Shown piece after piece: positions 1 to 64,000 of a stretch of DNA of 64,000 nucleotides (position 1 is its first letter; every line of letters begins with the position of its first letter). The position numbers were made by a program, and so were the translations under genes. The DNA is from Alphaproteobacteria bacterium (GTDB lineage Bacteria; Pseudomonadota; Alphaproteobacteria; Micavibrionales; Micavibrionaceae): contig WGMJ01000018.1 in assembly GCA_016125135.1 (NCBI GenBank), positions 186,001 to 250,000 of the forward strand. The letters are read 5' to 3'. A model generated the notes under the pieces. That model was not told the origin of the DNA, did not search any database, and worked only from the letters and a program-made list of their open reading frames with translations.

Positions 1-324
1 CACCGCCTTGCAGGGCTTATTGAAAACCTTGTCGTTTACCCTGATGCCATGCAAAGAAACCTCGAGAAGCTTGGCGGTTTGCACCATTCGCAAGCTGTTT
101 TGCTGCTTCTCACGCAAAAAGGCGTTTCACGTGAAGATGCCTATAAATACGTACAGCGTAATGCCATGGCCGTGTGGGACAGCAATGCGGAGAAAAGCTT
201 TTTAACCCTGCTTGAAGCCGATGCAGATGTTAAAAAAGCAGTAACACCAAAAGAATTACAGGGTTTGTTTGCCAGCACCCATTACCTAAATCATATTGAT
301 ACGATATTCAAAAGAGTGTTTTAA
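1..324 (+). CDS. purB: Adenylosuccinate lyase, C-terminal part (5' end outside window)
   Basis: This is the C-terminal end of adenylosuccinate lyase, which removes fumarate from SAICAR and adenylosuccinate in purine synthesis. The frame is open from base 1, before the first internal ATG, and reads HRLAGLIENL, then MQRNLEKLGGL and SREDAYKYVQRNAM, the conserved PurB C-terminal helices. Only about 107 residues are inside the window and the catalytic loops lie upstream. A palindromic repeat begins seven bases after the stop. The family call is firm; the gene is cut by the window edge and not visibly broken. Confidence 0.93.
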   Translation, partial: HRLAGLIENLVVYPDAMQRNLEKLGGLHHSQAVLLLLTQKGVSREDAYKYVQRNAMAVWDSNAEKSFLTLLEADADVKKAVTPKELQGLFASTHYLNHIDTIFKRVF

Positions 325-330
325 TCCTCT

Positions 331-393
331 TGTCACCCCAGCGAAAGCTGGGTCCAGCATTCGGGATGGATGCCAGCTTTCGCTGGCATGACA
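331..393. repeat. Palindromic repeat, family A, copy 1
   Basis: A 63-bp element made of two hairpins: CCCAGCGAAAGCTGGG, a short spacer, then TGCCAGCTTTCGCTGGCA, ending in TGACA. Close relatives lie at 27077-27142, 29319-29404 and 53680-53765. It sits seven bases after the purB stop and nine bases from the 3' end of the convergent comF gene, so it could serve as a 3'-end structure for both transcripts. No protein-coding role is apparent here. Confidence 0.9.
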
Positions 394-401
394 GGAAATA
401 A

Positions 402-1148
402 TCACAAATCCCCATCACGCAAAACACGGGCGATGGTAAGCACATTCACCTTCGCAGCCCCCGCTTTTAACATGGTTTCCGTGCAAGCGCGCAAGGTCGA
501 GCCTGTTGTATAAACATCATCAACGAGTAAAATTGTTTTGCCTTCAATCTGCTTTTGCGTTTGCGGGTTTAGGCGGAAGGCGGTGCGCACATTTTTCAAA
601 CGTTCTTTACGCGGCAGGCTGGCTTGCGGCACGGTGTTCTTGATACGTTGAAGTGCATTACACAGCACCGGCTTGCCCCACAACTTAGCAAGATGCTGCG
701 CGAGAATTGCTGACTGGTTGAAGCGCCTGTTCAGCAGCCGCCAGAAATGGAGCGGCACGGGAATCAGCAAATCTGTTTCCTCCCGCATTTCCTCCCCCGC
801 CTCTTTCAGCCACGGAGTAAAGGCGTGAATCAGGTCCAGCCGGTCGCCATGTTTGAATTTGAGCACCAGTTCACGCCCCGCCTCGCGGTAGATAAGCCGT
901 GCCCGCGCCTTGGCAAAAGGTGGCTCGTCGGTCAGGCACTCGGTGCAGAGCGTGTCCTCGACCGCTACCTCGTTGATATTATACGTAAAAGGAAGGCCGC
1001 ATTGGCGGCAATGGGGCTTCTGGATGAAGCTGAGGCGTGCCCAGCCTTGCGCCGAAAATATGCCTGCTGCCTCAACCACTTCGCCCGTTACAGGGCAGCG
1101 GCTGGGCAAAAACAGCGCCATAAACCTTGGTATAACAGCTTGAAACAT
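402..1148 (-). CDS. comF: ComF family phosphoribosyltransferase-like protein
   Basis: ComF/GntX-type protein of about 248 residues. The N-terminal part carries a cysteine cluster (CRQCGLPF and CTECL) of the zinc-finger type, and the C-terminal half is a type I phosphoribosyltransferase fold with the PRPP-loop motif LLVDDVYTTGSTL. In naturally competent bacteria ComF helps DNA uptake, and in many others its role is unclear. I chose the ATG at 1148 over the GTG just upstream; neither has a clear Shine-Dalgarno sequence. It is divergent from the 809-residue methyltransferase gene, with 87 bp between the starts. Confidence 0.88.
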   Translation of the reverse strand: MFQAVIPRFMALFLPSRCPVTGEVVEAAGIFSAQGWARLSFIQKPHCRQCGLPFTYNINEVAVEDTLCTECLTDEPPFAKARARLIYREAGRELVLKFKHGDRLDLIHAFTPWLKEAGEEMREETDLLIPVPLHFWRLLNRRFNQSAILAQHLAKLWGKPVLCNALQRIKNTVPQASLPRKERLKNVRTAFRLNPQTQKQIEGKTILLVDDVYTTGSTLRACTETMLKAGAAKVNVLTIARVLRDGDL

Positions 1149-1235
1149 CACGATTTTACTTGAATTTGCCCGCCCGTTTTTAGTACGGTGCCCTTCTGTT
1201 ATTGGGCCCCTCTAACTGCGTAAAGAATAGGCGTA

Positions 1236-3665
1236 ATGCAAAGCACGAGCCAGAAAAAACTTTCTGCCGCTTTACATGAATTTCCAGGGATTAAGGAAGG
1301 GCTTGATGCAACCAAAATCCGCGAGTTGCGCGGTGACGCCCTGAAGCTTTCCTACAGCGATGACAAGGCCGAACTTCTCAAGGATATTTCCATAGAAAGC
1401 GTCAAGAAGGCGTGGTTTACACTCGCGCATCTTGTACTCAGCCCCGGCGCAAAAGTGTATGACATGGGCTGCGACAATGGCGAGATGACCTTTGCCATGG
1501 CCGTTATGCGCCCTGATTGTGATTTTACCGGCCTTGAGAAAAACAAGAAATCATTCCAGGAAGCGCAAGCGCGCTTCACTCTGCCAAACCTGAAATTCGA
1601 AGAAGGCAATGTGCTTGCGCCTGAAGTTGCCGCCGGCTCGCTTGATGCGGTTATAAACTCGTTCCTGTTGCATGATATCTATTCTACCTTCGGCTATAAC
1701 GAGTTGCATGTGCGCCAGTCACTCGAGGCGCATTTCCGCTGTTTGAAAACAGACGGGCTGCTGTTTATCCGCGATTACCTGATGCCAAACCCCGGCGAAT
1801 ATGTGCTGATGCAATTCCTCGAGCAGGAAAGCAAAGGCCAGGCCATTGCCGAACTGTGTGAAACAGATTTGCTGGAACTATATGCCGAAACAGCCCGCGC
1901 GAAGAATGACCCTGTCTGCCGCGGGTTCTTCCTTGAGCAATTGCCGCCGCGCGTACCCAAAACGCAGCTTTACCGCCTGCCGCACAAATGGGCCTATGAA
2001 TTTATTTTGCGCAAGGATGGCCGCGACAACTGGGAAGAACAGCTTGAAGAAGAATATACGTTCTTCACCGACCGTGATTACAAGCGCGAGCTACGCGCGC
2101 TTGCCGCCCGCGTGCTTTATACAGCGCCGCATCGTGACGAAGCCTATATTTCAAAATATTTCGAGCAATCTTTCCGTTTATATAATGAAGATGGCACTTC
2201 ACTGGGTATGCCGCCCACCAGCTATATTATTCTGGCACAAAAAACCGAGAAGGCCGAAAGCCTTCTCTTGCAAGAACGCCGTGCGACAAAAGGCCAAACC
2301 CCTGCGCTTGATGTCCGCGCGATGCGCGATGACACAACAGGAAAAATCCATGACATTGCAACACGCAATAAAAGCTTTACCGATGTTCTGCCTTACCGCG
2401 TTTCGGCTGATGGCCGCTTGACTGTTTTCATCCGTGAAGGCGTACCGCGCCCGCTGGCAAATACAATCCCGCGTGGTAGCCACAACATTGATGGCCGCCG
2501 CTGGTCGGGCCATATGACGGAGCCGCTATCATTTGAAACAGAAATATTTGAAAGCATACGCACGGGCGGCGCACAGGTGCTGGAAGATTTCTTCCGCAAA
2601 CTCGCTATGCGTGTGGCCCCGGGCGCCATTGCCGAGGAAGGACCCGCCTTCTACCCTGACCCGAGCGTGATAGATGAGCGCATCGACACAAGCTATGTGC
2701 GACTTGAAACAGACAGTACCCACGCAGCGCAATTTACCGTACAGCTTGAAGAAGGCGATGAAACAGTTACAGCCAAAATACGCGAGGTTGGCGCACAAGA
2801 TTTACTTGATGCGATTGCAGCAGGACTTATTCCGAATTCGAACCTTGAAGTACAATTACTGGCGCTTTTTGAAAAGCTGAACATTGAATCTATTACGTGG
2901 GGTGAGTGCCCGTTGCAGCTTGAAGAAATTGAAGCAGAAGCAACGCTCACCTCGAAACAGGTCATGGAAGCCGCCTCGCAAGAAGACAAACGCTTCAAAA
3001 ATGCCCGCGGTGTTGCCGGTGATATCAAGGTGATTGAATCGATCTTCGTTGATGCGGGGCAAGACGAACAAGGCGGCACGGCCGATTACGCAACCAAGAA
3101 TATTTCCTTCATCTTGCCTGAAAGCAATATTACCAACATTGTTGCGGTGCTGCCGCTTGTGAAATCACACAATGACGAAGTGATGGCCGAGATTGTGCAG
3201 TCGTTCCAGCCTGTGCCGCAACGCTACCGTGGCAATGGCATGACACTCAGCGTGCCGTCCTTCCCTATTCCGCGTGAAATACAAACGCCGGACCAGCTGA
3301 AAAAATTTGTTGCCGCAAAATTCGAAGTTGACCCCAAATATGTTGCCCGCATGGGGGAAAGCTACTTCACGCATATACAGATGACACCGCAGCGTATTTA
3401 TCCCTATGTCATCAATGCCACCCGCATGGCGTTCAAGGGCCAGCGCCACGGCACAACATCCCTCACCAATACAAAAGATTTATGGAAGCTTTGCTACTGG
3501 GATAATCATGATAGTTTTATTAAAGTTGTTTCGCGCGCTTATAAACAATTCTGTAATAACAGCGACCTGAGCGTGAAATGGAGCCTGAAACAATCTATTT
3601 CAGCCCCGTACAAGAAAACCATTGCGAATGACAGCGCGTTCATTTCTGACCGCCGCCCCAAATAA
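1236..3665 (+). CDS. Large class I methyltransferase with a Nudix-like C-terminal half
   Basis: An 809-residue protein. Residues about 55-220 form a class I SAM-dependent methyltransferase domain, with motif I at residues 76-82 (DMGCDNG), an acidic residue at the end of the next strand (TGLEKN) and SLDAVINSFLLHD as the later core strand. From about residue 375 the sequence resembles a Nudix fold in its strand order, and AFYPDPSVIDERI is like the usual post-box segment, but the GX5EX7REUXEEXGU box is not present, so pyrophosphatase activity is doubtful. The C-terminal 150 residues are unassigned. The next methyltransferase-like gene starts three bases after the stop, so the two are probably cotranscribed. 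The substrate is unknown. Confidence 0.72.
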   Translation: MQSTSQKKLSAALHEFPGIKEGLDATKIRELRGDALKLSYSDDKAELLKDISIESVKKAWFTLAHLVLSPGAKVYDMGCDNGEMTFAMAVMRPDCDFTGLEKNKKSFQEAQARFTLPNLKFEEGNVLAPEVAAGSLDAVINSFLLHDIYSTFGYNELHVRQSLEAHFRCLKTDGLLFIRDYLMPNPGEYVLMQFLEQESKGQAIAELCETDLLELYAETARAKNDPVCRGFFLEQLPPRVPKTQLYRLPHKWAYEFILRKDGRDNWEEQLEEEYTFFTDRDYKRELRALAARVLYTAPHRDEAYISKYFEQSFRLYNEDGTSLGMPPTSYIILAQKTEKAESLLLQERRATKGQTPALDVRAMRDDTTGKIHDIATRNKSFTDVLPYRVSADGRLTVFIREGVPRPLANTIPRGSHNIDGRRWSGHMTEPLSFETEIFESIRTGGAQVLEDFFRKLAMRVAPGAIAEEGPAFYPDPSVIDERIDTSYVRLETDSTHAAQFTVQLEEGDETVTAKIREVGAQDLLDAIAAGLIPNSNLEVQLLALFEKLNIESITWGECPLQLEEIEAEATLTSKQVMEAASQEDKRFKNARGVAGDIKVIESIFVDAGQDEQGGTADYATKNISFILPESNITNIVAVLPLVKSHNDEVMAEIVQSFQPVPQRYRGNGMTLSVPSFPIPREIQTPDQLKKFVAAKFEVDPKYVARMGESYFTHIQMTPQRIYPYVINATRMAFKGQRHGTTSLTNTKDLWKLCYWDNHDSFIKVVSRAYKQFCNNSDLSVKWSLKQSISAPYKKTIANDSAFISDRRPK

Positions 3666-3668
3666 ACC

Positions 3669-4448
3669 ATGAGCGCCCCGCAGATATTCGATTTTGATGC
3701 GCGCACATTAAAAAAAGCGCGAAGCTGCCAGTCTTTCCTTTTTGATATTATAAAGCAGAATTTACAAGAGCGGCTTGGTATCATTAAAAAGCCCTTCACC
3801 CATATCAAACTACATGCAAGCACGCCTATTACACTTGATGCCGTTTCGACATCAAGCTTTACGTATAACTCGGCAGAGATATTGCCGGATAATATCAAGG
3901 AAGATGCTATTCTGAGCTTCCTCTCCCTCCATGCCGTGAATGATATTCCGGGCTTGCTGATACAAATGAAGAAAAGCCTGAACCCTGACGGGCTTTTTAT
4001 GGCGGCGTTGTTTGGCGGGGAAACACTCACAGAATTGCGTCAGTCACTGATGCAGGCCGAACTTTCACTTACAGGTGGTGTGCGCCCGCGTATATTCCCG
4101 TTTATGGACAAGCAGCAAATGGGCGCGCTGATGCAACGCGCTGGCTTTGCCCTACCCGTTGTTGATTCCGATACAATTACAATCAATTACCGGCACCCTG
4201 TAAAACTGATGCATGATTTACGCGAGATGGGCGAAACAAATTGCCTGCTTGCGCGCGAGAAAAACTTTACACGGCGTGACCTTTTCGCCGAAGCCAACCG
4301 CTATTACATGAAAAACTTTGCCGATACGGACGGCACGGTAAAAGCGACTTTTGAGATTATTTATGCCATTGGCTGGGCGCCACATGAAAGCCAGCAAAAG
4401 CCCCTTCGGCCCGGCAGCGGCGAAAAAAGCCTGACAGAAGTGCTATAA
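3669..4448 (+). CDS. NDUFAF5-like methyltransferase-family protein with degenerate SAM motif
   Basis: 259 residues. The second half matches the alphaproteobacterial NDUFAF5-like family closely: LSLHAVNDIPG, LNPDGLFMAALFGGETL, MQRAGFALPV, the MGETN segment and the end signature GWAPHESQQKPLRPGS. In mitochondria NDUFAF5 hydroxylates an arginine of the complex I subunit NDUFS7; the bacterial role is less certain. The first half keeps the N-terminal FDFDARTLKKAR, but where relatives have a glycine-rich motif I (LDLGCxxG type) this one reads TPITLDAVSTSS, so SAM binding in the usual way is questionable. It lies three bases after the large methyltransferase gene and is followed by a strong terminator. 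Confidence 0.82.
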   Translation: MSAPQIFDFDARTLKKARSCQSFLFDIIKQNLQERLGIIKKPFTHIKLHASTPITLDAVSTSSFTYNSAEILPDNIKEDAILSFLSLHAVNDIPGLLIQMKKSLNPDGLFMAALFGGETLTELRQSLMQAELSLTGGVRPRIFPFMDKQQMGALMQRAGFALPVVDSDTITINYRHPVKLMHDLREMGETNCLLAREKNFTRRDLFAEANRYYMKNFADTDGTVKATFEIIYAIGWAPHESQQKPLRPGSGEKSLTEVL

Positions 4449-4450
4449 AA

Positions 4451-4473
4451 AAAGCCCCGTTTTACGGGGCTTT
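4451..4473. terminator. Bidirectional rho-independent terminator
   Basis: Stem AAAGCCCCGT / ACGGGGCTTT with a three-base loop, an A-run before and a T-run after. It ends the methyltransferase pair on the plus strand and the GMP-reductase-side hypothetical gene on the minus strand, since both stop codons lie within about five bases of it. Confidence 0.93.
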
Positions 4474-4477
4474 TTAT

Positions 4478-4933
4478 CTAGTAACCTTCGTTACCATTAT
4501 CACGTTGCGGGCGACGGTTCTGGCCGCCGCCACCTTGTCCACCGCCTTGCGGGCGGCGCATATGACGGATCGGGCCTCTGTCGCGTCCACCCTGGCGTTG
4601 CCCGCCCTGGTTTTGCTTTGGCTGCGCATCATCATCTGAATCATCATCACCGCCATTGCCACTGATAAAGTCTGGCAGACCGGCATCATCATTTCCTCCA
4701 CCTTGGCGACGTGCTGCGCGGTGTGGCGGGATCGGCATAGCGCGGACTGCGCTTTCATCACGATCACTCACTGCAATTTCAATTTCCAGACGGGCTGCAA
4801 CTTTACGCAACTCATGGATTGCTTCTTGTAGTTCTTCGCGCGCAGAAACATCTTTCTTTGCTTTGCCCCACGCATTGTAGGCTGTGTGGCATCTTTCAGA
4901 TACTTCTTTTAAACGCTGTGCAATTTCTTCCAT
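4478..4933 (-). CDS. Hypothetical protein with RGG-like disordered tail
   Basis: 151 residues. The first 55 form a charged, probably helical segment (LKEVSERCHTAYN, ELQEAIHELRKV). The rest is low complexity: an acidic patch (NGGDDDSDDDAQ) followed by a Gly/Arg/Gln-rich tail with RRPQGGGQGGGGQNRR. Such tails often bind RNA or drive condensates, but I recognise no family and do not assign a function. It is 52 bp downstream of guaC on the same strand and ends in the bidirectional terminator. It was probably expanded by short-repeat slippage. Confidence 0.7.
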   Translation of the reverse strand: MEEIAQRLKEVSERCHTAYNAWGKAKKDVSAREELQEAIHELRKVAARLEIEIAVSDRDESAVRAMPIPPHRAARRQGGGNDDAGLPDFISGNGGDDDSDDDAQPKQNQGGQRQGGRDRGPIRHMRRPQGGGQGGGGQNRRPQRDNGNEGY

Positions 4934-4985
4934 AAATATATCTCCGTCTTTACGGCCTCACAATAAAACGAAATAAGGCTTCAGG

Positions 4986-6041
4986 TCAATCAGAACCGAA
5001 GATATTATTTATTTGCTGGGTTACACGCACAAAAGTCGTTCTTTTCGACAATTGTTTCAGCGTTTTGGCCCCGACATAAGTACACGCTGAACGCAATCCA
5101 CCCAATATGTCTTGTAATGTATCCTTCACATCGCCACGGAACTTGATGCGCACTGTTTTACCCTCACTGGCCCGATAAGAGGCAACACCGCCCGCATGTT
5201 TATTCATCGCGTCTTCGCTGCTCATGCCATAGAAGGAGACATAACGGTCACCGCTCTCTTCAACAATATCGGCTTCGCTTTGCGCGTGGCCTGCCAGCAT
5301 GCCGCCTAGCATCACGAAATCGGAGCCGGCACCGAATGCCTTTGCAACATCCCCCGGCACTGTGCAGCCGCCATCGGCGCATACAAGACCACTAAGGCCG
5401 TGCGCAGAATCAGCACATTCGATAATGGCTGACAGTTGCGGGTAGCCAACACCTGTCATTTTGCGTGTTGTGCAAACACTGCCCGGGCCAATACCGACCT
5501 TCACAACATCAGCACCGTTCAGCAGAAGCTGCTCGGTCATTTCGCCCGTTACAACATTCCCCGCCATAATGACAATATCGGGGTATTTATCGCGGATTTT
5601 GGCAACAAATTCAGCGAACGGCTCGCTGTAGCCATTGGCCACATCTATACAAAGCTTATCGAGTGTGCGGCCTTTTTTGTTTTTAAGACCCTTCATCACA
5701 CTTTCAAGCTTTTCAACATCACGCTCAACAACGCCAAGGCTATACCAGACACTGTTTGCGCCTTCCTGCGAGAAAAACTCTATAATTTCTTCAGGCGGAT
5801 AATGCTTGTGAATAGCCACTGTAAGCCCCTGCCCGTTTTCCTCGAACGCGCGGGCCATTTCGAATGTACCGACACCGTCCATATTAGCAGCAACCACAGG
5901 CACGCCGTGGAATGTATTCTTACTCCATTTGAACTTGAACTCGCGGCGGATATCAACATCCTGCCGTGATGCAAGCGTTGACCGCTTCGGGCGGATCAAC
6001 ACATCTTTGAAATCAAGCTTTACATCTTGTTCTATACGCAT
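4986..6041 (-). CDS. guaC: GMP reductase
   Basis: 351 residues of the IMPDH/GMPR barrel family. The active-site loop [16 protein letters not shown] carries the catalytic cysteine followed by Thr-Thr-Arg-Lys, which separates GMP reductase from IMP dehydrogenase. There are no CBS domains, consistent with GMPR. Other landmarks are [12 protein letters not shown] at the start, [12 protein letters not shown], and the phosphate-binding [20 protein letters not shown] with MLGGMLAG. The enzyme converts GMP to IMP with NADPH in purine salvage. It is the third gene of a DUF1192-bdhA-guaC run. Confidence 0.95.
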
Positions 6042-6062
6042 TTTTACTTTCCTTCGTTTGAA

Positions 6063-6851
6063 TTATTGGGCTGTCCAGCCGCCATCGATTGAAACTTCAG
6101 TGCCTGTAATCTGGGCTGCAGCATCACTGCACAAAAAGACTGCAAGGCCGCCAATTTGTTCAGGCGTGACGAACTGCTTGGAAGGCTGCTTTTCACTCAG
6201 CAACTCGACTTCTGCTTGTTTAACGCTGATACCCTTGTTTTTGGCATTCGCATCGATCTGGTTTTGCACGAGCGGTGTGAGCACCCAGCCAGGGCAAATA
6301 CAATTGCTTGTAATGCCTGTTTCCGCCGTTTCAAGTGCAACAGATTTCGAGAAACCAAGCATGCCGTGCTTACAAGCCACGTAACATGACTTCTTGGCAG
6401 AAGCTACTTTACCGTGGGCTGACGCGATATTGATAATACGGCCCCAGTTATTCTTTTTCATGGTTGGCATGGCATGGCGCACGATATGGAAGGGCGCCGT
6501 CAACATAACAGATACCATGGCATCCCATTTTTCAGGCGGGAAATCCTCGACCAGATCGACATGCTGGAAACCGGCGTTATTCACGATAATATCAACACTG
6601 CCAAGCTCTTTCACTGTCGCTTCGACAAGGTTCTTGATTTGCTCGGGCTTCGATAAATCAGCACCGTTAAACGACACAGGCACTTTATATTCGTCTGCGA
6701 TTTCTGTTTTAATACCGTCAATCACTGCAGCTTCGCCAAAACCATTAAGCATGATAGATGCCCCTTGCGCCGCGAGTGTTTTTGCAACGCCCAGCCCGAT
6801 ACCGCTGGTTGACCCTGTTACAAGCGCAACCTTACCTTTTAACTGTGACAT
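6063..6851 (-). CDS. bdhA: 3-hydroxybutyrate dehydrogenase (SDR family)
   Basis: 262-residue short-chain dehydrogenase. The NAD-binding TGSTSGIGLGVAKTLA, NNAG motif, catalytic serine in IINIASAHG and the YVACKHG tyrosine-lysine pair are all present. The segment GITSNCICPGWVLTPLVQ and the closing ITGTEVSIDGGWTAQ are typical of D-3-hydroxybutyrate dehydrogenase, which oxidises 3-hydroxybutyrate to acetoacetate. It starts two bases after the DUF1192 stop and is followed 21 bp later by guaC, so the three are likely one transcript. Confidence 0.9.
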   Translation of the reverse strand: MSQLKGKVALVTGSTSGIGLGVAKTLAAQGASIMLNGFGEAAVIDGIKTEIADEYKVPVSFNGADLSKPEQIKNLVEATVKELGSVDIIVNNAGFQHVDLVEDFPPEKWDAMVSVMLTAPFHIVRHAMPTMKKNNWGRIINIASAHGKVASAKKSCYVACKHGMLGFSKSVALETAETGITSNCICPGWVLTPLVQNQIDANAKNKGISVKQAEVELLSEKQPSKQFVTPEQIGGLAVFLCSDAAAQITGTEVSIDGGWTAQ

Positions 6852-6853
6852 TC

Positions 6854-7048
6854 CTATTCCTCTTTCTTTTTAAAAAAGCCTGACAAGGCTTCCTGATGTG
6901 ATTTTTTCTTTGCCATGTCTGCTTCTACGCGGATGATTTCTTCTTTCAAAGCGACAACATATTCCTGAAGTTCGGATACGGACATATTGTCGAGCTTTTT
7001 CAGCGCGGGTTTTCCGTTTTTTGGCCGGTCATCATCTTCCAATAGCAT
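6854..7048 (-). CDS. DUF1192 family small protein
   Basis: 64 residues, starting at the ATG giving MLLEDDDRPK; an open frame continues 36 bases further up but would overlap the divergent quinone oxidoreductase start. The alphaproteobacterial DUF1192 pattern is clear: acidic DDDRPK start, LDNMSVSELQEYVVALKEEIIRVEADM helix with heptad spacing, and a C-terminal SGFFKK. The function is unknown. The neighbouring quinone oxidoreductase and TrcR genes recur beside it in other alphaproteobacteria. The start lies 26 bp from the oxidoreductase start, so the two promoters must overlap. Confidence 0.85.
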   Translation of the reverse strand: MLLEDDDRPKNGKPALKKLDNMSVSELQEYVVALKEEIIRVEADMAKKKSHQEALSGFFKKKEE

Positions 7049-7074
7049 GGAAAGAAGACTAGTATGACAGCAGA

Positions 7075-8007
7075 ATGAAAGCAATTATTGCCGCCGATAA
7101 TATGCCAAGCCTTGTGGACAGGCCGGCCCCCGCGCCCGCCAAAGGGGAAATATTATTAAAAGTGTTAGCATCCGGCATAAACAGGGCCGATTTATTGCAA
7201 TGTAAAGGTAAATATAACCCGCCCGAGGGCGCTTCCGATATTCTGGGGCTTGAGGTCAGCGGCGAAGTGATCGAGACCGCAGGGCCATGGAACAAGGGCG
7301 ATATACTTTGCGCCCTTCTACCCGGTGGCGGTTATGCCGAATATGTCACAGTCCCCGCTTCGCTTTGCCTCTCGGTGCCGCCCAGCATAAATCCTGTTGA
7401 AGCAGCAGGCCTGCCCGAAGCGCTTTTCACGGTTTACAAAAATATATTCAAAATCGGGCGTTTCCAGAAAGATGAAACCGTTTTCATTCAAGGGGGCGCT
7501 TCCGGCATCGGCACAATGGCCATACAAATGGTAAAAGCCATGGGCGGGCGCGTTGTTGTAACTGCAGGTTCCGATGAACGCTGCAAGCAATGTCTGGCGC
7601 TTGGTGCTGATGAAGCCATCAATTACAAGACGCAGGATTTCACCGATATTAAAGCCGATATTATTCTCGATATGGTTGGCGGTGATTATTTGCCCAAGCA
7701 TATTGCCATGCTGAACAATCGCGGCCGGCATATCAGTATTGCCTATATGGGTGGTGCGAAGGCCGAAGCACTGATCCCCGCTATCATGCAAAAGGAACTG
7801 ACGATTACAGGCTCCACCCTTCGCAATAGTCCGCTTCCTGAGAAGGAAATGCTGGCGCGCGAGATTTATAAAAGCGTTGGCCCGCTGCTGGAAAACGGGA
7901 CGATCAAGCCCGTGATCGGCGGGATTTTCCCCATGACAGAGGCCCGAAAAGCCCATGAAAGCCTTGAAAAAGGCGAAATTTTCGGAAAAAGCCTCCTGAC
8001 CCCATAA
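7075..8007 (+). CDS. NAD(P)H quinone oxidoreductase (PIG3-type MDR family)
   Basis: 310-residue medium-chain dehydrogenase/reductase without the structural zinc. It has the N-terminal MKAI start, GINRADLLQCKGKYNPP, ILGLEVSG, the nucleotide-binding QGGASGIGTMAIQ and the LGADEAINYK segment, as in the PIG3/TP53I3-type quinone oxidoreductases. It likely reduces quinones with NADPH, perhaps in redox defence. No ribosome-binding site is obvious just before the ATG. It is divergent from DUF1192 and upstream of trcR. Confidence 0.9.
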   Translation: MKAIIAADNMPSLVDRPAPAPAKGEILLKVLASGINRADLLQCKGKYNPPEGASDILGLEVSGEVIETAGPWNKGDILCALLPGGGYAEYVTVPASLCLSVPPSINPVEAAGLPEALFTVYKNIFKIGRFQKDETVFIQGGASGIGTMAIQMVKAMGGRVVVTAGSDERCKQCLALGADEAINYKTQDFTDIKADIILDMVGGDYLPKHIAMLNNRGRHISIAYMGGAKAEALIPAIMQKELTITGSTLRNSPLPEKEMLAREIYKSVGPLLENGTIKPVIGGIFPMTEARKAHESLEKGEIFGKSLLTP

Positions 8008-8077
8008 AAAGCTGGAAAACCGCGCAGAAACTGGTATAAATCTGCTATCCCTTACATCGTTGAATTATATACAATAT

Positions 8078-8095
8078 CACTCTTATGAAAGAGTG
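8078..8095 (+). promoter_or_regulatory. Stem-loop in the trcR leader
   Basis: CACTCTT and AAGAGTG form a 7-bp perfect stem with a four-base loop, 39 bases before the trcR start. It lacks a T-run, so it is not an intrinsic terminator. TTGAAT at 8060-8065 may be a -35 element, but the matching -10 overlaps this hairpin and is poor. An operator or an mRNA leader structure are both possible. Confidence 0.3.
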
Positions 8096-8133
8096 GTAAT
8101 GGAAGGTTTTTACACTTTTAGGAGTAACAAAAA

Positions 8134-8841
8134 ATGACAAAGCTTGATCTGACAAAACCCCTGATGCCAAAAGCTGTTGCGCAATGGCTTATTGATGAAA
8201 CAGGTTTGACCTTCGAACAGATTTCGGACTTCACCGGCCTGCACATGATTGAAATTCAGGCGCTGGCTGATGAAGAAGTGGGCCGCGGCATTATGCCCCA
8301 GAACCCGATTGAAACAGGTGAGCTGACAGAGGCCGAACTGAAGCGCTGTGAAGCTGACCCGCGCACGAGACTGAAAATTAACCGCCGCAGCGATTTGCCT
8401 GCGCCGAAAATCCGCGCAAAAGGCCCACGTTATACACCTGTTGCGAAACGTCAGGACAAGCCAGATGCAATTGCTTACATCCTGAAGCAAAACCCCGAGA
8501 TTTCGGAAGCACGTATTGTAAAGCTTGTTGGTACAACGAAAAACACGATCAAGATGATCCGTGAAAAAACGCACCCCAACATGTCGAACCTGAAACCGCG
8601 CCACCCTGCTGATATCGGCCTTTGCACATACGCAGAGTACGAAGCCGCTATCCGCAAAGGCTTGAAAGCACTAGGCCGTGACCCTGATGCCGAAGCCGCA
8701 GCACGTGCCGCCCAGCAAGCCGAAGAAGACCGCCTTGCCCAAGAAGCGGCCCAACAGCAGCAGCAAAGCAGTGGTTCCGGCGGGTTTGATTTCAGCAATT
8801 TCTACAACCCGAACAAAGCCACAGGCTCTGACAATAACTAA
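8134..8841 (+). CDS. trcR: Cell cycle transcriptional regulator TrcR (DUF1013)
   Basis: 235 residues. The first 185 follow DUF1013 closely: LTKPLMPKAVAQWLIDETGL, FEQISDFTGLHMIEIQALADEE, KRCEADPRTRLKI, the ARIVKLVGTTKNTI helix-turn-helix and NLKPRHPADIGLC. The family is nearly restricted to alphaproteobacteria and is annotated as a cell-cycle regulator. The tail is an Ala/Gln-rich low-complexity segment (AQEAAQQQQQSSG) of variable length. The ribosome site TTTAGGAG lies at a good distance before the ATG. Confidence 0.93.
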   Translation: MTKLDLTKPLMPKAVAQWLIDETGLTFEQISDFTGLHMIEIQALADEEVGRGIMPQNPIETGELTEAELKRCEADPRTRLKINRRSDLPAPKIRAKGPRYTPVAKRQDKPDAIAYILKQNPEISEARIVKLVGTTKNTIKMIREKTHPNMSNLKPRHPADIGLCTYAEYEAAIRKGLKALGRDPDAEAAARAAQQAEEDRLAQEAAQQQQQSSGSGGFDFSNFYNPNKATGSDNN

Positions 8842-8862
8842 GTTGTAATCAGGTAATATAAA

Positions 8863-9579
8863 ATGATTACCGTTGTTGTTCCGGTTTGTAATGAAGAGGA
8901 AAATATCAAGCCTCTTCTCGATGAGATTGTTGCCGTATCAGCGAAATGTCCGGTTACAGAGATCATCTATGTTGATGACGCATCAACCGACCAAACGCTC
9001 GCTGTGTTACGCGAATACCAGAAGAACGAGCCGCGCTTGCGTATCATCCGCCATAGTAAACGGTCGGGCCAGTCTGCTGCTATTGCAACCGGCGTAAACA
9101 AGGCGGCAGATCCGCTTGTTGCAACACTTGATGGTGACGGCCAAAACGACCCTGCCGATATAGAGCATCTTTATACCAGTTACAGGCAAAACGGCCTTGG
9201 CAATGTATTTGTAGCGGGGCAACGCGTAAAACGTGAAGACCACCCATGGCGCAGTATTGCCTCGAAGATCGCAAACACAGTACGCGCATGGCTTCTAAAA
9301 GACGGCGCACGTGATACAGGCTGCGGGATCAAACTTTTCCGCAAAGAAGATTTTATGCGGCTGCCCTATTTCAACCATATGCACCGCTATATGCCCGCCC
9401 TTATGCGCCGCCACCATGTGAATGTGATTTTCCTTGATGTTTCACACCGTGCACGCGCACGCGGTACATCAAAATATGGCACGCTTGACCGTTTATGGGC
9501 GGCGCTTAGTGATTTATTCGGCGTGATGTGGCTGAATGCCCGCGCCGTTCCCGATATTGAAAGACAGGAGATAAAATAA
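8863..9579 (+). CDS. Glycosyltransferase family 2, polyprenyl-phosphate sugar transferase-like
   Basis: 238 residues of the GT-A DPM1/ArnC type: VVVPVCNEEENIKPLL, IIYVDDASTDQTL, SGQSAAIATG and the metal-binding LDGDGQNDPADI. It has no C-terminal membrane helices, so it resembles DPM1 more than GtrB. It probably transfers a sugar from a nucleotide donor to undecaprenyl phosphate at the inner membrane. The next gene (LAB_N) overlaps its stop by one base and the GT39 gene overlaps that one, making a tight three-gene operon for lipid-linked sugar transfer. Confidence 0.88.
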   Translation: MITVVVPVCNEEENIKPLLDEIVAVSAKCPVTEIIYVDDASTDQTLAVLREYQKNEPRLRIIRHSKRSGQSAAIATGVNKAADPLVATLDGDGQNDPADIEHLYTSYRQNGLGNVFVAGQRVKREDHPWRSIASKIANTVRAWLLKDGARDTGCGIKLFRKEDFMRLPYFNHMHRYMPALMRRHHVNVIFLDVSHRARARGTSKYGTLDRLWAALSDLFGVMWLNARAVPDIERQEIK

Positions 9580-9872
9580 TGCTTGCAGCCCTGACATGGA
9601 TTCCACATCACCTATGGCTTATCTTTGGTTTTTTTGGTCAGGCCATGTTTTTTATGCGCTTCTTTTTCCAGTGGCTGGCATCTGAAAAAGCCGGACGCAG
9701 CATTGTACCGAACATTTTCTGGATCTTCAGCATACTCGGCGGATCAATTTTATTAATATATGCCATTTATAAACAGGACCCTGTTTTTATTGCCGGTCAG
9801 TCTGTTGGCTTCCTCATATATGCACGTAATATTTATTTTATTTTCTTTAGTAAAAAACAATCTGCCGAATGA
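9579..9872 (+). CDS. Lipid-A-disaccharide synthase N-terminal (LAB_N) domain membrane protein
   Basis: 97 residues with three probable membrane helices. LWLIFGFFGQAMFFMRFFFQWLASE followed by IVPNIFWIFSILGGSILLIYAI and GFLIYARNIYFIF is the LAB_N signature. Despite the domain name, stand-alone copies are small membrane proteins that travel with GT2 and GT39 enzymes, as here; flipping or presenting the lipid-linked sugar has been suggested by this context and remains inference. It overlaps both neighbours by one to four bases. Confidence 0.88.
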   Translation: MLAALTWIPHHLWLIFGFFGQAMFFMRFFFQWLASEKAGRSIVPNIFWIFSILGGSILLIYAIYKQDPVFIAGQSVGFLIYARNIYFIFFSKKQSAE

Positions 9873-11434
9873 CATCTCTTAAACAATATTCATGGCTTCT
9901 TGCATGGTCTGCTTTTATTGCCACGCTTGTTGCAGCACTTCCGCTTCTGCCAGTCGATGAAACACGTTATTTAACCGTGGCATGGGAAATGCGCCAGAAT
10001 GGTGAGTTCCTGCTGATGACGCTAAACGGTGAACCATATTCACACAAACCGCCTTTGCTTTTCTGGCTGATCAATATTTTCTGGAGCGTTTTTGGTGTCA
10101 ACGAATATGCACCGCGCATCATGAATGGCCTGATAACGGCCTTTTTCATTTACTGCGTCAGTATACTTGAGCGCACAATATACAAAAACCAGACATTACT
10201 ATCGCCATGGCTTTTACTCGCCTGCCCGCTCATTGCTGTTTATGGTGACCTGATTATGTTTGACTGCCTGCTGGCCTGTTTTGTTGCTTTGGGGATTACG
10301 GCCATCTATAAAGCCGCCGATACTGGCAAATTCTTTCACTATTTCTTTCTGTTTGGCCTTACGGCCGGCATGGGCGTACTGGCCAAAGGGCCGGTTGTGC
10401 TTGTTCACACATTGCCCGTTATTCTTTTGGCACCACTATGGTCAACACAAGCGCGGGCACGTAAGGCGGCATGGTATCTGGCTATGCTTGCAGGCCTTGT
10501 GGTTGCGACAATTGTCGCGCTGGGGTGGGCCATCCCAGCCGCACTTCAAGGCGGTAAGGATTTTGCGCACGAACTTTTCGTGACGCAGTCAGCCGGACGC
10601 ATGGGCAATTCGTTTGACCATTACGAGCCGCTCTGGTGGTACATCCCGCTTGTTCCTGTTTTTGTGTTGCCTTTATTGTTTACAAAGAATTTCTGGCAGG
10701 CGTTGCGCACCATTCAATGGAAAGAAAGCAGCATTACACGCTTCCTGCTATGCTGGCTTGCCCCGACCTTTCTTATTTTTACGCTGATGGGCGGCAAACA
10801 GGCCCATTATCTGATCCCGCTTCTGCCTGCACTTTTGCTACTTGTGCTGCCGGAGCTACAAAAAGCAAAAAGCATGTTCGGCGCCTATCTTTTCTACCTT
10901 ATCTTTGGCGCACTTATTACACTGCTTCCTTTTGCACTCCAGATGCTCCCCGAGAAAAGCCGGACGCTGGAAAGCTTTGCCGCGCTAAGCTCTGCGATAG
11001 GTTTCTTCTTTTTGTCGTTTACAGTTTTTGGCTATTTTATGCTGAAGGAAAACAAAATATCGTCGCTGGCCTTCATCGCGCTGCTGAACCTTGCACTCTT
11101 CGGCATGCTTTATGCCGAAGTATCGCGAACATATTTACGCTTCTATGATTTGCGCCCGTTCTCGGCAGAGCTTCAAAAATACAAAAACGAAACGCTGGGC
11201 TATGCGCGTAATTATCAGGGCGAATTCGGCTTTCTAGCAAGAATGGAGAAGCCGTTCGAGACAATGGATATTAGTGCCTACCCTGCATGGCTGGACAAAA
11301 ATAAAAACGGCATCATGGTTTTGCGTGTGAAAGACGAAGAGCCAGCGCATATACGCCAGAACCCGAAACTTGAAATTCTTTTCGAACATCCCTACAGAAC
11401 CGATGAAACTTTCGTGATTGTGAAGCGTAAGTAA
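9869..11434 (+). CDS. ArnT-like GT39 family glycosyltransferase
   Basis: 521-residue multi-spanning membrane enzyme. The first periplasmic loop has the family hallmarks: DETRYLTVAWEM (the catalytic acidic pair region), NGEPYSHKPPLLFWLI and APRIMNGL. GVLAKGPVVLVH and GGKQAHYLIPLLPALLLL are also typical of ArnT and related enzymes that use undecaprenyl-phosphate sugars to decorate lipid A or glycans. With the GT2 and LAB_N genes it forms a complete donor-synthesis, translocation and transfer set. Whether the sugar is aminoarabinose cannot be told; no arn synthesis genes are in the window. Confidence 0.88.
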   Translation: MTSLKQYSWLLAWSAFIATLVAALPLLPVDETRYLTVAWEMRQNGEFLLMTLNGEPYSHKPPLLFWLINIFWSVFGVNEYAPRIMNGLITAFFIYCVSILERTIYKNQTLLSPWLLLACPLIAVYGDLIMFDCLLACFVALGITAIYKAADTGKFFHYFFLFGLTAGMGVLAKGPVVLVHTLPVILLAPLWSTQARARKAAWYLAMLAGLVVATIVALGWAIPAALQGGKDFAHELFVTQSAGRMGNSFDHYEPLWWYIPLVPVFVLPLLFTKNFWQALRTIQWKESSITRFLLCWLAPTFLIFTLMGGKQAHYLIPLLPALLLLVLPELQKAKSMFGAYLFYLIFGALITLLPFALQMLPEKSRTLESFAALSSAIGFFFLSFTVFGYFMLKENKISSLAFIALLNLALFGMLYAEVSRTYLRFYDLRPFSAELQKYKNETLGYARNYQGEFGFLARMEKPFETMDISAYPAWLDKNKNGIMVLRVKDEEPAHIRQNPKLEILFEHPYRTDETFVIVKRK

Positions 11435-11518
11435 ATGGTATTATGGCAAGATTAAGGCTTTGTTAACCAATTTTCGCCACGCTGAAACTTCAACAATAAT
11501 AAAAACAGGGAGTTTTGA

Positions 11519-11767
11519 ATGTCCGCCACACAAGCTTTTCTCAAAACCCAGCCCAAGCCTGCTGCCGAACCCATGGTCGCCGTGCCGTTACACCTGCTGG
11601 AAGAACTCCTCCACTCGAAAGATGTACTTGAGCACCTCGCCCGCCGTCAGGCTGAAGAAGCTTCAGCAGAAGCGCCGGAAGATGACGAGCCGCATATTGG
11701 TTTTGGCCGCAAGCTTCGAGACAACGCCGACACAGGCCCCTCAAAAATGGGCTTTAAGTTTCACTAA
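11519..11767 (+). CDS. Hypothetical small acidic protein
   Basis: 82 residues, with a good ribosome site (CAGGGAGTTTTGA before the ATG). It has one amphipathic helix (VAVPLHLLEELLHSKDVLEHL), an acidic linker, and a polar C-terminus GFGRKLRDNADTGPSK. I do not recognise a family. The stop overlaps the end of the convergent ABM gene by four bases. The preceding intergenic bases show no strong promoter, so it could be the tail of the GT operon transcript. Confidence 0.68.
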   Translation: MSATQAFLKTQPKPAAEPMVAVPLHLLEELLHSKDVLEHLARRQAEEASAEAPEDDEPHIGFGRKLRDNADTGPSKMGFKFH

Positions 11768-12063
11768 ACAACACGTTTGAAATAAAGGTCCGGCACCATG
11801 TGCGTTGCCAGAAACTCGTTACGCGCCTTGCAGATATCACGCATGCCTTCAACTTCCAGATGGGCCATAAAATCGGCTTCTGTTGTCCAGCGTTCGTATA
11901 GAACGATCATGTACGGGTCGGTGCTGGCCTGAAATACTTCATAGGCCTCACAGCCTTTGCATTTACGCGCCATTTCGGCAATCACTTCAAACGCAGGAAT
12001 GATTTTATCCATCATCCCCTCTTTCACCATTAACTGGTCGATACAGTAATATTTGTTATCCAT
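11764..12063 (-). CDS. Putative quinol monooxygenase (ABM domain)
   Basis: 99 residues of the antibiotic-biosynthesis-monooxygenase fold, a dimeric ferredoxin-like barrel. KEGMMDKIIPAFEVIAEMARKCKGC, YEVFQASTDPYMIVLYERW and FMAHLEVEGM match the YgiN/LsrG pattern. Such proteins oxidise quinols or act on small metabolites without a cofactor. It is the last gene of the seven-gene minus-strand operon, overlapping the GNAT gene by eight bases, so it may act on the product of the flavin and diiron enzymes upstream; that link is inference. Confidence 0.82.
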   Translation of the reverse strand: MDNKYYCIDQLMVKEGMMDKIIPAFEVIAEMARKCKGCEAYEVFQASTDPYMIVLYERWTTEADFMAHLEVEGMRDICKARNEFLATHMVPDLYFKRVV

Positions 12064-12634
12064 GACGCCCTACTCCATGCGGAATCTGTGGTGCATCCTT
12101 CATATCATAGAAATCACTATAGCGGTAATCCTTGAATTCTCCCTCGCGGGTTTTAAATACTGAAAACCCTGCATTCTCATAGAATTTTATAGCCTTCGGG
12201 TGGTCAAGCCCGCAGGTGCTGAGCCATAAACGTGACGCACCACCACCCCATGTCAGGCGTATAATTTCGCTCAAGAATTTCCGCCCGAGCCCGCTATCGG
12301 TATAGGCCGGCAATAAACCAAAATGCACAAGCTCGACATCATCTGGCTTTGTCACGTCCAGCTCGGCCATGCCTATTGGCGTTTTATCTTTATACAAATA
12401 ATAGAGCCGCGTTCTACCTGATTGAATAATCTCTTCTATCTCCTGCACGCTCTGCGCCGGACGGTAATTCCAGATATAGTCACGCCCGACCTCGCGGTAA
12501 ATATCTATATATGTTTCAACAGCAGGCTTTTCTTCAAGCCGTAATTCAAAGCCATCAATAGGCATTTCTACCAGGTACGGATTTTTACGCATCTCGAGAT
12601 AAGTCACTGTACTTTTGATAATTGGTAATTCCAT
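12056..12634 (-). CDS. GNAT family N-acetyltransferase
   Basis: 192 residues with a GNAT core: IGMAELDVTKPDDVELVHFGLLPAYTDSGLGRKFLSEII, where the acetyl-CoA loop sits near GLGRKF, then LWLSTCGLDHPKAIKFYENAGFSVFKTREGEF. It starts immediately after the stop of the diiron enzyme gene and overlaps the ABM gene, so it is part of the same operon. The substrate is unknown; in this setting an amine-bearing small molecule is plausible. Confidence 0.88.
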   Translation of the reverse strand: MELPIIKSTVTYLEMRKNPYLVEMPIDGFELRLEEKPAVETYIDIYREVGRDYIWNYRPAQSVQEIEEIIQSGRTRLYYLYKDKTPIGMAELDVTKPDDVELVHFGLLPAYTDSGLGRKFLSEIIRLTWGGGASRLWLSTCGLDHPKAIKFYENAGFSVFKTREGEFKDYRYSDFYDMKDAPQIPHGVGRHG

Positions 12635-13480
12635 TTACTTTACTTCTGGCGCCGGTTGAGGCACAGAAACCACATCATGTTCAAGGCAATAGTTTAGCAG
12701 ACTGGTATAATAATCATAGCGCGCATCAACACCTGCTTTGGCCCCTTCCAGATATTCAGCCATTTCATGCTTACTTAAATAGCTGGCAGCCGTGCGCATA
12801 AGTTGCGCGTGGTGGTCATCCTCGTTGATGTTACTATCCAGAAAATCTGTATTAAATTCTTCTCCGAACGCCGATTTAAAAGATGTCTTTATCGCTGAAT
12901 ATTCATCATGGATCAGCTCTTCTGTCCCCACCCCTAGAAATCCGAGCGCATAGGGAAAGGAACTAATGCTTTCTGTCATTGCCTGAAAAAACCTATCCGC
13001 GGCCGGAGTTAACGGGTACGGCATTCCCTCATAATCCGTCCCGTCAATTTTTGCGTCCCTGACTCCCAAATGTACGCCAACGCGAGAACATAACTCTGCC
13101 AGCAAGGCCGGATGTGACCGCTCGGCCTGTCCGTTCCATTCCACCTTGCTATGCTCGCCAATCGCAACCGGTAATAGCAGCGAGCGCATATTCACGTTTT
13201 GTGTATTCGCAAGTAAAGCAAACATGGTTTGCGAAAACAGGTTGGTAATCCGCGCTTCCTGCGCTACCCACAATTTCAAAGCTTCCGGTTTTTGTGCCGC
13301 ATAGGCAAAAAAAGGATGCGTGCCAATGTCTCTTGCTTTTAGATATTCCTGCGCTTGTTCGATCTCGTTGCCGCCGTAATGCCCACGGCCGACAGGCTCA
13401 AAATGCGCCCAATAATCCCACGCTGCGCTATTATATTGCGGTGTTACCTGTATCATTCCTCTTTTATAAAATTTCGGCAT
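12635..13480 (-). CDS. Heme-oxygenase-like diiron enzyme (iron-containing redox family)
   Basis: 281 residues, starting at MPKFYKRGMI behind a strong GGAGG site; a longer frame exists but would overlap the upstream gene by over 100 bp. The all-helical heme-oxygenase-like diiron pattern is visible: Glu75 (VAQEARI), the GEHSKVEWNGQAERSHPALL segment with Glu109, Glu114 and His123, Glu187/His191 (GTEELIHDEY) and Asp221-His224 (NEDDHHAQL). The family includes CADD, UndA, BesC and SznF-type oxygenases, which do oxidative C-C or C-N chemistry. Pairing with an FAD oxidoreductase and a GNAT enzyme suggests small-molecule modification. The substrate is not known. Confidence 0.82.
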   Translation of the reverse strand: MPKFYKRGMIQVTPQYNSAAWDYWAHFEPVGRGHYGGNEIEQAQEYLKARDIGTHPFFAYAAQKPEALKLWVAQEARITNLFSQTMFALLANTQNVNMRSLLLPVAIGEHSKVEWNGQAERSHPALLAELCSRVGVHLGVRDAKIDGTDYEGMPYPLTPAADRFFQAMTESISSFPYALGFLGVGTEELIHDEYSAIKTSFKSAFGEEFNTDFLDSNINEDDHHAQLMRTAASYLSKHEMAEYLEGAKAGVDARYDYYTSLLNYCLEHDVVSVPQPAPEVK

Positions 13481-13490
13481 GTTCTCCCTC

Positions 13491-14696
13491 CTACACGCAT
13501 TTTGAAAAGCGTTGCGGGCTAAAAGCACTTGCATATTTCGCGCGACAAGCGGGATCGGAATAGAAGTTTGCGGCAAAAACAGCGCCCGTCCAGCCATTGC
13601 CGCCAAACGCTACGGCGAGGTTTATATTTCCTGGCCCCATACCCAGAATTGGCAACCCGTCAACCGCCATAAGGCGTGTATGCTGGCTCATTTCCCAGTT
13701 GCTATCTCTTTCATTTATTGGCACTTGTAAATCAAAGCATTCATCCGCCAATTTCAGCATTTTACGACGATCATCATCTATGCCCGTATAATCTTCAGCT
13801 GCTATATAGCGGCCCTTCTCTTTTGTCACCGCAAGATTTGCCTTGTCACCATTTTGATTTGGTTCGAAATAGATAACATTCTCACCCATTGGTAAATATA
13901 CAGCGTTTGGCCATTGGTTAAAGTAACCAGATATATGCTTGTAAGCCGTTGTTGTAGTATCCCGCACTCTCATTTTCAGTGCGCGGCCACCTGTTGGTAC
14001 AAGATACTCCCTTAGTAATTCTTTGCTATGACGAGCATTTTGAAAAGTTGCCCCTGAAGCATCGATAACATGATGCGAGGTAATTTTTTTGCGTATATAG
14101 TCCATATGCAGATATTCTGTGCTGAACTGGCAAGACCACGGGTCACACTTACTAGCTATATGTTTGGCCTGTGTTTTAAGTTCTACATTCGGCATTGCAG
14201 CCAATTTATCTGCCAGGGCCTGATAGACAGAAAGTGCATCGGCAAAGCGCGGCTCCTGATATGCACAAGCGCCTGCCATTGCAGCTGCAAACTCTGATTT
14301 CACATTCGGGGCATATTGTCTTATTTCATCAGGTGCAAGCATAACAGCATGGAGGCCAATACCATTCAGGTAATCGGCATTCACTTTCATTTCTGCCATC
14401 TCTTCTTGCGTTCGGGCAAGTTGCACCGTGTATGGCTTGACCACCTCAACACCAAGCTCGGCCGCCAGCGCATCCAGTTCTGCCAGGGCTTCTTCCTGCG
14501 CGGCACGGTAAGCGGGCTCATCCGCATAGTATGGCGAATGACACCCACCATTCATCGAAACATTCTGCTGGAAATGCTGGTTCTGCTCTAAAAGGCATAT
14601 CTCATGCCCCTGCTTTGCCAGTTTATAGGCTATCATCAGCCCCACAGGCCCGCCGCCAATAATTGTATAATCATAGATTTTGTTTTGCTGTGTCAT
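13491..14696 (-). CDS. FAD-dependent oxidoreductase (DAO-like)
   Basis: 401 residues from the ATG at 14696, which has TAGGAG upstream and places the dinucleotide-binding motif near the start: YTIIGGGPVGLMIAYKLAKQGHEICLLEQN. The remainder has a substrate-domain layout like D-amino-acid-oxidase-family enzymes, with VIDASGATFQN and a closing FAD contact VAFGGNGWTGAVFAANF. It may oxidise an amine or an amino acid derivative, or set up the substrate of the adjacent diiron enzyme, whose gene follows after 10 bp. The exact reaction cannot be read from the sequence. Confidence 0.83.
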   Translation of the reverse strand: MTQQNKIYDYTIIGGGPVGLMIAYKLAKQGHEICLLEQNQHFQQNVSMNGGCHSPYYADEPAYRAAQEEALAELDALAAELGVEVVKPYTVQLARTQEEMAEMKVNADYLNGIGLHAVMLAPDEIRQYAPNVKSEFAAAMAGACAYQEPRFADALSVYQALADKLAAMPNVELKTQAKHIASKCDPWSCQFSTEYLHMDYIRKKITSHHVIDASGATFQNARHSKELLREYLVPTGGRALKMRVRDTTTTAYKHISGYFNQWPNAVYLPMGENVIYFEPNQNGDKANLAVTKEKGRYIAAEDYTGIDDDRRKMLKLADECFDLQVPINERDSNWEMSQHTRLMAVDGLPILGMGPGNINLAVAFGGNGWTGAVFAANFYSDPACRAKYASAFSPQRFSKCV

Positions 14697-14704
14697 TTTT
14701 TCTC

Positions 14705-15028
14705 CTATGCAAGCGTAACTGCAAACGTTGTTATATGCTGGCCATCTTTTGGCCATCTGTAACCAATATCAAACACAGCGTTTTCAAAGCCTTCACTGCA
14801 TGTGGCATCACGAAGACTGATTGCAAATGCTAATAAACGCTGCACAGGCATGCCATATTGCGCGCTTGACACATGCTCAATGGTCCCGTGCGTCTCATTA
14901 CGGCGGTTAACGACTTGCGGAACTGCATTCGCACCAATTAGGTCAGGATAATTCTGTACCGCTTTGTTAAACACCGCAGTCGCCTTTGCCAGATCACCGT
15001 TGATTTTCAAAATTAGTTCGTCCGCCAT
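14705..15028 (-). CDS. Hypothetical protein in the diiron/flavin operon
   Basis: 107 residues, no signal peptide or membrane helix and no family that I recognise. It begins MADELILKINGDLAKATAVF and ends GYRWPKDGQHITTFAVTLA; the middle has VSSAQYGMPVQRLLAFAISLRDA. It is eight bases upstream of the FAD oxidoreductase gene and eleven bases after the 165-residue gene, so it is translated from the same message. A substrate carrier or small accessory subunit are both open possibilities. Confidence 0.65.
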   Translation of the reverse strand: MADELILKINGDLAKATAVFNKAVQNYPDLIGANAVPQVVNRRNETHGTIEHVSSAQYGMPVQRLLAFAISLRDATCSEGFENAVFDIGYRWPKDGQHITTFAVTLA

Positions 15029-15039
15029 CGCCGCCCCCT

Positions 15040-15537
15040 TTAAAACTCAAGCTTCAGGCCATCAACCTTGCGGTTGCGCCAATCAATTTCACATCTAATG
15101 CCACGGCCTATGACCTCCATTTGTTTTGAATATGGCTTTATAATCGCCATTACATCATACCCATCTAGCGTCACAGTGAATTTTATAAGACTTCTGCCAT
15201 CAATATTGACTGCAGCATCACCATCACGTAACCCGACCTCAATATTCTCAACTTCCGACTCCATTCTCCGCATAACCATATCTTTGAGATACGCCTGACG
15301 TTCTGTGGTTTTGTCTAATTGAATACCTTCCTCTAACCACAACTTTACAAAAAATGCTGCAGCCGCTTCCGCCATCTGCTCATGCTCGGCATCAAGATTA
15401 TACTCACAAGCCGCTGCTGCTGCCTCACGTTCAAATTCTTCACATAGTTCTTTTCCACCCGGCAAGGTCTCGATAATCTGACGAACGTCAGCGTTTCCAA
15501 GAATAAATTCTTTTGCTTCTTTTTTGGCTCTAACCAT
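15040..15537 (-). CDS. Hypothetical protein in the diiron/flavin operon
   Basis: 165 residues. The N-terminal half is helical and acidic (ELCEEFEREAAAAACEYNL, EQMAEAAAAFFVKLWLEEGI). The C-terminal half looks like a beta-rich domain (AAVNIDGRSLIKFTVTLDGY, EIDWRNRKVDGLKLEF). No known family is apparent. Ten bases separate it from the membrane protein gene upstream, eleven from the next gene. CTATAAGGAGCAGAAA before the ATG supplies a strong ribosome site. Confidence 0.66.
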   Translation of the reverse strand: MVRAKKEAKEFILGNADVRQIIETLPGGKELCEEFEREAAAAACEYNLDAEHEQMAEAAAAFFVKLWLEEGIQLDKTTERQAYLKDMVMRRMESEVENIEVGLRDGDAAVNIDGRSLIKFTVTLDGYDVMAIIKPYSKQMEVIGRGIRCEIDWRNRKVDGLKLEF

Positions 15538-15547
15538 TTTCTGCTCC

Positions 15548-15976
15548 TTATAATGCTAGAATTCTTGCACAAGCCTGTTGTGCCTCGCCTTGTGGCGCTG
15601 CGTTTACAGGCATGCTGATTGTTGTTCCGTCTGAGAATGTGCAGGTGACCTGCTCGCCCTCGATCTTCATTTCGGCGACATTGGCGAAGTCAAAGCCAAG
15701 GCCACGGGCCGGATTGCTTGCAGCGCGTGCAATAGCGTTCTGAACACCTGCTGGCACTTCCTGCTGGTCTGTTTCGAATATAAAGCGACCGCCACCTGCA
15801 AGCTGGTGTACAATCACGCGCTGGCCCTGCTCTTGAATGAATGAGTTCACTGTTACATCTGATTCTGACGCTGAAACCAGCTTGCCTACACCCATCGCGC
15901 CGAGCATGATGCCGCTCAAAAGACCGGCACCAAGGCCCGCAACCCATGCATTTGATGATCCATTATCTTTCGCCAT
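15548..15976 (-). CDS. Hypothetical membrane-anchored protein, first gene of the operon
   Basis: 142 residues from the ATG at 15976 (MAKDNGSS), preceded by AGGGGACT; the frame extends upstream but that part lies in the promoter region. A single glycine-rich membrane helix spans about residues 10-33 (WVAGLGAGLLSGIMLGAMGV), with a soluble C-terminal domain containing GGGRFIFETDQQEVP and GEQVTCTFSDGTTISM. It opens the seven-gene operon and is divergent from the XRE regulator with 134 bp between starts. The function is unknown. Confidence 0.66.
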   Translation of the reverse strand: MAKDNGSSNAWVAGLGAGLLSGIMLGAMGVGKLVSASESDVTVNSFIQEQGQRVIVHQLAGGGRFIFETDQQEVPAGVQNAIARAASNPARGLGFDFANVAEMKIEGEQVTCTFSDGTTISMPVNAAPQGEAQQACARILAL

Positions 15977-16110
15977 TTTTAGTCCCCTATATGTTTGTTT
16001 TTGTTCGTCTTGATAAAATATTATCGCAAATGAATTGGTTAATGAATGATTAACTTGTGCCAATATTGCGGCATTTTGATATTTTTTCATCAATCTGATA
16101 CAATATTGAT

Positions 16111-16968
16111 ATGCGCAAGAAGGATATTGCTACACTTATGCAGGAAAGGCTGAATAATGCCTTCCGCGCTACGGGCCTGAGCATTTCGGAATTTGCGCGG
16201 CGGAACGAGATTGACCGCTCCACCTTCTCGCAGCTTCTTTCATCGGATGAGTTCCGGATGCCCCGCGCTGATACAGTGGCGGCAATTGCTTCAGCCCTGA
16301 ATGTGAGTTCTGATTGGCTACTGGGCCTCTCGGAAGACCCGCAGCAAGGGGCGGAGCTTATACAATCAGCCATGGCGCTGATTAAAGACCCGAACAAGGA
16401 GCATGATGATTACTGGACAGAATGGCATAACGAAGCGATTGAATCGAAAGTGCGCTATGTTGCGGTTTCGGGCATTCCCCACCATTTAAAAACGCAGGAT
16501 ACTGTTTACCATGAGTTCATCCCCCTGAGCGGTGAAGAAGAAGCCAAGCGCTACGCCTATGAGGGAGATTTCGATGAAGAGCTCCGCATTAGAACAAAAA
16601 ACTACGAGGTTTGCGGCTCGCTCCAGCTTTTAAACTGCTTTGCCGAAGGCACCTGGATATGGGACGAATACCCGAAAAACAAACGTATTGCGCAGCTTTA
16701 CCACGCTGCGGACGAGCTTGAGCGCCAGTACCCCGACTATCAGCTTTATTTATTTGATGAAAAGAAGATCCTCACCTTCCCGATGGTCGTTTTCGGGCAT
16801 AAGCGTGTTGTGATTAATTGCGGGCATTATCTTTCCTTTACCCGCGACACGCAGATTGAGTTTTTTACCGAGCATTTCAAGGATATGATACGCGCGACCA
16901 TTATTTTCCCACATGAGGCTGCGCAATATCTCCGTGACCTCGCCAAGAAACAAGAAAAGAAGAAATAA
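16111..16968 (+). CDS. XRE family transcriptional regulator
   Basis: 285 residues. The N-terminal helix-turn-helix covers about residues 10-72 (LNNAFRATGLSISEFARRNEIDRSTFSQLL and LNVSSDWLLGLSEDP in two stretches). A roughly 200-residue C-terminal domain, beginning near AMALIKDPNKEHDDYW, has conserved aromatic and charged residues and may sense a ligand. It is transcribed away from the diiron/flavin operon and is the obvious candidate regulator of it, though this is inference from position. A rho-independent terminator follows immediately. Confidence 0.88.
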   Translation: MRKKDIATLMQERLNNAFRATGLSISEFARRNEIDRSTFSQLLSSDEFRMPRADTVAAIASALNVSSDWLLGLSEDPQQGAELIQSAMALIKDPNKEHDDYWTEWHNEAIESKVRYVAVSGIPHHLKTQDTVYHEFIPLSGEEEAKRYAYEGDFDEELRIRTKNYEVCGSLQLLNCFAEGTWIWDEYPKNKRIAQLYHAADELERQYPDYQLYLFDEKKILTFPMVVFGHKRVVINCGHYLSFTRDTQIEFFTEHFKDMIRATIIFPHEAAQYLRDLAKKQEKKK

Positions 16969-16973
16969 AAAAA

Positions 16974-16992
16974 CGGCCCGTTTCTCGGGCCG
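16974..16992 (+). terminator. Rho-independent terminator after the XRE regulator
   Basis: Perfect 7-bp stem CGGCCCG / CGGGCCG with a five-base loop, followed by CCCTTTTT. It lies six bases after the regulator stop, and the A-run before it would let it work for the convergent DUF465 gene also. Confidence 0.9.
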
Positions 16993-17019
16993 CCCTTTTT
17001 CTAGAATAATCCTTTTTGC

Positions 17020-17205
17020 TTAAGCTGTTGCTGCGATATTTTCGATCTCGTCTTTCAACTGGAGTTTCATGCGCTTGATCTGTTTCAAGTAAAAATCCGA
17101 TACGGAGGGCTTAAGTGATTCTGTGTGAAGCTTTTCTTCGAGCTCGGCGTGACGTGATTTGAGGGCCTCTAGACGTGATTTTACAACAGATTGCGCTGTA
17201 CTCAT
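17020..17205 (-). CDS. DUF465 (YdcH) family small protein
   Basis: 61 residues, all helical. The family pattern is RLEALKSRHAELEEKLHTES followed by YLKQIKRMKLQLKDEI, which ends the protein at ENIAATA. DUF465 proteins are very common, short coiled-coil proteins of unknown function in proteobacteria. AGGAGGATCA upstream of the ATG is a strong ribosome site. Confidence 0.9.
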   Translation of the reverse strand: MSTAQSVVKSRLEALKSRHAELEEKLHTESLKPSVSDFYLKQIKRMKLQLKDEIENIAATA

Positions 17206-17253
17206 TGATCCTCCTATAGATGTTTATGGTTGTATGCGTCCACTATAGCATGG

Positions 17254-17340
17254 TTATTTGATGCGGATCGCAACTTTCGACTGGTTGACCAGCAGAATAG
17301 CCGCAAAGAGCGAAAAAAGAGCCATAAATACGATGTGCAT
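17254..17340 (-). CDS. Possible 28-residue membrane peptide
   Basis: An ATG at 17340 opens a frame of 28 codons: MHIVFMALFSLFAAILLV then NQSKVAIRIK. One hydrophobic helix followed by a basic tail looks like a small inner-membrane protein. The ribosome site is weak (only AAAAGA upstream). It fills most of the 181-bp space between DUF465 and the ALDH gene, which otherwise shows no gene. Chance remains a real alternative. Confidence 0.35.
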   Translation of the reverse strand: MHIVFMALFSLFAAILLVNQSKVAIRIK

Positions 17341-17386
17341 TCTTTTATTGTGCTGCACAATTGGTTAATGATTGGTTAATTTTAAC

Positions 17387-18874
17387 CTATAGATCAAAAA
17401 CAACGCCCTGCGCTAGTGGCAGGTTTTCCGAATAATTGATCGTTTGTGTCTGGCGACGCATATAAAGTTTCCAGCTGTCAGACCCACTCTCGCGCCCGCC
17501 ACCTGTTTCTTTCTCGCCGCCAAAAGCCCCGCCAATTTCAGCACCACTTGTGCCGATATTCACGTTTGCGATACCGCAATCACTGCCGGTTGCCGATAAG
17601 AACCGCTCGGCCTCGCGGGCATCAAGCGTGAAGATAGATGACGAAAGCCCTTGCGGCACTTCGTTATTCAGCCTGATTGCTTCATCAAGTGTTTTATAGG
17701 GGAGAATATATAATATCGGCGCGAATGTTTCGTGGCACATAATCTCGCTTTGTTTTGTCATGCTCACAATTGCAGGCTCTACATAAACGCCTGCTTTATC
17801 AAGGCGCTTGCCGCCTACCAGAATTTTACCGCCCTCTTTTGCAGCATTCTGCAAGGCTTGCTCCATATTCTTCCATGACTGTTCATCAATCAGCGGGCCC
17901 ACGAGCGTATCTTTCGCGCGCGGGTCACCGATGCGGAGCGAGCCATAGGCTTTTACAAGTGTTGCTGTTAGTTTTTCGGCGATGCTCTCATGCACGATCA
18001 AACGGCGCGTAGTTGTGCAACGCTGACCTGCCGTACCCACAGCACCAAAAAGAATAGCGCGTGTGGCCATATTGAGATCAGCCGATGGTGCAATCACCAT
18101 GGCGTTATTACCACCCAGCTCAAGCAGGCTGCGGCCCATGCGTTTCGCAACGGCTTCGCCTACAGCACGGCCCATAGGTACAGACCCTGTGGCGCTGATA
18201 AGCGGAATTTCTTTGGAATTCACAAGCGCCTCGCCCGTTTCACGCCCGCCGATAATCACCTGCAGCAAATTATCCGGCGCTTCATGGCCTGCTGCGCGGT
18301 AGGCTTTCACCGCGCGCTCCCATATCACTTGCGTTGCAAGTGCAGTCACCGGTGTTTTTTCAGACGGCTTCCAGATTGTCGGGTCACCGCACACAACGGC
18401 CAAAGCTGCGTTCCATGCCCATACGGCAACGGGGAAGTTGAACGCTGTAATAACACCAACAGGGCCGAGCGGCTGCCATGTTTCGCGCATATGGTGGCCT
18501 GCACGCTCGGATGGCATCGTCAAACCGTAAAGCTGGCGTGACAAACCAACAGCAAAGTCGCAGATATCAATCATCTCCTGCACTTCGCCCAAACCTTCGG
18601 AAAGAATTTTTCCTGCTTCAAGTGTTACTAACAAGCCAAGGTCGTCCTTGCTTTTACGCAGCTCGTCACCGAACAAACGGATCAATTCACCACGCTTGGG
18701 CGCAGGCACAGCGCGCCATTGTTCGAAAGCTGCTACAGAATTCCTGATAATTGATTTTACATCGCCCGTGTCTTGTACTTGTGCAAGCAAACTACCATCA
18801 ACAGGTGAATAGACTTTACGTTTTCCTGATTTTGTAGCTGCGGCAATGCCAAGTCTTTCGAGTACGTCTTGCAT
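17387..18874 (-). CDS. Aldehyde dehydrogenase, ALDH7 (aminoadipate-semialdehyde) type
   Basis: 495 residues. The pattern ITAFNFPVAVWAWNAALAVVCGD, IWKPSEKTPVTALA, LELGGNNAMV (general base Glu) and GTAGQRCTTTRR (catalytic Cys) is the ALDH7/antiquitin signature. Related enzymes oxidise alpha-aminoadipate semialdehyde in lysine breakdown; this one could also act on other aldehydes. The glutaryl-CoA dehydrogenase at 40.5 kb would fit a lysine route, but the two genes are far apart. It is the second gene of a DUF924-ALDH pair, two bases apart. Confidence 0.9.
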   Translation of the reverse strand: MQDVLERLGIAAATKSGKRKVYSPVDGSLLAQVQDTGDVKSIIRNSVAAFEQWRAVPAPKRGELIRLFGDELRKSKDDLGLLVTLEAGKILSEGLGEVQEMIDICDFAVGLSRQLYGLTMPSERAGHHMRETWQPLGPVGVITAFNFPVAVWAWNAALAVVCGDPTIWKPSEKTPVTALATQVIWERAVKAYRAAGHEAPDNLLQVIIGGRETGEALVNSKEIPLISATGSVPMGRAVGEAVAKRMGRSLLELGGNNAMVIAPSADLNMATRAILFGAVGTAGQRCTTTRRLIVHESIAEKLTATLVKAYGSLRIGDPRAKDTLVGPLIDEQSWKNMEQALQNAAKEGGKILVGGKRLDKAGVYVEPAIVSMTKQSEIMCHETFAPILYILPYKTLDEAIRLNNEVPQGLSSSIFTLDAREAERFLSATGSDCGIANVNIGTSGAEIGGAFGGEKETGGGRESGSDSWKLYMRRQTQTINYSENLPLAQGVVFDL

Positions 18875-18876
18875 AT

Positions 18877-19428
18877 CTAAAATCCTTGTGGTGTGAGTTT
18901 TAAAAATTCTATCTCGTCAGTCGTAGAAGCACGACCCAGAAGCGCGTTGCGGTGCGGAAAGCGACCGAATTTCTCGATGACCTTGCGGTGACGGATTGCA
19001 TATTCATAACCGATCGGGTCATCTTCCTTGATTTCTTCGAACAGTTCCACAGCACGATTCTGGTGTTCCATATTCTCGCTATGCTCGTAAGGCAGATAGA
19101 AAAAACGCCGCCGAAGTACAGGGTGCATTTGGTCAAACCCGTTTTTGATCGCTTCTTCTGCGACTTCTAACGCCTGCGCATCTGTTTCATAGCAACGCGG
19201 ATCATCACGGAACATATTGCGGGGGAATTGATCGAGCAGAATAATCAGCGCCAGCGCGCCATCGGGGTCATCTTCGTAGTCTTTATAAAAGCCCGCCTTT
19301 GCTTTATCCCATGCCTTCAGGAAGTTCTTGCGAATGGTTTCGTCATACTCGGGGTTAACCTGAAACCACTGCGTGGGGGTGGATTCATGGAACCAGAACT
19401 CCAGAATTTCCTCTTTTTCATTACGCAT
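18877..19428 (-). CDS. DUF924 family protein
   Basis: 183 residues. The DUF924 landmarks are all there: ILEFWFHESTPTQWF, IILLDQFPRNMFRDDPRCYETDAQAL, FFYLPYEHSENMEHQ, and the final KFGRFPHRNALLGRAST. The fold is TPR-like and no biochemical function is established. The start overlaps the stop of the upstream two-helix membrane protein gene (TAATG), and the ALDH7 gene follows after two bases. Confidence 0.92.
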   Translation of the reverse strand: MRNEKEEILEFWFHESTPTQWFQVNPEYDETIRKNFLKAWDKAKAGFYKDYEDDPDGALALIILLDQFPRNMFRDDPRCYETDAQALEVAEEAIKNGFDQMHPVLRRRFFYLPYEHSENMEHQNRAVELFEEIKEDDPIGYEYAIRHRKVIEKFGRFPHRNALLGRASTTDEIEFLKLTPQGF

Positions 19429-19709
19429 TATTTGGCCGTTGCCGCTTCTTTCTCTCTTTTTGCCAACTCGTTGACAATCTTCTTCTCGGTTTTACGTGCC
19501 AGTGCCGAAAGAATAAAGGCCGGCAGAAAAGGCACCAACAACACGAGGATAAAATCCGGATTAAGCAGTTTCAGCAGCCCCTCGCCGCTCACTTTTGTAA
19601 GCGCAAGATATGAAAACATCATCAGCCCGATAATAGCAAAGCCCGCGGCAAGAACCCGCAAAACCTTCGCTTTGCGGGACAGTTGCGAGAGAGTAAGTGG
19701 CTGCGCCAT
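19428..19709 (-). CDS. Hypothetical two-helix membrane protein
   Basis: 93 residues from MAQPLTLSQL, whose ATG lies eight bases after GGAAAG; an upstream in-frame ATG at 19733 borders the palindromic repeat and is less likely. Two hydrophobic helices (VLRVLAAGFAIIGLMMFSYLAL and ILVLLVPFLPAFILSAL) are followed by a charged coiled tail KTEKKIVNELAKREKE. I do not recognise a family. It overlaps the DUF924 start, so translation is probably coupled. Confidence 0.7.
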   Translation of the reverse strand: MAQPLTLSQLSRKAKVLRVLAAGFAIIGLMMFSYLALTKVSGEGLLKLLNPDFILVLLVPFLPAFILSALARKTEKKIVNELAKREKEAATAK

Positions 19710-19730
19710 AAAATTTTTCTTTCCGGTTGC

Positions 19731-19793
19731 CATCCTCGCGAAAGCGAGGATCTCGTACCATTATCACAAGATCCCCTCTTACGAGGGGATGAC
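19731..19793. repeat. Palindromic repeat, family B, copy 1
   Basis: 63-bp double hairpin: ATCCTCGCGAAAGCGAGGAT, spacer, then ATCCCCTCTTACGAGGGGAT, closing with GAC. The copies at 28500, 29470, 51958 and 57451 share this layout. It is about ten bases downstream of the petC stop and upstream of the two-helix membrane protein gene, so it may protect the bc1 transcript 3' end. Confidence 0.88.
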
Positions 19794-19802
19794 TGTATTT
19801 AA

Positions 19803-20564
19803 TTAGTGTTTGTCAGCCCAGATTTTACGCTTGGTTGCATACATGATACCTGCAAAGGCAAGCAGGAAGATGATAACGCCAACGCCCATCTTCTTGCGCT
19901 GTTCCATTTCAGGCTCTGCAGCCCATGTCAGGAATGTTGCAACGTCATGTGCATACTGGTTAACCGTCTGCGGCGTTCCATCTTCATAGGAAATCATGTC
20001 GGCCGAGAGTGGCGGCGCCATCGCAATCACATGGCCCGACATCGTTTTATTGTAATGCTGGCCGGTCATAAGGGTGAAATCATCCGGCGCTTCTTCGTAG
20101 CCTGTCAGAATGCCGTAAACATAGCTTGCACCACCAAAGCGGGCTTTTGTAATCAGCGATAAATCGGGTGGCAACGCGCCGTTGTTTGCGTACTTCGCTG
20201 CGTTGTCGTTCGGGTACGGGCTCTTGAAGTAATCACTTGCACGTGCGGGGCGTTCAAACATTTCACCCTCATCGTTCGGGCCATCTGTGACAGAATATTC
20301 CGCCGCGATTGATTTGATCTCGGCTTCGTTATAGCCAAGTGCTTCAAGGTTGCGGAACGCAACGCGCTTCATGCTATGGCAGGCCGAACAAACCTGACGG
20401 TAGATTTTATAACCGCGTTGAAGCGCGGCTTTATCGTATGAGCCAAACGGCCCTTCGAATGAAAACTGCACATCAGGTATAACAGAAGTGTGCGAGCTTT
20501 CGGAAGCCTGCACCGCAAGAGGAGCGCCCGCCAGAAGGGCTATGGCAAGAATTGCGCGTAACAT
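19803..20564 (-). CDS. petC: Ubiquinol-cytochrome c reductase, cytochrome c1
   Basis: 253 residues. An N-terminal signal peptide (AILAIALLAGAPLAVQA) exports the protein. The heme-binding motif is CSACH within YRQVCSACHSMKRVAFRN, and PPDLSLITKARFGG and the axial-methionine region HVIAMAPPL are in place. A C-terminal helix (GVGVIIFLLAFAGIMYAT) anchors it in the inner membrane. It passes electrons from the Rieske centre to cytochrome c. Its start overlaps the petB stop. Confidence 0.96.
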   Translation of the reverse strand: MLRAILAIALLAGAPLAVQASESSHTSVIPDVQFSFEGPFGSYDKAALQRGYKIYRQVCSACHSMKRVAFRNLEALGYNEAEIKSIAAEYSVTDGPNDEGEMFERPARASDYFKSPYPNDNAAKYANNGALPPDLSLITKARFGGASYVYGILTGYEEAPDDFTLMTGQHYNKTMSGHVIAMAPPLSADMISYEDGTPQTVNQYAHDVATFLTWAAEPEMEQRKKMGVGVIIFLLAFAGIMYATKRKIWADKH

Positions 20565-21850
20565 CAGGCTTGTACTCCTACTGATTTCTTTTGTTGTAAA
20601 ACCGCTTCGTGAATGCTTGGCGGCAATGGTAATGCTTTTTCCTTGCGGCTCAGCAATGGCAGAATAACAAGGAAGAAAGCGAAGTAATAAAGCGTGCCGA
20701 TCTGGCCGAGGATCACCCAGATGCCCTCTGGTGGTTTACCACCAACAACCCCGAGCAATATAAACGCAGCGACAAGCACCCAAAGCGCAATGCGGAATTG
20801 CGGACGGAAGCGCGCGCTACGTACCGGATGCGTATCAAGCCATGGCAGAACAAACCACAACAGGATCGAACCGAACATCGTTAATACACCACCGAGCTTG
20901 GCCGGAATGAAAACGATGTCTGTGAATGGAATACCGATATCGAATGTAATGGCGCGCAACATGGCATAGTAAGGCAGGAAGTACCACTCGGGCACAATAT
21001 GCGGCGGCGTTACAAGCGGATTGGCCGGCGTGTAGTTATCGGGGTGTCCCAGCTGGTTCGGCATAAAGAAGATAAAGAGCGCATAAATGGCAATAAAGAC
21101 CACAAGGCCGAATGTATCCTTCATTGTGTAGTAAGGGTGGAACGGCAGCGTATCTTGCGGCCCCTTCACATCAATACCGAGCGGGTTGTTAGAACCAGTG
21201 ACGTGCAAAGCCCATACGTGCAGGAACACAACGCCTACAATGACGAATGGCAATAGGTAGTGAAGCGCGAAGAAGCGGTTGAGTGTCGGGTTATCGACCG
21301 AGAAACCACCCCAGAGCAATTGAACAATGCTTTCACCCACCACCGGAAACGCCGAGAACAGGTTTGTAATAACAGTTGCTCCCCAGTAGCTCATCTGGCC
21401 CCATGGAAGAACGTAGCCCATAAACGCGGTTGCCATCATCAGCAGGAATATAAGAACGCCGAGCATCCAGAGCAGTTCACGTGGCTGCTTGTATGATCCG
21501 TAATACATGCCGCGGAAAATATGGATGTAAACAGCAATAAAGAAGAACGAAGCGCCGTTCATATGAATGTAACGGATCAACCAGCCGAAATTCACATCAC
21601 GCATAATACGCTCGACCGAGTCAAACGCGTGCGCTGTATGCGCGGCATAGTTCATCGCCAGCACGATACCGGTGACAATCATCGTCACCAGCATGAACAT
21701 AGCGATTGCGCCGAAGTTCCAGAAATAGTTGAAATTCTTCGGTGTCGGGAATACGCCGTACTCCTTGTTCATCAGTGTGAACAATGGAAGGCGACTATCA
21801 ACCCATTCAACGACAGGGTTTTTAAAAGGTGTGCGGTTACCGGAAGCCAT
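20564..21850 (-). CDS. petB: Ubiquinol-cytochrome c reductase, cytochrome b
   Basis: 428 residues with eight membrane helices. It contains the paired heme-binding histidines, the Qo-site PEWYF motif ([14 protein letters not shown]), [19 protein letters not shown] and the early GSLAG-equivalent region. The long C-terminal segment is usual for alphaproteobacterial cytochrome b, and it is not fused to cytochrome c1. It is the middle gene of petABC, 16 bp after petA and overlapping petC by one base. Confidence 0.97.
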
Positions 21851-21866
21851 GTGTACTTATATCCTT

Positions 21867-22412
21867 TTAGCCAATGAGAATGGTTGTATCGTTAGTGAAT
21901 TTGTAAGGCGGCACAGCCAAGTTCTTCGGTGCAGGGCCTTTGCGAATACGTGCGGATGAATCGTAGTGCGAACCATGGCACGGGCAGAACCAGCCATCGA
22001 ACTCGCCTTTTGCATCTGTTTCTTTCTGGCCGAGCGGTACACAGCCCAAATGCGTACAGACACCGACAACAACCAGCCACTCGGGTTTTTGTACGCGCTC
22101 TTCGTCAGTTTGTTTGTCGCGCAGATCTGCAACATTGACTGCTTTTGCTTCTGCAATCTCTTCTGCTGTTCGGTGCTTGATGAACACAGGTTTACCGCGC
22201 CACATCACAGTCACCGAATGGCCTGGCTCGAGTTTCGAGACATCAACTTCAGTTGTTGCCATGGCAAGTGTGTCGGCGGCAGGGTTCATTGTATCGACCA
22301 TTGGCCATACAACCGCACCGGTGGCCACAGCCCCCATTGCGCCCGCTGTAAGATAAAGAAATTCACGTTTTGTTTGGTCCGGCTTGTCGCCGCTAGAAGA
22401 GTCAGAAGACAT
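21867..22412 (-). CDS. petA: Ubiquinol-cytochrome c reductase, Rieske iron-sulfur subunit
   Basis: 181 residues. KREFLYLTAGAMGAVATGAVVWP is a Tat-type signal anchor lacking the twin arginine (KRE). The 2Fe-2S ligands are in CTHLGCVPLG and CPCHGSHYD. TEVDVSKLEPGHSVTVMWRGKPV is the usual subunit start of the soluble domain. It starts the petABC operon and is divergent from trmL with 48 bp between the starts, so the two promoters share a small region. Confidence 0.96.
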   Translation of the reverse strand: MSSDSSSGDKPDQTKREFLYLTAGAMGAVATGAVVWPMVDTMNPAADTLAMATTEVDVSKLEPGHSVTVMWRGKPVFIKHRTAEEIAEAKAVNVADLRDKQTDEERVQKPEWLVVVGVCTHLGCVPLGQKETDAKGEFDGWFCPCHGSHYDSSARIRKGPAPKNLAVPPYKFTNDTTILIG

Positions 22413-22460
22413 GTGTTATCAGGTACCTAATTAGTTGAATCAAAGTAGATAATTTATAAT

Positions 22461-22904
22461 ATGCGTCTTGCTCTTTATCAACCGGATATTCCGCAGAATG
22501 TGGGTTCTGCCATCAGGCTTTGCGCCTGTTTGGGGGTACCGCTGGATATAATCGAGCCGTGCGGGTTTATATGGGACAAACGTAAAATAGAGCAGGCCGC
22601 GCTTGATTATTACCCCCTTGCCCAGATAGAGAAACATATGGATTGGGCCGATTTTGTTAAGAACCGCTCGCAAAGTCGCCTTGTTCTCATGACAACCAAG
22701 GCCAGCCTGCCCTACACAGACTTTAAATTCGAAAAAACCGACATTTTAATAGCAGGCCGCGAAAGCGCCGGCGTTCCCGATGAAATACATAATGCCGTAC
22801 AGGGACGGGTTTATATCCCGATGCACGGGGCCGCGCGATCTTTAAATGTAATAAACGCCTCATCCATGATACTTGGCGAGGCGTTAAGGCAGGTAAATCT
22901 ATAA
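22461..22904 (+). CDS. trmL: tRNA (cytidine(34)-2'-O)-methyltransferase
   Basis: 147-residue SPOUT methyltransferase. MRLALYQPDIPQNVGSAIRLCACLG is the TrmL start, followed by DILIAGRESAGVPDEI and the knot region IPMHGAARSLNVINASSMIL. It methylates the wobble base of tRNA-Leu. No Shine-Dalgarno sequence precedes the ATG; instead AATTTATAAT abuts it, so translation may be leaderless or unusual. The start is well fixed by family comparison. Confidence 0.94.
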   Translation: MRLALYQPDIPQNVGSAIRLCACLGVPLDIIEPCGFIWDKRKIEQAALDYYPLAQIEKHMDWADFVKNRSQSRLVLMTTKASLPYTDFKFEKTDILIAGRESAGVPDEIHNAVQGRVYIPMHGAARSLNVINASSMILGEALRQVNL

Positions 22905-22908
22905 TGTG

Positions 22909-23136
22909 TTATCTATTGTTAGCGAGCGCTTCTATGCGGGCTTGATCCGCAGCTACGCCATTACGCTCCCACTGGTTGGCCGCTTCTACCATGCCTAAAG
23001 CAGCAAGACTAAATCCTATGGCCACAGCCAAAGCCACCCCTGCCGGATTATCTCTACGACCTTCAATATGATCCGCGATAGAGATGTCTTTTCTCGCAAT
23101 CGCTATTCTGCGTGCCGCTTCTAGATCCTGTGGCAT
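22909..23136 (-). CDS. Hypothetical protein with one membrane helix
   Basis: 75 residues with a charged N-terminus (QDLEAARRIAIARKDISIADH), one hydrophobic helix (NPAGVALAVAIGFSLAALGMVEA) and a polar tail. AAAAGGAGTTTAA supplies the ribosome site. No family recognised. It is convergent with trmL, the stops being four bases apart, and divergent from hemF. Confidence 0.65.
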   Translation of the reverse strand: MPQDLEAARRIAIARKDISIADHIEGRRDNPAGVALAVAIGFSLAALGMVEAANQWERNGVAADQARIEALANNR

Positions 23137-23224
23137 TTAAACTCCTTTTGATTTGAAGTGGCGAGCATAGCAAGCCCTTCATTAATATGTCAATAAAATT
23201 GATGATGGTAGCCCGAGGCCCTTC

Positions 23225-24070
23225 ATGTTAGCTATTGGCGCAATGCTCCAAGACTTTGAAAATAACAAGGAAAAAGCCCAAGCGTGGTTTAAAGCCCTGC
23301 GGGACAAAATATGCGCAGCCTTTGAAGCCGAGGAGACCAAAGGACAGTTTGAAAAGACGGATTGGGTCCGCCGCCCCGAGGGTGGTGGTGGAACCATGGC
23401 CCTGATGCGCGGCGAGGTTTTTGAGAAAGTCGGCGTAAACATATCGACCGTGCATGGGGAGTTTTCTGAAGCCTTCCGCAAGCAGATCCCCGGTGCCGAG
23501 GAAAATGGCGGAGCCTTCTGGGCTTCAGGCATTTCCCTCGTTGCCCATATGCGCAACCCTTTCGTCCCTGCCGTGCACATGAACACGCGGATGATTGTAA
23601 CCTCGAAAGGCTGGTTTGGCGGCGGGACTGACCTGAACCCCGCCTATCCGCAAGAAGAAGATACAAAACATTTCCACGAAACGCTTCAACAGGCATGTGA
23701 GCGTTATGCGCCAACCGCTTATGATGAATATAAAAAATGGTGCGATGAATATTTCTACATACCGCATCGAAATGAAGCGCGCGGCGTGGGGGGTATCTTT
23801 TTTGATTATCTGGATAGTGGTGATTGGAGCAAGGATTTTGCCTTTGTGCAGGATGTCGGAGAAGCGTTTCTGAAAGCCTACATACCCCTTGTGCAGAAGA
23901 ATAAAAACAAACCCTACACAGACGAGCACCGTGCGCATCTGAAATTCCGCCGTGGCCGCTATGCCGAATTTAACCTTGTGTATGACCGCGGCACCCAGTT
24001 TGGCCTGAAAACCGGCGGGAATGTTGACGCCATTTTGATGTCCCTTCCGCCTGATTGCGCGTGGCCTTAA
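23225..24070 (+). CDS. hemF: Coproporphyrinogen III oxidase, aerobic
   Basis: 281 residues. HemF motifs: GGGTMALMRG, VGVNISTVHGEF, NPFVPAVHMNTRMI, WFGGGTDLNPAYP, EARGVGGIFFDYLD and the C-terminal RRGRYAEFNLVYDRGTQFGLKTGG. It makes protoporphyrinogen IX in the oxygen-dependent step of heme synthesis. Two candidate ATGs lie 18 bases apart; I took the first because CGAGG precedes it. HemW in the window is a heme chaperone and not the anaerobic isoenzyme. Confidence 0.95.
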   Translation: MLAIGAMLQDFENNKEKAQAWFKALRDKICAAFEAEETKGQFEKTDWVRRPEGGGGTMALMRGEVFEKVGVNISTVHGEFSEAFRKQIPGAEENGGAFWASGISLVAHMRNPFVPAVHMNTRMIVTSKGWFGGGTDLNPAYPQEEDTKHFHETLQQACERYAPTAYDEYKKWCDEYFYIPHRNEARGVGGIFFDYLDSGDWSKDFAFVQDVGEAFLKAYIPLVQKNKNKPYTDEHRAHLKFRRGRYAEFNLVYDRGTQFGLKTGGNVDAILMSLPPDCAWP

Positions 24071-24174
24071 GCCTTCCGGATTGTGCAAAGCCGCAATATT
24101 ATGAAATTGCCTTAGCCCTATCTCCTGTTTTCGGGCATATTTATAAAAAATAAAATTATAACAGGGATAGAGAC

Positions 24175-24468
24175 ATGTCATTAAAACAGGAAGTCCTCGG
24201 GGCTTTTGCAATTGCTGTTCAGTGTGCAGAAGGCCTCTGCAGCGGCTACCAGAACCAATTTTTCAGGGCTTTTGGCGACCGCGCACACGTGACACGCGGT
24301 TTACGTGCCGCCCTGACTAAGGCTGGCCTCGGTGAAAACGCCACCACGGGCGTTATCAGCAGGATCGAGTCTGTAAAGTCTCTTGATTGCCGCCGTGCGC
24401 GGGGCAAGGCTTTCCAACAAATCCAAGGAGAGCTGGAAACGAGCCTTGATAATCTTAATATAAGATAG
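24175..24468 (+). CDS. Hypothetical protein
   Basis: 97 residues, soluble and helical (EVLGAFAIAVQCAEGLCSGYQ, RGLRAALTKAGLGEN, RARGKAFQQIQGELETSLDNL). An ACAGGGATAGAGAC ribosome site precedes the ATG. No family is recognised. Only a short promoter region separates it from the M23-like gene. AT-rich sequence before it (24120-24165) is consistent with a promoter, though I cannot fix the hexamers. Confidence 0.65.
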   Translation: MSLKQEVLGAFAIAVQCAEGLCSGYQNQFFRAFGDRAHVTRGLRAALTKAGLGENATTGVISRIESVKSLDCRRARGKAFQQIQGELETSLDNLNIR

Positions 24469-24469
24469 C

Positions 24470-24498
24470 TTGACTTAATATACATAATATTATATCAA
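24470..24498 (+). promoter_or_regulatory. Candidate promoter for the M23-like gene, with leaderless start
   Basis: TTGACT, 17 bases, then TATCAA. The -10 ends six bases before the ATG at 24505, so the transcript would begin at or next to the start codon, and no Shine-Dalgarno sequence is present. CTTGA and TCAAG also mark an imperfect dyad across the region, which could be an operator. Confidence 0.45.
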
Positions 24499-24504
24499 GT
24501 TTTT

Positions 24505-25344
24505 ATGGACGATTTGCCCCTAAAAGAACAGATTCTGTTGCGCTACAGACTTGCGGCGCATTACACAGAAAAATTGCTGAGCGATTATTACAGCACCTAT
24601 ACAAAAGCGCTCGAAGAACGCCCGCCGCATCTTCACTATATCCACGAAAAACTGACCGCGCTTGGTATTGTTGACCCTTACTATCAACAACTATGCCGCC
24701 AGTTGGAACTAGCACGCACGTATTTCAAAGACGATGCTGACGCAAGACAATTTATATACAAAACACTCGAGAATGATCTGCGTGCACAACTTGATGAGGC
24801 TATTAGTTGGCACTCCCCTGTTCCGCTAAAGCTTGTACGCACAGAAGACTCGCTCTCGTTCAAATTTATGGATGCAGGCGAAACCGGATTGCCAACAGGC
24901 AATCACCACCCCGGTGCTTATGGCTATGTGCGCGCCAAACATACGCATGAAGGAATAGATCTTTATTGTCCTGATGGCACACCTGTGGAAGCTGTAGAAG
25001 ATGGCGTTGTTGTTGCGATACTCGATTTTACGGGCCCTGCGGCTGGCTCGCCTTGGTGGCGCGATACAAAGGCCGTGATGGTCGAGGGCAAAACAGGTGT
25101 TGTTCTATACGGTGAAATTACGCCTGCAGCCAACCTTACAATTGGAAGCGCTGTAAAATCAGGCGATAGGCTTGGCGAAGTCACGCAGGTGCTTACAAAA
25201 GACAAGGGCCGCCCGATGTCGATGCTACACCTTGAGTTACACGAACATGGCACAAGCGATGCCTACGAGTGGAAGGTTGGCGAAGACAAGCCAGAAAGCC
25301 TGCGCGACCCGACACATTTCCTTTTACCGCTTACAATCCGCTAA
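24505..25344 (+). CDS. M23-like (LytM domain) protein without signal peptide
   Basis: 279 residues. The last 140 residues form a LytM barrel: HEGIDLYCPDGTPVEAVEDGVVV holds the HxxxD zinc pair and HLELHEHGTS the HxH region. The N-terminal 110 residues are helical and unassigned (LKEQILLRYRLAAHYTEKLL). The absence of an export signal is unusual for a peptidoglycan hydrolase, so it may be cytoplasmic, or export may use another route. Its end overlaps the convergent cca gene by 14 bases. Confidence 0.75.
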   Translation: MDDLPLKEQILLRYRLAAHYTEKLLSDYYSTYTKALEERPPHLHYIHEKLTALGIVDPYYQQLCRQLELARTYFKDDADARQFIYKTLENDLRAQLDEAISWHSPVPLKLVRTEDSLSFKFMDAGETGLPTGNHHPGAYGYVRAKHTHEGIDLYCPDGTPVEAVEDGVVVAILDFTGPAAGSPWWRDTKAVMVEGKTGVVLYGEITPAANLTIGSAVKSGDRLGEVTQVLTKDKGRPMSMLHLELHEHGTSDAYEWKVGEDKPESLRDPTHFLLPLTIR

Positions 25345-26476
25345 GAAGCTGTTTTTTTGTTTTCGCGCCGAGGGATTTAATCCAGATTCCGCGTGCCTTC
25401 TCTAAGGCTTTACCAAGCGCGGGGCCAGCCTTATACCCAGCGGCCATTAAATCCTGACCACTGAGCGGAAATTTTTTACCTGCGTATTTTTTAAGCTTGG
25501 TTATTTGCGTTGGTTTTGCCTTCAGCATTTCTGCTGCGCTTTGCGCAGTATCAAGCCCATAAGTTTGAGCCGTATAAAACAATGCTTCGTCCGCAAGCTT
25601 ATGTTTCTTTAGGTGCGCATAAGCTTCGAGTGTATTCTCAAGTGTTCGCACCTGCTCGCGGCTTAAAGCCAGATTTTCAATTATTTTTTGCAACCGCGCT
25701 TTTTTGTAACCCGCTACGATTACCAGATTAAGCAAAGGCTGACTTGCTTCAAGATTACGCGCCGTAAAATCAGCAGTAAGCCAAGGCAATATTTTATGCT
25801 CTTTCATCAGGCGTAGCATGGCAGCCGCTTTCACGCCTTTTAAAAGTTTCAAAATTTCAGTTGTAATGCGTTCTTTAGAAAGTTTTGTAAGTCCACCTTT
25901 TAGTTTAACGCATGCTTCCAGTGCTTGTTTATTCACGGTAGCGCGGCCATGTGTGGCATTGAAACGGAAGAAACGTAAAATGCGCAGGTAATCTTCCTTG
26001 ATGCGCTGTGCGGGCTCGCCAACAAAACGGATGCGGCCTATATCAAGATCATCGAAACCATCTTCGATCGGGTCATAGATATTCCCCTCGCCGTCCATCA
26101 GCAATGTATTGATTGTGAAGTCACGGCGCTGTGCATCCTCTACCCAGCTATTTGAAAACTGCACAACAGCGTGGCGGCCATCGGTTTCAACATCTTTACG
26201 GAGCGTTGTAATTTGAAAACTGACATTCGGAAAGACCGCTGTAACAGTTCCGTGTGCCAAACCTGTCGGCACAGCCTTGATTTTAGCTTTCTTCAAAAGC
26301 TTCATTACTTTGTCAGGCGTATGGATGGTTGCAATATCCCAATCAAGCACGATTTTCCCTAACAATAAATCGCGTACCGAACCGCCTACAAACATGGTTT
26401 CGGGCATGTGGGCGTTCGATTTTTTGTAACCGCCTAATATTTCAAGGATTTTTTGCGATTCTGAAGGTAAATACAT
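25331..26476 (-). CDS. cca: CCA tRNA nucleotidyltransferase / poly(A) polymerase family
   Basis: 381 residues. The catalytic head has MFVGGSVRDLLLGK and the carboxylates in LDWDIAT; AHGTVTAVF and RRDFTINTLLMD follow, then the RIRFVGEPAQRIKEDYLRILRFFRF region of the neck, in full agreement with class II tRNA nucleotidyltransferases. It adds or repairs the CCA 3' end of tRNAs. No HD domain is present. It overlaps the convergent M23-like gene by 14 bases. Confidence 0.92.
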   Translation of the reverse strand: MYLPSESQKILEILGGYKKSNAHMPETMFVGGSVRDLLLGKIVLDWDIATIHTPDKVMKLLKKAKIKAVPTGLAHGTVTAVFPNVSFQITTLRKDVETDGRHAVVQFSNSWVEDAQRRDFTINTLLMDGEGNIYDPIEDGFDDLDIGRIRFVGEPAQRIKEDYLRILRFFRFNATHGRATVNKQALEACVKLKGGLTKLSKERITTEILKLLKGVKAAAMLRLMKEHKILPWLTADFTARNLEASQPLLNLVIVAGYKKARLQKIIENLALSREQVRTLENTLEAYAHLKKHKLADEALFYTAQTYGLDTAQSAAEMLKAKPTQITKLKKYAGKKFPLSGQDLMAAGYKAGPALGKALEKARGIWIKSLGAKTKKQLLSGL

Positions 26477-26533
26477 GCGCCATTGTACCCCGCCACGCTG
26501 GCTTAATAAATGGCCCCGTGGTAATAATATTTC

Positions 26534-27070
26534 ATGCTAAAGAAGAAACCCAAAACAAAAAAGCCTGCAAAAGCGGCAAAAAAAACTTCCGTTAAGACAA
26601 AACGCGGCGCTAAACAAGCGCGCCCGAATATGAATATCCGTGAAGCGCGCTCGGATGCCGACTATCACCGCGCTTTCCCGATTATCCGCCAGCTGCTGCC
26701 GCATCTGGACATGCAAACCTATGCACGCCGTGTGTTTATTGCTCGCGCGACAGGCTACCGCATGTATATCGGCCTGATTAACAAGGAAGTTGCAGGCGTT
26801 ATTGGCATTATTGCCAACCATAACCTCCATGACGGCTTTGTAACTTACGTTGAACATGTTGTGGTTGATGATAAATTCCGTGGCATGGGCTACGGACATG
26901 AGCTGCTTTCCTTCGCGGAAAAACGTGCGATTGAAGAAGGCTGCAACCTGATAGAGCTTGATGTTGATACGGGCCGTGATGATGTCGAGAAATTCTACGC
27001 CAAGTTCGGCTATCAGATCATCGGCAAATACCACCAGAAAAACCTCGATCCCTATAAGGATATTTTATAA
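26534..27070 (+). CDS. GNAT family N-acetyltransferase with lysine-rich N-terminus
   Basis: 178 residues. Residues 33-178 are a GNAT domain (VTYVEHVVVDDKFRGMGYGHELLSF, with the acetyl-CoA loop at RGMGYG, then IELDVDTGRDDVEKFYAKFGY). Residues 1-32 are almost entirely Lys, Ala and Pro (KKKPKTKKPAKAAKK), which may bind nucleic acid, or may be non-coding if translation starts at the ATG giving MNIREAR (26630). Neither start has a clear ribosome site. A palindromic repeat starts seven bases after the stop. Confidence 0.82.
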   Translation: MLKKKPKTKKPAKAAKKTSVKTKRGAKQARPNMNIREARSDADYHRAFPIIRQLLPHLDMQTYARRVFIARATGYRMYIGLINKEVAGVIGIIANHNLHDGFVTYVEHVVVDDKFRGMGYGHELLSFAEKRAIEEGCNLIELDVDTGRDDVEKFYAKFGYQIIGKYHQKNLDPYKDIL

Positions 27071-27076
27071 TCAATT

Positions 27077-27142
27077 TGTTACCCCAGCGAAAGCTGGGGT
27101 CCAGAGCTACAGAGCTGGATGCCAGCTTTCGCTGGCATGACA
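27077..27142. repeat. Palindromic repeat, family A, copy 2
   Basis: 66-bp double hairpin (CCCCAGCGAAAGCTGGGG, spacer with CCAGAG, then TGCCAGCTTTCGCTGGCA, TGACA). It lies seven bases after the GNAT stop and 26 bp before trmFO, so it is the whole non-coding content between them. Confidence 0.9.
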
Positions 27143-27168
27143 TTCTTTTTTGTGCTTAGTATCTGCCT

Positions 27169-28533
27169 ATGAAATCAGTTCACATTATCGGCGCTGGCAT
27201 GGCGGGTAGCGAAGCGGCTTGGCAATGCGCACAGCTTGGCGTTCCTGTTATTTTGCATGAAATGCGCCCGCAGCAAATGACTGAAGCCCATAAAACAGGG
27301 CTTTGTGCCGAGCTTGTTTGCTCGAATTCGTTCCGCTCTGATGATAAAGACTACAACGCCGTTGGCCTGCTGCATGAAGAAATGCGCATGTGCAATTCCA
27401 TTATCATGCGTGAGGGTGCAAAAGCCGCTGTGCCAGCTGGTGGTGCGCTGGCTGTTGATCGTGATATTTTCTCGGCAAACGTAACAGACGCACTAAAAGA
27501 ACATCCACTTGTAAGAATCGAATATGGCATGGTGGATTTTCCGCCTGATGCATGGGAAAACGTTATCATTGCAACCGGCCCCCTCACCGCGCCCGCCTTG
27601 GCTGAAAATATCCGTAAGCGGACAGGCGAAGATGCGCTGGCCTTCTTCGATGCTATTGCGCCCATTGTTTATAAAGAAAGCATCAACTTCGATATTGCAT
27701 GGATGCAATCACGCTACGACAAGGAAGGCCCTGCCGGTACAGGCTCGGACTATATCAACTGCCCGCTCGACAAAGACCAGTATTACGCTTTTATTGAAGC
27801 CCTGCTGGCCGCCGATAAAACCGAATTTAAAGAATGGGAAAAAAACACGCCTTACTTTGAAGGCTGCATGCCGATAGAAGTGATGGCCTCGCGCGGGCCT
27901 GATACGCTGCGCTTTGGCCCCATGAAACCTGTGGGCCTTACTGACAAGCGCACAGGCAAGCGCCCTTACGGCGTTGTGCAGTTACGGCAAGATAACAAGC
28001 TGGGTACGCTTTATAATATCGTTGGCTTCCAGACCAAGATGAAATACGGCGAACAAACAAAGATTTTTAAAATGATCCCCGGCCTTGAGAATGCCGAGTT
28101 CGCACGCCTTGGCGGCTTACACCGCAACACCTTTATCAATAGCCCGAAACTGCTTGATGGTACTTTGCGCCTCAAGAGTGAACCACGCATACGTTTTGCA
28201 GGGCAAATTACAGGGTGCGAAGGTTATGTTGAAAGTGCAGCCGTTGGTATTATGGCGGCGCGTTTTGCAGCATCTGAAATTCTGGACCGTGAAATTGCCC
28301 CGCCACCCGCAACCACAGCCATGGGCGCACTGCTAAACCATATTACAGGTGGTGGAAATGTAGAAACCTTCCAGCCGATGAATATCAATTTCGGCCTCTT
28401 CCCCGATATCGTGACAAAAGAACGCGGACGCGAGAAAAAGAAAATGCTCAGCGCACGGGCACTGAGCGATTTCGAACCTTGGGTTAATAACTTTTCAACG
28501 TCATTCCCGCGAAAGCGGGAATCTCATGGATAA
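27169..28533 (+). CDS. trmFO: Methylenetetrahydrofolate-tRNA-(uracil-5-)-methyltransferase TrmFO
   Basis: 454 residues. The FAD-binding [47 protein letters not shown] and the C-terminal [19 protein letters not shown] are the TrmFO set. It forms 5-methyluridine at position 54 of tRNA using methylene-tetrahydrofolate. The last 12 residues ([12 protein letters not shown]) come from translation into a family B palindromic repeat, which also provides the stop codon, so the natural C-terminus seems to have been replaced. Confidence 0.95.
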
Positions 28534-28563
28534 GAACCAGATCCTCGCGTTCGCGAGGATGAC
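28500..28563. repeat. Palindromic repeat, family B, copy 2, overlapping the trmFO end
   Basis: 64-bp double hairpin: ATTCCCGCGAAAGCGGGAAT, spacer, then ATCCTCGCGTTCGCGAGGAT, flanked by GTC and GAC. The first half is translated as the trmFO C-terminus. It lies between trmFO and the convergent pseudopilin-like gene. Confidence 0.9.
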
Positions 28564-28568
28564 GAATT

Positions 28569-29303
28569 TTAATTCAGAATACGTGCGTAAACAGTGCAAC
28601 GTTTGTTAATATCCGTTCGGGCATAGGCCCCTGCAGCGACACAACCACCACGGCCTGCCCAGTATATGATTCCGGACGTGGGGATTCCATCATCGATCTT
28701 CAAATCAATTTGTGCCGTTTGTTCCGCAGTAAGTTTGCCAGTCGTGGTCGTTACGGTGGCAACGGAACCATTTAAAACCAGATAATTACCTGCTGATGGC
28801 GACAAACCAGATGTTAATGCGTTCGTTGTGCCGTTTGATGAACCCATCCAAAATCCACCCCCAATAGCGGCCTTCGGTAGGCCGGAGCCAAATGTTATGC
28901 CACCAGCTGGTGAAATACCCATGTAAAGCCCTGCTGCAGCCAAATTTAAAAATGCCACATGCCCCTCACCATTTGCTGCGACCACTGTACCCAAAGCTGC
29001 ACCACCCGCATTATCGATTGTAAAGTCGCCATCCCCCGCCGTGTTGCATGGAGCGCCACAATTGGGAATAATATTTCCTGGGCCGGGCGTTGCAGGAATG
29101 TCGCCCGGCAGATAGGCGTATAAATCAACGAAAGCTTTTGTCGCCATATCAACAGATTTGATTGTAGAAACAACAGATGTAATTTGCGCCTCGCCCAGCA
29201 CCTCGCGGCCCTTCAGCACACCACCGATAAGCAATGCGATAATGACAATAACAATTCCCATTTCGACAAGGGTAAAACCTGATTGTGTTTTTTTATTTTT
29301 CAT
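28569..29303 (-). CDS. Type IV pilin-like / pseudopilin protein
   Basis: 244 residues from the ATG at 29303 (MKNKKTQSGFTLVEMG), preceded by AAAGG. The prepilin peptidase site is G/FTLVEMG with Glu5, and the N-terminal helix continues IVIVIIALLIGGVLKGRE. The body has Gly/Ala/Thr-rich repeats, four or more cysteines near the ends (CGAPCNTAG, GGCVAAG, KRCTVYARIL), and probably a disulfide-bonded head. No other pilus genes are nearby, so it is a lone structural pilin or pseudopilin, perhaps using assembly genes elsewhere. An upstream frame (MPAFAGMT) is merely repeat sequence. Confidence 0.88.
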   Translation of the reverse strand: MKNKKTQSGFTLVEMGIVIVIIALLIGGVLKGREVLGEAQITSVVSTIKSVDMATKAFVDLYAYLPGDIPATPGPGNIIPNCGAPCNTAGDGDFTIDNAGGAALGTVVAANGEGHVAFLNLAAAGLYMGISPAGGITFGSGLPKAAIGGGFWMGSSNGTTNALTSGLSPSAGNYLVLNGSVATVTTTTGKLTAEQTAQIDLKIDDGIPTSGIIYWAGRGGCVAAGAYARTDINKRCTVYARILN

Positions 29304-29318
29304 TTTTATGCCTTTCTG

Positions 29319-29404
29319 TGTCATGCCAGCGAAAGCTGGCATCCAGAGTTACAAAATAAAACTTTGTTTTGATCCACTGGACCCCAGCTTTCGCTGGGGT
29401 GACA
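29319..29404. repeat. Palindromic repeat, family A, copy 3 (long form)
   Basis: 86-bp form with a 38-bp central part between the two hairpins. Compared with the copy at 53680-53765 on the opposite strand, it differs at only one base by my count, which points to recent copying. It lies immediately upstream of the pseudopilin gene, where its sequence could serve as a 5' structure. Confidence 0.9.
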
Positions 29405-29434
29405 TATGGAGTGTAAAAATATACCACGAAATAA

Positions 29435-29458
29435 AAAAAGCCCCAAACGGGGCTTTTT
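29435..29458 (-). terminator. Rho-independent terminator downstream of hppA
   Basis: Stem AAAAAGCCCC / GGGGCTTTTT around a four-base loop. It lies downstream of hppA on the minus strand, beyond the family B repeat, and could also act in the plus direction, where no gene is read. Confidence 0.9.
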
Positions 29459-29469
29459 CTTTATTCTTT

Positions 29470-29535
29470 GTCATCCTCGCGGAAGCGAGGATCTTGTGCC
29501 AAATTTCACGGGATCCCCTCTTTCGAGGGGATGAC
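29470..29535. repeat. Palindromic repeat, family B, copy 3
   Basis: 66-bp double hairpin (ATCCTCGCGGAAGCGAGGAT, spacer, ATCCCCTCTTTCGAGGGGAT) with GTC and GAC edges. It begins nine bases after the hppA stop, before the terminator, the same placement as in several other genes here. Confidence 0.9.
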
Positions 29536-29543
29536 ACCGTGGA

Positions 29544-31652
29544 TTAAACGCCAGCAACAAACTTGGCAACAATCGCAACCAGTAGAATGGCCACAATGTT
29601 GGCAATTTTGATAAGCGGGTTTACAGCAGGGCCTGACGTATCTTTGTACGGATCGCCGACTGTATCACCGGTTACAGCTGCCTTGTGCGCATCCGAACCT
29701 TTACCACCATGGTTGCCTTCTTCAATGTACTTCTTGGCGTTATCCCATGCACCACCACCGGATGTCATGGAAATGGCCACGAAGAGACCAGTGACGATTG
29801 TACCCATCAGCAACGCACCCAGTGCCTGGAAGGCTGCTTCAAGATCAGCCACCGCCCATGCAATGCAGAACAACGCAACAGGAGCAAGAACCGGCAGAAT
29901 TGACGGTACAATCATTTCGCGGATTGCAGCTTTTGTCAGCATGTCAACAGCGCGGCCGTAATCGGGCTTCGCTTTGCCTTCCATGATGCCAGGGATTTCC
30001 TTGAACTGACGACGTACTTCAACAACAACGCTGGAAGCCGCACGACCCACAGCTGTCATTGACATGGCAGCGAACAGGTAAGGCAACAAACCACCCACGA
30101 ACAGACCGATCACCACGAATGGCGATTGCAGGTCGAACGCGATGTTCGGGAATCTGTCCCCCAGATAGTGGTGGATTTCTTCCGTATAAGCTGCGAACAA
30201 AACAAGCGCTGCAAGACCGGCAGAACCGATTGCATAGCCTTTTGTCACCGCTTTTGTTGTGTTACCAACAGCATCGAGTTTGTCTGTGCTTACGCGCACG
30301 CTTGGCGGCAGTTCAGACATTTCGGCGATACCGCCTGCGTTGTCTGTCACCGGGCCGAACGCATCAAGCGCAACGATCATACCGGCAAGTGCCAGCAATG
30401 TTGTTGCTGCCAAAGCAATACCGTAAAGGCCAGCGAGCGTGAAAGTAACGTAGATACCAACACAGATTACAAGCACAGGCAGCGCTGTTGCTTCCATCGA
30501 CACGGCCAGACCCTGAATCACGTTTGTACCGTGACCGGTTTCAGAAGCACGTGCCACTTCACGCACAGGGCGGAAGCTTGTACTTGTGTAGTATTCGGTA
30601 ATCCAGACCAGAAGCGCTGTTACAACCAAGCCTGTAACGGCACAGTAGAACAGTTCCATACCGGTGACTGTTACATCGCCGACGAGCTGGATCGGGTCAT
30701 GCAGGCCGATGAAGCTTTCAATCGCGACATAAATAAGCACGATCGAGAACACAGCACTCGCGATGAGGCCGCGGTACAGTGCGCCCATAACGTTTTCATT
30801 TTTGCCAAGACGGACAAAGAATGTACCGGCAACAGAACCGATGATTGAAAGACCACAGATAAGCAGTGGCAGGATCATCCCTTCGATCTGCGCATTTGGT
30901 GTAATGAACACGCTGGCTGCAATCAACATAGTAGCAACAATTGTTACCGCATATGTTTCAAACAAGTCAGCCGCCATACCCGCACAATCACCCACGTTGT
31001 CACCAACGTTATCGGCAATAACAGCAGGGTTCCGTGGGTCATCTTCCGGAATACCGGCTTCGACTTTACCAACAAGGTCCGCGCCAACGTCAGCACCTTT
31101 TGTAAAGATACCACCGCCAAGACGGGCGAAGATTGAAATAAGAGAAGCACCGAAACCAAGACCTACAAGACCTTCAAGCATCTGGCGGTTTTCAAATGAT
31201 GTGTAAACATCGAGCGCGATGAAGTAACCTGCAACACCGAGAAGACCCAAGCCCACAACAAGCAAACCTGTGATAGCACCTGATTTGAAAGCAACATCAA
31301 GCGCTTTCTCAAGACCTTCACTGGCAGCCTGTGTTGTACGGACGTTTGCACGCACAGACACGTTCATGCCGACATAGCCAGCCAAACCTGAAAGCACAGC
31401 GCCGATAACAAAACCAGTTGCCACGTGCCAGCCCAACAGCCACCACAGCAAACCGGCAACGACAACGCCCACGGCGCCGATCGTCATATATTGACGGTTA
31501 AGGTAGGCTTTGGCGCCTTCCTGAATAGCGCCTGCAATTTGTTGCATACGCTCTGACCCTGCAGAGAGGGACATCACCTGACTTGACGTGAACAGGCCAT
31601 AGAAAATAGCCAGCACCGCGCAAGCCGCGATAAGTACATAGATTTCAATCAT
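29544..31652 (-). CDS. hppA: K+-independent membrane-bound H+-translocating pyrophosphatase
   Basis: 702 residues with about 16 membrane helices. The pyrophosphate site lies in [13 protein letters not shown] and [19 protein letters not shown], and DNAGGIAEM plus [15 protein letters not shown] complete it. The discriminating segment reads [17 protein letters not shown]: Lys and Thr at the positions that are Ala and Gly in K+-dependent enzymes, so it is the K+-independent proton-pumping type. It couples PPi hydrolysis to proton export. TAAGGATTCTCAA gives the ribosome site. Confidence 0.97.
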
Positions 31653-31761
31653 TTGAGAATCCTTATGGTTGATTTAACTGGGGGGAAGGATGCAAAAATT
31701 ACGCGATTCTGGCAAGAGGCGTGACAAAACTATACGTGCCCGCTTTTCATAACATAAAAAA

Positions 31762-31781
31762 ATCCCCGCTTTTGCGGGGAT
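31762..31781 (-). terminator. Rho-independent terminator downstream of the FliL-like gene
   Basis: Stem ATCCCCGC / GCGGGGAT with a TTTT loop; on the minus strand it is followed by a T-run. It terminates the 145-residue gene before hppA. A second small hairpin, ATCAAGT / ACTTGAT at 31796-31817, sits between the stop and this terminator. Confidence 0.9.
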
Positions 31782-31828
31782 CTGGTATTAGAACCATCAA
31801 GTGAGAAGGGACTTGATTATGTTTATTA

Positions 31829-32266
31829 TTATATGGGACGCTGTTGAACGACCTGCAAAAGCACGTCACTGACCACGCCATCACCCATAACCTTCTGGGA
31901 GAGCGAGTTCAGGCGCTGCTTCAGGGCGCCAATCTGGATAACACCATTTTCCATTAATGTTTTGCGGTACAGAACGCCGTAAAGGTCCTGTAAATAAGCG
32001 TCTTTCAGCTTGGGAGAGTATCTTGTTACTTTATCGGCTGCCAGCTTGTCACCCACTTCAAGCGAGATAACAAGGCTTACGGTCTGTGAAATGCCGTTTT
32101 TATCGACCACGGGCAAAATCAAAGGTGATAGTTGCACGAATTCGGGGCCTACTTCAGCACCCTCACCGCCGCCATTTGCATATGCTTTATTTGAATTCCC
32201 TACTACCACCCCGGCGCTAAGCACAAGCAGACACAGCGCGTACAACGCAGATTTACCAATCTTCAT
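31829..32266 (-). CDS. Exported FliL-like protein
   Basis: 145 residues. A signal peptide (SALYALCLLVLSAGVVVG, then NKAYA) is followed by a domain that matches FliL in pattern: PEFVQLSPLILPVVDKNG, VSLVISLEVGDKLAADKV, SPKLKDAYLQDLYGVLY and ALKQRLNSLSQKVMGDGVVSDVLLQ. FliL proteins are stomatin-like periplasmic parts of the flagellar motor, but here a cleavable-type signal replaces the usual anchor, and no flagellar genes are in the window. It may be a motor part encoded apart from the main cluster, or a FliL-fold protein of another function. Confidence 0.72.
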   Translation of the reverse strand: MKIGKSALYALCLLVLSAGVVVGNSNKAYANGGGEGAEVGPEFVQLSPLILPVVDKNGISQTVSLVISLEVGDKLAADKVTRYSPKLKDAYLQDLYGVLYRKTLMENGVIQIGALKQRLNSLSQKVMGDGVVSDVLLQVVQQRPI

Positions 32267-32602
32267 ATATTAATTACCCCTTTGGCCCTTCCCGCGGCCT
32301 GTTAACCCTGATCTATTTATGGTAACCAATCGAAGTTAAATAATATTTACATATGTATGGCATTTTAGCTTTCTTCGCACCTGCGAAGAGAAGAATATAA
32401 CCTATTGATATTAAAGGAGTTTTAATTGACGTAAATGTTGCCAAAATTGGATACATGCCGTTTCAGAAATGCGGACTTTCTAAATCGGCCCCAAAAAACC
32501 GCCCTAATGCGCTGAAAATACACCGGATGATTCTGTATTATGTCTTGACTGGGGCCTCTATTTTTCGTAATAAATTATGACCTATTTTAAACGGAGGACA
32601 TT
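32267..32602. other. 336-bp AT-rich intergenic region
   Basis: This space between the divergent FliL-like gene and the unknown operon is AT-rich. It contains a short perfect hairpin CTTCGCACCTGCGAAG at about 32374-32389, an orphan ribosome-site-like AAAGGAG near 32415 that leads only into a TTG ACG TAA stop, and the clear promoter at 32545-32573. I see no gene, tRNA or repeat of the A/B/C families in it. A small RNA cannot be excluded. Confidence 0.5.
32545..32573 (+). promoter_or_regulatory. Sigma70-type promoter of the three-gene unknown operon
   Basis: TTGACT, exactly 17 bases, then TAATAA. Transcription would start near 32580, giving a leader of about 23 bases that holds the ribosome site GGAGG before the ATG at 32603. 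Confidence 0.75.
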
Positions 32603-33103
32603 ATGGCTGTACAAGGCGGCGAACCAACAAATCCAAAAACCACTCAAGATATATTGGTAGAGTTTCTGGCAAAAATTACAGAGCAACGCGATAACGGGTA
32701 TGTCTTTGAATATTGCCCCAGCAGGAATAGAACGTCTGAAGCTGACCTCCAATATGTACACCCTGTTCGCCTTATAGCGATGACAGAGGAAGCAATTGAG
32801 GCAACACAAAGAAAATTCGAGAGCCCCAATGAAGAGTCGCGCCGCATGCGTGACCGTGAAAGACTTCTGAATGCAATTACTTCAAATTCATACACAGCGA
32901 TTTGCCCGCGCAAACGCCTGTTGGAGCTTCACCACAATATTGGAACAGAAGAAGCAAAACGCACAGCAAAAAGCGGCAAACTAAGAAAGCAGTTTGACCA
33001 AGCCCGCACAAACACAATGCGCGGCCAAACATATGCTTTGCTTCAAATGCTCCCAGCAGCAACAGAACCCGAGGTAGGTTGCGGCGTGGATTTTGCTCGC
33101 TAG
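32603..33103 (+). CDS. Hypothetical protein, first gene of the paralogue operon
   Basis: 166 residues, soluble, charged and mostly helical, without signal or membrane segment. It has a strong ribosome site (ACGGAGGACATT). Stretches such as EEAIEATQRKFESPNEESRR and RMRDRERLLNAI suggest helices; ICPRKRLLELHHNIGTEEAK is basic. No family is recognised. The next gene starts 37 bases later with no terminator between, so the operon has three genes and this protein may work with the paralogue pair. Confidence 0.68.
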   Translation: MAVQGGEPTNPKTTQDILVEFLAKITEQRDNGYVFEYCPSRNRTSEADLQYVHPVRLIAMTEEAIEATQRKFESPNEESRRMRDRERLLNAITSNSYTAICPRKRLLELHHNIGTEEAKRTAKSGKLRKQFDQARTNTMRGQTYALLQMLPAATEPEVGCGVDFAR

Positions 33104-33140
33104 CGTTTTAAATTAATTCGGATTTTATACCGGCAGCGCA

Positions 33141-34097
33141 ATGAAGATCTACCGTGATTTCGGTTCGTTTATCGCAAAAATAAATGCGAATCCCCCGCTT
33201 TGCTTTGATATGCGGAAAATGAGCCTTGGCCGCGCGTACCGTAAAGCATCGGGGATTTACTCGAACGAAATTCATGTTGCAATTGTCGGCGAGCCTCATC
33301 ACGTAGAAACACAGCAAGAACTCAAACAAGACCTTGGCGAAAATATGCCGCTTATTTATGCAGGCACCGCAGGACTTGTGAATTTCGGGTATATCGCGGC
33401 TTTGAAACCTGCGGGCGTGATTTTATGGGACGTCAATTATGCGCAGTCTGTTTTCTGGACAATTATGATTGAGGCTTTGGCAAAGAATGAAACCTTACAA
33501 GACTTTCTCACATTTCTAAAAGATAGCCCCAATATCGTTACTGATGCCGTAACCAGATCTTTACAAAAAAGTAATACTGAATTCTTTACCGCCTCAGAAA
33601 GCACGCCTGGCCCCTACATCCGTCATAATATTTATCCATACAGGCTTCCACGCAATATTGAGGAATGGATTGAAGATGCACTAAACAATAATGATGATTC
33701 TTACATACGTGGTGATTTAACATGGCTAACGGATGACGCTTATGCGACCTTGCATACTCTTGCCAAGAACAATGCCATAGGTGTCTTGACGCTTGATATT
33801 ACGCATATGCGCTCTTTTGACCAACTTGCAGGAGAATTAAAAAAAGCCCCGCTTGAGCTAGTTGATACAGACAAGCCTGATGAGGCGCCAACCATAAGAA
33901 GTAACCCGAAAATCGATATCATGTATATCAGCAATATATTTGCGTTTCTTTCACGTAGCCACGACTGGACCCGGAGAAAAATATTCAAGCCTTTGAGCTT
34001 CGTGGACAACCTGGCTTATATTGCACAGGATAATATTATGAAAGTTACACACAGTGGCTCCATTATTATTGATGGCATGAAAAAAAGGCCGCGATAA
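33141..34097 (+). CDS. Hypothetical protein with a methyltransferase-like motif, paralogue 1
   Basis: 318 residues. Residues 73-102 read YAGTAGLVNFGYIAALKP then GVILWDVNYAQ, a glycine-rich strand-loop followed by an acidic-Asn-Gln strand, as in SAM-methyltransferase-fold proteins of the DUF3419/LIC_10091 kind; a late segment, IMYISNIFAFL, fits their serine-asparagine strand. This is inference from motif shape. The next gene is its paralogue, beginning after one spare base. GRAYRKASGIYS near residue 30 is strongly conserved between the two. The substrate is unknown. Confidence 0.7.
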   Translation: MKIYRDFGSFIAKINANPPLCFDMRKMSLGRAYRKASGIYSNEIHVAIVGEPHHVETQQELKQDLGENMPLIYAGTAGLVNFGYIAALKPAGVILWDVNYAQSVFWTIMIEALAKNETLQDFLTFLKDSPNIVTDAVTRSLQKSNTEFFTASESTPGPYIRHNIYPYRLPRNIEEWIEDALNNNDDSYIRGDLTWLTDDAYATLHTLAKNNAIGVLTLDITHMRSFDQLAGELKKAPLELVDTDKPDEAPTIRSNPKIDIMYISNIFAFLSRSHDWTRRKIFKPLSFVDNLAYIAQDNIMKVTHSGSIIIDGMKKRPR

Positions 34098-34098
34098 A

Positions 34099-35133
34099 AT
34101 GAAACTCTATAGAAACTTTGCAGATAAAATAAAACTGCTGAACAAACAGCTGCCGACGCCGGATATGTACGCCATGCCGGGAGGGCGCGCTTACCGGAAA
34201 CTGACAGGCATTTATTCTAGCCAAGCGCATGTTTGCTCTGTTGGTGAAGAGCATATAGGCACTCAACGGATTCTAAAAGCACGTCCTAAAATGCATGGTG
34301 GCATATATGCGGGCGCCGCAGGGCTTGTGAACTGGGGCTATGTTGCCGCTGCAAAACCAAGTGGCGTTATACTTTATGATGTGAATTACGCACAAAGTGT
34401 TTTCTGGGATATGATGATAAAGGCAGCCGCCAAAAATGAAAAACTGGAAGACTTCCTGAAATTCTTCCGGTCCAGCAAACTGGAGTTTACCTTACGCATG
34501 AATGCACACTTGCTTGGAGGCGTGACAACCCACCATAATAACATTCCTATACCCAGCTTCTTTTACTCCGGCATGTTTCCGTACCGCATGATAGACAGTA
34601 TCAAACACTGGCTTAATGGTAACTTGAAGTGGGATAGCGAAAGAAATGACTACCGTTATTCAACCGAGACAGGTGACCGCTCCTGGCTCACGGAAGAAAA
34701 CTACACCGTTATCCATGCACTGGCAAAGAACAATGCGATTGGCATTATGACGCTGGATGTGACGAATGAACCCTGTTTCCAACAGCTGGGCGATTGCCTG
34801 AGGAATGAAGAATTCGAGCTTATTGATACAGAGAATGCCGAAGCGCCACCGCAAATAGTAACAAATCTCGGTATAGACATATGTTACGTAAGCAACATTT
34901 TCAGCTTTTTAAATGACAATACAGATTGGTCTGAACGGCGCCTTAAAACAAAAGGCAATGAGCCAATTTCAGAAGTTGCAAAAAGAAACATTGCTTCGGT
35001 TATGCGTGAGGGTGGAATAATCATCAATGACCATACGATTCTTGATCATACTTACAAGCTTGTATGCCCTAAGTGGGATGATGTAACCCTTCTAAAATAT
35101 ATAAATGGCACTACTGCACTCAAACCGGTGTAG
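34099..35133 (+). CDS. Hypothetical protein with a methyltransferase-like motif, paralogue 2
   Basis: 344 residues, clearly homologous to the preceding gene product along the whole length: [64 protein letters not shown], and ICYVSNIFSFLND. It differs by an insertion of about 25 residues near 190-215 and a longer C-terminus. The pair arose by tandem duplication and has diverged strongly, so both copies seem to be kept by selection. It ends one base from the convergent thioredoxin gene. Confidence 0.7.
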   Translation: MKLYRNFADKIKLLNKQLPTPDMYAMPGGRAYRKLTGIYSSQAHVCSVGEEHIGTQRILKARPKMHGGIYAGAAGLVNWGYVAAAKPSGVILYDVNYAQSVFWDMMIKAAAKNEKLEDFLKFFRSSKLEFTLRMNAHLLGGVTTHHNNIPIPSFFYSGMFPYRMIDSIKHWLNGNLKWDSERNDYRYSTETGDRSWLTEENYTVIHALAKNNAIGIMTLDVTNEPCFQQLGDCLRNEEFELIDTENAEAPPQIVTNLGIDICYVSNIFSFLNDNTDWSERRLKTKGNEPISEVAKRNIASVMREGGIIINDHTILDHTYKLVCPKWDDVTLLKYINGTTALKPV

Positions 35134-35134
35134 T

Positions 35135-35611
35135 TCAATACCTGCAGCTTGGGCCATCGAGCGCCGTAGCTATGGCGCGGCGGCCTTCGTCGGTATACCC
35201 CACAGCAGTTGCCACAACTTCACCATGACAGACTGTAAAAATGGTCGGGTAGCCGCGCAGCTCGACACCGAGGCCTGTGCGGATTTCCTGCGCATGCGGC
35301 TGGTCGATATCAATATAGTAGTAGTTCAACGGATCAGGGTCTTCCTCTTCAAGAAGATCACGCATATCAGCATTAAACAAATGGCATGGGCCGCACCAAT
35401 CAGCCCCGAAGCTGACAATAACAGGCTTACGGTTTGACGCCGCGAGAATTTGTGAAACCGGTACATCATTCGAGTTCGGGTAATCAGCCCGCACACGGTC
35501 GCTATCATACGGGTGTCTGTCCTGCCGCGGGCCCCGCTGCGCTTCGGCGATACCTGCAAAAGATGAAAACACCAAAGCCAGCGCCGGAATAATGGAAATA
35601 TTTTTGTTCAT
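35135..35611 (-). CDS. Exported thioredoxin-fold protein 1
   Basis: 158 residues. A signal peptide (ISIIPALALVFSSFAGIAEA) precedes a charged linker and a thioredoxin domain: PVIVSFGADWCGPCHLFNADM with the WCGPC active site, YYIDIDQPHAQEI, and the cis-proline segment LRGYPTIFTVCHG. A reducing or oxidising role in the periplasm is expected. The gene next door encodes a second such protein; they are separated by about 50 bp and run the same way. Confidence 0.88.
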   Translation of the reverse strand: MNKNISIIPALALVFSSFAGIAEAQRGPRQDRHPYDSDRVRADYPNSNDVPVSQILAASNRKPVIVSFGADWCGPCHLFNADMRDLLEEEDPDPLNYYYIDIDQPHAQEIRTGLGVELRGYPTIFTVCHGEVVATAVGYTDEGRRAIATALDGPSCRY

Positions 35612-35663
35612 ATATTGTCTTTATATGAATAATGTAAGCGCGATGCAATCTTAATTTAAAACC

Positions 35664-36122
35664 TTAACGCGGCGTAATGCTGCTGCAAGCAGGTGTTGCA
35701 AGTGCATCTTCAATAGCAAGGCCGGTGGGCGGCCCGTAGCCTTGCGCACGGCCCTGAATTTGGCCGCCACATACAACCACAACATGGGGTACAACGCGAG
35801 GTGGCGCATTGAAAGCGCGTGATAGTTCTGCGCCATTCTCAGCATCGACATCAATGTAATGGTATATGAAAGGATCGGGGTCAGTTGTGGCGAGGTAGTT
35901 ATTAATATCTCTCGTCAATAAATGGCATGGGCCGCACCACTCGGCACCAAAGCTAATAACAAGTGGCGTTGTGCGTGACTGCTCTAATAATTGTGCGCTC
36001 GTCATGTTGTTAGACGTTACGCGGATCTCGCGTGCGCCTCCTTCTGCAAAAGCGGAATCTTGTGTGGTTGCAGTAAAGGCAAGTGCCAATGCGGGCATGG
36101 CTACGAGTAGTTTTCTTAGCAT
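35664..36122 (-). CDS. Exported thioredoxin-fold protein 2
   Basis: 152 residues. Signal peptide MLRKLLVAMPALALAFTATT, linker, then a thioredoxin domain with ISFGAEWCGPCHLLTRDINNY, DPFIYHYIDVDAENGAELS and the cis-proline VVPHVVVVCGG. The sequence resembles the neighbouring copy throughout and both share the odd CGPCHL and a double DPDP turn, so they are paralogues. The C-terminus ends SSITPR. It is the upstream member of the pair and lies after the nusB gene end on the same strand. Confidence 0.88.
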   Translation of the reverse strand: MLRKLLVAMPALALAFTATTQDSAFAEGGAREIRVTSNNMTSAQLLEQSRTTPLVISFGAEWCGPCHLLTRDINNYLATTDPDPFIYHYIDVDAENGAELSRAFNAPPRVVPHVVVVCGGQIQGRAQGYGPPTGLAIEDALATPACSSITPR

Positions 36123-36194
36123 TTTATGAAGTCCCTGCTGAATTTATTATTTTGTTTCAAACAAGAGTAAAGGATTTACCCGCAGGGTCAAGGC

Positions 36195-36647
36195 CTATTG
36201 GCGCACGGCCTTCGCAACGCTGTCGAGAATAGCGTTGACAAGTTTCTTCTCTTGGCCTTCGAAGAAAGCCTCTGTCACCATCATATAATCATTAATGATA
36301 ATCGGCGCGTCTGTTTCTTGCCGCGCCAGCAATTCATAAGTGCCGCATAACAGAATGCTTTTCAGCAACAGTTCGGGTGATTTTTTACCTTCAAGGCGCG
36401 GCAGCAACAAACCTTCAATGTCTTCAATGCGGGACAGCACGCCACCAACAATCTCGCGCAGCAACGTATCATCGGGCGCTTGTAGATCTTCCATCTCGAC
36501 CTTGTACATTTTGTTGTTGATGAAATCGTCGAGCGCTTCCTTGTCAAAATCTGTAAATGTACCTTGATAAAGCACCTGCACAGCAACAAGGCGCGCAGCG
36601 CGGAAGCCTGCGAAATTTTTACCTGATTGTTTTGCCTCGGCGCTCAT
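36195..36647 (-). CDS. nusB: Transcription antitermination factor NusB
   Basis: 150 residues. AARLVAVQVLYQGTF, then EIVGGVLSRIEDIEGLLLPRL, LLKSILLCGTYELLARQETDAPIIINDYMMVTEAFF and KKLVNAILDSVAKAVR make up the all-helical NusB fold. It works with NusE (S10) on boxA RNA in rRNA transcription. It is the last gene of the rpiA-glyA-nrdR-ribE-ribH-nusB run, nine bases after ribH. Confidence 0.95.
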   Translation of the reverse strand: MSAEAKQSGKNFAGFRAARLVAVQVLYQGTFTDFDKEALDDFINNKMYKVEMEDLQAPDDTLLREIVGGVLSRIEDIEGLLLPRLEGKKSPELLLKSILLCGTYELLARQETDAPIIINDYMMVTEAFFEGQEKKLVNAILDSVAKAVRQ

Positions 36648-36656
36648 TATTTTCCT

Positions 36657-37124
36657 TTATGCTGCTTTTGCTTTTTTGATCAAAAGTAATTTAAGCGCAG
36701 CATAAGCTGCGTCGCCGCCTTTATCAAGCTGCGACGGGTCAGCCCGTTCCTGCGCCTGCGCCAAATTCTCGACTGTCAGAATGCCGTTCCCCACGGGGAT
36801 ATTATGTTTCAGAGAAACATCCATCAAGCCGCGGCAACTATCGTTACAAACAATCTCGAAATGGTAAGTTTCACCGCGGATAATACACCCGAGTGCAATT
36901 GCAGCATCAAACTGGCCGTGGGCCAATTGTAACGCTAGCGGAATTTCAAGCGCGCCCGGCACGGCAATACGTTCATAGGTACAACCATGCTGCTCAAGCA
37001 CAGCAATAGCGCCTGCCGCCATATTATCGGCGATATCTTCATAGAAGCGCGCTTCAAGAATAAGCACTTTGGGCTTATGGCCTTTAAAGTCGATAACAGG
37101 GCGTGCTGTGCCTTCGCGTTTCAT
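36657..37124 (-). CDS. ribH: 6,7-dimethyl-8-ribityllumazine synthase
   Basis: 155 residues. LILEARFYEDIADNM, then RIAVPGALEIPLALQ, AIALGCIIRGETYHFEIVCNDSCRGLMDVSL with the catalytic histidine, and IPVGNGILTVENLAQAQERAD are the lumazine synthase set. It condenses the ribityl pyrimidine with the butanone phosphate. The start overlaps the ribE stop by one base. Confidence 0.96.
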   Translation of the reverse strand: MKREGTARPVIDFKGHKPKVLILEARFYEDIADNMAAGAIAVLEQHGCTYERIAVPGALEIPLALQLAHGQFDAAIALGCIIRGETYHFEIVCNDSCRGLMDVSLKHNIPVGNGILTVENLAQAQERADPSQLDKGGDAAYAALKLLLIKKAKAA

Positions 37125-37714
37125 TACGCAGCCTCCTGCGCACGCACAACATAGCGCGCCAGCATATCAGCTTCGAAATTCATTGTGTCGCCCACTTTGC
37201 GGTCGGCAAATGTTGTGGCGTCCCATGTATGGGGAATAATATTAATTTTAAACTGGCAATCATTCACTTCATTCACTGTGAGCGAAATACCATCAAGCGA
37301 CACCGATCCTTTAGGTGCGATAAATTTTTTCAGCGCTTGCGGAATTTCAAGTGTAATAACGCGCGAGCCGCCACTTGGCTCAATGGAACCGATTTTCGCC
37401 AAGCCATCAACATGGCCAAAAACGAAATGGCCGCTAATTTCATCACCTAAACGCAGGCTTTTCTCGAGGTTAATGCGCGTGCCCTCTTTCCAGTTGCCGA
37501 GGTTGGTTTTAGCAAGTGTTTCGCGCGAAACATCAACGGCGAATGTATGTTTTGTTTTATCAACAAGCGTTAAACATGTGCCCGAACAGGCAATCGAGCA
37601 ACCCATCGGGAATTCTGCAAGGTCCCATGTTGTTTCAATCGTAAAACGTGCTTCGTTCTGATGCTCTTCAAGCTTCACAACCTTGCCGATTTCACTAATG
37701 ATGCCGCTGAACAT
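37124..37714 (-). CDS. ribE: Riboflavin synthase alpha subunit
   Basis: 196 residues with the two lumazine-binding repeats of about 95 residues each: MFSGIISEIGKVVKLE and SIACSGTCLTLVD in the first, and GHFVFGHVDGLAKI with GSVSLDGISLTVNEV in the second. It converts two lumazines into riboflavin. It is two bases after nrdR. The ribD and ribBA genes that usually flank it in related genomes are not found in this operon. Confidence 0.96.
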   Translation of the reverse strand: MFSGIISEIGKVVKLEEHQNEARFTIETTWDLAEFPMGCSIACSGTCLTLVDKTKHTFAVDVSRETLAKTNLGNWKEGTRINLEKSLRLGDEISGHFVFGHVDGLAKIGSIEPSGGSRVITLEIPQALKKFIAPKGSVSLDGISLTVNEVNDCQFKINIIPHTWDATTFADRKVGDTMNFEADMLARYVVRAQEAA

Positions 37715-37716
37715 GT

Positions 37717-38181
37717 TTATTCGTCTTTCTCTTTCACTTCGATATCACCAAGCAGCTCGGTGAAATCCTTGACGTTGCGGAAATCCTTATACACGGATGC
37801 ATAACGTATAAAGCCTACGAGGTCGAGCTGCGCGAGCGCCTTCATCACCATCTCGCCGATATGCTTGGACGGGATTTCATTTTCCCCCTCGCCCTCAAGC
37901 TGGCGCACGATACCGCTTACCGCTTTTTCAACTTGGTCGGTCCCTACCAAACGTTTGTTGAGTGCCACCTGCATGGATTTGATAATTTTCTCGCGGTCAA
38001 AATTCTGGCGCTGACCATCGCTTTTCACAACGATCATGTCACGCAATTGTACGCGCTCGAAGGTCGTAAAACGCCCACCGCATGACGGACAAACACGGCG
38101 ACGGCGGATCGCCGACTGGTCTTCAGTCGGGCGGGAATCCTTTACCTGTGTTTCTTCACTTGAACAAAAGGGGCAACGCAT
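37717..38181 (-). CDS. nrdR: Transcriptional repressor NrdR
   Basis: 154 residues. [20 protein letters not shown] and [17 protein letters not shown] carry the four-cysteine zinc ribbon, followed by the ATP-cone domain ([20 protein letters not shown]). NrdR represses ribonucleotide reductase genes when ATP/dATP is bound. It lies 43 bp after glyA. Confidence 0.97.
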
Positions 38182-38223
38182 GCCCCTCTTTTAAGTGTTT
38201 TGCCACTCTACTTCAAGCCATAA

Positions 38224-39540
38224 TCAGCCAAGGGCTTGATTATAAATAGGAAACCGTGCGCACAGGGTTTTGACTTTCGTCTTCACTGCCGCTTCTACGC
38301 CGCTATTGCCTTCAGCGCCGTTTTTCACGAGGCCATCGGTAACTTCGAGAATGAGGCTGACAACCTCGCGCCACTCGGCGGGGCCAAAACCACGGCTTGT
38401 CGCAGCGGGTGTGCCCAAACGGATGCCAGATGTCACCATTGGCGGCGCAGGGTCAAACGGTACGGCGTTTTTGTTGCAGGTGATGCCTGCATGTTCAAGC
38501 GCAAGGTCAACCACTTTGCCTGTAAGGTTTTTCGGGCGCAGATCAACCAGCACAATATGGCTGTCGGTCCCGCCGCTTACGATATCAAGCCCGCCTTTAA
38601 TCAAACCATCGGCAAGAATACGCGCGTTATCGACAACCGCTTTTGCGTATGTTTTAAATTCAGGCTGTAACGCTTCACCGAATGCAACAGCCTTTGCTGC
38701 AATGACGTGCTCGAGCGGGCCACCCTGAATACCGGGGAATATCGCAGAGTTAATCTTCTTCGCAATGTCAGCATCGTTCGTTAAAATCATACCGCCGCGG
38801 GGCCCGCGCAATGTTTTGTGCGTTGTTGTGGTTGTAACATGTGCATGTGGTACAGGGCTGGGGTAAGAACCGCCAGCAATCAAACCCGCATAGTGCGCCA
38901 TATCAACCATCAAATACGCGCCCACGCTATCGGCAATCTCGCGGAAGCGTTTCCAGTCAATCACGCGCGGGTAGGCAGACGCGCCTGCAATAATCATTTT
39001 CGGCTGGTGTTCTTTGGCAAGGCGCTCGACCTCTTCATAATCAAGCAAAGCATCGTCCTTGCGTACACCATATTGAATAGCGTTAAACCATTTTCCCGAC
39101 TGGTTTGGCGCAGCACCGTGCGTTAAGTGACCGCCCGAAGCCAGCGACATACCTAATATTGTATCGCCCGGCTTGATAAGCGCTTGTAACACGCCTTGGT
39201 TGGCCTGCGAGCCTGAGTTTGGCTGCACATTTGCAAACTCAGCGCCGAAAAGTTTCTTCGCGCGTTCAATAGCGATTGTTTCAACGACATCAACAAATTC
39301 GCAGCCTTGGTAGTAACGTTTGCCGGGGTAGCCCTCCGCGTATTTGTTTGTCAGCACTGAACCCTGCGCCTGCAATACAGCACGACTAACGATATTTTCA
39401 GAAGCGATAAGCTCGATCTGGTTTTGCTGGCGCTGCCATTCGCTTTCAATCGCGCCGAATACTTCCACATCCGTCTCTGCCAAGTTCGAAGTATAATTAT
39501 AAAATTCCGTTTCGCTCATTTTCTTTGCCGCCTGTGACAT
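38224..39540 (-). CDS. glyA: Serine hydroxymethyltransferase
   Basis: 438 residues, full length. Markers: [46 protein letters not shown] and the PLP lysine in [15 protein letters not shown]. It makes glycine and methylene-tetrahydrofolate from serine. The operon is rpiA-glyA-nrdR-ribE-ribH-nusB, with 12 bases from rpiA. The methylene-tetrahydrofolate it makes is the donor used by the TrmFO enzyme in this window. Confidence 0.97.
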
Positions 39541-39552
39541 TGTCCACTCCTT

Positions 39553-40236
39553 CTAGCTTAATACTTCTACGCCGTAACCCCAGAACAATCCGCTCTCGAT
39601 AACCCCTGTTATTTGTTTAATCTGCTTTTCTGTTTCCGCCGTGATGGACGGAAATTTTACATCGGCTACAAAGTGCCCGTTCTCGCTGATCACAGCGCCG
39701 TCTTTACCGCCTGCCGAGCGGAGCGTTACCTTCTTGGCGCCAATGCTGTAAAGCTCATTCTCAACTGCGCGGTAGGCCAGCTGGCTTATTTCAACAGGGA
39801 CTGCGAATTTTTCCCCCAGCGCCGAAACCATTTTGGTTTTATCGGCGAGAATATATTTCTTGCTGCAGGCTTTCATCACGAGCTTCTCTTGGAACATCGC
39901 ACCGCCACGCCCTTTCAAAAGATTTCCAGCAGGGTCAATTTCATCAGCACCGTCAAAGCACCAATAAGGTTTGACATCGAGAATAGATGCAGTCTTCAGC
40001 CCGAGCGCTGCGCACGCCATTTGTAATTCGCGTGACGTTGGCACAAACAAGCAATTGAGTTTTTCACCGCGCACACGCGCAGCTACCGCTTGTATGGCCA
40101 TGAAAGCGGTCGAGCCCGAGCCAACGCCAATCACATCCCCGTCATTCACAAAGGACGCAACCTTCGCCGCGATTTCTTCTTTCTCGCGGGCGTTTTTAAT
40201 CTCGCCGTAATCAGGTAATGTGTTTTCCCAACCCAT
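39553..40236 (-). CDS. rpiA: Ribose-5-phosphate isomerase A
   Basis: 227 residues. VASFVNDGDVIGVGSGSTAFMAI, then FDGADEIDPAGNLLKGRGGAMFQEKL with the catalytic acidic residues and glycine loop, and ADKTKMVSALGEKFAVPVEI, are typical of RpiA. It interconverts ribose-5-phosphate and ribulose-5-phosphate. In many related genomes this place before glyA is held by the unrelated RpiB, so the swap is notable. It lies 18 bp after the DUF6898-like gene. Confidence 0.95.
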   Translation of the reverse strand: MGWENTLPDYGEIKNAREKEEIAAKVASFVNDGDVIGVGSGSTAFMAIQAVAARVRGEKLNCLFVPTSRELQMACAALGLKTASILDVKPYWCFDGADEIDPAGNLLKGRGGAMFQEKLVMKACSKKYILADKTKMVSALGEKFAVPVEISQLAYRAVENELYSIGAKKVTLRSAGGKDGAVISENGHFVADVKFPSITAETEKQIKQITGVIESGLFWGYGVEVLS

Positions 40237-40254
40237 GTTTGAACCTATGCCAAC

Positions 40255-40440
40255 CTACTGAATAATCCCCTTTTTTCTTAGAACATATTCCAGCCTTTTC
40301 ATAGCATTCTGCCGTAAAACCTCCTCGGAGGCTGTGGATGGGCCCTGAATGCTGACTTCTGTTAAACTCTGGACGTCAAAAGCCGTGACTTTCACATAGG
40401 AGCCCATTGGGATAAACTCGAGGTAAATTTCACGATTCAT
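40255..40440 (-). CDS. DUF6898-like small protein
   Basis: 61 residues from MNREIYLEFI. The pattern YLEFIPMGSYVKVTAFDVQ, then TEVSIQGPSTASEEVLRQNAMKRLEYVL, matches my recollection of the short DUF6898 family of alphaproteobacteria. The function is unknown. Its ATG is only 21 bp from the divergent gcdH ATG. A longer frame upstream exists but would overlap gcdH. Confidence 0.72.
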   Translation of the reverse strand: MNREIYLEFIPMGSYVKVTAFDVQSLTEVSIQGPSTASEEVLRQNAMKRLEYVLRKKGIIQ

Positions 40441-40461
40441 AGCTATTAAAGTAGGCAAAGA

Positions 40462-41643
40462 ATGAGCAATACAAAAGCCCCTTTCCAATGGGATGACCCG
40501 CTTCTATTAACAGAACAACTGACCGACGAAGAACGGATGGTACAACAAACCGCCCGCGACTTCGCAACCGAGAGGCTTTTGCCCGGTATTATCGAGGCGA
40601 ACCGCCACGAAAAATTCGACAAGAATATTATGAAGGAAATGGGCGCACTAGGCCTGCTGGGGCCAACCTTACAAGGTTATGGTTGTGCAGGCGTTTCGGA
40701 AGTGGCTTATGGTTTGATTGCGCGCGAGATGGAACGCGTCGATAGCGGCTACCGCTCTGCTCTTTCTGTTCAATCATCACTTGTGATGTACCCGATTTAT
40801 ACTTTCGGCAGTGACGCGCAGAAGGAAAAATATTTGCCCGGCCTTGCGAGCGGTGAGTTAATAGGCTGTTTTGGCCTAACCGAACCTGATGGCGGCTCGG
40901 ACCCCGGCGCGATGACAACGCGCCTGAAGAAGAAAGGCGCTGGCTATACACTCTCGGGCGCGAAGCAATGGATTACCAACTCACCAATAGCTGACGTATT
41001 TGTTGTCTGGGCTAAAGACGAGCAGGATGAAATTGTCGGCGTTGTGCTTGAAAAAGGCATGAAGGGCCTGAGCGCACCGAAGATTGAAGGAAAATTCTCA
41101 CTCCGCGCCTCCGTAACTGGCGGCATCAGCATGGATGAGGTTGAACTTACGCCTGATCATATTCTGCCAAACGCCAAGGGGATCAAATCACCCTTCATGT
41201 GTTTGAACAAAGCACGCTACGGTATTTCATGGGGCGTGATGGGTGCAGCAGAAAATTGCTGGCATATCGCGCGGCAATACACGCTTGATCGCGTAATCTT
41301 CGGCAAACCCCTTGCCGCCACACAACTTGTGCAAAAGAAACTCGCCGATATGATGACGGAAATTACGCTGGGGCTGCAGGGCTCGTTACGCCTCGGCCAG
41401 CTGATGGACCAGAAACGTGCCCCCGTTGAAGCGATTTCAATTATGAAGCGTAATAACTGCGGCAAAGCTTTAGAGATTGCCCGTGTGGCACGTGACATGC
41501 TGGGCGGCAACGGTATTGCCGATGAATATCATGTGATACGCCATATGATGAATTTAGAGGCCGTAAACACCTATGAAGGCACGCATGATATCCATGCGCT
41601 TATTCTGGGTCGCGCGCAGACAGGCCTACAAGCGTTTCAGTAA
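40462..41643 (+). CDS. gcdH: Glutaryl-CoA dehydrogenase (acyl-CoA dehydrogenase family)
   Basis: 393 residues. [46 protein letters not shown], the FAD-binding [31 protein letters not shown] and the catalytic glutamate in [17 protein letters not shown] all match glutaryl-CoA dehydrogenase. It oxidises and decarboxylates glutaryl-CoA to crotonyl-CoA in lysine and tryptophan breakdown. GTAGGCAAAGA before the ATG is the ribosome site. The promoter must lie inside the divergent small gene. Confidence 0.94.
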
Positions 41644-41701
41644 AACGTTGACATAGCGCTACTCAAATTCTACGGTGACTCCTAATAACTGAGGGGGAAT
41701 C

Positions 41702-42067
41702 ATGAAAAACAGTATTAAGTTAGGCCTAGCCGCATTAGCCTTTTCAACGGCTGCCTGTGGGCCAACGCCGGAAGAGCGCGCCAATTTAGAGAGAATTGAG
41801 CATATAGACCGTATTGCCAGTGCCGCCATTTACGGTGCGCGAAACATGGCAAGAGAACAAGGCGGTGTGTGCGAAGGTGATACACTTCAAGTAAGATTGT
41901 GGAGCCAGCCGGAGCCTGTGCTTGTAACCATAGGCACAGAAAGCGATGCATCGGGCCGCGCCTTATATTTATACGAAAATGAAGAGTTCCGTGACTTTGC
42001 GGTCACCTTCCCAGATTTTATACTTCATGACAGTAACCCTGTCCTTATGAAGCCTGAGTGCCTATAG
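41702..42067 (+). CDS. Hypothetical lipoprotein
   Basis: 121 residues. The signal ends in a lipobox, FSTAAC, making Cys19 the lipidated residue. The mature part (GPTPEERANLERIEHID, CEGDTLQVRLWSQPEPVLVTIG, ALYLYENEEFRDFAVTFP) has two cysteines and a beta-rich body. No family is recognised. ATAACTGAGGGGGAATC before the ATG is a strong ribosome site. Confidence 0.75.
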   Translation: MKNSIKLGLAALAFSTAACGPTPEERANLERIEHIDRIASAAIYGARNMAREQGGVCEGDTLQVRLWSQPEPVLVTIGTESDASGRALYLYENEEFRDFAVTFPDFILHDSNPVLMKPECL

Positions 42068-42078
42068 CATTATAAAAT

Positions 42079-42264
42079 TTATCGATTAGCCGGTCTGAAT
42101 TTATCAATAGCTGTACCTGCCACTGCGGGCGGTTCGTCGAGACTTCCTGCAATTATTGTATCGTTTGCTGCATAGCTTAGAGCGCTGGCGAGCAACATAG
42201 CTCCCAGAAGCCCTATTGGTATACCCACGATCCATGGGAACCCTTCTTCTTGTGGCGGCTTCAT
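42079..42264 (-). CDS. Hypothetical small membrane protein
   Basis: 61 residues with one hydrophobic helix (WIVGIPIGLLGAMLLASALSY) after a short acidic/proline start, then a polar C-terminus. CAGGGACATAAA precedes the ATG. It is convergent with the lipoprotein gene, with 11 bp between stops. No family recognised; one of several lone one-helix proteins in this window. Confidence 0.68.
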   Translation of the reverse strand: MKPPQEEGFPWIVGIPIGLLGAMLLASALSYAANDTIIAGSLDEPPAVAGTAIDKFRPANR

Positions 42265-42381
42265 TTTATGTCCCTGTAATTTTTATTTTTTCTGACAATA
42301 TCAAAGCCGCTGCATCCAATCAACGCTACAGCCCCTATATTGCTGTTTCGCAACAAGCCGTTTAAACTCTGCATTATAAAT

Positions 42382-43113
42382 ATGCTGGATCCGCGCCTCT
42401 TTATCTTACTAACTGCAGTTATATTTCTGCCTCTCAACGCCCACGCTACGCGGACGGTGACATCCCCTTATGTTGATGAAGGTACGTTAAAATTAAAGCT
42501 TAAAGGTGGCGTAACGCATGACGATGAACGTGCCGCACGTGATGGGGCCGTTGCCGCGAAGCTGGGCATGGAATATGGCTTTAAAGGGTTCTCGCTAGAG
42601 CTTGAAGGTGACATTGAAAACGCAGGGGATGATAATAACACGAACTACAACGCAACATCACTAAAGCTGAAAACACAGCTCACCGAAAAGGGCGCTTATT
42701 GGCTCGATGTAGGCGCACGGCTAGCCTACGAAGAAAACCATACAGCTGGCCCCGAGAGTATGGAGCTAAAAATCATACTGGCAAAAGACACCGAGAAATT
42801 CCGCCATATCGCCAATTTCATTTTTGACCGCGAGGTGGGTAATGGCGCGGTGAATGATATGAACGGCGGCTTCTCATGGGGAAGCCGTTATAAATGCAGC
42901 AAAGCGTTTCAGCCTGGTTTCGAGATGTATAATAATTTCGGGTCTCTTTCCAACCGGCCAGACTTTCAAGACCAAGACCACAGCATAGGCCCTGCCGTTT
43001 ATGGCGGCTTTGGTGAAGGCTGGAAATACGAGGCGGCTTATCTGGCAGGCCTGACAGACAACGCGGCGGATGACCGTTTCAAATTTGTTATTGAGTATAG
43101 CGTCCCATTTTAG
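42382..43113 (+). CDS. Putative outer membrane beta-barrel protein
   Basis: 243 residues from MLDPRLFILLTAVIFLP, a signal peptide ending near NAHA. The mature part alternates hydrophobic and polar residues in strand-like stretches (LKLKLKGGVTHDDERAA, YGFKGFSLELEGDIEN, GAYWLDVGARLAYEENH) and ends with the aromatic C-terminus KFVIEYSVPF, typical of BAM-inserted barrels. The function is unknown. The ribosome site is weak; a longer frame begins at 42340 but would lose the clean signal peptide. Confidence 0.75.
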   Translation: MLDPRLFILLTAVIFLPLNAHATRTVTSPYVDEGTLKLKLKGGVTHDDERAARDGAVAAKLGMEYGFKGFSLELEGDIENAGDDNNTNYNATSLKLKTQLTEKGAYWLDVGARLAYEENHTAGPESMELKIILAKDTEKFRHIANFIFDREVGNGAVNDMNGGFSWGSRYKCSKAFQPGFEMYNNFGSLSNRPDFQDQDHSIGPAVYGGFGEGWKYEAAYLAGLTDNAADDRFKFVIEYSVPF

Positions 43114-43208
43114 GGCGTTGGCAGGTGAAACGCCATTTGCACTAGCTGTACTGTTACAATCAGGCAAGCAGCGCTAAAAAGGGCCGCGAGAGGTAGTTCT
43201 TTTATCAT
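43110..43208 (-). CDS. Possible 32-residue membrane peptide
   Basis: MIKELPLAALFSAACLIV then TVQLVQMAFHLPTP, a single hydrophobic helix. It has an AGGGA ribosome site seven bases before the ATG and a well-spaced promoter upstream (see the 43231-43259 entry). Its stop overlaps the end of the convergent barrel gene by four bases. A real small membrane protein is fairly likely, but there is no homologue evidence. Confidence 0.45.
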   Translation of the reverse strand: MIKELPLAALFSAACLIVTVQLVQMAFHLPTP

Positions 43209-43230
43209 TGAAAAATCCCTGTTTTTTCCA

Positions 43231-43259
43231 AGTATATACTTTTTTCGGGGAGCGGCCAA
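43231..43259 (-). promoter_or_regulatory. Candidate promoter of the 32-residue membrane peptide
   Basis: On the minus strand TTGGCC is followed by 17 bases and TATACT. The start of transcription would be near 43224, giving a leader of about 16 bases with the ribosome site. The plus-strand promoter at 43269-43297 faces away from it. Confidence 0.5.
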
Positions 43260-43268
43260 ACTATAATA

Positions 43269-43297
43269 TTGACATATTCTAGGGCGGGGCCTAATCT
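43269..43297 (+). promoter_or_regulatory. Consensus-like sigma70 promoter of the HD hydrolase gene
   Basis: TTGACA (perfect -35), 17 bases, TAATCT. Transcription would start near 43304 and the ribosome site AGGGTGGA follows at once. This is the best promoter match that I found in the window. Confidence 0.8.
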
Positions 43298-43322
43298 AGC
43301 CTGACTCCTCAGGGTGGAAAAA

Positions 43323-44033
43323 ATGAGTATCGCAAAAACAGATTTTGAAGATCCGGCACAGGCTGCGGCAAGGCTGGCAAAAGAGCGCATCAAAGCCGAA
43401 GCAAAAAGACTATATGGCCACATAGGTGATGGGCCGCTTAAAGCAGCGCGTTATCTTGCGCAGACACTTTTCAAAGATGTTAGATACGGCAACCGCCCCT
43501 ACTTCGAACATCTCGAGCATGTTGCACTGGAACAAATGAAAGGCCCGCAGCCTTATGGCCACCGCGTGGTCGCAGGCTACCTGCACGACCTGTTGGAAGA
43601 CATTGAAGGCTGGACAGCACAAGACCTGCTTGATATCGGCTTCCCGAAATATACAGTTGATATTATTGTTGCCGTTACAAAACAGGAAGGCGAGCTTTAT
43701 TTCGATGCCATGCAGCGCGTCAGTTTGAACGCTGAAGCAATTCACGTGAAACTGGCTGATCTTGGCATGAACAGTAATGCCCGCGGCCTGCCACGCGCCC
43801 CGACCGAAAAAGACCTCGGCCGCCTGCAAAAATACTGGATGGCGCAACGCTACCTTGAAGCTGTCCGTGACGGGGAAATCAAGCCTGGCTCATGCCCTGT
43901 AGAGTTTATTACAAAGAATATTGATGCCTTTGCCAAAGATGAAAGCCACAAACAGCAGCTCCTGGCTATTTTACATGCGGAAACATCTGCATCCCCCGTT
44001 GCGCCAACACCACAGGAGCGCCACGCAGCATGA
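43323..44033 (+). CDS. HD-domain hydrolase, SpoT/RelA hydrolase-like
   Basis: 236 residues from the ATG at 43323 (ahead is an in-frame GTG inside the ribosome site). The metal-dependent HD core is clear: HLEHVALEQ for the first histidine, VAGYLHDLLEDIEGWTAQDLL for the HD pair, and VKLADLGMNSNARG for the last aspartate, with VAVTK between, exactly the spacing of ppGpp hydrolases. No synthetase, TGS or ACT domain is present, so it may be a stand-alone small alarmone or nucleotide hydrolase. The next gene overlaps by four bases. Confidence 0.8.
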   Translation: MSIAKTDFEDPAQAAARLAKERIKAEAKRLYGHIGDGPLKAARYLAQTLFKDVRYGNRPYFEHLEHVALEQMKGPQPYGHRVVAGYLHDLLEDIEGWTAQDLLDIGFPKYTVDIIVAVTKQEGELYFDAMQRVSLNAEAIHVKLADLGMNSNARGLPRAPTEKDLGRLQKYWMAQRYLEAVRDGEIKPGSCPVEFITKNIDAFAKDESHKQQLLAILHAETSASPVAPTPQERHAA

Positions 44034-44992
44034 GCTTTACAGCACTACAGCAGGAAATTGACACACTCCGTACCTTAGGCAACCGCATTGAAGGTATTGA
44101 GAATGGCTTAAAAAACCGTGGACGGGCATTGAGCGACCATTTGGAACACGGCACAGACATGCCGGCATTTGATACCAATACTGCCGATTTAAATGAAATT
44201 GCAAAGCTGCTTAGCGGCGTCCCTGCAGAAGAGCGCGCCGAAAACTATGCCGGCATCATACAGCAGAAAAGCATCAGACATTGGGGCGAGATGGCCGAAA
44301 CACTGATCCGTATCCGCCACAACATGCATGTTCTTTCGAGCCTCGAATTTTATGCGCAGAAATGTGCTGAAATGGAAATAGAGCTTTTAAAATTTGAAGG
44401 CCGCACAAGAAAGCTGAGTACACAAGAGCAGGAGGCCATACGCCTTGCCACGAATGCTGTTGCCAACGTGCAACGCATGATGGAGTTAAGAGCACAGGAA
44501 ATTGAAAAAATTTCAGCCAATCTGCCGCAAATTATTATAGGGCTTGAAAGCTTGGGCTATACAGAGGTCGCACAAGAGATTAAAGCCGAGGCAGACAACG
44601 CCGAGCAAGCCGCCGAACAATTCAAAAACGACATGCGGCGCGATGCCATAACTGATAATGAAAAGAACCGGCTTTTTACACAGGCAAGCGTCGACTGCGT
44701 AGAGGATTTCTGTGACCTCGTGGAACATTATACCCAGACGGGCGACAGCTTCCTCCAGCTTTATAATAACCACACTATTCTCGAAATCCCTGAAGGACTG
44801 GAATCAACAAAAACCAAGACTTCTGCAATAAGCTGGTCTGGCGACGCATATCTTGCTGGAAGTGACAAATGCAAACTGGCACACGCACTGCTTATGCCGG
44901 CACTCAGCAGCCTTGAACAGCTTCTTGAACGCAGACAAGACGCTATGCTTTCCGAACTAGGCTCTGCCCCACCTGTTATGGGTTTGAATTAA
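44030..44992 (+). CDS. Hypothetical coiled-coil protein coupled to the HD hydrolase
   Basis: 320 residues, almost all helical. Coiled-coil segments run near residues 1-40, 75-160 and 165-215 (NVQRMMELRAQEIEKIS, EIKAEADNAEQAAEQFKND). There is no signal or membrane helix. The ATG overlaps the upstream stop (ATGA), so translation is coupled to the HD hydrolase and the two may form a complex. No family recognised. Confidence 0.7.
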   Translation: MSFTALQQEIDTLRTLGNRIEGIENGLKNRGRALSDHLEHGTDMPAFDTNTADLNEIAKLLSGVPAEERAENYAGIIQQKSIRHWGEMAETLIRIRHNMHVLSSLEFYAQKCAEMEIELLKFEGRTRKLSTQEQEAIRLATNAVANVQRMMELRAQEIEKISANLPQIIIGLESLGYTEVAQEIKAEADNAEQAAEQFKNDMRRDAITDNEKNRLFTQASVDCVEDFCDLVEHYTQTGDSFLQLYNNHTILEIPEGLESTKTKTSAISWSGDAYLAGSDKCKLAHALLMPALSSLEQLLERRQDAMLSELGSAPPVMGLN

Positions 44993-45010
44993 TAAATTTC
45001 AGAAAAATGG

Positions 45011-45238
45011 CTAGAACGGCCTACTTGCTTCGAAAGTAATATTGCCGCTTTTTACTGATGGCGCGACTGCGTGTTTGAAACATTTGCCCAGTTGAACGGC
45101 TGTAAAGCTTGTACCTGCTGCCAAAGCAGCCCACACAGGCCCACCCCAGAAAAACCCCGTAAGGCCTGCAAGAGCCGTAATACGCCCCCCGCTCCATTTG
45201 GAACGCCCGGCGGCTTCGATAATGATTTTTCCGGCCAT
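45011..45238 (-). CDS. Hypothetical small membrane protein
   Basis: 75 residues from MAGKIIIEAAGR, chosen because a longer frame would overlap the upstream gene. The helix (ITALAGLTGFFWGGPVWAALAAGTSF) contains a glycine-rich turn and may be two short helices. The C-terminus is basic (KHAVAPSVKSGNITFEAS). It is five bases after the 94-residue gene. No family recognised. Confidence 0.62.
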   Translation of the reverse strand: MAGKIIIEAAGRSKWSGGRITALAGLTGFFWGGPVWAALAAGTSFTAVQLGKCFKHAVAPSVKSGNITFEASRPF

Positions 45239-45243
45239 TTTAT

Positions 45244-45528
45244 CTAGTGGAATACAGGTGAGCATCCTGCTGCATCTCTTGACGCATTCATAACCGCACA
45301 TTCATCCAGAAACCTGTCTATTTCTTCACTTGCCTGCCCCATATCGGCAATGATTTGGAGCATGTCCGGCGGAAGATCGTTCAGCTTTGTTGGATCTGCT
45401 ATAAGCTGCGTAATCAGCTCTGCCCCTTGATTGAAATTCTCAAAATCGCTCGGCTGCGGGAAAAGTTCAGCAAGCAAGTCTTCCTCATCGGCATTTGTCG
45501 TTGACGCGTTTTTGAATGATTGCTGCAT
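45244..45528 (-). CDS. Hypothetical acidic protein
   Basis: 94 residues, strongly acidic (ADEEDLLAELFPQPSDFENF, PDMLQIIADMGQASEEIDRFL), with a conserved-looking C-terminus of CAVMNASRDAAGCSPVF containing two cysteines. CAGGAGGTAGTC is a strong ribosome site. Together with the downstream membrane protein and the upstream 366-residue gene it forms a short minus-strand operon of unknown function. Confidence 0.68.
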   Translation of the reverse strand: MQQSFKNASTTNADEEDLLAELFPQPSDFENFNQGAELITQLIADPTKLNDLPPDMLQIIADMGQASEEIDRFLDECAVMNASRDAAGCSPVFH

Positions 45529-45557
45529 GACTACCTCCTGAAGATTCTAAATTGCTG

Positions 45558-46658
45558 TTAAAAATTGTAAGCTATAGGGCCAAACGCCTCACTAACGAGG
45601 GCATTATCATCTTCCACGGCTTGAGTAGCTTGTGCAGAGGCGCGTGGGGTCAATATTTTTTGATAGTTCAAGGCTGATCGCAAAATACAGGTAAGATTTT
45701 CCTGCGTGAGCGGCCATGTGAGTTTTCCTGTTTCTGCGTTATATGAAACATCTGAAATGCCGATATGTGCCAGAAATTTTTGTTCGATTTCAGCAGAAGT
45801 TGCATTCATACGGGTCTTGTAATAATCCCTGCTAACGGCACCGGCATTGTATTCACAAGAGGATTTCCCACCCATGCCCAATTCGTATGCCGCAGCCGCC
45901 TTTGCTTTCTCGACAAGCGGGACTAGATAGCCGTCAATTGTCTGCAGCTTTAACGTTCTTCCATCGGCCGAAACCACGAAAGGATATTCCTCGTTCTGAA
46001 TTGCCTGTAATAGGTCAGTTGCCTCGTGAAAGTCGGATAGGTCCAGATTGAAAACCTGCGGCACCGAGGCAAGTCGTGCCTGCTGGCGCAGTTCTAGCTC
46101 CCATGATTTCTGCTTAACGGCAGCATGCATAATCGCCTCTATATTTTCTTTAATGACCGGAAAGCTTAACTCTCCTTTTTCAGAGTCATAGAAACCGCCT
46201 TTAATACCAATCTTCTCGTATATTTTTAAGAAGGCTGGGGCTGATTGTGGAGAAACAGAACAAGAGTAGCTATTTCTATATGTTTCAAAATTTGTAAAGC
46301 TAATATTGGACTCATAGCTAATTCCTATCTCACGTGCGGCCCATGTTTCCGCATCATTAATCATAGGCAGGAGTCTTTTGGCGCTGGTTTTTAGTTTAAG
46401 GGTTTTCCCTTCATCAATAATCTGGTGCTCAAAGTCCTTCCATTCGGTCATTGCTTTGAAAATATTTTCAGCGTTGGGAATTTTGCTAATATCCAGATAG
46501 AATATTTTATATCTTAGCTCATCAAGACCTGTAACAAAGGCTGCTGTTGCCCCGCAAATCAGCGCTCCTTTGGGACCACCCACCGCCCCCATAGTTGCGG
46601 CGAAAGCTGCTTTGGCAACGACTCTTCTAAATGGCGTTCTTGGCTTTTCTACAAACAT
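45558..46658 (-). CDS. Hypothetical protein with two tandem internal repeats
   Basis: 366 residues from MFVEKPRTPFRR, behind GAGGGGATATTTTT. After a glycine-rich hydrophobic segment near residue 20-45 (FAATMGAVGGPKGALICGA) come two domains of about 140 residues that align with each other: YLDISKIPNAENIFKAM with LKLKTSAKRLLPMI and GELSFPVIKENIEAIMHAA, versus NLDLSDFHEATDLLQAI with LKLQTIDGYLVPLV and GKLTWPLTQENLTCILRSA. The fold is unknown. The hydrophobic N-terminus may anchor it to the membrane. Confidence 0.7.
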   Translation of the reverse strand: MFVEKPRTPFRRVVAKAAFAATMGAVGGPKGALICGATAAFVTGLDELRYKIFYLDISKIPNAENIFKAMTEWKDFEHQIIDEGKTLKLKTSAKRLLPMINDAETWAAREIGISYESNISFTNFETYRNSYSCSVSPQSAPAFLKIYEKIGIKGGFYDSEKGELSFPVIKENIEAIMHAAVKQKSWELELRQQARLASVPQVFNLDLSDFHEATDLLQAIQNEEYPFVVSADGRTLKLQTIDGYLVPLVEKAKAAAAYELGMGGKSSCEYNAGAVSRDYYKTRMNATSAEIEQKFLAHIGISDVSYNAETGKLTWPLTQENLTCILRSALNYQKILTPRASAQATQAVEDDNALVSEAFGPIAYNF

Positions 46659-46737
46659 AAAAATATCCCCTCGTAAAATATACGAGAGTTTATAGGACAT
46701 TTATTTGTTTATGTCAATTTATTATAGAAAATAGGAT

Positions 46738-47223
46738 TTAAATCTCATCCTCATCATCCAGACTGGCGAGGCCGGAGAAGGATGACTGGCTGGCAAGGAA
46801 GCGTTCGAGCTGGCGCATCACACTAATAATATCGTGCAAAGTTTTGTCGTTTACTTCTGTTGATTTCAGTTTTTCTTCATGCTTGCTGAACATGTCGGTG
46901 ATCATTTTGTGGAGCTTCTTGCCCTTCTCGGTCAGCTTCACGCGGAACGAGCGTTTATCATGCACTGAGCGCTGTTGCTCGATATAGCCTGTTTCCACCA
47001 TCTTTTTCACGTTGTAGGAAACGTTTGAACCAAGGTAGTAACCACGCAGCGTTAACTCGCCCACTGTCAGTTCGTCATGGCCAATATTGTGCAAAATCAT
47101 CGCTTGCACGTTGTTGATGTCAAGAATGTGATGCTTATCAAGTTCAGCTTTCACCACGTCAAGAAAATAGCGGTGCAGGCGTTCAAACATATGAATCGCA
47201 TCGTAATAAGGCGTTGTATGCAC
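46738..47223 (-). CDS. ldtR: LdtR-type MarR family transcriptional regulator
   Basis: 161 residues with a GTG start nine bases after TGGAG. YYDAIHMFERLHRYFLDVVK, LGSNVSYNVKKMVETGYIEQQRSVHDKRSFRVKLTEKG with the winged helix, and a long C-terminal helix match LdtR of alphaproteobacteria. In Liberibacter and Sinorhizobium it controls an L,D-transpeptidase gene and stress responses. No such target is next door. The acidic tail (LASLDDEDEI) is usual. A dyad upstream may be its own operator. Confidence 0.88.
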   Translation of the reverse strand: MHTTPYYDAIHMFERLHRYFLDVVKAELDKHHILDINNVQAMILHNIGHDELTVGELTLRGYYLGSNVSYNVKKMVETGYIEQQRSVHDKRSFRVKLTEKGKKLHKMITDMFSKHEEKLKSTEVNDKTLHDIISVMRQLERFLASQSSFSGLASLDDEDEI

Positions 47224-47265
47224 GGGCGTTACTCCAGATTTTTATTATTATTTAGATAGTTTTGA

Positions 47266-47282
47266 GATAGATTCTTTCTATC
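47266..47282. promoter_or_regulatory. Candidate operator upstream of ldtR
   Basis: GATAGA, five bases, TCTATC is a perfect dyad in the ldtR leader, 43 bp before its start. A MarR-type dimer would fit this size and many LdtR-like genes control themselves, but binding is only inferred. Confidence 0.4.
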
Positions 47283-47323
47283 CTTATGATAATAAAGGTT
47301 TTTCCTGAAGCAAAGCTTAATTT

Positions 47324-47598
47324 AGGGCCTTCCTTTGCCTATTTCGTCAAATTCTGTTCACCCTAGTATAGCCAGATGGCAGGAAAAGCCACGCAGCACT
47401 AGCCTGCGCCTAATGCGAGTGGCTTTGACGAACCAGATGGCTATACTAGGGTGAACCCAATAGGGCGCGGCAAATTTACATGGGCTGATCGTTCAAATGG
47501 CTTGTTATTAGGGCAAGGCTAGCAACTGCGCCATTTTCACTTCCATCCATGTAAATTTGTCTCGCGCAGAATTGATGAAATAGGCAAAGGAAGGCCCT
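47324..47598. ncRNA. 275-bp three-branched inverted-repeat element (structured RNA or foldback element)
   Basis: An outer pair of arms (47324-47345 and 47577-47598, 22 bp perfect, continuing imperfectly inward) encloses two large hairpins. Hairpin A has 19-bp perfect arms (47356-47374 and 47438-47456) and an inner stem AAAGCCAC/GTGGCTTT. Hairpin B pairs CAAATTTACATGG (47471-47483) with CCATGTAAATTTG (47547-47559), extended by GCGCG/CGCGC, with an inner AAATGGC/GCCATTT. The whole folds as a three-way junction on either strand. It fills most of the 385-bp space between ldtR and trmN6, and its right arm covers the AAGGAAGG ribosome-site-like bases before trmN6. I see no second copy in the window. 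Confidence 0.6.
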
Positions 47599-47608
47599 GG
47601 TTGACGTA

Positions 47609-48337
47609 ATGCCAGAAGAGATACATGTTTTAGACAAAAAAGTGCGGCTTTTACAGCCCGATACAGGGTTTCGCACGGGATTAGACAGCGTGATGCTGGC
47701 TGCTGCCTGCCCTGCTGCTGATTTTGAAACTGTGCTCGATATAGGTTGCGGTGTTGGCGGCGCGGCGTTCAGCTTGCTTTACCGCGAAAGGCAGATAAAG
47801 CTTACCGGTGTTGACCTGCAACCCGTGATGATTGAACTGGCGCAAGAAAACGCAAAGCTGAACAAGCTTGAAGCGCAATGTAATTTTATTCAAAGCGATA
47901 TACGCAATTTTACCGCGCCGCTTTTTGACCACGTGATCTGCAACCCGCCCTACCTTGAAGCCGCTACACATGTGCCCTCACCCGATGCCGGCCTTGCCAT
48001 GGCGCGCGGCCACCAAAGCGAAGATATTTCACTGGAAGACTGGGTGAAAGCTGCGCACAGGCTTGTGAAATCAAACGGGTCATTCACGCTTATTCACCGC
48101 GCTGACCAGCTTGACCGCATAATCCACGCGCTTGGAAAAATGTTTGGCAAAACAGATATTATTCCGCTCTGGCCTAAAGCGGGCGAACCAGCCAACCGCG
48201 TGATTGTAAGAACATGGAAAGATAAACGCTCGCCAATTACATTATTGCCTGGCCTTATCAGGCATGAAGAAGATGGCAGCTATACGAAAGAGGCTCAGTT
48301 AATTCTGCGCGAAGGTAAAGCGTTTGTAACAGACTGA
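47609..48337 (+). CDS. trmN6: tRNA1(Val) (adenine(37)-N6)-methyltransferase-like protein
   Basis: 242 residues. VRLLQPDTGFRTGLDSVMLAAACP is the TrmN6/YfiC start; VLDIGCGVGGAAFSLLYRE is motif I, and HVICNPPYLEA is the NPPY motif of N6-adenine methyltransferases. GHQSEDISLEDWVKAAHRLVKSNGSF follows as in the family. It lies ten bases after the branched repeat element, which may fold over its ribosome site. Its end overlaps the convergent unknown gene by 43 bases. Confidence 0.88.
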   Translation: MPEEIHVLDKKVRLLQPDTGFRTGLDSVMLAAACPAADFETVLDIGCGVGGAAFSLLYRERQIKLTGVDLQPVMIELAQENAKLNKLEAQCNFIQSDIRNFTAPLFDHVICNPPYLEAATHVPSPDAGLAMARGHQSEDISLEDWVKAAHRLVKSNGSFTLIHRADQLDRIIHALGKMFGKTDIIPLWPKAGEPANRVIVRTWKDKRSPITLLPGLIRHEEDGSYTKEAQLILREGKAFVTD

Positions 48338-49137
48338 GATAAAACCATACTCTGGCAGCGCGGGTCTTGCGGGTTCGCCGCACAGTAGCTTTTCCAGGCT
48401 TCGGCCATTTCCTTGACGTTCATGCCTGCTGTGTCTTCTGCCATCAAAAATGCATCCAGCTTCACGCCATCAGCAGGCTGCGCTGTATTTTTCGCCTTTA
48501 CGACAGCCTCGATAATATCTGCACATTGCGCATCGCCTGCGTCTCTAAGTGTTTTGGCGGCAATTAGCAGATCTTTGTCCGGTGTATTGTTAATGTCGAT
48601 ATTGTGTTCCGTGAAAAGCTTTGTCACCTGCTCTTTTCTTTCATCGCCTGTACAGATAACACAAACAGGGTTTTCACTTGCATCAATGTAAACTTCATCA
48701 CCATCAAAATCACATTTGTGAAAACCGCCTAGCTCCATAGCGCAGCCAAGGTCGAGCGATTTATAAACCAAGTGACGCTTGGCACGGTCTTCCATGCCTT
48801 CGACTTCAAGAAGTTCAGCGCCTGTTAAAACGCCAATACTATCTTTGATGCCTTTCACGATATTGAAAAACGGAATTGCATCGAGACCGCTTTCAATTGC
48901 AACGTCGGTCAGCTTGGCAGCTTTCAGCAGCGGGCTTTTACTGACAATGCCGTATAATTTTTCACGGAGCGGCTTTTGCTGGTTTGCGGCGTTCGGTATA
49001 GCCAGCTCCATAAACGGGCTGGGGCTGGCAAGGCTGAAACTGCTCGAGACATTCAAAGCAGATGTAAGCTTCAGCCCGAAAGGCTTATCGGAAGGGCCTG
49101 TTTCCAGCCCTAAAGAAGCACCTGCAATGTACACCAT
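48295..49137 (-). CDS. Hypothetical protein
   Basis: 280 residues from the ATG at 49137, the frame continuing upstream to a TTG. It starts with a glycine/serine-rich stretch (GASLGLETGPSDKPFGLK), followed by an amphipathic region (LLKAAKLTDVAIESGLDAIPFFNIVKGI) and a cysteine-bearing acidic domain (LGCAMELGGFHKCDFDGDEVY, PVCVICTGDERKEQV, YCAANPQDPRCQSM). The seven cysteines suggest disulfides or metal binding, although no export signal is seen. No ribosome site is evident. I recognise no family. Confidence 0.65.
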   Translation of the reverse strand: MVYIAGASLGLETGPSDKPFGLKLTSALNVSSSFSLASPSPFMELAIPNAANQQKPLREKLYGIVSKSPLLKAAKLTDVAIESGLDAIPFFNIVKGIKDSIGVLTGAELLEVEGMEDRAKRHLVYKSLDLGCAMELGGFHKCDFDGDEVYIDASENPVCVICTGDERKEQVTKLFTEHNIDINNTPDKDLLIAAKTLRDAGDAQCADIIEAVVKAKNTAQPADGVKLDAFLMAEDTAGMNVKEMAEAWKSYCAANPQDPRCQSMVLSQSVTNALPSRRIN

Positions 49138-49195
49138 AAACAAAACGTTATGGCAAATAAGTTAACAAAAGGTTAAAGTGGCAGTTTCCTGCGGT

Positions 49196-50740
49196 TTACT
49201 GTGCGGCGCTCTCAAGCCCTTTACGGATAAACTCTTTCGCGTTTGAAAGGCCTATACGCTCCTGCTTCATGCTATTGCGGTGGCGCACGGTGATTGTTTC
49301 ATCTTTCAACGTGTCGTTATCGATCGTCAGACAGTACGGCGTCCCAATCTCGTCCTGACGCGCATAACGCTTACCGATATTCTGCTTGATATCAAGATCA
49401 ACCGGAAACTCTTCGCGCAACTCAAGGTAAAGCTTGGTTGCAATTTCTGGGTGCCCGTCTTTTGCTGTGAGCGGCAGAATGGCGGCTTTCTTTGGCGCGA
49501 GGCGCGGGTGGAAGTTCAGATACACACCTGACGGGCGACTCGGGTCTGGTGTGAATGCTTCACACAACAGCGCAAGCACACCGCGTGTAAGACCCGCTGC
49601 AGGCTCGATCACGTGCGGCAGGAAGCGCTCGTTCGTTGTCTGGTCGATATATTCAAGCTTCGTGCCCGAATGTGTTTGGTGCTGCGTAAGGTCGTAATCT
49701 GTACGGTACGCAATACCTTCCAGTTCACCAAAGCCCGGGTCCGTGAACGGGAATTTATATTCGATATCAAATGTACCTTTGGAATAGAACACAAGCTCGT
49801 TGTGGCCGTGCTCGCGCATGAGCAGATTGCCTTTTGTCAGGCCGATCTCCTGCCAGAATTTCTGGCGTTCTTCCTTCCAGAAATCGAACCACATTTTCGC
49901 ATCTTTCGGATGGCAGAAAAACTCCATTTCCATCTGTTCAAACTCACGTGAGCGGAAAATAAAGTTACGCGGGTTAACCTCGTTACGGAAGGCTTTCCCG
50001 ATTTGCGCGATACCAAACGGCACTTTAACGCGCGATGAATCAAGCACGTTTTTGTAGTTCACAAAAATACCTTGCGCTGTTTCACCGCGCAGGTAGGCAA
50101 CGTTATCATCACTTGCAACAGCACCGATTTTTGTTTCAAACAGCAGGTTAAATGCTTTTGGCTCGGTCAATGTGCCGGGCTTTGACGCATCAGGGCCAAT
50201 GATATTGGCGAATTCAGAAAACGCGATATCAGAGAGTGCGCGCTTCTCGAAATCGGCATCTGTTTTCTTGCCGGCGAATTTTTTAAAACGGCGCGCTTTA
50301 CTCTCTTCAAAATCATCGCCCTCTTGCACGGCGATTGATGATCCCTGCCCGTCTTTCGGTGTAAAAACAATCAAATGGTCAGCGCGGTAACGCAGCTTGG
50401 TCTCCTTACAATCAACCATTGGGTCAGCGAAGCCGCCCACATGGCCTGAAGCAACCCAGACTTTCGGGTTCTGAATGATTGCACTATCAAGGCCGACAAT
50501 ATCAACCGGTGTGCCGTCTGGCCCGATCGGCGGACACAAAACCATTTTACGCCACCACCAGTCACGCAGATTATTCTTCAGCTCCGTACCAAGCGGGCCG
50601 TAATCCCAGAAGCCGTTAATGCCGCCGTAAATTTCAGATGCCTGATAGATAAAACCGCGGCGCTTACAGAGCGCGACGATTTCTTTCATGTTTTTTTCGA
50701 GAGCGGTTGCTTGGTCGGATTTTTCTGCGGCTTGGGACAT
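49196..50740 (-). CDS. glyS: Glycine-tRNA ligase, homodimeric (eukaryote/archaeal type)
   Basis: 514 residues, class II synthetase. FIYQASEIYGGINGFWDYGPLG is the alpha2-type start, with motif 2 at GKAFRNEVNPRNFIFRSREFEQMEMEFF and motif 3 at AAGLTRGVLALLCEAF. It joins glycine to tRNA-Gly. Most alphaproteobacteria use the unrelated glyQ/glyS heterotetramer, so this single-gene type is unusual in such a genome. The anticodon-binding domain covers the C-terminal 100 residues. It lies upstream of the 48295 gene, 59 bp away. Confidence 0.95.
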   Translation of the reverse strand: MSQAAEKSDQATALEKNMKEIVALCKRRGFIYQASEIYGGINGFWDYGPLGTELKNNLRDWWWRKMVLCPPIGPDGTPVDIVGLDSAIIQNPKVWVASGHVGGFADPMVDCKETKLRYRADHLIVFTPKDGQGSSIAVQEGDDFEESKARRFKKFAGKKTDADFEKRALSDIAFSEFANIIGPDASKPGTLTEPKAFNLLFETKIGAVASDDNVAYLRGETAQGIFVNYKNVLDSSRVKVPFGIAQIGKAFRNEVNPRNFIFRSREFEQMEMEFFCHPKDAKMWFDFWKEERQKFWQEIGLTKGNLLMREHGHNELVFYSKGTFDIEYKFPFTDPGFGELEGIAYRTDYDLTQHQTHSGTKLEYIDQTTNERFLPHVIEPAAGLTRGVLALLCEAFTPDPSRPSGVYLNFHPRLAPKKAAILPLTAKDGHPEIATKLYLELREEFPVDLDIKQNIGKRYARQDEIGTPYCLTIDNDTLKDETITVRHRNSMKQERIGLSNAKEFIRKGLESAAQ

Positions 50741-50773
50741 ATTCTATTACCTTTTTTACCGCCCAAAATTGCC

Positions 50774-51622
50774 CTATTTTTCAGCGTTTTTCAAGGCTTT
50801 TGAATCCCAGCGTTTATGCAGCCACAGCCATTGCGGCGGGCGTTCCTTGATCCAGTCTTCCAGCAAGTGGTGAACGCCTGTCATAATTTCCGCATTTTCC
50901 CCTTCCAGATTCACAGGCGGGTAGAAACTCAGGCGGAATTTGTGCCCTTGCAATCTTTCCGAACGGAACGGAATAACAGGCGCATTTGCTTTGCGCGCCA
51001 TATCCATAAAAGTAAGTGCTGTCATGGCAGGTTTACCGAAAAGCGGGATCGGTTCACCCTTGTTGAATTTCTGGTCAACGAGTAACCCGACAGACCCCGG
51101 CCCTTGCAAATGGCGCAACATTTCCATTGTGCCGCGGCGTGATTTATTGAAGCTTTCGATACGGCCTTCATAACTGCGAATATTCAAAAGCAGTTTATCA
51201 ACATGCGGGTTATTCGGCGCGCGGTAGACAACGCCCATGTTGTAACCGACATTCGCCAGAAACAGCGGCAATATTTCCCAGTTGCCAATGTGGCCCGAGA
51301 GAAAAATAACCGGCTCTTGCTTCGGTATATTCTCGAGGCCACTCAGCTCAACATGGTTTTTCACGATATACGGGAGGTGCGGATATTCAGCGAGCGTTCT
51401 ACCCAGATGCTCCCACATCTCTTTCAGAATGATTTTCTTTTCTACTGCTGATTTCTCAGGGAATGCGATATCCAGATTATTCAGTGCGTGCTTTGATACG
51501 CCGAAGAGTGGCCCGACGGACGCAAATATAAACCCGCCCAAAGCAGAAGCAAGCCCCACAGGCATAAGGCGGAAGAACCCGTAGAATAAGTAGACCAGCA
51601 GAGCCTCGGCTAAATATTTCAT
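50774..51622 (-). CDS. lpxL: Lipid A biosynthesis lauroyl acyltransferase-like
   Basis: 282 residues of the LpxL/HtrB family. An N-terminal membrane helix (FYGFFRLMPVGLASALGGFIFA) is followed by the catalytic FLSGHIGNWEILPLFLANVG (HX4E), VVYRAPNNPHVD, GSVGLLVDQKFNKGEPIPLFG and a C-terminal WLHKRW. It adds a secondary acyl chain to Kdo2-lipid A. It overlaps the lpxK stop by four bases, so the two lipid A steps are coupled. Confidence 0.93.
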   Translation of the reverse strand: MKYLAEALLVYLFYGFFRLMPVGLASALGGFIFASVGPLFGVSKHALNNLDIAFPEKSAVEKKIILKEMWEHLGRTLAEYPHLPYIVKNHVELSGLENIPKQEPVIFLSGHIGNWEILPLFLANVGYNMGVVYRAPNNPHVDKLLLNIRSYEGRIESFNKSRRGTMEMLRHLQGPGSVGLLVDQKFNKGEPIPLFGKPAMTALTFMDMARKANAPVIPFRSERLQGHKFRLSFYPPVNLEGENAEIMTGVHHLLEDWIKERPPQWLWLHKRWDSKALKNAEK

Positions 51623-52542
51623 TTCTTCAGCCTTGTTTTTATAAAGGCGAGAAGCGCGGCCTCATTTTCTATTTGCAAATCTGTTTCCAGCGCTTCAACT
51701 GCATTATCATCAATTTTGGTTTTGTCTTTTGTCGTTGTAATAAGCGCTGCTCCCAGTGCTGCTGCTTGCTGTTTTAAAAGTGCAATATTTGCGTGTGTAT
51801 ACACATGATGGTCGGGGAATGCTTGGAAGCCCGCAAGCGTAGCGCCCGCCTCCTCGAGCGTTTTGCGGAATTTGTCAGGGTTGCCAATGCCGCAAAATGC
51901 CAGATATTTTTGACCTGCTAAATTTTGCTTCGGCACAACACGTGCCTGAAAAATATTGTCATCCTCGCGGAAGCGAGGATCTTGTATTTCAGTCAACGAG
52001 ATTCCCGCTTTCGCGGGAATGACATCGGAATAAAAAACAAACGCATCAACACGTGGCAATCCGTCCTCCAGTATTTCGCGTAAAGGGCCTGCCGGCATAA
52101 CGCGCTTATTGCCAAAGCCGCGTGCGTCTGCCACGCAAAATACAATATCAGGCTTTACAGACGGGTTTTGCATGCCGTCATCCATAATAATAATGTCAGC
52201 ACCCTGTTCTTGTGCCAGTAGCGCCGCCTTGCCACGCTCTGCGCCGACTATTACGGGCGCTGTATCTTCCAGCAGCCGTGCTTCATCTTCCATACGGGAA
52301 AGAAAAACGGGTGCCGATGCAATGTTCTCGCGCCTCAGTAATTCAGCAAGATACAAACAAAAAGGTGTTTTACCTGTACCGCCCACATTGATGTTGCCCA
52401 CGCATATAAGCGGGACATTCAGCTTAACTGGCTTTACAAGCGCGCGGCGTACTTTCCCCGCCCCTGCAAAAAGAGCTGCAAAAGGCAAAAGCAGATCAGA
52501 TAAAAGGGAGCGTTCCCTGAACCAGAAATCAGGCTGCTGCAT
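51619..52542 (-). CDS. lpxK: Tetraacyldisaccharide 4'-kinase with in-frame repeat insertion
   Basis: 307 residues. ICVGNINVGGTGKTPFCLYL is the P-loop (residues 54-60) and IIIMDDGMQNPSV the second conserved acidic motif. It phosphorylates the 4' position of the lipid A disaccharide. Residues about 173-196 ([10 protein letters not shown], then DPRFREDDN) are the translation of a 66-bp family B palindromic repeat lodged in frame. A second oddity: the usual SRGYGG segment after the P-loop is lost, FLSRMEDEARL running straight on. The ATG-stop overlap with hemW is 14 bases. Confidence 0.9.
   Translation of the reverse strand: MQQPDFWFRERSLLSDLLLPFAALFAGAGKVRRALVKPVKLNVPLICVGNINVGGTGKTPFCLYLAELLRRENIASAPVFLSRMEDEARLLEDTAPVIVGAERGKAALLAQEQGADIIIMDDGMQNPSVKPDIVFCVADARGFGNKRVMPAGPLREILEDGLPRVDAFVFYSDVIPAKAGISLTEIQDPRFREDDNIFQARVVPKQNLAGQKYLAFCGIGNPDKFRKTLEEAGATLAGFQAFPDHHVYTHANIALLKQQAAALGAALITTTKDKTKIDDNAVEALETDLQIENEAALLAFIKTRLKK
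51958..52023. repeat. Palindromic repeat, family B, copy 4, inside lpxK
   Basis: 66 bp, a multiple of three: ATCCTCGCGGAAGCGAGGAT, spacer, ATTCCCGCTTTCGCGGGAAT, bounded by GTC and GAC. It lies in the lpxK coding region, keeps the reading frame open and encodes 22 residues. This is the clearest coding copy in the window. Confidence 0.92.
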
Positions 52543-53662
52543 GGATGTTTGAACCTCCGAGCAAATATCCTACAACCGCATTATGGCAGGCAAGCCCTTT
52601 TCGTGTTGGCTTTACCAATTCACCGTCTTTCAGCAAGAAACCTTCATCACATAATGTATCAATTTTTGTCCGCGCTATCGTTTCAGGTAGCTTCATGCCT
52701 TCTACAAGGCGCAAACCCATCATCAATTTCTCATGCGTTTGCGTTTCATCATTCAAGCTTTCCCATTGCTCATAGGCATGGCCCTGCTCTGCTATACGCT
52801 GCTGCCAGATGTCAGGTGCGCGGTGCACGCGCGTGGCAATTTTATTCCCGTTGACAGTCAAACGCCCGTGCGCCCCCGGGCCGATGCCAATATAATCACC
52901 ATAGCGCCAGTAATTAAGGTTATGTGCTGATTGATGATCTTCATTCGCGGCATAGTTTGAAACCTCATAGGCGGGCATACCTGAAGCGCTCATAATTTCC
53001 TGCGTGACCTCGTAAAAGTCCGCGCCTGTGTCTTCATCGGGCATTACAAAATCGCCGCGCGCTTCAGAAAGATAGAATTTTGTCCCTTTCTCGATTGTCA
53101 GTTGGTAAAGCGACATATGCCCCTTGGCGAATTGTAGCGCTTGCTTCAATTCCGTCTTCCATTCATCAAGCGATTGTTTTGGCGTGGCGTAGATAAGATC
53201 AAACGAGAATTTATCGAATATTTCTGCTGCGCTACTCACAGCCTTCAACGCAGCGTCGCCATCATGGATACGACCTAAAAATTTAAGCCGCTCGTTATTG
53301 AATGACTGCACGCCGATAGAAACGCGGTTTATGCCCGCCTGCTTGAAATCAGCAAATTTTTGAGCCTCCGATGAATTCGGGTTTGCTTCGAGCGTTATCT
53401 CGATATCGTTCTTGAAGCCCCAAAGCGCCTGGATTTTATCAATAATCGCGCCAACGGTTTGCGGACTCATTAAAGACGGCGTACCGCCACCAAAAAAGAC
53501 TGATGAAACAGGCGTTTTATAACGCGCAAAAACATATTCCATCTCTTTTATATATGTATCAAGCATTTGCTGCTGGTCGATATTCTCGCGCAAATGCACA
53601 TTGAAATCGCAATACGGGCATTTCGCCGCGCAGAAAGGCCAGTGGATATAAAAACCCGTCAT
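52529..53662 (-). CDS. hemW: Radical SAM heme chaperone HemW
   Basis: 377 residues from MTGFYIHWPFC; a longer frame begins in the palindromic repeat upstream (MPAKAGIQ) and should not be used. The radical SAM cluster CAAKCPYCDF is followed by SSVFFGGGTPSLM, NPNSSEAQKFADFKQAGINRVSIGVQSFN in parts, and the NYWRYGDYIGIGPGAHGRL segment of HemW. It supplies heme to enzymes and lacks CPDH oxidase evidence. The lpxK start overlaps its end. Confidence 0.94.
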   Translation of the reverse strand: MTGFYIHWPFCAAKCPYCDFNVHLRENIDQQQMLDTYIKEMEYVFARYKTPVSSVFFGGGTPSLMSPQTVGAIIDKIQALWGFKNDIEITLEANPNSSEAQKFADFKQAGINRVSIGVQSFNNERLKFLGRIHDGDAALKAVSSAAEIFDKFSFDLIYATPKQSLDEWKTELKQALQFAKGHMSLYQLTIEKGTKFYLSEARGDFVMPDEDTGADFYEVTQEIMSASGMPAYEVSNYAANEDHQSAHNLNYWRYGDYIGIGPGAHGRLTVNGNKIATRVHRAPDIWQQRIAEQGHAYEQWESLNDETQTHEKLMMGLRLVEGMKLPETIARTKIDTLCDEGFLLKDGELVKPTRKGLACHNAVVGYLLGGSNIHAAA

Positions 53663-53679
53663 AACTTCCAAACTCCTGA

Positions 53680-53765
53680 TGTCACCCCAGCGAAAGCTGG
53701 GGTCCAGTGGATCAAAACAAAGTTTTATTTCGTAACTCTGGATGCCAGCTTTCGCTGGCATGACA
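53680..53765. repeat. Palindromic repeat, family A, copy 4 (long form)
   Basis: 86 bp. Its reverse complement matches the copy at 29319-29404 at 85 of 86 positions by my reading. It lies seven bases after the rdgB stop and 18 bases before the hemW start, so it forms nearly the whole space between the two. Confidence 0.92.
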
Positions 53766-53771
53766 TATTTT

Positions 53772-54347
53772 TTATAATTTTTCCTTTAGTGCTCTGAACG
53801 CCAGCGCACGGTGTGAAATTTTGTTTTTCACCTCTGCCGGAATTTCAGCAAAGCTTTGGGTATAGCCTTGCGGAATAAACATCGGGTCATACCCGAACCC
53901 ATGTTCGCCACGTGGCGGCCATGTAATTTCGCCTGTTGCACGCTCCTGCACTTCTATCAGTTTGCCGTCAGGTAAAGCCAACACCAGCGCGCAAATAAAC
54001 GCCGCACCACGGTTTACTTCATGGCCCATTTCATCATGCACACGTTTCATAGCGACGCTGAAATCTTTGTTAGAGCCTGCCCATCTTGCAGAATAAATGC
54101 CCGGTGCACCTTCAAGCGCTTCAACGGCAAAACCGCTATCATCGGCGAGTGCGGGTAAGCCGCTGGCCTGCATCGCCGCAACTGCTTTTAACCGCGCATT
54201 CTCTATGTAGGTTGTACCTGTTTCATCAGGCTCGGGCAGGCTCAGGTCTTTTAGCGTTACATACTCAGCCGCCATGTCACCGAGGAAGCTTTTAAACTCC
54301 TCAAGCTTATGCGCATTACCTGTTGCTAAAAGAAGTTTCGGAAACAT
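53772..54347 (-). CDS. rdgB: dITP/XTP pyrophosphatase (RdgB/HAM1)
   Basis: 191 residues. LLATGNAHKLEEFKSFLGD, DDSGFAVEALEGAPGIYSARWAG, WPPRGEHGFGYDPMFIP and the final SHRALAFRAL are the family signature. It clears non-canonical purine nucleotides from the pool. The start overlaps the rph stop by one base, a pairing found in many genomes. A family A repeat lies after the stop. Confidence 0.95.
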   Translation of the reverse strand: MFPKLLLATGNAHKLEEFKSFLGDMAAEYVTLKDLSLPEPDETGTTYIENARLKAVAAMQASGLPALADDSGFAVEALEGAPGIYSARWAGSNKDFSVAMKRVHDEMGHEVNRGAAFICALVLALPDGKLIEVQERATGEITWPPRGEHGFGYDPMFIPQGYTQSFAEIPAEVKNKISHRALAFRALKEKL

Positions 54348-55081
54348 CAGGCACCGATAGAAGCCGTTTGTTTTGCTGCTAACTCACCGCAGCCTTTTTT
54401 GGCAAGCGCAAGCAGGTTTAAAAACTCAGCTTCGGTGAACGGTGTTTTTTCTGCCGTGCCCTGAATTTCAACAATACCGCCCTTGCCTGTAATAACAAAG
54501 TTTGCATCTGTTTCAGCGCTTGAATCTTCTGCGTAATCAAGGTCAAGCACAGGCGTGCCGTTATAAATGCCGCATGAAATTGCAGAAACACTATCAACCA
54601 CAGGCCAGCCTTTTTTCAAGAGTCCGATTTTCTCGATATGTTTACACGCAAGCACAAGCGCAACGTAACAACCTGTAATGGATGCTTTGCGTGTGCCACC
54701 ATCGGCTTGCAACACATCACAATCAAACTTGATCTGGCGCTCGCCGAGTTTTTCAAGATCCACAACCGCACGCATGGCACGACCAATAAGACGCTGGATT
54801 TCCTGCGTGCGGCCTGATTGTTTACCCTTTGCCGCCTCGCGGTCGGTGCGGGTATTTGTTGCACGTGGCAACATGCCATATTCTGCTGTCACCCAGCCGC
54901 GGCCTGTATTTTTCATCCAGCCCGGTACATTCTCCTCAACCGTTGCCGTGCAGAGAACATGCGTATCACCAAATTTCACAAGGCAGGAGCCTTCGGCGTG
55001 CTTCGAGAAATCGGTGACGAATTCTACATTCCTGAGGGCATCCGCAGTGCGGCCAGAGGGACGTGAGTCGGGGCGTGACAT
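54347..55081 (-). CDS. rph: Ribonuclease PH
   Basis: 244 residues. [59 protein letters not shown] and [34 protein letters not shown] make the phosphorolytic core, and [21 protein letters not shown] closes it. It trims tRNA 3' ends. It is divergent from hrcA with 81 bp between starts; rdgB follows. Confidence 0.96.
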
Positions 55082-55127
55082 GATCTAAACTCCTTATTTA
55101 TAAGGTGTTTTATAGGATTATCAAAAA

Positions 55128-55156
55128 TTGTCAAACGGCTGCTAATTCCCTATATT
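55128..55156 (+). promoter_or_regulatory. Promoter for hrcA, with probable leaderless start
   Basis: TTGTCA, 17 bases, TATATT. The -10 ends six bases before the ATG at 55163, so the mRNA should begin at or beside the start codon, and no Shine-Dalgarno sequence is visible. No CIRCE inverted repeat (TTAGCACTC dyad) is present in this gap. Confidence 0.6.
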
Positions 55157-55162
55157 ATAGCC

Positions 55163-56209
55163 ATGCTGGAATCCCTTGATACACGCCAGAAAGAGATTTT
55201 CCGCCTGCTCGTTGATACGTGGCTGGGCGCAGGTGACCCTGTGGGCAGCCGTGCGCTTGAGCGCTTGCTTGACCACCGTTTATCGGCCGCGACAATCCGC
55301 AACGTGATGATGGACCTCGAGGAGATGGGCCTCCTCCGCTCGCCACATACTTCCGCTGGCAGACTGCCAACACAAACGGGTTTGCGCATGTATATTGACG
55401 GGCTTCTCGAAATTAACCCGTTGCAAGACCAAGAGCGTAAAAAAATTGAAGCGGCCTGTTTATCATCAGGAACCGCACCCGCCGATGTTCTTTCACGCAC
55501 ATCGTCTTTACTCTCGGGCTTGTCCGACTGGGTGGGGCTTGTGGTTGCGCCAAAAAGCAACAAGCCGATGCGCCAACTACAATTTATCCGTATCGAGCCG
55601 AAGCAGGTTTTACTGGCGCTTGTGTTTGAAGATGGCAGCGTTGAAAACCGCCTGATGCAAATGAAGGAAGATGTTTCGCCTTCTGTACTCGAGCAAGCGT
55701 CTAACTTCCTGAATAGTTTTGTAAGCGGTAAAACACTTGCCGAAGTACATGATGAATTGACGCTGCAAATAAAGGCACAGAAAACCGTTCTCAATTCACT
55801 TGTGCAAAAACTTGTCGAGCAAGGCATTGCTGTTGCAACACCGGAAGCACTCAACGATGCAGGGCACTTGATTATCCGCGGCACATCGCGCCTGCTGGAA
55901 GATGTGAAAGCCATGGAACAGCTTGACCGTGCACGCCAGCTTTTACAGGCGCTGGAGAATCAGGAAACCGTTTCCTATTTGCTTGGTGAAGCGGGGCAAG
56001 CGGACGGCGTACAAATATATGTTGGCACAGAAAGCCGCATGTTTAATGATAGCGGCTGGTCGATGGTACTCTCCCCCTATAAATCGGCGGGCGGCAAGAT
56101 TGTGGGCGCGATTGGCGTGATAGGCCCCAACAGGCTTGATTACGGGAAGATTATTCCAATCGTGGATTATACTTCCCAAATCATGGCACGCATGTTATCA
56201 ACAAAATAA
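55163..56209 (+). CDS. hrcA: Heat-inducible transcription repressor HrcA
   Basis: 348 residues. LDTRQKEIFRLLVDTWLGAGDPVGSRALERLL starts the winged helix, and LSAATIRNVMMDLEEMGLLRSPHTSAGRLPTQTGLRMYID completes it. A GAF-like domain and the C-terminal MVLSPYKSAGGKIVGAIGVIGPNRLDYGKIIPIVDYT follow. HrcA represses chaperonin and dnaK genes, usually at CIRCE elements. No ribosome site precedes the ATG and the promoter abuts it. grpE follows after 16 bases. Confidence 0.95.
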   Translation: MLESLDTRQKEIFRLLVDTWLGAGDPVGSRALERLLDHRLSAATIRNVMMDLEEMGLLRSPHTSAGRLPTQTGLRMYIDGLLEINPLQDQERKKIEAACLSSGTAPADVLSRTSSLLSGLSDWVGLVVAPKSNKPMRQLQFIRIEPKQVLLALVFEDGSVENRLMQMKEDVSPSVLEQASNFLNSFVSGKTLAEVHDELTLQIKAQKTVLNSLVQKLVEQGIAVATPEALNDAGHLIIRGTSRLLEDVKAMEQLDRARQLLQALENQETVSYLLGEAGQADGVQIYVGTESRMFNDSGWSMVLSPYKSAGGKIVGAIGVIGPNRLDYGKIIPIVDYTSQIMARMLSTK

Positions 56210-56225
56210 GAGAAACGAGACAATT

Positions 56226-56810
56226 ATGAGTGATAAAGCCGAAGAAATGCCTGAACTTGAGCCAGACGACATGGAAACTGCCGTTCGTGGCGAGAATAAT
56301 GATTCCGCAGGCTCACGTGAGGCACTGGAAACCGAGCTTTCTGTGGTTAAGGAGCAAATGCTCCGCGCGCTCGCTGAAGCCGAGAATACGCGCCGCCGCG
56401 CCCTGAAAGAACGCGAAGACGCAATGCGTTATAGCGTGACATCATTTGCCCGTGATTTGCTGACAACACTTGATAATTTTGACCGTGCGATCAAATCAAT
56501 TCCTGAAGATCTGCGCAACGGCGATGCCCGCGTGCAGAACCTTGTTGCAGGGCTTGATGCCGTCGAGCGCGAAATGCTGGGCACCTTTGACAAGCACGGA
56601 ATTAAAAAGGTTCACCCGCTTGGCGAACCGTTTAACCCGCACTTCCATGAAGTGATGGTTGAAATGCCGGGCACAGGCCAGCCAGCCGGTACGGTTGTGC
56701 AGGTGTTTGATTCAGGTTACGTGATTCATGACCGTCTTCTCCGCCCCGCCCGTGTAGGTGTTGCGAAAGATTCAGCCGAGCTGCCGAAGAATATCGACGA
56801 GAAGGTTTAA
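56226..56810 (+). CDS. grpE: Nucleotide exchange factor GrpE
   Basis: 194 residues from MSDKAEEMPE. An acidic disordered start is followed by the long dimer helix (LETELSVVKEQMLRALAEAENTRRRALKERED) and the beta domain with DLLTTLDNFDRAI, HPLGEPFNPHFHEVM, GTVVQVFDSGYVIHDRLLRPARVGVAK. It releases ADP from DnaK. dnaK itself does not follow here; the next gene runs the other way. ATAAGAGAAACGAGACAATT gives only a moderate ribosome site. Confidence 0.95.
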   Translation: MSDKAEEMPELEPDDMETAVRGENNDSAGSREALETELSVVKEQMLRALAEAENTRRRALKEREDAMRYSVTSFARDLLTTLDNFDRAIKSIPEDLRNGDARVQNLVAGLDAVEREMLGTFDKHGIKKVHPLGEPFNPHFHEVMVEMPGTGQPAGTVVQVFDSGYVIHDRLLRPARVGVAKDSAELPKNIDEKV

Positions 56811-56813
56811 ACC

Positions 56814-57191
56814 CTAGTTCCAGTTATAAATGAAGCGACCGATAGGATCTTCAGGCACATCAACTCTCTGCTCGAACGCACTTTGCAAAAGAACGTCCGC
56901 TTTAATGGCAACTGGTATGGCGTTGGCAGCAATAAAAAATGCACTAACAAGCATAAGCCCAGCGCCACATATTTTTGCCCCCTCTGCTGCCTCTAACGAT
57001 TCTTCTGGCGTGAGATCATCTGGTTCTGATTCAGATTTATTTTCTGTGTCCACATCTGCTGGCTGTTCTGTATTAACTTTGGCAGCAGCAAGTTCTTCTT
57101 TTGCTTCCGATTCCCACTCTTTTCCTAAATTATAAAAAACGCGGCCAAGTACACCGATGCCTGTCCCTACTGCAATTCCTACAAAGCTCAT
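56814..57191 (-). CDS. Hypothetical membrane protein with acidic linker
   Basis: 125 residues from MSFVGIAVGTGIGVLG, behind AAGGAAAAAGAG. Two hydrophobic segments (FVGIAVGTGIGVLGRVFY and GAGLMLVSAFFIAANAIPVA) flank a long acidic stretch (TENKSESEPDDLTPEESLEA). Topology suggests a hairpin with the acidic loop on one side. It is convergent with grpE, three bases from its stop. No family recognised. Confidence 0.66.
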   Translation of the reverse strand: MSFVGIAVGTGIGVLGRVFYNLGKEWESEAKEELAAAKVNTEQPADVDTENKSESEPDDLTPEESLEAAEGAKICGAGLMLVSAFFIAANAIPVAIKADVLLQSAFEQRVDVPEDPIGRFIYNWN

Positions 57192-57249
57192 CTCTTTTTC
57201 CTTGTTAGAGCTTTTGAATGGCACGTTTTGTCAGCTTATGTCAATAAAA

Positions 57250-57915
57250 TTATAGAAAACTGCCCGCCCAAACTCGTAACTCCTTGAATTTCGGGATTTT
57301 TTGCGGGGCCTGCGTGTACAACTCAACAAAAGCCTGTACGGCGCGGAAATAGCGGCTTTTGAATTTCTGCTTCTGCGTATTTATTGCGCCTTTATATTGG
57401 CCTGTGCGTGCCAAGCCTACGAGCGCGTAGCTTGTTGCTAGTCTTTCTACGTCATCCCCGCAAAAGCGGGAATCTTGTGCCCTATTCTCTGAGATCCTCG
57501 CGTGCGCGAGGATGACACTATACAGCTCAAACAACGGCGCGGACGTATCGCGTGCATAGTTTTCTATATCAGCGATTTCATCGTGCAGATCCTGCTCGCG
57601 CGCAACGAGTAGTTTTTCAAATAAGTCATAGGGCAGCTTGTACTTTTCAATAGCAAGCAGTAACTCGTCGAGCACTTCATGCTTGGTTGCTATTCCCTTT
57701 TCATACCAGCGCGTGAAAGCATCGCGCCACCATTGCAGCCGTATAAGCCCCATGGTGGAACTTGTGACAACTTCACGCGTTTTTGCAATCTCGTGATTAA
57801 ACATGCCAAGCGCCCAGAATGCGCTTTGCATATCTGCAGGCGCGAAAAGACTGAGGAAAAACCGGTCAGGGTCGTGCTTTTTCAGCAATATCCCGCATTG
57901 TGTTAGGTAGCTCAT
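57250..57915 (-). CDS. NDUFAF6-like squalene/phytoene synthase family protein with in-frame repeat
   Basis: 221 residues. FFLSLFAPADMQSAFWALGMFNHEIAKTREVVTSSTMGLIRLQWWRDAF is the alphaproteobacterial member of this fold that matches the mitochondrial complex I factor NDUFAF6. The usual DXXXD magnesium motifs of true synthases are absent, so it is not a prenyltransferase. Residues about 134-156 (VILAHARIS, then DSRFCGDDV) are a family B repeat translated in frame. In the expected layout it is near Mth938 and secDF; here it is separated from them by sodB and one other gene. Confidence 0.82.
   Translation of the reverse strand: MSYLTQCGILLKKHDPDRFFLSLFAPADMQSAFWALGMFNHEIAKTREVVTSSTMGLIRLQWWRDAFTRWYEKGIATKHEVLDELLLAIEKYKLPYDLFEKLLVAREQDLHDEIADIENYARDTSAPLFELYSVILAHARISENRAQDSRFCGDDVERLATSYALVGLARTGQYKGAINTQKQKFKSRYFRAVQAFVELYTQAPQKIPKFKELRVWAGSFL
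57451..57516. repeat. Palindromic repeat, family B, copy 5, inside the NDUFAF6-like gene
   Basis: 66 bp and in frame: ATCCCCGCAAAAGCGGGAAT, spacer, ATCCTCGCGTGCGCGAGGAT, bounded by GTC and GAC. It encodes 22 residues in a loop between two predicted helices. Confidence 0.92.
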
Positions 57916-57952
57916 TGCACTATATTGCTAACAAATAAAGGAGAGAATGACC

Positions 57953-58579
57953 ATGACTTTTACACTGCCCGAACTACCCTACAGCTATGACGCGCTCGGC
58001 CCTTATATGTCGAAAGAGACACTGGAATTCCACCATGACAAACACCACAAAGCCTATGTTGATAAAGCCAATGAGCTGATTAAAGGTACAGGCTGGGAAG
58101 GCAAAGCCCTTGAGGAAGCCATGGTGCTTGCATATAAAGACCCGAAACAAGCCGGTTTATTCAACCAGCTGGGCCAACATTACAACCATATCCATTTCTG
58201 GCACTGGATGAAAAAAGATGGCGGCGGCAAATCAGTCCCTGGCGCGCTTCAGAAAAAAATTGATTCAGATCTTGGTGGCTTTGAAGGCTTCCGCGATGGC
58301 TTTATTAAAGCCGGTGTGGGCCAGTTTGGCTCAGGCTGGTGCTGGCTCGCGCTTGATAACAACACAGGCAAGCTGGAAATTACAAAAACACCGAACGGTG
58401 AAAATCCGCTTGTAAGCGGCAAAACACCGTTGCTGGGTTGTGATGTGTGGGAACACTCCTACTATATTGACTACCGCAATGCGCGCCAGAAATATCTGGA
58501 AGCATTTGTAGATAACATGGTGAACTGGGATTATGTAGGCCAGCTATTTGAAGCAGGCCCTGTAAAATTAGCGGCTTAA
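57953..58579 (+). CDS. sodB: Superoxide dismutase, Fe-type
   Basis: 208 residues from the second of two ATGs (MTFTLPELPY), nine bases from the AAGGAG site; the first ATG is only three bases away. Metal ligands are His near residue 27 (LEFHHDKHH), QHYNHIHFW, and the DVWEHSYYIDYRN pair. KKIDSDLGG and FGSGWCWLALD fit iron-type enzymes. It removes superoxide in the cytoplasm. A strong terminator follows the stop. Confidence 0.93.
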   Translation: MTFTLPELPYSYDALGPYMSKETLEFHHDKHHKAYVDKANELIKGTGWEGKALEEAMVLAYKDPKQAGLFNQLGQHYNHIHFWHWMKKDGGGKSVPGALQKKIDSDLGGFEGFRDGFIKAGVGQFGSGWCWLALDNNTGKLEITKTPNGENPLVSGKTPLLGCDVWEHSYYIDYRNARQKYLEAFVDNMVNWDYVGQLFEAGPVKLAA

Positions 58580-58590
58580 TATCCCCTGAA

Positions 58591-58614
58591 AAAACCGCCC
58601 TATTGGGCGGTTTT
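58591..58614. terminator. Bidirectional rho-independent terminator
   Basis: Stem AAAACCGCCC / GGGCGGTTTT with a four-base loop and T-runs on both strands. It ends sodB on the plus strand and the 119-residue gene on the minus strand, whose stop is three bases from it. Confidence 0.94.
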
Positions 58615-58616
58615 TT

Positions 58617-58976
58617 TTATTGGCCAAGCTTCAAAGTGGCAATGCCCGCCTGGAATGCGCGCCAGTGATTATCAATGTATTCCTGACAATCAAGCCCGCC
58701 TTGTGTTGGTTTTGTTTCATCGTATAGCTTGCAGAGATTATCTTTCATATTTTCTATTGCAAGATCACGGTAGTCAGCCTCGCCAACAATTTTTACAATA
58801 CTATCGTCTGTATCTACATAGTATGACTCAGCCAGTAGCGCATTCACTCTTGCAAAGGCTGTGGCAAGCTTTGCCGGTTCCTGCTCCCGAATTGATTTTG
58901 TTTTATCTGTAGACGCTGTTTGAAACGCCTCGAAATAGTCGGCATCTTGCTCTTTAAAAATTTCACGCAGAAACAT
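58617..58976 (-). CDS. Hypothetical protein
   Basis: 119 residues, soluble and helical. Patches: LREIFKEQDADYFEAFQTAS, IREQEPAKLATAFARVNALL, and LDCQEYIDNHWRAFQAGIA with two cysteines in the last third. No signal and no recognised family. The stop is inside the reach of the bidirectional terminator. It lies 42 bp downstream of the Mth938-like gene, probably at the end of that operon. Confidence 0.65.
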   Translation of the reverse strand: MFLREIFKEQDADYFEAFQTASTDKTKSIREQEPAKLATAFARVNALLAESYYVDTDDSIVKIVGEADYRDLAIENMKDNLCKLYDETKPTQGGLDCQEYIDNHWRAFQAGIATLKLGQ

Positions 58977-59018
58977 GGTACACAGCCCTTCCCTTATTTT
59001 CCGCCCTTATAGAAAATA

Positions 59019-59372
59019 TCAGGCCGCGCTGTCAAATATTAAAATGGCAGCTACACGCCGGCCTTCGGCCATTAATACATTGTAGGTGCGGCAGGCTGCC
59101 CCTAAATCCATGGCTTCTATAATGATTTTCTGCGCACGGGCCTGCTGGCGGCCGTCAAAATCGACCCCGCCAAAACCGCGGGATGAGCCGAAAACCAGCA
59201 CATCCAGATCAGGCTTCTGGGCCAGAAACTGGGGGAGTGAGTCGAAATCCTCGACATGATCGGGAAATACAACAACATTGCGCGCAAATGTTTCACTGCT
59301 AATACGAAACCCGTCTACACCATATGACTGGATAACCTTGCGGTCGCGTCCGATCAGTGGCGTGACATCCAT
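59019..59372 (-). CDS. Mth938-like (NDUFAF3-like) protein
   Basis: 117 residues. VTPLIGRDRKVIQSYGVDGFRIS, VVVFPDHVEDFDSL, DVLVFGSSRGFGG and GAACRTYNVLMAEGRRVAAILI are the Mth938/DUF498 features. The mitochondrial member, NDUFAF3, helps assemble complex I; in alphaproteobacteria the gene sits beside secDF, as it does here, directly following the secF stop. It is the third complex I assembly homologue in this window. Confidence 0.88.
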   Translation of the reverse strand: MDVTPLIGRDRKVIQSYGVDGFRISSETFARNVVVFPDHVEDFDSLPQFLAQKPDLDVLVFGSSRGFGGVDFDGRQQARAQKIIIEAMDLGAACRTYNVLMAEGRRVAAILIFDSAA

Positions 59373-60305
59373 TTAGTTGGCGTCCTTGCTACCGCGACTG
59401 ACCTTGAAGATCGCAAGTAGCGGTGCGGCGACATAGATCGACGAGAATGTTCCAATAACAATACCGAACACAAGCGCATAAGTGAACGAGCGAATAACTT
59501 CACCGCCAAACACAAGCAACGCAATAAGCGCCAGCAAAGTTGTGGTCGATGTCATGAGTGAACGTGCGAGCGTCTGGTTGGTCGACAGGTTCAAAAGTTC
59601 AAGAATTGGCATTTTACGGTATTTACGCAAATTCTCGCGGATGCGGTCATAAACAACCACCGTATCGTTCAAAGAATAACCGGCGACCAGCAACACTGCC
59701 GCAAGTGTGGAAAGGTCAAACGCGATACCTGTAATGGAAATAAGCCCCATCGTCGCCACCATATCATGGAAGAGCGCGATAACAGCCGCGGCACCGAACT
59801 GCCACTCGAAGCGCAGCCAGAGATAGGCAAAAATACCAAGCATGGAAAGCGTGAACGCCCAGAAACCCGCACGCTTCAGCTCTTCACCCACTTGCGGCCC
59901 TACATATTCAGCGCGGCGTATATCAACGTTATATTCGCCGTATTTTTGCATCAACGCTGTTGTGACTTCGGCCTGTATCTTTTTGCCTGCATCTTCTTCC
60001 GCAATAGCTTTTGCATCCTGCCCGATACGGATAAGAAGTGTATTTGCATCACCGAACTCCTGAATGGAAATCTCGCCGAGATTAAGCGCGGCAAGGTCCT
60101 GCCGCACATCGGCCACATTAAACTCACGGTCGATCCCCACCTCAATAAGTGTACCGCCCGAGAAATCGATCCCGTAATTCAGGCCCTTTATAAAAAGAAT
60201 AGAAAAAGCCCCGAGGATAATAAGGAGCGAAACCGCATAAGCCAGAAATCTTTTTCCGATAAAGTCGAACTTTGGCTCGTCTGGAAATAACTGAAAATAA
60301 CCCAT
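59373..60305 (-). CDS. secF: Protein translocase subunit SecF
   Basis: 310 residues with six membrane helices. The start (DFIGKRFLAYAVSLLIILG), DFSGGTLIEVGI, LSMLGIFAYLWLRFEWQFG, AGYSLNDTVVVYDRIRENLRKYR and TLARSLMTSTTTLLALIALLVFGG are typical. With SecD it uses the proton gradient to pull proteins through SecYEG. It lies 12 bp after secD; the Mth938 gene follows without a gap. Confidence 0.96.
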   Translation of the reverse strand: MGYFQLFPDEPKFDFIGKRFLAYAVSLLIILGAFSILFIKGLNYGIDFSGGTLIEVGIDREFNVADVRQDLAALNLGEISIQEFGDANTLLIRIGQDAKAIAEEDAGKKIQAEVTTALMQKYGEYNVDIRRAEYVGPQVGEELKRAGFWAFTLSMLGIFAYLWLRFEWQFGAAAVIALFHDMVATMGLISITGIAFDLSTLAAVLLVAGYSLNDTVVVYDRIRENLRKYRKMPILELLNLSTNQTLARSLMTSTTTLLALIALLVFGGEVIRSFTYALVFGIVIGTFSSIYVAAPLLAIFKVSRGSKDAN

Positions 60306-60317
60306 AACTTTAAACCT

Positions 60318-61874
60318 CTATAAAACCAGTTGCGCCGGACGCTTCGCCCGCAGCCATGTCACCATCAACAGACGTGAAACATACAGGGCCGAGAAAAGCG
60401 ATGTGAATGTACCGATAATGAGCGTGACCGCAAACCCACGCACAGGGCCTGCACCCAGCATAAACAGGAACACCGCGGCAATAATTGAGGTCATATTCGC
60501 ATCGATGATCGACGACATTGCGTTTTTATAGGCTGAGTCAATTGCCACAATGGGCGTTTTGCCTGCGCGTAATTCTTCTTTCAACCGCTCGAAAATAAGC
60601 ACGTTTGCATCAACCGCCATACCGATGGTGAGAACGATACCTGCGATACCGGGCAAAGTGAGCGTTGCCTGCAACATGGAGAGCACAGCGATAATGAGAA
60701 CCAAGTTTATAACAAGTGCGATATTGGCAAGGCTGCCGAACACAAGGCGGTAATTCCAGATCATGTAGATCGCAACAAAGAGCATTGCGAACATAACAGC
60801 TGTTTTACCCGCCTCGACCGAGTCACTACCTAGTGATGGCCCCACTGTTCTTTCTTCCATCACCTTTAAAGGCGCCGGGAGCGCACCGGCACGGAGCAAC
60901 AGCGCCAGATCATTCGCGCTTTGAATATTGAAGTTACCGGAAATGACCGCACCACCACCGCAAATGGCTTCGTTAATGCGCGGCGCCGAAATAACCTCGT
61001 TATCAAGAACAATAGCGAAGGGCTTGCTGACATTTTCGCGTGTTGTGTTACAGAACAGCCGTGCGCCGATATTGTTGAGCTTGAAGCTGACAATCGCCGA
61101 GCCGCTTTGCGGGTCCATGGTCGGGTTCGCATCAACCAGCATATCGCCAGTTAAAACAGGGCGACGGACAAGCGGTACTTCTGCCCCGCCCGCATCAACT
61201 GAAGGCAAACGCAATGCCAACGGGCTATTGTTCAGATCAACCAGATGGAAGGAAAGCTTTGCTGTACGGCCAAGGATTTCCTTGATACGTGTCGGGTCAT
61301 CAAGCCCGGGAAGTTGAACCACGATACGGTCTTCGCCCTGACGCTGGATCACAGGCTCGCGTGTGCCTGTTTCATCGATACGGCGGCGGACAATCTCGAT
61401 AGATTGCTCGAGTGTTTTCACCTTGATGTCATTCACCGCAGATTCTTCATACTGCGCTGTGACCACTTCGCCCACTTTTGAAACAGTCATAGTCGGGTCA
61501 AGTTTGGCAATCAGCTTGCGGGCATTGTCGGCATCGTCAACGCTCGAGAAAGTGAATTCAGCCTTGTCGTCTTGAAGCTCAACAATGCTTTTCAGCGGGC
61601 GTATTTTTTGCTTGGCAAGGTCGGAGCGGGCGGTTGTTAAAACTGTATCCAGCTTGTCTTTCATCACCGCCGAGAGATCAACCTGTAGCAACAAGTGCGA
61701 ACCACCCTGCAGATCAAGGCCAAGATTAATGCCCTGATGCGGCAACCATACCGGTATATTGGCTGCGGCCCATTCTTTTGTTTTCTCTGAAAACATATTC
61801 GGCGCTGCATAGGCAAGGCCCAGCAAGCACACCAGTATGACCATTATTATTTTGCCGCGGCTAAAATTCAGCAT
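60318..61874 (-). CDS. secD: Protein translocase subunit SecD
   Basis: 518 residues from MLNFSRGKIIMV, after AAAGGAAAAAAGAA; an upstream in-frame ATG lies in the C-family repeat. Markers: GLDLQGGSHLLLQVDL, VRRRIDETGTREPVIQRQGEDRIVVQLPG, LALLLRAGALPAPLKV, SLGSDSVEAGK and the helix-rich C-terminal half with GMAVDANVLIFERLKEELR. It works with SecF. A 103-bp repeat separates it from yajC. Confidence 0.96.
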   Translation of the reverse strand: MLNFSRGKIIMVILVCLLGLAYAAPNMFSEKTKEWAAANIPVWLPHQGINLGLDLQGGSHLLLQVDLSAVMKDKLDTVLTTARSDLAKQKIRPLKSIVELQDDKAEFTFSSVDDADNARKLIAKLDPTMTVSKVGEVVTAQYEESAVNDIKVKTLEQSIEIVRRRIDETGTREPVIQRQGEDRIVVQLPGLDDPTRIKEILGRTAKLSFHLVDLNNSPLALRLPSVDAGGAEVPLVRRPVLTGDMLVDANPTMDPQSGSAIVSFKLNNIGARLFCNTTRENVSKPFAIVLDNEVISAPRINEAICGGGAVISGNFNIQSANDLALLLRAGALPAPLKVMEERTVGPSLGSDSVEAGKTAVMFAMLFVAIYMIWNYRLVFGSLANIALVINLVLIIAVLSMLQATLTLPGIAGIVLTIGMAVDANVLIFERLKEELRAGKTPIVAIDSAYKNAMSSIIDANMTSIIAAVFLFMLGAGPVRGFAVTLIIGTFTSLFSALYVSRLLMVTWLRAKRPAQLVL

Positions 61875-61889
61875 TTCTTTTTTCCTTTT

Positions 61890-61992
61890 TCCCCCTCCCA
61901 TAGGGAGGGGATTTAAGGGGAGGGGTTAAAGATTATGAGCTTTAATTCGTAATCCTTTACCCCTCACCCTACCCTCTCCCATAGGGAGAGGG
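61890..61992. repeat. Palindromic repeat, family C (GC-rich hairpins)
   Basis: About 103 bp, with CCCCTCCCATAGGGAGGGG at one end and CCCTCTCCCATAGGGAGAGGG at the other, and central arms that are imperfect reverse complements (GGGGAGGGGTTAAAG against CTTTACCCCTCACCC). This kind of element is common in many bacterial genomes. It separates yajC from secD inside the operon. Confidence 0.85.
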
Positions 61993-61998
61993 TTTGTT

Positions 61999-62370
61999 TT
62001 ATTTCTTAGCGCTATCCGTTTTAGGTTCGTACTTGCCAATAACCGAGTTGCGCAAAACGGTGATTGAACCATTGCCGACATCAAGCTGCATTTCATTGTC
62101 GTTCATCGCTTCGATTTTTCCAATCAACCCGCCCTGTGTAACAACGCGGTCACCCTTTTGCAGAGCGCCGAGCATATTATTGTGCTCTTTCAGGCGTTTT
62201 TGTTGCGGGCGGATCATCAGGAAATAGAACATGACAACCAGTACAACCACGAGCAGCATATTCATCATAAATGCTTCGCCTGCGGCAGGGGCCGTGGCGG
62301 CGGTTGCTGTTATTGCATCAGGGGCTGTTTCAGTTGCGGCTTCTTGGGCCAGCGCTTTTGATATGAACAT
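61999..62370 (-). CDS. yajC: Preprotein translocase subunit YajC
   Basis: 123 residues with an Ala/Thr-rich N-terminal stretch, one membrane helix (MNMLLVVVLVVMFYFLMIRPQQKRLKEH) and a C-terminal domain GDRVVTQGGLIGKIEAMNDNEMQLDV. It is the small partner of SecDF. The lead-in (FISKALAQEAAT) is longer than in E. coli. It lies downstream of the M23 gene on the same strand. Confidence 0.94.
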   Translation of the reverse strand: MFISKALAQEAATETAPDAITATAATAPAAGEAFMMNMLLVVVLVVMFYFLMIRPQQKRLKEHNNMLGALQKGDRVVTQGGLIGKIEAMNDNEMQLDVGNGSITVLRNSVIGKYEPKTDSAKK

Positions 62371-62445
62371 AATTCGGGACTCCGTTTGTTAGGTTCCCGA
62401 ATATAGAGAAGCGTGTGAAGATAACAAGGCCGCGAACAGGATTAA

Positions 62446-63285
62446 CTATATGTAATCCGCAGGATTTTCAGGGTTTTTACCCTTTCTGACCTCGAAATGA
62501 AGCTGCGGCTGCGCCACGTTGCCGGTTGTACCGACAGTTCCAATCGGTTGGCCCCGCATAATGCGCTGGCCCTTGGCAACATGCGTTTCGGCCAGATGCC
62601 CGTAAGCGGTTACGAAACCACCCTCATGCTTCACCAGAATAATATTGCCGTAAGCAGGTACAGCGCGGCCTACATAAACAACCTCGCCTGTTTCGGCCAC
62701 TTTTACCGAGGTACCCGCAGGGGCTGCAATGTTAATGCCGTCATTCTTCTGGCCCATACCGTTATCACCGAAGTTTGCAAGCACACGACCATCAACAGGA
62801 CGGTAGAAGCGCCCGTTCCCGCCAAGCGGTGGAAGTTGCTGCGCTAGTGGCTGCGTATAAATAGCTTGTTGTAATAAAGGTTGCTGCTGCACGGGCGGTG
62901 GCTGGTAGGCCGCCGCCTGAATAACAGGTTGCGCAATAGGCGCATCGGCAAAGAATTGTGGTAGCGCCTCGGCGAGATCAGGCGAGAGTGGCAAGCGTAA
63001 CCGCTGCCCTTGTTGTATCTGCATGCCGGATGTCAGATTGTTCAATGATGAAATCATCTGCGCGCTGACATTATAACGTTCGGCTATATTATTGACCGTG
63101 TCCCCGCGCGAGGCCGTATGCACACCGGATGCGCCCACGCCGTCACTTGCGCCATACATATATACAGGCGCGGGCGTATCGTTATTTCCGCAAGCAGAAA
63201 GGAGCGATATTACAATTACATGGAGAGGGAATCTAAGCCAGCTCTCCAAGCTCTTTGAGGAGATAGGTAGAGGGATCCGGAACAT
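62446..63285 (-). CDS. LysM/M23 lipoprotein (NlpD-like)
   Basis: 279 residues. The lipobox VISLLSACG marks a lipoprotein. A LysM domain (HTASRGDTVNNIAERYNVSAQMISSLNNL) is followed by a Pro/Gln-rich linker and a LytM/M23 domain (GQKNDGINIAAPAGTSVKVAETGEVVYVG, GHLAETHVAKGQRI, LHFEVRKG). The zinc-binding HxxxD seems altered (GINIAA lacks the usual His and Asp), so it is likely a non-catalytic activator of amidases like NlpD. Its start overlaps pcm by 53 bases. Confidence 0.88.
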   Translation of the reverse strand: MFRIPLPISSKSLESWLRFPLHVIVISLLSACGNNDTPAPVYMYGASDGVGASGVHTASRGDTVNNIAERYNVSAQMISSLNNLTSGMQIQQGQRLRLPLSPDLAEALPQFFADAPIAQPVIQAAAYQPPPVQQQPLLQQAIYTQPLAQQLPPLGGNGRFYRPVDGRVLANFGDNGMGQKNDGINIAAPAGTSVKVAETGEVVYVGRAVPAYGNIILVKHEGGFVTAYGHLAETHVAKGQRIMRGQPIGTVGTTGNVAQPQLHFEVRKGKNPENPADYI

Positions 63286-63922
63286 CTGGTAATAATGGTA
63301 CGAAACGAACCGTTAATAATTCTTTAACCGAGAAAACATCGCCTTGCTCTTTTTTGTAGCGCATCAGCTTTTGCCCGCCCTCAATTGTGCCTACAGGCAT
63401 TACAAGAATGCCGCCATCCTTAAGCTGGTCGAAGAAAGCCGCAGGCGGCTTCATGGCAGCAGCAGCTGTACATATAATTCTGTCAAATGGCAATTGTGAT
63501 TTCTCGGGCCAGCCTTTCATACCATCTGCTGCAATGGCGGTGATGTTCCCGAGGCGTAATTTTCTGAAGACCTCTTCGGCGCGCTCCAAAAGTGGCTTGT
63601 GCCGTTCAATTGTATAAACACGGCGGCACATATTGGCGAGGATCGACGTCTGGTAGCCTGACCCCGTCCCGATCTCCAACACCTTGCAGCTTTTATCAAG
63701 CTCTAGCGCTTCCGTCATAAACGCCACAATAAAAGGCTGGCTGATTGTCTGGCCTAAGCCAATCGGCAGCGCTGTGTCCTCATAGGCTTTGTCGTGCAAC
63801 GGCAGCGGGATAAAAATCTCGCGCGGCACTTTCTCCATAGCGCTGAGTGTATCCGTATCGCGGATACCCATATTGCGCAAATGCATGATCAGGCGGATTT
63901 TATTGGCAGGGTCAATCGTCAT
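63233..63922 (-). CDS. pcm: Protein-L-isoaspartate O-methyltransferase
   Basis: 229 residues. FIPLPLHDKAYEDTALPIGLGQTISQPFIVAFMTEAL, LEIGTGSGYQTSILANMCRRVYTIERHKPL and DGMKGWPEKSQLPFDRIICTAAA are the Pcm motifs. It methylates isoaspartyl residues so that damaged proteins can be repaired. The end overlaps the LysM/M23 gene, a common pairing, and the start overlaps the previous gene's stop (CAATGA). Confidence 0.95.
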   Translation of the reverse strand: MTIDPANKIRLIMHLRNMGIRDTDTLSAMEKVPREIFIPLPLHDKAYEDTALPIGLGQTISQPFIVAFMTEALELDKSCKVLEIGTGSGYQTSILANMCRRVYTIERHKPLLERAEEVFRKLRLGNITAIAADGMKGWPEKSQLPFDRIICTAAAAMKPPAAFFDQLKDGGILVMPVGTIEGGQKLMRYKKEQGDVFSVKELLTVRFVPLLPDVPDPSTYLLKELGELA

Positions 63923-64000
63923 TGCCTGTCCAGTATAGCCTGAATTTCAATTCTGAAAAACTGCTCTTCGCCATGCGGCAGGTCCAGCGTGTTCAATTTC
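63919..64000 (-). CDS. C-terminal end of an unidentified gene, cut by the window edge
   Basis: On the minus strand the frame reads KLNTLDLPHGEEQFF then RIEIQAILDRQ and stops at a TGA that overlaps the pcm ATG (CAATGACG). The tight overlap and clean frame show that a gene ends here and is in the same operon as pcm. In relatives surE or serS is often found at this place, but 26 residues do not let me choose, and they do not look like a typical SurE end. Confidence 0.6.
   Translation of the reverse strand, partial: KLNTLDLPHGEEQFFRIEIQAILDRQ

Follow-up and report, generated by a model that had tools for sequence, protein, structure and literature searches.

A relic paired-hairpin element upstream of a trmN6-like gene, probably a non-autonomous IS5-family MITE, and its dispersed proteobacterial relatives

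The closest described systems include the MITEs mobilised by insertion sequences (ISs) of the IS5 family (IS427, IS1031, and IS5 groups)—small, non-coding, multicopy, and patchily distributed elements that carry terminal inverted repeats, duplicate a TA or TNA (perhaps YTAR) target, and have ends similar to those of the corresponding ISs. The elements described here share all of these features. Unlike those MITEs, they have in common a conserved core, an inverted pair of hairpins, in copies whose ends resemble different IS5 groups, and in appearance this core is unlike what an internal deletion of a single IS would leave.

Correia elements (NEMIS) of Neisseria are likewise palindromic, intergenic MITEs with long inverted ends; the Correia copy compared is 155 bp. 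A kinship suggested by eye was rejected, as R1, a covariance model of the right hairpin (P3) only, has no match in the gonococcal Correia copy (locus L353) with filters off. PLSDB files the chromosome-sized 2.17-Mb Neisseria gonorrhoeae records NZ_CP119140.1 and NZ_CP119142.1 as plasmids. REPINs and BIMEs (REP pairs with RAYTs) resemble the present family in carrying two homologous hairpins in inverted orientation, and differ in hairpin size (20–40-bp REPs versus ~100 nt here); the hairpins here are enclosed by terminal inverted repeats and accompanied by target duplications. ERIC, RUP, BOX, and the Rickettsia palindromic elements are, like this family, dispersed palindromic repeats of bacterial genomes; they differ from it in hosts and sizes.

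Anatomy of the window copy

The element lies between a MarR-family regulator gene (ldtR) and a trmN6-like gene in a 64,000-nucleotide stretch of Micavibrionaceae DNA (the window). A preliminary description had placed a 275-bp branched inverted repeat at 47324–47598; the branching stands, and the exact ends are corrected here to GGG...CCC termini at 47325–47597, a true span of 273 bp (Table 1). The three-way fold has an MFE of −152.6 kcal/mol, whereas shuffled sequences average −81.5 (z = −14.8; 0 of 200 shuffles equally stable). Its outer arms (47324–47350/47572–47598) are 96% complementary across 27 nt, and the left and right hairpin stems are formed by 47351–47379/47433–47461 and 47465–47483/47547–47565, respectively. 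Pairing of AATTCT (47350–47355) with AGAATT (47568–47573) closes the three-way junction.

The element is two-fold symmetric: inverted repeats of 25–30 bp form the ends, followed by AATTCT/AGAATT at the junction and then by P2 and P3. Because R1, built from P3, matches P2 on the opposite strand, P2 is an inverted homologue of P3; R1 matches P2 in ~10 other copies as well. ORFs overlapping the 273 bp are short and without evident coding value. The right arm does carry the ribosome-site-like sequence next to trmN6 that had been noted earlier, and the element ends ~10 bp upstream of the trmN6-like start codon (ATG at 47609). No second copy was found in the window's own genome (G000), where the element is single-copy. 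The window copy is a relic, with one intact TA and no partner copies; the TG on its right is presumably a decayed TA.

Table 1. Features of the element and its neighbours, in window coordinates
Feature	Coordinates	Strand	Evidence or remark
Neighbour: MarR-family regulator ("ldtR")	46738–47223	−	Pfam MarR_2, 1.1e-13
Left target-site TA (putative)	47323–47324	.	Left-edge TA as in Micavibrio-type copies
Left terminal inverted repeat/outer stem P1, 5′ arm, with conserved AATTCT	47325–47355	+	Inverted repeat; covariation, 15 copies
Left hairpin P2, inverted homologue of P3	47356–47456	−	P3-only model R1 matches 47352–47465, minus strand, E = 1.2e-9
Junction CCAATAGG, can form mini-hairpin	47457–47464	+	Fold; alignment A2 columns 135–144
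Right hairpin P3, most conserved part	47465–47567	+	R1 match 47456–47571, 94.5 bits; relatives
Right terminal inverted repeat/outer stem P1, 3′ arm, with conserved AGAATT and trmN6-near AAGGAAGG	47568–47597	+	Inverted repeat; covariation
Right target-site TG	47598–47599	.	Sequence versus intact copies ending CCC/TA
Neighbour: TrmN6-like methyltransferase	47609–48337	+	Pfam MTS, 1.3e-16

A dispersed and mobile family

A search of 58 related genomes returned two weak matches, both folding as three-way junctions and both placed elsewhere than the window copy: the one in G020 separates flgC from fliE, and the one in G035 separates a gene for a PerM-like permease from an hdaA-like gene. With the G035 copy as query across the family, multicopy sets appeared in G104, G122, G102, G117, and others, and a pattern scan found hosts among Micavibrio-type Alphaproteobacteria and, unexpectedly, Nitrosomonas sp. 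Nm51. With a limited set of candidates scored in each genome, R1 relatives occur in at least 24 of 142 genomes of the order, at 1 to at least 24 copies per genome, and in at least 14 of a phylum-wide sample of 398 genomes; Nm51 has R1 matches in at least 8–9 places, and the complete genome G530 has about 25 copies. BLAST adds plasmid copies from Comamonas odontotermitis, Thalassospira marina, and Azotobacter chroococcum whose folds agree, the last scored weakly by R1 alone (E ~0.1). Phages and viral contigs gave no match.

The hosts span Alpha-, Beta-, and Gammaproteobacteria with a patchy distribution. Anatomy is constant across the family, with 25–30-bp terminal inverted repeats around two hairpins of which the left is the inverted homologue of the right, and numerous phylum-level copies fold with an identical plan. 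The family is apparently undescribed: it corresponds to no Rfam family and to no description in the open-access literature searched, and an earlier description elsewhere is possible.

The element is dispersed and the family mobile, inserting at TA or TNA targets in gaps between genes. Copies occupy unrelated loci; 63 of 65 lie outside long ORFs (by a simple ORF procedure), many of them starting exactly at a stop codon. G530 contains ~50 end sequences, mostly paired ~268 bp apart, with identical TNA flanks in 9 of the 12 copies read. TA flanks the copies of Micavibrio and Nitrosomonas, and TTAA or CTAA flanks two betaproteobacterial-type copies, a number too small for certainty; at the window copy the flanks are just TA and TG. 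Empty sites were found in congeners (G010 or G116) for the cysH/cysD, glmM, and fliO insertions, and a candidate fourth, the joined-flank match of L081 with G009, was discarded for its poor junction alignment. As ldtR and trmN6 are non-adjacent in all 29 relatives examined, no orthologous empty site is obtainable for the window locus.

The 273-bp window element is thus short, free of a transposase gene, and bounded by terminal inverted repeats, as bacterial MITEs are; multiple dispersed copies, target-site duplications, and empty sites are found in other members of the family, the window genome having one copy. A foldback or MITE-like element had been among the possibilities raised beforehand; it is supported by the scatter of copies over unrelated loci, by target duplications and empty sites, and by ends like those of IS5-family ISs. 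Many identical copies with target duplications were to have marked an ordinary MITE; the designation MITE holds and "ordinary" does not, the structure being conserved across the phylum.

Shortened, solo, and composite forms also occur. Solo ends (TAGGGTCARRAYYYAY) without a partner are present in L109–L137 (e.g., L109:1501 and L124:1501), ~15 of them, counted by position, in G102; the start of several coincides with the stop codon of a gene, and decayed or partial elements may therefore supply stop codons. G122 has two 184-bp derivatives without P3 (L357:189-372 and L358:157-340), with the same junction at different loci and ends that differ by mirrored substitutions. Other derivatives of 169–201 bp have lost most of one hairpin (L360:146-346 in G530, L361:175-343 in G020, and L359:119-302 in G104). 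The L093 copy has ~62 extra bases between both hairpins, apparently hairpin-forming themselves, and in G530 facing element ends 4.35 kb apart (L362:131-4481) could bound one larger composite element or belong to two relics independent of each other.

Candidate mobiliser of the element

The window feature is very probably a relic copy of a non-autonomous MITE moved in trans by an IS5-family (IS427-like) DDE transposase. The family of that transposase is inferred from the sequence of the ends, the target duplication, and the size of the ISs. IS427-group ISs measure 832–865 bp and mostly generate 2-bp repeats (PMC3281130), and the IS1031-group ISLrh has ends GAACCTGTCTAGTATCT and target TNA (PMC12016507). 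The ends and target duplications of the family fit these groups, TA being IS427-like and TNA IS1031-like.

IS5-type ISs with similar ends are present in Nitrosomonas and in another alphaproteobacterium. IS L278, an 836-bp element with a TA target and a DUF4096 transposase encoded in two ORFs, has ends GGGTCTGGACTC.. resembling those of Micavibrio-type elements (p about 0.001–0.005). IS L283 of Nm51, whose DUF4096 transposase reading frame is broken, has ends GATAGTGTCGYCAT.. that share up to 13 of 18 terminal bases with that genome's elements (p = 0.0001), and G530 ends GAACGTGTTTACGATCT agree with those of ISLrh at 13 of 17 bases. Ends and target duplication together match an autonomous IS in Nm51 (L283) and in the comparison with the published IS1031-group end; the window copy's own end is weakly similar to ISs (best 8/18, p = 0.03).

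Several observations count against this assignment. Most copies are seen without a cognate IS: no DUF4096 (PF13340) transposase was found in the window genome G000, nor in the copy-rich G117, G122, G104, G102, and G530, so that in most hosts the IS link is one of similarity, not of co-residence. No IS-length pair of element ends was found in 7 genomes scanned or in the complete G530. Divergence among the ends exceeds what would be expected of a classical transposase site, and the window copy has one intact TA only. The P3-less 184-bp derivative is present twice in G122, by which P3 may be dispensable for mobility.

In the proposed mechanism, the transposase would cut and join the element ends (GGG...CCC, TA target) in trans, and the window genome would no longer encode it. 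The core of paired hairpins is unusually conserved, and its function is putative: the two inverted hairpins would work as cruciforms or as single-stranded DNA, probably at replication forks, and could there help expose or pair the element ends, and template switching between the arms would keep them matching. This role is the least certain step.

Complementarity of the arms and its interpretation

Both arms and both hairpins stay complementary while their sequence drifts. Across 15 full-length copies, pairing is retained in 96.6% of cells and falls to 33–44% when partners are slid. Covariation, a check on which had been proposed earlier for the arms, is present in these copies: both sides have changed in 60 of 93 base pairs, a level reached by 0 of 500 shuffles, a count that relatedness among the sequences keeps from being a probability. 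Between close copies the outer arms differ by mirrored changes, among them a mirrored 1-nt insertion (L103 versus L104) and the L357/L358 substitutions, as would be expected if one arm is copied from the other or if both ends are strictly constrained.

A tentative reading would make the core of paired hairpins an ancient parasitic module that persists by taking on, from host to host, the ends of one IS5-family group or another, and that is kept as cruciform or single-stranded DNA whose shape would be read by a transposase or replication factor.

An unlikely alternative is that arm matching reflects a mutational process only—template switching in long palindromes—in a decaying palindromic MITE whose structure has no function. 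The mirrored arm changes would be expected of it, as would the lack of a G-U excess over A-C mismatches in P3; however, conservation across the phylum extends to unpaired residues and to the plan of inverted hairpins, and recent changes in P2 and P3 are mostly one-sided.

Selection on RNA should favour G-U mismatches. Across 78 P3 hairpins, G-T and A-C mismatches are about equally frequent (107 versus 87 cells; 28 versus 30 columns). In P2, compared in the small 15-copy set only, G-T exceeds A-C (25 versus 5 cells), an excess probably due to few, related sequences; this hint of a G-U preference is not seen in the 78 P3 hairpins.

The mismatch pattern bears on the structured regulatory RNA or 5′-UTR switch suggested in the preliminary description, under which an RNA expressed from the element, either a leader switch or a small RNA, would act on trmN6 at this locus. 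The fold is very stable, covariation is strong, and transcription from a weak promoter-like site upstream (47262–47290) would place the fold, with AAGGAAGG in its right arm, in the trmN6 leader; yet that site is at chance level (1 found, 1.1 expected). Other copies adjoin unrelated genes without orientation bias (16 same-sense versus 11 antisense), so there is no consistent downstream gene in sense orientation as for a riboswitch; an initial impression of sense orientation in 5′ UTRs (3 of 3 copies) was dropped once 65 copies were examined. Rfam 15 gave no relevant family match at gathering or relaxed thresholds. With no G-U preference, no orientation bias, and no conserved ldtR–trmN6 adjacency, a conserved RNA switch is very improbable. 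Should transcription start at 47262–47290, the element could fold in the trmN6 leader, which would be a side effect of insertion.

Movement of a REPIN-like element as single-stranded hairpins by a Y1/HUH (RAYT) transposase is improbable, since its REPIN-like geometry of two homologous inverted hairpins is accompanied by TA/TNA duplications and long terminal inverted repeats that resemble IS5-family ISs.

Interpretation as a relic MITE explains a striking structure easily filed as a riboswitch and brings to light an apparently unnamed repeat family of Alpha-, Beta-, and Gammaproteobacteria. Strong covariation normally suggests a functional RNA; its occurrence here in mobile DNA, without a G-U preference, is a warning for covariation-based RNA discovery. 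If the core is indeed an ancient module, it would define a MITE lineage by its structured core, not by its ends, and the combination of a conserved core with end groups that differ among hosts makes the role of DNA shape in DDE transposition testable.
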